Below, piece after piece: positions 1-12,034 of a stretch of DNA of 12,034 bases (position 1 is its first letter; each line of letters opens with the position of its first letter). This DNA is from Promethearchaeota archaeon (lineage in GTDB: Archaea > Asgardarchaeota > Lokiarchaeia > Sigynarchaeales > SOKP01), in assembly GCA_030668025.1 (NCBI GenBank), contig DAOUUT010000098.1, forward strand, positions 1 to 12,034, written 5' to 3'. The translations under genes were made by a program, and so were the position numbers. The notes beneath the pieces were generated by a model, which ran no database searches, was not told the DNA's origin, and worked only from the letters and a program-made list of their open reading frames with translations.

Positions 1-1
1 A

Positions 2-2428
2 GAAATAGAAGAATACAAAGATCATCAACAAGAATTAGAAGAAATTCTCGAACAAAATAGAAAAATCGAACAAGAAGCTCTCAAGGAAATCGAGCTAGGA
101 GAAGAAGATTTGGATAAAACTATAGAAAAAAACTACGAGAGAGCTAAAAACCTCTATAAACAACAAACCGGGAAAAGACCAATTTATGCGAACAAGGAAA
201 CAAAAGGATTTAAAAAGTGGTTAGAGCAGAAAAAAAAATCGGAAGAAAAAGAGAAAACGAAACGGAAAAAAGAACTAAAAGAAGAAAAAAAAAAAGAAAT
301 TAAAAAAGAGGGTTGGAAAAGAACCCTTAAACGATGGATAAAAGAGGCTTCCGAGGAAGAATGCAACGCTGAGCTTAAATCCGAGTTAAAGAAAGCCCTT
401 GAGAGTTATAACGAGTTCGAGTATTTGACTCGAAAGTTTTTGGAATTATATAAGAAGTCTCAACACGAAAAACTTACTGAAATTGAAAAGAATAGATTAA
501 AATCCTTAACAGAAAGACTACAGGAGCTAAGTCCGATCCAATTAGAATTATTAGAAAATATTCGGGCTTTTAAATTTTATTTTAATAATCATTTGTGGGA
601 ACTTATGAACAGGTTTTTTGCTAATCGAGTGCGTAGCAAATTTTTTAAGCATATCTCGCAAATATATAAAAACTTAAAGCAAGCTCAGAAAAAGAAAGAA
701 AATTCAGAAGAAGTACTAAGAAATTGGATAGAGCAAGCGTCCGAAGAGGAAATTAGTCCCGAACTTAAAGCGAAGTTAAAAAAAATCGTTGAGAACTATA
801 ACGAGTTAGAAATATTGGCATCAATGTTCGTGGAATTGTATAAAAAAGAGCAATTAGAACAAATCTCTCAGTCTGAAAAAGTGGAATTATCCTCCTTAAT
901 TAAAACTCTCCAAAAAATCGAACCCGGTAAAATTGAACTATTCTCAAACATACGGGCCATTAAACATTATTTAAATGATCAAAATTTTGACGATTTCTCG
1001 GACAAAACAAGGGTGAATCGACTGCTTAGCGGGTTTTTTGCACATTTGGAGCAAATTTCTTATAATACTAAAGATTTAATTGAAGATTTAAGAAAGGAAA
1101 TACAACAACTTTCCGAAGAATTAGCACAGTTCTTTCCAGGTAGATTAGTGCAAAAAAAGGGTAATTCGTATTCACATCGACTTCTTTCTCAATTGTGGGA
1201 AATGAGTGCAAGTTATGTTGGTGGATATGTGATATACAAGGCTAAGCAAAATTCAAATTTTATTATTGGTGAGGAAGCATTGGTGCAATTGCAAGAAAAA
1301 TTAGAGGAGAGATTGGGTGCTAAAGCACTAGGATGCGTTCAAATTATTAGAAGATATCAAAGGAATGAAATAAACACTCTTCAATTTGTAGACATGTTAG
1401 AAAAAGAATTAGGAAGAGTTTCAGGTGAAATCAAGGTTACTAATGAAGAACTTAGTTTGATTCTTGCAGGGACACATAGTTTTATTAAAAGAGTTCTTTC
1501 TCGTATTTCTCCATCTTCCAGACAAAAAAATATTAATCCTCATTACAAATTTTCAAAAGAACGATTAGACCAATTTAGAAACTTTCTTTTTGAGATATTT
1601 GGATCTCGAGCAAAGAAGTGTTTCGATCTGCTTGAAAGATACAAGAGTCTAAACCCTGATTTAAAAGAATATTCATACCAGCAGTACACAATAGGAACCC
1701 CTGATTACTTCCAAAATATTGAGGAAAGTCCAGAAGCATCCTATTGGTTTGGTTTTTTGCGTGCTGATGGCTCTCTAAACGAAAAAACTTATAGAATAAG
1801 TTTTGAGCTCGCAGAAAAAGATAAAGATCGCTTAAAACAATTTGCTGAAGCTATAGAATTACCCTTAGACCGTATTAAGTTTCGTACAAGATACAAGTGG
1901 TATAAAGGGGTGTTAAAAGGATATAAAACTGGTTATCTTAATTTCACTTGTAGACCAATGGTGAAGGAATTCGGCGAAATCGGATTCCAGAGCTCTAAAG
2001 CTGATCAAAAATATGTACCAAATTATGTAGTACAAGCTCTCAAAAAGGCAAAAGAAACATCAAGGGAAACACACATTGATTGGTGGTTAACTATACCCGG
2101 AAAAGTCGCTTTAGCGTTTCTTCTTGGTTTCTACGATGGTGATGGAACTTATAGAAGAGTTAGGTTTGCAAAGATTTACGCAAGCAGTAAACCATTTTTA
2201 GAACATATTAAAGAATTATTTGAGATAAAAAACAAAGTTTTAACAACAAAGGAACCCGGAGAAGTTATTTGGGAGTTAGACAGCAAATACATATCAAGAG
2301 GTATGTATACGCTTACTTTAGGTCCTGAATTGTTTGATATGATGATGAGTTCTTACAAAGATAGCATGCAAAGGAAGCGATCAGATAATCCTGCAGAACC
2401 ACTAAATTTTCAGGGCGATCAGATTTAA
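2..2428 (+). CDS. Coiled-coil protein with C-terminal LAGLIDADG endonuclease domain (5' end missing)
   Basis: The frame is open to the left edge of the window, so the gene starts outside it; the TTG at 110 is only the first start-like codon. Residue numbers here count from that TTG (772 residues to the stop). The first ~70 residues are a very Lys/Glu-rich helix, then come two copies of a ~117-residue helical module (73-189 and 203-319), a helical middle with another weak duplication (388-416 and 483-511), and a LAGLIDADG domain from about 535. Motif P1 reads YWFGFLRADGSL with Asp553; motif P2 reads LLGFYDGDGTY with Asp676 and Asp678. Two motifs about 125 residues apart fit a single-chain, two-repeat LAGLIDADG enzyme with both acidic metal-binding positions kept. 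No intein splice junction is seen: the protein ends in a plain tail. It could be a free-standing homing endonuclease, or a domesticated DNA-binding protein with a scaffold-like N-terminus. The domain call is firm; the role is not known. Confidence 0.8.
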   Translation, partial: EIEEYKDHQQELEEILEQNRKIEQEALKEIELGEEDLDKTIEKNYERAKNLYKQQTGKRPIYANKETKGFKKWLEQKKKSEEKEKTKRKKELKEEKKKEIKKEGWKRTLKRWIKEASEEECNAELKSELKKALESYNEFEYLTRKFLELYKKSQHEKLTEIEKNRLKSLTERLQELSPIQLELLENIRAFKFYFNNHLWELMNRFFANRVRSKFFKHISQIYKNLKQAQKKKENSEEVLRNWIEQASEEEISPELKAKLKKIVENYNELEILASMFVELYKKEQLEQISQSEKVELSSLIKTLQKIEPGKIELFSNIRAIKHYLNDQNFDDFSDKTRVNRLLSGFFAHLEQISYNTKDLIEDLRKEIQQLSEELAQFFPGRLVQKKGNSYSHRLLSQLWEMSASYVGGYVIYKAKQNSNFIIGEEALVQLQEKLEERLGAKALGCVQIIRRYQRNEINTLQFVDMLEKELGRVSGEIKVTNEELSLILAGTHSFIKRVLSRISPSSRQKNINPHYKFSKERLDQFRNFLFEIFGSRAKKCFDLLERYKSLNPDLKEYSYQQYTIGTPDYFQNIEESPEASYWFGFLRADGSLNEKTYRISFELAEKDKDRLKQFAEAIELPLDRIKFRTRYKWYKGVLKGYKTGYLNFTCRPMVKEFGEIGFQSSKADQKYVPNYVVQALKKAKETSRETHIDWWLTIPGKVALAFLLGFYDGDGTYRRVRFAKIYASSKPFLEHIKELFEIKNKVLTTKEPGEVIWELDSKYISRGMYTLTLGPELFDMMMSSYKDSMQRKRSDNPAEPLNFQGDQI
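326..676 (+). repeat. Protein-level tandem module, copy A
   Basis: First copy of a helical module in the LAGLIDADG-containing protein (residues 73-189 from the TTG at 110). It aligns with copy B at a constant offset of 130 residues without gaps over most of its length. Shared signatures are W-I-x-x-A-S-E-E-E, E-L-K-x-x-L-K-K, Y-N-E-x-E, E-L-Y-K-K and N-I-R-A-x-K-x-Y. The DNA copies have diverged, so the duplication is old. Confidence 0.8.
716..1066 (+). repeat. Protein-level tandem module, copy B
   Basis: Second copy of the same helical module (residues 203-319). It starts L-R-N-W-I-E-Q-A-S-E-E-E against L-K-R-W-I-K-E-A-S-E-E-E in copy A and ends with a matching F-F-x-H-x-x-Q-I segment, where the offset becomes 131. 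A short Lys/Glu-rich linker separates the copies. Confidence 0.8.
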
Positions 2429-2532
2429 ATACAATTTTTCTCGAATCTAAAAATTCAATATAGGTAATATCTTACGTTCATAGTACATTTTTGTAACTCA
2501 TCGTTTTTAAATAAATGCTTCATTAGATATTG

Positions 2533-2542
2533 AAAAAAAAAA
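2533..2542 (-). terminator. T10 tract downstream of the dehydrogenase gene
   Basis: A run of ten A on the plus strand reads as ten T on the minus strand, 27 nt after the stop of the minus-strand dehydrogenase. Archaeal RNA polymerase terminates at T-rich tracts without needing a hairpin, so this is a reasonable terminator. Shorter T runs in the same 141-bp convergent gap could serve the plus-strand gene. Confidence 0.5.
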
Positions 2543-2569
2543 GATAGTAATTTTTAATTAATGAAAAAG

Positions 2570-3745
2570 TTATTTCCTCATTTTAACGAATTCGCCTGAT
2601 TTCATCAATTCGCAAGGTCTAAGATAATCTTTTCCCGTTTTATCCGCTAAATCCTCTAAAATTTTAATCCATTTCTCCCAATTCTTTTTAGCAGCAGCAA
2701 AGGGTCCAGGCGTGTTCATACCCGCCATGTTTGCTTCGTCAATTACCTTAAAGCCTGATACAACTTTCTCTTCTAATAGACGACATCCCTCGTTTAACAT
2801 AATTGCCATTGAAGTTTCAACGCTAAATAGACCTGCTTTTTTAGATTTATCGACCTTTGGTCGTCCTTTAGACCAATCATAAAAACCTTGAGTTGTTTTA
2901 CGGCCAAGTTTCTTGTCTTCAACCATCTTGGTAAGAACTTTTCCAGGTCTAAAATTAGGAGACAATGTTTTTGTGTAATAATTACCCACATGGAACATGG
3001 TATCGAGTCCTACGTAATCCGTTAACTCACACGGTCCCATTGGCATCAAAGACCCCGCATCACCGTCAATTTGTTCCCAGGGAATTCCTTTTTCAGCAGC
3101 CTGATCAAATATCCAATTCATATAAATTTGGACTGGTGCATTCATTCTGTTAACAATAAATCCAGGTCTATCCTTCAATACTTTAGGAACAAATCTCTTT
3201 CCCCTTAAACAAGGTAAAGATTGACCTATTTGAACGCCTATATCCATTGATTCGTCCGAACTTTGTTCACCAGCTATTATCTCAATTAATCTCATGAGAA
3301 TCGGTGGATTAAAGAAATGCATTCCAATTACTTTATCTGGTCTATTTGTTGCTGTAGCAATTTCAGTAATGCTCATCGTAGAAGTATTTGTGGCTAAAAT
3401 ACAATGAGCTGGTGCGTTTTCGTCGCAAGTTTTAAAAACTTTTTTTTTGACGTCCATTAATTCAACAACAGCTTCTAACACAAAATCAGCGTCTTTTACT
3501 GCGCTTGCCGTATCTATAGTTTTTTTTAATTTTCCCATAAAATCAGCGGCAGAAACACCCTCCCCTAACTTTCCTTTGGCTTCAAGTTTTTTTAACCCTT
3601 CATCTATTTTAGCAACTCCATTATCAACGAATTCGTCTTTAATATCAACTAATGTTACGTTATAACCTCCCATTAGAAAGATTTGCCCGGCATTATGGCC
3701 CATTAGACCAGCACCAATAATAACAATGTTTTTAACATCAACCAT
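2570..3745 (-). CDS. 3-hydroxyacyl-CoA dehydrogenase, stand-alone (391 aa)
   Basis: NAD-dependent oxidation of (S)-3-hydroxyacyl-CoA to 3-oxoacyl-CoA, a cytoplasmic step of fatty-acid beta-oxidation or of acetyl-CoA condensation pathways. Residues 7-16 carry the Rossmann dinucleotide motif IVIIGAGLMG. The catalytic set is intact and correctly spaced: Ser122 in N-T-S-T, His143 in G-M-H-F-F-N-P-P, Glu155 twelve residues later, and Asn199 in D-R-P-G-F-I-V-N-R. The helical C-terminal half (about 195-391) contains GPCELTDYVGLDT and KLGRKTTQGFYDW, as in this family. There is no fused enoyl-CoA hydratase domain, unlike bacterial FadB/FadJ. The length is somewhat above the ~300 residues of simple enzymes, with a short insertion before the D-R-P-G-F motif and a longer tail. 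ATG start with a TATA-like box about 30 nt before it. No acyl-CoA partner genes are adjacent, so the direction of use cannot be told. Confidence 0.93.
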   Translation of the reverse strand: MVDVKNIVIIGAGLMGHNAGQIFLMGGYNVTLVDIKDEFVDNGVAKIDEGLKKLEAKGKLGEGVSAADFMGKLKKTIDTASAVKDADFVLEAVVELMDVKKKVFKTCDENAPAHCILATNTSTMSITEIATATNRPDKVIGMHFFNPPILMRLIEIIAGEQSSDESMDIGVQIGQSLPCLRGKRFVPKVLKDRPGFIVNRMNAPVQIYMNWIFDQAAEKGIPWEQIDGDAGSLMPMGPCELTDYVGLDTMFHVGNYYTKTLSPNFRPGKVLTKMVEDKKLGRKTTQGFYDWSKGRPKVDKSKKAGLFSVETSMAIMLNEGCRLLEEKVVSGFKVIDEANMAGMNTPGPFAAAKKNWEKWIKILEDLADKTGKDYLRPCELMKSGEFVKMRK

Positions 3746-3769
3746 TTTTGTTTTTCAACCTTTTATTTT

Positions 3770-3779
3770 TAATTATATT
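3770..3779 (-). promoter_or_regulatory. TATA-like box of the dehydrogenase gene
   Basis: Read on the minus strand, an AATATAATTA-like element lies 25-34 nt before the ATG at 3745. This is the right distance for a leaderless or nearly leaderless archaeal transcript. The surrounding DNA is so AT-rich that chance matches are easy. Confidence 0.35.
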
Positions 3780-3849
3780 CTTATTTTAATATTTTTCATA
3801 ATCAGATTGTAATAAGTAAATTAATTCGAATTTTTTTTTAACTTTTGAC

Positions 3850-3875
3850 ATTTTGTTTTTCAAAAAGTACAAAAT
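3850..3875. repeat. Imperfect inverted repeat
   Basis: The outer arms ATTTTGT (3850-3856) and ACAAAAT (3869-3875) pair perfectly. The inner arms TTTT (3857-3860) and AAAA (3862-3865) pair around a single C, with AGT bulged on the right side. It lies between two divergent genes, so it could be an operator, but it is low-complexity DNA. Confidence 0.4.
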
Positions 3876-3885
3876 AATGATCCAT

Positions 3886-3905
3886 TTGAATATAATTGAA
3901 TATAA
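3886..3905. repeat. Two tandem copies of TTGAATATAA
   Basis: An exact 10-bp unit is present twice in a row (3886-3895 and 3896-3905). Each copy contains a TATA-like core and could contribute a promoter for the plus-strand side, although the acetyltransferase start is 150 bp further on. It may be no more than low-complexity sequence. Confidence 0.5.
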
Positions 3906-4056
3906 TGAAAAAACGGATCTCTACTTTTAAATATAATACGGAGATTAATTCTAATCCTTCCATGATCAGAAGAATTTTATACCTCGTTTATTAATCATAT
4001 AGTTTAAATTTTCATTTTCATAAAGTTTATTTATCAAATTTAAATTATAAAAAAAA

Positions 4057-4551
4057 TTGTCTACAAAACAATTCGTCCCTGATGATTTCGATATCCCCGC
4101 CTTCTTCGAGACAGACCGTTTCCGCCTACGAATGTTGTCCGTAGATGATGTCGAAAAAGATTACGAAGCTGTTATCGAGAGCCGGGAGCTCCTTCATACC
4201 ATGTTTGACGGTTCCTGGCCGAGATCAGGATTCACCCTTGAAGAAAACTTTCTCGACCTGGAAAGGCACCAACAAGAGTTCCTCGACCACAAAGCTTTTG
4301 CTTATACGGTCGTATCCCTTGACGAAACAAAAGTTCTTGGCTGTATCTATATCAACCCGCCCCAAAAATATAGCCATATTCCGGAATTTGTTGAATATTG
4401 GAAAGAGACTGGCTCAGATGCCGTTGTGTTCATGTGGGTGCGTCAAACTGAATATGATAAAGGGCTGGACGAGATATTGTTCCATACTGTAAGGGATTGG
4501 ATCAGCGCAGACTGGCCTTTTAGGAAGGTAGATTACCCCGGTAGAGTATAA
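4057..4551 (+). CDS. GNAT-family N-acetyltransferase (164 aa), likely acquired
   Basis: Acetyl-CoA-dependent N-acetyltransferase fold; the substrate is not predictable. The first strand is E-T-D-R-F-R-L-R-M-L (18-27), followed by helix 1 with D-D-V-E-K-D-Y-E-A-V and the segment F-T-L-E-E-N-F-L-D-L-E-R-H. The central strands are F-A-Y-T-V-V and V-L-G-C-I-Y-I (81-99). The acetyl-CoA loop region is degenerate, V-R-Q-T-E-Y-D-K-G-L-D-E (128-139), without the usual Q/R-x-x-G-x-G/A. The end W-P-F-R-K-V-D-Y-P-G-R looks like a natural family C-terminus. The frame has no ATG before codon 26 (4132), which would delete strand 1. The TTG at 4057, three codons after an in-frame stop, is therefore taken as the start. 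Codons are clearly richer in G and C (TTC, CTC, GAC, CGG) than in neighbouring genes, which suggests transfer from a donor with higher G+C. It stands alone, with no operon partner. Confidence 0.82.
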   Translation: MSTKQFVPDDFDIPAFFETDRFRLRMLSVDDVEKDYEAVIESRELLHTMFDGSWPRSGFTLEENFLDLERHQQEFLDHKAFAYTVVSLDETKVLGCIYINPPQKYSHIPEFVEYWKETGSDAVVFMWVRQTEYDKGLDEILFHTVRDWISADWPFRKVDYPGRV

Positions 4552-4558
4552 GTAGTAA

Positions 4559-4711
4559 AGGGTCAAACCAAACTTGGGCGCTAAACCCCTTAAGATTAGG
4601 GTCAGAACGGATTTCCCCTTAAAGCGTGTTGCTCATCGGGATGATTTCATCGAATACAAGGAATCTAGGTGTGGAGAAAAGCACACAGAGAAAAAATCAT
4701 TAATATATTAA
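4559..4711 (+). other. G+C-richer remnant region with a 50-codon open frame lacking a start codon
   Basis: After the acetyltransferase stop, G+C-richer sequence continues to about 4690 and then drops sharply. One frame stays open for 50 codons (from after the stop at 4556-4558 to the stop at 4709-4711), but it has no ATG and no recognised motif. The octamer CCCCTTAA occurs twice, and GATGA/TCATC form a small inverted repeat near 4640-4651. It could be the tail of the segment that brought in the acetyltransferase, or a decayed gene. I see no functional element. Confidence 0.3.
4701..4710 (+). promoter_or_regulatory. TATA-like box of the small hypothetical gene
   Basis: TAATATATTA followed by an A-run lies 32 nt before the ATG at 4743. 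With archaeal TATA-to-start spacing of about 25 nt, transcription would begin around 4730. That lies downstream of the alternative TTG at 4722 and favours the ATG. Confidence 0.45.
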
Positions 4712-4742
4712 AAATTTCAATTTGAGTAGTGTCATACATTGC

Positions 4743-5075
4743 ATGAAAGATAGGAAAGAAAAAATTATAGATGAACACTTGGTGCAGCGGGTGATTGATC
4801 TTGATACAGGTAAAGTTATAACGGGAGAATACATTAATCAAAGATTAAAAGAACTTGATAAGATTGCAGATATGATAATTGACAAAGCATTCCAAAATTT
4901 TCGAAAAGATAGTAATAAAAAAACGGAAATCTATGAAGAGGCCTACTGGCAAATCCATGAAAAATTAGGAATGGGATCGATTGGCCCCGCTACAGCTGCA
5001 GCTGGTCCATTAATGGAGAAAAAAAAACAAAAATTGGCTAAAGTACTAGAAATACGTTCTAAAGATCTTTTGTAA
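4743..5075 (+). CDS. Small hypothetical protein (110 aa)
   Basis: Not recognised. A soluble, charged, mostly helical protein with no signal peptide or membrane segment. The N-terminal part includes L-V-Q-R-V-I-D-L-D-T-G-K-V-I-T-G-E-Y-I (about residues 12-30). Next come an amphipathic helix rich in Lys/Asp, Y-E-E-A-Y-W-Q-I-H-E-K-L, and then a small-residue segment M-G-S-I-G-P-A-T-A-A-A-G-P-L (about 81-94) before a basic C-terminal helix. The Gly/Ala-rich stretch is unusual in an otherwise polar protein and may be a turn or contact site. The ATG at 4743 is preferred over the in-frame TTG at 4722 because of the upstream TATA-like box. The stop is only 6 bp from the stop of the convergent V4R-like gene. 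Typical AT-rich codon use supports a real resident gene. Confidence 0.65.
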   Translation: MKDRKEKIIDEHLVQRVIDLDTGKVITGEYINQRLKELDKIADMIIDKAFQNFRKDSNKKTEIYEEAYWQIHEKLGMGSIGPATAAAGPLMEKKKQKLAKVLEIRSKDLL

Positions 5076-5081
5076 TTTCAT

Positions 5082-5639
5082 TTATACTTTATCAGAGTTG
5101 TGATAAAAAATCAATTCTTCTACACACACATTTTTTTCAGGTTCGTCTTTGAGAAAGTTAATCTCTATTTTTTTAACTTTATTTCCTAATAATTTTCGGA
5201 AGGCCGTTTCAAAATAACCTTTGTTGACTCGGCAAAACGCTTTCCCGGGTTGTAGTTTTTCTCTGCGTTTACTTGGCTCTCTTAAAAAGCAAAAATTTTC
5301 GATTATTATTCTAGTCTGATCTGGATTTAATTGAACTTCTCTAATTTGTATTGAATAAAAATCTTTCAATTCGGTTATTAAGATTTCTAAAGCTTCAAAG
5401 ATTCCAAATTCTTCCTTGTTATGCTTTTCTTTTATCCTTTTAGCAATTATCTCTCCCGGTCCTGATCCTGTCTGATACAACATTGAAAGCAAACTATTCT
5501 TACCGAAAATATCAAGGATTTTATAAACCATTGATTCACAGATTATTTCAAACCCTTTTAACGATTTAATATTCGAACTATCATTTTGAATCTTTTTATT
5601 TATATCATTTAAAATATCTTCATTTATTTCAATTTCCAA
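5082..5639 (-). CDS. V4R-like (4-vinyl reductase / hydrocarbon-binding fold) protein (185 aa)
   Basis: The second half resembles the V4R small-molecule-binding domain. Y-Q-T-G-S-G-P-G-E-I-I-A-K (55-67) matches its glycine turn. P-G-K-A-F-C-R-V-N-K-G-Y-F-E-T-A-F (131-147) matches the late strand-helix with its Cys-containing entry. K-K-I-E-I-N-F and N-V-C-V-E-E-L-I-F-Y (156-179) match the final strands. The usual E-x-x-C before the last strand is missing (Glu-Ile-Asn-Phe here), while Cys172 is kept. Stand-alone V4R proteins are sensor or ligand-binding modules, often in signalling or regulation; the ligand here is unknown. Residues 1-45 are helical and unassigned. The frame has only a TTG start at 5637-5639; an AGGGGA stretch lies about 8 nt before it. 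No closer start exists before the next upstream stop, so the TTG is likely used. Recognition is by motif pattern and needs a profile search. Confidence 0.55.
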   Translation of the reverse strand: MEIEINEDILNDINKKIQNDSSNIKSLKGFEIICESMVYKILDIFGKNSLLSMLYQTGSGPGEIIAKRIKEKHNKEEFGIFEALEILITELKDFYSIQIREVQLNPDQTRIIIENFCFLREPSKRREKLQPGKAFCRVNKGYFETAFRKLLGNKVKKIEINFLKDEPEKNVCVEELIFYHNSDKV

Positions 5640-5766
5640 AGAGCAATCCCCTAAATCTACGATAATAATTTTATTCGTTAATAATCTTAATTAATAATTT
5701 AAACTTGAAACTAAATAAATGTTTAATTCCAATTAAAAAATTAAGTATGGTTTTATAAATAAAGTT

Positions 5767-5784
5767 ACATTTTTTGAAAAATGT
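5767..5784. repeat. Perfect 8-bp inverted repeat
   Basis: ACATTTTT and AAAAATGT flank a 2-nt spacer, forming a hairpin or a dyad operator. It lies between the end of the macro-domain gene and the start of the V4R-like gene, both on the minus strand. It could end transcription of the former or bind a regulator of the latter. Confidence 0.45.
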
Positions 5785-5828
5785 CTTATTTAAAGAACAA
5801 AATACTATTATGTCTTAATATTGGGGAA

Positions 5829-6309
5829 TTAAGCTATATCATTTAATGCGTTTTCAAAATCCTTATAATCAGGTAATGATTCAAGACAAACTGAGATGTT
5901 TCTCAAATTGTTGGGGCTTTCTAAAACGAACTTCTTAATAGTAGGAATTATTATTCCTGCACAAATCTTTGCGTTAAATCCGACTACTTCTTTCGATATT
6001 GGAGGATAAGCGATTGAATTTATCCCCTCTTTATCGGCTAATTTCAGCGAATTCCAGATCGCTAACATCAATTTTTTTTGATCGTGACCTGCTCTTAAAT
6101 GGATAATAAATTTAGCATTTAAATTGCCACCAGTAGTAATTACATTCTACTTGTACTTTATGACCCGCTTCTTTCAATACTCGACATCTTAAGGTACCAC
6201 TAGGCAAAAGTCGACTATTTGTAGGAATGACAATTGCATTGTAGTCAGCATTACTTATATCGCCGATAAAAACTTCTATAACCGTGTTATTGATCGTTAG
6301 TTGATTCAT
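5829..6309 (-). pseudogene. Macro-domain (ADP-ribose-binding) protein gene broken by a frameshift
   Basis: Macro domains bind ADP-ribose and often remove it from proteins or hydrolyse O-acetyl-ADP-ribose. The first frame (6309 down to the stop at 6112) encodes the amino half: I-E-V-F-I-G-D-I-S-N-A-D-Y-N-A-I-V and P-T-N-S-R-L-L-P-S-G-T, the ligand-binding Asp and Asn-containing loops, then K-E-A-G-H-K-V-Q-V-E-C. The second frame, open from 6146 to 5829, continues with V-I-T-T-G-G-N-L-N-A-K-F-I-I-H, the next core strand, and then S-I-A-Y-P-P-I-S and the final helix. The switch falls between about 6149 and 6138 and is equal to one extra base (or two lost). About ten residues usually found between the Cys and V-I-T-T seem absent, so a small deletion is possible. 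The joined length is about 160 residues, close to a single macro domain. Either a young pseudogene or an assembly indel. A TATA-like box precedes the ATG. Confidence 0.8.
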
Positions 6310-6326
6310 TAAAATATTTTTTAATA

Positions 6327-6335
6327 TTTTTATAC
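6327..6335 (-). promoter_or_regulatory. TATA-like box of the macro-domain gene
   Basis: On the minus strand GTATAAAAA lies 18-26 nt before the ATG at 6309, consistent with a leaderless archaeal transcript. Its presence suggests the gene is still transcribed or was broken recently. Confidence 0.4.
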
Positions 6336-6429
6336 AATTTTTCTAATAATATCAATTATTTTTAACATTATCTTTAATTTAAATAGGCTGATTGCGAGGG
6401 TTTCTACAAAAATGTAAGTATTTGAAAGC

Positions 6430-6448
6430 AGCCTAAACAAGTTTAGCT
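6430..6448. repeat. Small hairpin at the end of the first phosphatase gene
   Basis: AGC-C-TAAAC and GTTTA-GCT pair around AA with one bulged C, overlapping the last base of the stop codon of the minus-strand phosphatase gene. It could mark the 3' end of the two-gene transcript. No long T-run follows immediately, so the terminator role is weak. Confidence 0.3.
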
Positions 6449-6933
6449 TATTGATTTATGCGTTTAACTTTCTTAACGAGCGCCTCTACGTTTTTTTCGA
6501 CGATTTCTAATATTTCATCGTATCGTTTTTTCTCAGTTTTATAAGGATCTGGAATGTTTATATCCTTTTTATCGGCCCCATTAAATTCTTTCAAAGTATA
6601 TAATTTCTGTTTTAATTGTTCTTGTAAATCTCTAAATCGATTTTTAACTTTTGTTAAATGATATCGTTCCATACCGATTATAAGATCTTGGTCTTCTATC
6701 AATTCTCTTGTTATGACTTTAGGTTGAAAATCACTTATTTCAATACCTTTTGATTGTATATAATCTATTGTCTCTGGTTGAGCGTAATCAAACGCATTGT
6801 GCCATCCCGCAGAATCGAAGAGAACTCCTTGTAAATCGTATTTTTTACCGTAAAAGTTCGCCAGATGTTCTGCTGCGGGCGAACGACATGTGTTTGCGTA
6901 ACATATAAACAGAATTCGTTTTATTTTCGCCAT
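6448..6933 (-). CDS. Low-molecular-weight protein tyrosine phosphatase-like protein (161 aa), variant P-loop
   Basis: Soluble phosphatase of the LMW-PTP family, which hydrolyses phosphotyrosine through a cysteinyl-phosphate intermediate. The P-loop C-Y-A-N-T-C-R-S (11-18) has the nucleophile Cys11, Arg17 and Ser18. The usual third residue Gly (C-x-G-N-x-C-R-S) is Ala13, which may tighten the loop. The general acid is Asp129 in I-P-D-P-Y. S-A-G-W (41-44), the typical strand end, is present. The length matches the family (~150-165). Apart from Cys11 and Cys16 there are no other cysteines, so the thioredoxin-linked arsenate reductase variant is unlikely. It follows its paralogue at 6953-7438 with a 19-bp gap on the same strand, so the two are probably co-transcribed and arose by tandem duplication. 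Phosphatase activity is inferred; the Gly-to-Ala change leaves some doubt. Confidence 0.88.
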   Translation of the reverse strand: MAKIKRILFICYANTCRSPAAEHLANFYGKKYDLQGVLFDSAGWHNAFDYAQPETIDYIQSKGIEISDFQPKVITRELIEDQDLIIGMERYHLTKVKNRFRDLQEQLKQKLYTLKEFNGADKKDINIPDPYKTEKKRYDEILEIVEKNVEALVKKVKRINQ

Positions 6934-6952
6934 TTTTGCTCTTACTAATTAG

Positions 6953-7438
6953 TTAGAGTTCGGTTTTATTTATCCGAATTATTTTATTAATCATTTTTTC
7001 GATATTTTCATCAATTATTTTAAGAATTTTCTGGTAAGTCTTAGTGCTGGCGTAATACGGATCTATTATATCTAAATCATCAGTTTCCCCGTTAAATTCT
7101 TTTAAAGTAAACATATTTTTATTGATATCACTAATATCAGGATAAGTTTCTCTAATATCATTAGCATGTGATCTTTCCATCGTAATAATTAAGTCTTGCC
7201 TTTCAAGTAGTTTACGATTGATTATTTGCGGGCGAAAATCAGAGTGTTTAATACCCTTTGAACTTAAATATTCTTGAGATTCAGGTTGCATATATGAAAA
7301 TGCGTTTATAAAACCAGCACTCTCAAACTTTAAATCAGTATTATACTTTTTTGCATAAAATTTGGCTAAGTATTCCGCTGCGGGACTTCTTGCGGTGTTT
7401 CCTAAACAAACGAGAAGAATTTTTTTGATTTTGTTCAT
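6953..7438 (-). CDS. Low-molecular-weight protein tyrosine phosphatase-like protein (161 aa), single-Cys P-loop
   Basis: Paralogue of the gene immediately downstream, same length and layout. The P-loop C-L-G-N-T-A-R-S (11-18) keeps Cys11, Gly13, Asn14, Arg17 and Ser18 but has Ala16 where most family members have a second Cys. That Cys protects the nucleophile from oxidation by forming a reversible disulfide, so its loss predicts a more oxidation-sensitive enzyme, acceptable in an anaerobe. The general acid is Asp126 in I-I-D-P-Y-Y, and the tandem tyrosines resemble the regulatory Tyr pair of eukaryotic LMW-PTPs. Cys11 is the only cysteine, which rules out a thiol-relay arsenate reductase. ATG start; it is the first gene of a two-gene minus-strand unit with its promoter in the 260-bp divergent region. 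Confidence 0.9.
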   Translation of the reverse strand: MNKIKKILLVCLGNTARSPAAEYLAKFYAKKYNTDLKFESAGFINAFSYMQPESQEYLSSKGIKHSDFRPQIINRKLLERQDLIITMERSHANDIRETYPDISDINKNMFTLKEFNGETDDLDIIDPYYASTKTYQKILKIIDENIEKMINKIIRINKTEL

Positions 7439-7698
7439 TAATATTCAAGTATTAAAATAAATTGGAAAAAATAAACTTTACTTCATTTAAAATCATATGA
7501 AGATCTCTGTATGTGTCTAATCTATTAATAAAGATTTTTAAAATATTGCAAATAAAGAATTTAAATATTATAATATCATTAATAAAGATTAATATTGAAG
7601 AGAATGAAATCGTTATAAGAAATTTTAAGATAAAACATTACAGAAAAGTATTAAATTAAAATATAGCTTGTATTAGTATTAAATCAAAAAAAAGTTGA
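7439..7698. promoter_or_regulatory. Divergent AT-rich control region between phosphatase pair and transporter
   Basis: This 260-bp region separates the minus-strand phosphatase pair from the plus-strand transporter and has no gene-like frame. An exact 13-bp direct repeat, ATTAATAAAGATT, occurs at 7524-7536 and 7578-7590, 54 bp apart centre to centre. An AAATATAG element at 7658-7665 lies about 33 nt before the transporter ATG and could be its TATA box. The repeats could be regulator sites shared by both directions, or low-complexity chance. Confidence 0.4.
7524..7590. repeat. 13-bp direct repeat ATTAATAAAGATT (two copies)
   Basis: Exact copies lie at 7524-7536 and 7578-7590 in the divergent intergenic region. 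The G-containing AAAGATT core makes them less trivial than pure A/T runs. The 54-bp spacing is about five helical turns, compatible with two protein sites on one DNA face. Confidence 0.5.
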
Positions 7699-9351
7699 AT
7701 GATATTAATGAAAAAGGAATCCCTAAAGAATTGGTTTGTAAGAGTATTTGCTAGAGATATAGACTTGCCAAGAAACTCATTAGTTTATTTATTTTTCTCT
7801 CTTTTAGCAATTTTCTTAGTTATTGAGGCTTTTTTATACAAATATGTTGTTTTAACAGAAATGGTTTTAGTTATAGGTCTTGATATAGGTATAGTATTCT
7901 TTATAATAGCGATTAGTTTCCTAACCTCAGTTATGCTTATTGATAAAATAAAGAGAAGAACAAGGCATTTTAATATAACTTTGCTTTTTTGTATAATAGG
8001 TATTTTTTTTAGTGCTTTTTCTGAAGTTATTTTACATTATCTAGGTTTATTAATCGTATTAATAACGGTTCCTCAATTAATAGCATTATGGTTTACAATA
8101 TTAGTTCATGAGACTAATATTTTAAATAGGGGAAGGATGACTGCTTTTCTTATGGCTTCATGTTCCCTTTTAGGCTGGATTAGTGTTATTTTTGTATCTT
8201 TTGAATATTTGTACTACTATTTTTTTATTTTAGAATCAATACTTTTAGTAATAATTTTTTGGTGTTCGAGGAAATATAAATATATAGAAACTGATGAGAG
8301 ACTCAAATCTGATAAGAAATTTAAGAATATTATTTTTGAAAAGCAATTTTTTCGGTATTCATCTAGTTTCACAATCTTAAGCTTTGTTTTAGGGGATCTT
8401 CTAGCACGATATGGTTTTGATGTAGATTTTTTTATATTTTTTTTGGCAGGCACAATATACCTCATCGCAGCGGGTTGTTTTTTAGATAATATAGGTAGAA
8501 AAACCTCAATAGTATTAGGGATTTTAGTTCTATCGTTTTTTCTTATATCTTATGGTTCTTATATAGATGCAACTATCATATTTGGAATGCCAAGACAAGT
8601 TTTTCTTTCTATTCATTACGGGCTTTCGTTACTACCTCTTGTACTTGCAATCCAAACTGTATCTGGAGATTTTTCAACAGAAAGGGGAAATTTAAAATAT
8701 AGAGGTCGTATCAATGGTCTTTTTTACGCTTTAATGTTTTTGGGAATTATTATTGGTTTTATTTTTAGTACATGGATAAATGGTTTGTATATACTTTATC
8801 CAGAATTTAATAATTTCATCCCTAATTTTCCAAATCTCTTAAATGGGTTTGTTATAGTTATTCTTCTTGTATGGATGATGGCTATGAAAGAAACTTTAAT
8901 ATCTAAAGAAAAAAATTGGCCATCAGCAATGGTAAATCTTTATGTTTTTAGTGTTCATGGAGTTGGGCTTTACTATCATAATTTCGAGAAAAGTCCCAAA
9001 GGAGAAGAAGCAGAGAAGAAGAGAGAGATGGATGAAGATCTTATTTCTGGAGCATTGACCGGTGTTGTGGCCATCATTTCTGAAATAACTCAAAGCAAAA
9101 AACAGTTAAGAAAAATTGACAAGGAGGGTTATCATCTTCTATTCTCTTTTGGAAAATACCACGTTGTCTGTATAATTTCAACAATGGATTTACCAGTGTT
9201 ATTAAAGAAACTTGATGAGTTTTCAAAAGATTTTGAAATAAAATTCGGGAAGGAACTTAAAAATTTTGTAGGAAATGTTAGTCCTTTTGAATCTGCAAAA
9301 TATCTTATAGATAAATATTTCAATCAGAAATATGGGTTTTTTTTTAAGTAA
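7699..9351 (+). CDS. MFS-like 12-helix membrane protein with C-terminal longin-like domain (550 aa)
   Basis: Two parts. Residues about 28-396 form some twelve hydrophobic helices in two sets of six: 28-47, 54-80, 93-110, 113-135, 150-168, 171-190, a charged loop at 191-219, then 221-237, 243-262, 269-289, 300-320, 337-359 and 378-396. The loop after helix 8 reads G-C-F-L-D-N-I-G-R-K (259-268), the major facilitator G-x-x-x-D-x-x-G-R-K signature. The matching loop in the first half (I-D-K-I-K-R-R-T-R) is degenerate. Residues about 410-545 are soluble: V-N-L-Y-V-F-S-V-H-G-V-G-L-Y-Y, a helix D-L-I-S-G-A-L-T-G-V-V-A-I-I, then Y-H-L-L-F-S-F-G and H-V-V-C-I-I-S, and a closing helix F-S-K-D-F-E-I-K-F. 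This beta-beta-alpha-beta-beta-beta-alpha order fits a longin-like fold; such domains abound in Asgard archaea and bind small GTPases in eukaryotes. The substrate is unknown. Phosphatase genes lie on both sides. ATG at 7699 or 7708; both keep the whole protein. Confidence 0.78.
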   Translation: MILMKKESLKNWFVRVFARDIDLPRNSLVYLFFSLLAIFLVIEAFLYKYVVLTEMVLVIGLDIGIVFFIIAISFLTSVMLIDKIKRRTRHFNITLLFCIIGIFFSAFSEVILHYLGLLIVLITVPQLIALWFTILVHETNILNRGRMTAFLMASCSLLGWISVIFVSFEYLYYYFFILESILLVIIFWCSRKYKYIETDERLKSDKKFKNIIFEKQFFRYSSSFTILSFVLGDLLARYGFDVDFFIFFLAGTIYLIAAGCFLDNIGRKTSIVLGILVLSFFLISYGSYIDATIIFGMPRQVFLSIHYGLSLLPLVLAIQTVSGDFSTERGNLKYRGRINGLFYALMFLGIIIGFIFSTWINGLYILYPEFNNFIPNFPNLLNGFVIVILLVWMMAMKETLISKEKNWPSAMVNLYVFSVHGVGLYYHNFEKSPKGEEAEKKREMDEDLISGALTGVVAIISEITQSKKQLRKIDKEGYHLLFSFGKYHVVCIISTMDLPVLLKKLDEFSKDFEIKFGKELKNFVGNVSPFESAKYLIDKYFNQKYGFFFK

Positions 9352-9439
9352 TTTATAATTGAAATCGAATTATTTTAAGGATTTTGTTATAAAGGGTGAA
9401 TATTAAAGTGTAATAAATTTATTTCCTTAAAGAAAAATC

Positions 9440-9450
9440 TTTTTTTTTTT
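9440..9450 (+). terminator. T11 tract downstream of the transporter-longin gene
   Basis: Eleven T in a row lie about 90 nt after the stop, followed by another T-rich stretch before the convergent phosphatase gene ends at 9467. This is a typical archaeal intrinsic terminator. Confidence 0.55.
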
Positions 9451-9466
9451 ATTTCTTTTCCTGATT

Positions 9467-9970
9467 TCAGTTATCTTTAGAATTATTAATTTTGATAATC
9501 TTTTCAATGGATTTAATTATCCCATTTTCGATTCTTTTAAGAACTTTATTATATTCATTTTCCTCTAAATAAAAAGGATCTTCTATTTCTAGATTTTCAG
9601 TTTCACCAGCAAATTCTAATAGTAAAAAGAGCTTTTCATCCAGATCCTTTAAATGCTTGAATTTTCTCTTTAATTTTCGAACATGATATTTCTCTTCAAA
9701 ACATAGAATAAGGTCTTGTTTAGAAATTAGTTCATCATCGATATCCTTGGCTTGAAAATCGTCCATTTCAACACCTTTAGATTTAAGATATTTTAATGTA
9801 CCTTCTTGAGGTTGCTCAAAATAATGGTAAATTCCGGCAGAATCAAAGTATACATCTTTTAATTCATCTTTATGTCTCGTCTGTTGTATCCATTTCGCAA
9901 AATATTCAGCAAAAGGTGATCTGCAGGTATTACCACTACATAAAAAAAGTATATTTTTAATTTTAAGCAT
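9467..9970 (-). CDS. Low-molecular-weight protein tyrosine phosphatase-like protein (167 aa), canonical P-loop
   Basis: Third LMW-PTP paralogue in the window and the one with the fully canonical loop, C-S-G-N-T-C-R-S (11-18): nucleophile Cys11, protective Cys16, Arg17, Ser18. The general acid is Asp131 in E-D-P-F-Y. F-D-S-A-G (42-46) is conserved. It is slightly longer than the other two because of a charged insertion near residues 30-38 (T-R-H-K-D-E-L-K-D). One more cysteine (Cys90) sits in I-L-C-F, where the other paralogues have I-I-G-M or I-I-T-M; it could matter for redox chemistry, but the Cys pair of thioredoxin-linked arsenate reductases is not reproduced. It is transcribed alone, convergent with the transporter-longin gene and divergent from nadB. 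ATG start at 9970. A function in protein dephosphorylation is expected, with targets unknown. Confidence 0.92.
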   Translation of the reverse strand: MLKIKNILFLCSGNTCRSPFAEYFAKWIQQTRHKDELKDVYFDSAGIYHYFEQPQEGTLKYLKSKGVEMDDFQAKDIDDELISKQDLILCFEEKYHVRKLKRKFKHLKDLDEKLFLLLEFAGETENLEIEDPFYLEENEYNKVLKRIENGIIKSIEKIIKINNSKDN

Positions 9971-10026
9971 AATCTAAACCACAAAATGTAAATAAACAAA
10001 AATAAATTATTATTCTATTCAAAAAG

Positions 10027-10036
10027 ATATATAAAA
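10027..10036 (+). promoter_or_regulatory. TATA box of nadB
   Basis: ATATATAAAA preceded by AAAAAG (BRE-like purines) lies 41 nt before the ATG at 10077. Transcription would begin near 10060, upstream of 10077, which supports translation from that ATG and not from the internal ATG at 10175. Confidence 0.5.
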
Positions 10037-10076
10037 ATAATTTCATTTTGCTATTTTAAGATATTTTGGTAAAAAC

Positions 10077-11671
10077 ATGGGGTTTGAAAAAATATTTCTT
10101 TAAAACTTAAGACGGGGTTCTTAATAATCGGAGGAGGCATTTCAGGTCTATCTTTAGCCATTAACTTAGCAAAGATGGTTCCTGAGGAGGATATATTATT
10201 AATTACCAAAGAAAAATTATCAGAATGCAACACTTTTTATGCTCAGGGTGGAATCGCATGTGTGCGGGATAAAAATGATAGTTTTGAGAAACACATTCAA
10301 GACACATTAATCGCTGGTGATGGGCTTTGTGATGAAGAGGTTGTAAGGTTAATTGTATCAAAGGCGCCTGAAAGAATTGATCAACTAATTGAGATGGGGG
10401 TTGAATTCTCAAGGAATAATGAGGGGGAATATGATCTTGGAAAAGAAGGGGGTCACTCTGAAAGAAGAATTCTTCATGTAAATGATTTAACAGGGCAGAA
10501 TATAGAGCTTAGGCTTATCGAAAAAGTAAAAAAAATTCCAAATCTTCAAATTAAAGAAAATTGGTGTGCGATCAATTTATTCTGTAATAATTTTAGATGT
10601 GATGGCGCTTACGTATTAGATCAAGAGAGTGAAGAAATATACAATATTTCTGCTAAATCTACAATTTTAGCGACTGGAGGCGCCGGTAAGATTTATCTTT
10701 ATACCACAAATCCAGATGTTGCCTCTGGAGATGGAATTGCAATGGCATATCGTGCTGGAGCGATAATTGCTAATATGGAATTTTATCAATTTCATCCTAC
10801 TTGTCTTTATCACCCCTTTGCTAAATCATTTTTGATAACGGAAGCCATGAGAGGGGAAGGTGCTGTTTTAAAAGATATTAAAGGCAATGAATTTATGGAA
10901 AAATATCATCCATTAAAGGAATTAGCACCACGAGATATTGTATCACGAGCAATTGATAGAGAACTTAAACGAACTGGAGATGACCATGTAGTATTAGATT
11001 TTGCATCATATAGAAGTCCTGACTTTATTAAAAGTCATTTTCCAGGCGTTTACGAGCAATGTAAATTATTTAATATCGACATTACTAAAGAACCAATACC
11101 CGTTGTCCCAGCAGCTCATTATAGTTGTGGAGGTGTACTTGTCAAAGTCAATGGTTCTACAAAAGTAAAAAATCTCTATACGATCGGAGAATCATCCTGT
11201 ACGGGATTACATGGTGCTAATCGATTAGCAAGTAATTCTTTATTAGAAGGATTAGTATGCGCATATGAGTGTGCTAAAACACTTGCGAAAAAGACAAAAG
11301 ATCTGAAAATCAACGAATTTAAAAAATGGGAACCCGGTCATGCCGTACCCTCTACAGAAGCGGTTATAATAACACAGAATTGGGACGAAATAAGAAGATT
11401 CATGTGGAATTACGTTGGAATTGTCCGAACGGATAAGCGTCTTCAAAGAGCTAAAAAAAGAATTAATATGCTCCTGGACGAAATCAATCAATATTATTGG
11501 GATTTTAAAATAGAAAAAAATCTTGTTGAACTTAGAAATTTGGCTACTGTCGCAAAAATAATAATAGTAAGTGCTATAAGCAGGAAGGAGAGCCGAGGAA
11601 TCCATTACAATTTAGATCATCCAAATAAATCTGAAATGAGTAGAGCTACTACAATAAGAAGACCGTGGTAA
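10077..11671 (+). CDS. nadB: L-aspartate oxidase, frame interrupted near the start
   Basis: Flavoenzyme that oxidises L-aspartate to iminoaspartate, first step of NAD synthesis from aspartate; anaerobes can use fumarate instead of oxygen. The FAD-binding strand L-I-I-G-G-G-I-S-G-L-S-L-A lies at 10121-10159. Further signatures, numbered from the internal ATG at 10175: F-Y-A-Q-G-G-I-A (21-28), E-G-G-H-S-E-R-R-I-L-H (91-101), M-E-F-Y-Q-F-H-P-T (201-209), T-E-A-M-R-G-E-G-A (222-230), A-P-R-D-I-V-S-R-A-I-D (251-261), P-A-A-H-Y-S-C-G-G-V (312-321) and G-A-N-R-L-A-S-N-S-L-L-E-G-L (347-360). G-G-H-S-x-R-R-I-L-H marks NadB rather than succinate dehydrogenase. The glycine motif lies upstream of the ATG at 10175, in a frame with no ATG, GTG or TTG back to a stop at 10085. 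The ATG at 10077 is out of frame; one extra A in the run at 10087-10092 would join it and give about 531 residues, the normal length. No nadA or nadC is in view. Confidence 0.93.
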
Positions 11672-11696
11672 TTTGAATCCAAATATTGGTAAGAAA

Positions 11697-11716
11697 TGTT
11701 TTAATTGTTATTTTTT
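11697..11716 (+). terminator. T-rich tract after nadB
   Basis: A T-rich stretch ending in six T lies 25-45 nt after the nadB stop. A small stem (ATTTG at 11671-11675 with CAAAT at 11680-11684) begins at the last base of the stop. Together they could end the nadB transcript before the next gene, which has its own TATA-like box. Confidence 0.35.
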
Positions 11717-11794
11717 CGAGAATAATCTGATATCGATAATCCTATTGGTTATTTAAATAGGTTTTTATTTAAAGATTAAATATGTATAAGGGAG

Positions 11795-11803
11795 TTATAT
11801 AAT
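11795..11803 (+). promoter_or_regulatory. TATA-like box of the radical SAM-like gene
   Basis: TTATATAAT lies 19-27 nt before the ATG at 11822, the spacing of a leaderless archaeal transcript. This suggests the gene is not simply co-transcribed with nadB. Confidence 0.45.
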
Positions 11804-11821
11804 AATTAGGAATTAAAAATC

Positions 11822-12034
11822 ATGATTGAAGAAATAATTAGAAATACAACAAGTATTTGTCCAGAATGCCTACAACCAGTTCCTGCTGAGATTTATGTTG
11901 ATGCAAATATGGGTTGGGTTATGATGCGAAAGCATTGTGAGGAACATGGAGATTTTAAAGATAAAATTTCGATTAATCCAGAGGAATACAAATGGAACCA
12001 GAGTTTCACTAATGAGATTGGTTCAACTATAGAT
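11822..12034 (+). CDS. N-terminal part of a Tes-like radical SAM protein (71 codons, truncated by window end)
   Basis: Only the first 71 residues are visible; the frame runs off the right edge. They contain I-C-P-E-C-L-Q-P-V-P-A-E-I-Y (12-25) and M-M-R-K-H-C-E-E-H-G-D-F (34-45). This C-P-x-C-L ... C-x-E-H-G-x-F pattern is a rubredoxin-like Cys cluster (Cys13, Cys16, Cys39) at the amino end of a group of archaeal radical SAM proteins that includes tetraether lipid synthase (Tes), which joins archaeol chains into GDGT membrane lipids. The radical SAM C-x-x-x-C-x-x-C motif would lie further on and is not in the window, so the enzyme class is inferred from this pattern alone. Relatives of Tes with other roles share this segment. 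ATG start supported by the TATA-like box. Confidence 0.65.
   Translation, partial: MIEEIIRNTTSICPECLQPVPAEIYVDANMGWVMMRKHCEEHGDFKDKISINPEEYKWNQSFTNEIGSTID

Follow-up and report, generated by a model that had tools for sequence, protein, structure and literature searches.

In the longin SNAREs Sec22, Ykt6, and VAMP7, the longin domain is N-terminal and is followed by a SNARE motif. YajR, a carrier of the major facilitator superfamily (MFS) in E. coli, has a C-terminal soluble domain of another fold, and in SLC38A9 the cytosolic end of a transporter meets a roadblock-type platform and GTPases. The longin fold, as described in the accessible part of PMC10933270, has the order beta-beta-alpha-beta-beta-beta-alpha-alpha with two C-terminal helices and no N-terminal helix, and the longins of TRAPP and MON1 are reported there to act with Rab GTPases. 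The same part of that paper describes GTPases of Asgard archaea that carry a fused longin or roadblock domain; the words "transmembrane" and "transporter" do not occur in its main text, and membrane-attached longins are not described in that part. The accessible parts of two further papers report that longin domains are enriched in Ca. L. ossiferum (PMC9834061) and, in a survey of Asgard transporters, mention longin once, in the introduction (PMC7997004). The word "longin" is absent from the main text of PMC10307638. No account of a longin domain fused to an MFS carrier was found in the literature covered, which was seen in part and excluded most subscription papers and bioRxiv.

We analyzed a stretch of 12,034 nucleotides of Lokiarchaeal DNA, hereafter the window, containing a gene (7699..9351, + strand) for a 550-residue protein in which an MFS-type transporter is fused to a longin-type tail. 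Because many relatives begin at the residue aligned with M4, the gene start may be 7708. No tRNA gene was found in the window with ARAGORN and no family reached the gathering score with Rfam, and the protein had no match in NCBIfam or in a PDB sequence search, the latter carried out with the whole protein and with the tail alone. In the full-length AlphaFold2 model (48-row alignment; pLDDT 76.9, pTM 0.68), twelve membrane helices were placed between residues 25 and 405, in agreement with an earlier note on this DNA, which had taken residues 1-396 for a 12-helix major facilitator. The MFS part itself spans residues 25-403 (7771..8907, + strand). A Foldseek search with the whole model returned 6g9x as the first match (E 2.8e-7), followed by NorA, VMAT, G6PT, SV2A, YajR, and others, and all of the 50 PDB matches listed carry MFS protein titles except 9d7x, whose title is uninformative. 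Pfam MFS_1 matched the window protein at E 1.2e-6 with 28.1 bits, below the cut-off of 33.4 bits; it exceeded the cut-off in three fusions (L079, L092, and L094) and scored 32.4 in L089.

Conservation was assessed on 48 aligned sequences, a selection from among the window protein and 120 homologues (the best 120 of 125). The G-x-x-x-D-x-x-G-R-K sequence noticed earlier is the motif A of loop 8-9 (residues 259-268, G259-x3-D263-x2-G266-R267-K268; 8473..8502, + strand) and is invariant in 48 of 48 rows. The degenerate motif A of loop 2-3 (residues 77-86; 7927..7956, + strand) retains D82 in all 48, and a charge cluster in loop 10-11 (residues 324-337; 8668..8709, + strand) retains D324 and R335 in all rows and E328 in 47. 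In loop 4-5, R144 and R146 are present in 48/48 and E138 in 44. Polar residues within helices are also conserved (E43, 42/46; R219, 47/48; H306, 46/48). Loop motifs of this kind have gating roles in MFS carriers, and we read their conservation as a sign that the gating apparatus is probably intact. Lysine and arginine are fivefold commoner on the presumed inside than outside (25.8 versus 5.3 per protein on average), which places the N terminus and the tail in the cytosol, the side that the earlier note had supposed for the tail.

The tail (residues 407-550; 8917..9348, + strand) was predicted to fold as two strands, beta-1 (411-418) and beta-2 (423-428; together 8929..8982), helix alpha-1 (446-463; 9034..9087), strands beta-3 to beta-5 (472-475, 478-484, and 488-494; 9112..9180), and helices alpha-2 (499-521) and alpha-3 (529-541; together 9193..9321), all on the + strand. 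This order, with no N-terminal helix and two C-terminal helices, is that of longins, as had been proposed for residues 410-545, although alpha-1 was modeled with low confidence (pLDDT about 45-52). A model of the tail alone was poor (pLDDT 54.8). Weak fold matches included the longin SNARE Sec22b (1ifq) and 6wj2, and profilins and phytochromes were also listed in the fold comparison of this poor model. The Roadblock/LC7 arrangement, with a helix ahead of strand 1 and a single C-terminal helix, was not found, the tail having two C-terminal helices; Robl_LC7 was absent from the 18 families matched by 34 family tails and was matched by two of the 50 diverse tails, with a best E of 0.076. The protein stops nine residues past alpha-3, too soon for a SNARE motif to follow the longin domain. 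Nor is it a free-standing TRAPP subunit, as the tail is joined to the 12-helix part in the homologues.

We next consider the sequence kinship of the tail. Among the 34 family tails, with matches counted at E up to 1, 29 matched Sybindin (best E 2.5e-5) and 15 matched Fuz_longin_1 (best E 9.1e-4). All longin-family matches were below single-protein cut-offs and weak one by one: the window tail itself scored 18.3 bits against Sybindin (cut-off 25), and no match exceeded the cut-off in eight genomes. An alignment of 50 diverse tails (A5; 49 of 88 non-redundant tails plus the window tail) gave Sybindin (12), Intu_longin_1 (6), and Fuz_longin_1 (4) as the leading Pfam families and scattered NCBIfam matches with at most three members each. 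When the profile of these 50 tails was searched against the PDB, the matches were TRAPPC1 (E 0.0018), Trs23 (0.013), a fly TRAPP subunit (0.063), MON1 (0.2 and 0.22), and BET5 (0.26), followed by apolipoprotein A-I (0.31); an earlier family profile (A1) had matched TRAPP chains alone (E 0.15 and 0.71). These profile results show a weak but consistent kinship of the tail with longins from the TRAPP and MON1-CCZ1 complexes, and the tail is very probably a cytosolic longin-type domain.

The fusion, which the earlier note had suggested looking for in archaeal genomes, is conserved in Asgard archaea. At E <= 1e-3, 125 homologues were found; among the best 120 of them, which were listed, every source name that states an organism names what we take to be an Asgard lineage. 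In our named genome collection, 25 fusion loci, one of them a contig-end fragment, were detected, all in genomes titled Lokiarchaeota or Lokiarchaeia; with the window, this makes 26 loci. The nearest genome in the collection shares 27% of sampled 31-mers with the window. The occurrence of the architecture in 125 homologues and in 25 loci of named Lokiarchaeal genomes indicates that the fusion is no assembly artefact. Some part of the protein was matched in all 58 Asgard genomes searched, and an alignment spanning at least 380 residues of both parts was obtained in at least 28 of them, three of which (G012, G033, and G046) were counted only through rows with one internal stop codon.

Searches for the tail family covered the Asgard phylum. 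MFS_1 and the tail occurred in one ORF above the cut-off in G055, G043, and G056 and just below it in G025. The tail was also borne by multi-helix proteins of ~330-440 residues, by long proteins for which one or two helices were predicted, and by some proteins without a nearby helix. In the survey loci from 13 Asgard genomes (L046-L155, a selection from a larger match list to which G055 contributes many), 123 domains were found, 109 of them unique; five were dropped for short upstream sequence and one because its alignment started too far into the profile. A membrane-helix-like stretch at most 60 residues before the tail was present in 79 of the remaining 103, compared with 12.7% of 5000 random positions in 165 control ORFs. 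The helix was not built into the survey, since the query began after the last helix, although the query is itself a juxtamembrane tail and may favor like members. The most general result is that the tail is a juxtamembrane longin-type module and that the MFS fusion is one case of a wider class. Separately, G055 (5.8 Mb; the source of loci L053, L061, L073, L076-L081, and L141-L155) contains 61 tail matches at E <= 1e-5, compared with 1-21 in the 12 other genomes.

Furthermore, we examined whether GTPase genes lie near the tail domains. The flanks of the 109 unique tail domains (199 kb) contained four Walker A GTPase genes and one locus with two short fragments. Seven GTPase genes were found in 400 kb of control DNA (20 stretches picked by hand at round-number positions in 8 of the 13 genomes), which corresponds to 3.5 expected in the flanks. 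GTPase genes were thus not enriched near tail domains in the 199 kb compared with the 400 kb control, and linkage by gene neighborhood is unsupported. Of the readings in the earlier note, the MFS-type transporter, the longin-type tail, and its cytosolic side are supported, as is the conservation of the fusion in archaea; control of transport by the tail, or its coupling to GTPases or SNAREs, is conjectural. A Ras-family gene stands divergently beside the MFS-longin gene in 3 of the 26 loci (L033, L035, and L043), representing one or two events by descent; Pfam Ras matched the two of these genes that were scanned at E 1.1e-41 and 1.9e-42. In a single case in G055, covered by L053 and L078 at the same place, a Ras-type GTPase gene follows a tail gene (the long ORF L078:1191-6449) on the same strand after a gap of a few bases.

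In MK-D1, GTPase genes are generally not in operons with roadblock, longin, and TRAPPC3 genes, according to the accessible part of PMC10933270. Given this pattern, the lack of enrichment is expected and leaves a physical link possible. Since the closest solved relatives by profile, the TRAPP and MON1 longins, act with Rab GTPases, a coupling of the tail to GTPases is plausible by kinship, not from these genomes.

Comparison of the loci suggested that in some relatives the two halves of the protein have separate histories. L033 and L043 resemble the window in NadB (96-98% identical) and in the downstream phosphatase (85-86%). Their carrier halves are 54-56% identical to that of the window and 81-84% identical to those of L035 and L036; conversely, their tails are 80% identical to that of the window and 63-65% identical to those of L035 and L036. 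In topology tests with groups picked after the identities were seen, the carrier tree rejected joining L033 and L043 to the window set (AU p 7e-38). In the tail tree they grouped with that set (support 99/96), although the carrier grouping is not clearly excluded by the tail data (p 0.07). L023 followed the same trend relative to the window (NadB 96%, carrier 66%, tail 89%), and the second copy in L032 has its carrier beside L038 and L044 (100/100) and its tail beside L027 (98/78). The simplest reading is that recombination swapped the carrier and kept the tail, which, as an inference, suggests a partner outside the carrier. Two tandem copies occur in 6/26 loci, and all but one of the six second copies fall into a single clade in the tree, as would be expected if two different tails pair.

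We somewhat favor the view that the protein is a functional carrier of the MFS type whose last membrane helix leads, on the cytosolic side, into a longin-type domain, and that this tail docks a partner. We infer that the partner is most likely another longin, possibly a small GTPase. The tail may pair with a second longin, either another copy of itself or the tail of the tandem paralogue where one is present, and the paired longins could present a surface to which a small GTPase or an adaptor docks. Through such docking, the cell could position the transporter, gather it into clusters, gate it, or sense its state. That a Ras-superfamily GTPase docks there is possible, if somewhat short of probable, and direct control of transport by the tail is rather unlikely.

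Other explanations must be weighed against this one. The tail may be a small-molecule or redox sensor of the roadblock/longin/GAF superfamily, whose ligand gates the carrier with no GTPase involved. Longins belong to the PAS/GAF superfamily according to the accessible part of PMC4917890, profilins and phytochromes were among the fold matches of the poor tail model, and the unremarkable GTPase count in the flanks fits as well; but the sequence profiles point to longins of GTPase-acting complexes, and no PAS/GAF family was found among those matched by the 34 tails or among the first 25 of the 43 matched by the 50 tails. We consider a sensor unlikely. It is distinctly improbable that the tail is a folding or dimerization cap, or a sorting tag, that joins two carriers without signaling. 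Its position directly after the last helix of diverse membrane proteins and the tandem paralogues are consistent with such a cap, whereas the retention of the native tail beside a differing carrier in L033, L043, and L023, albeit in few events, argues against it. It is very improbable that the MFS part has lost its transport activity and instead anchors the longin in the membrane or acts as its receptor: the MFS_1 score of the window protein lies under the cut-off, and related tails are also found on proteins predicted to have one helix or only a few, but the loop 8-9 motif A and D82 are invariant, the other charge clusters are nearly so, and the polar intrahelical residues are conserved.

A further explanation concerns the low-molecular-weight (LMW) phosphatase genes that border the site outside the fusion, two on one side (6448-6933 and 6953-7438, within 6448..7438, - strand) and a third on the other (9467..9970, - strand), identified by Pfam and locus comparison; the transporter might act with these enzymes and be controlled by dephosphorylation. 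Such genes are present in 20 of 26 loci, 19 of which have them on both sides, and their three positions form three separate clades in the tree. Genomes encode few LMW-phosphatases, and of these 3/5 in G010 and G015, 2/2 in G021, and 2/5 in G001 lie at the site. However, the two bordering genes are adjacent without the transporter in 12 of 15 further loci (L237-L248, one gene being inverted in L248), and in 6/26 loci the transporter has no phosphatase gene in the DNA examined, standing at other places in L030, L031, L034, L040, and L042 and lacking one upstream in the contig-end fragment L045. Of the remaining three further loci, L249 and L251 show one side only, and L250 has lost the carrier half and keeps only a tail relic between the phosphatase genes (L250:2706-2987; 94 residues, with 67% identity to residues 456-549 of the window protein). 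In the gap of L237 (G006), two adjoining exact 17-base matches correspond to DNA upstream of the transporter gene and to its last bases, apparently a deletion scar, which suggests that the transporter was lost there. These empty sites in relatives indicate that the gene is an accessory occupant of a shared site and that the phosphatases are no evidence for transporter function; we therefore rejected the partnership, which is most improbable.

Several other features were observed. In 43 of the 46 members of the LMW-phosphatase family, the fifth residue of the P-loop is Thr; in bacterial enzymes, Thr at this position is associated with phosphoarginine specificity and Ile with phosphotyrosine specificity (PMC8001253, accessible part). 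In L040, DUF6125 genes (5106-5615 and 7751-8302) flank the MFS-longin gene where phosphatases stand elsewhere. A macro-domain gene in the window (5832-6342, - strand), a single ORF in relatives, is split over two frames (5832-6146 and 6115-6342) by a frameshift from decay or sequencing error. A long charged ORF (2-2428, + strand), open at the window start, has a C-terminal LAGLIDADG_3 homing-endonuclease-like domain (E 3.7e-6). The gene at 5082-5639 (- strand) encodes a 185-residue protein with three conserved cysteines and relatives in 40/77 Asgard genomes. V4R matched 3 of 15 members of its family (best E 0.067), hhalign gave P 0.0017 with a probability of only 15% (decoys, P 0.28-0.71), and a PDB profile search returned CFAP20-type chains only (best E 0.019). 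Because these matches are weak and the gene is kept at the same locus in 12/12 sites without the transporter, a TRAPP-like cluster formed with this neighbor was rejected; the protein is possibly a divergent V4R/TRAPPC3-like domain, a lead only.

Returning to the docking of a partner by the tail, the juxtamembrane longin-type family offers a concrete place to seek GTPase recruitment at an archaeal membrane. If the tails bind GTPases, membrane marking by longin and GTPase would predate compartments. A bolder proposal, which we consider doubtful, is that anchored Asgard longins behind the helices of many carriers and receptors are GTPase landing pads, that the transporter is a nutrient-sensing or sorted cargo, and that this arrangement predates the free longin pairs of eukaryotic TRAPP and MON1-CCZ1, which would have been released from a membrane protein. 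With respect to known systems, a possible functional parallel is SLC38A9 with Ragulator and the Rag GTPases (6wj2, listed among the fold matches); SLC38A9, however, belongs to another transporter family, its tail is N-terminal, and its platform is separate. The protein resembles YajR (3wdo, rank 26 in Foldseek) in being an MFS carrier with a cytosolic C-terminal domain. Like the longin SNAREs, it carries a longin on a membrane protein, but here the domain is C-terminal and without a SNARE motif. It shares its archaeal hosts and fold class with the Asgard longin, roadblock, and TRAPPC3 proteins described in the accessible part of PMC10933270. The best profile matches of the tail, and its strand and helix order, liken it to TRAPPC1/Bet5 and TRAPPC4/Trs23 (Sybindin) and to MON1 (Fuz_longin_1); whereas those longins are soluble subunits of Rab-activating complexes, the domain here is covalently joined to a 12-helix carrier.
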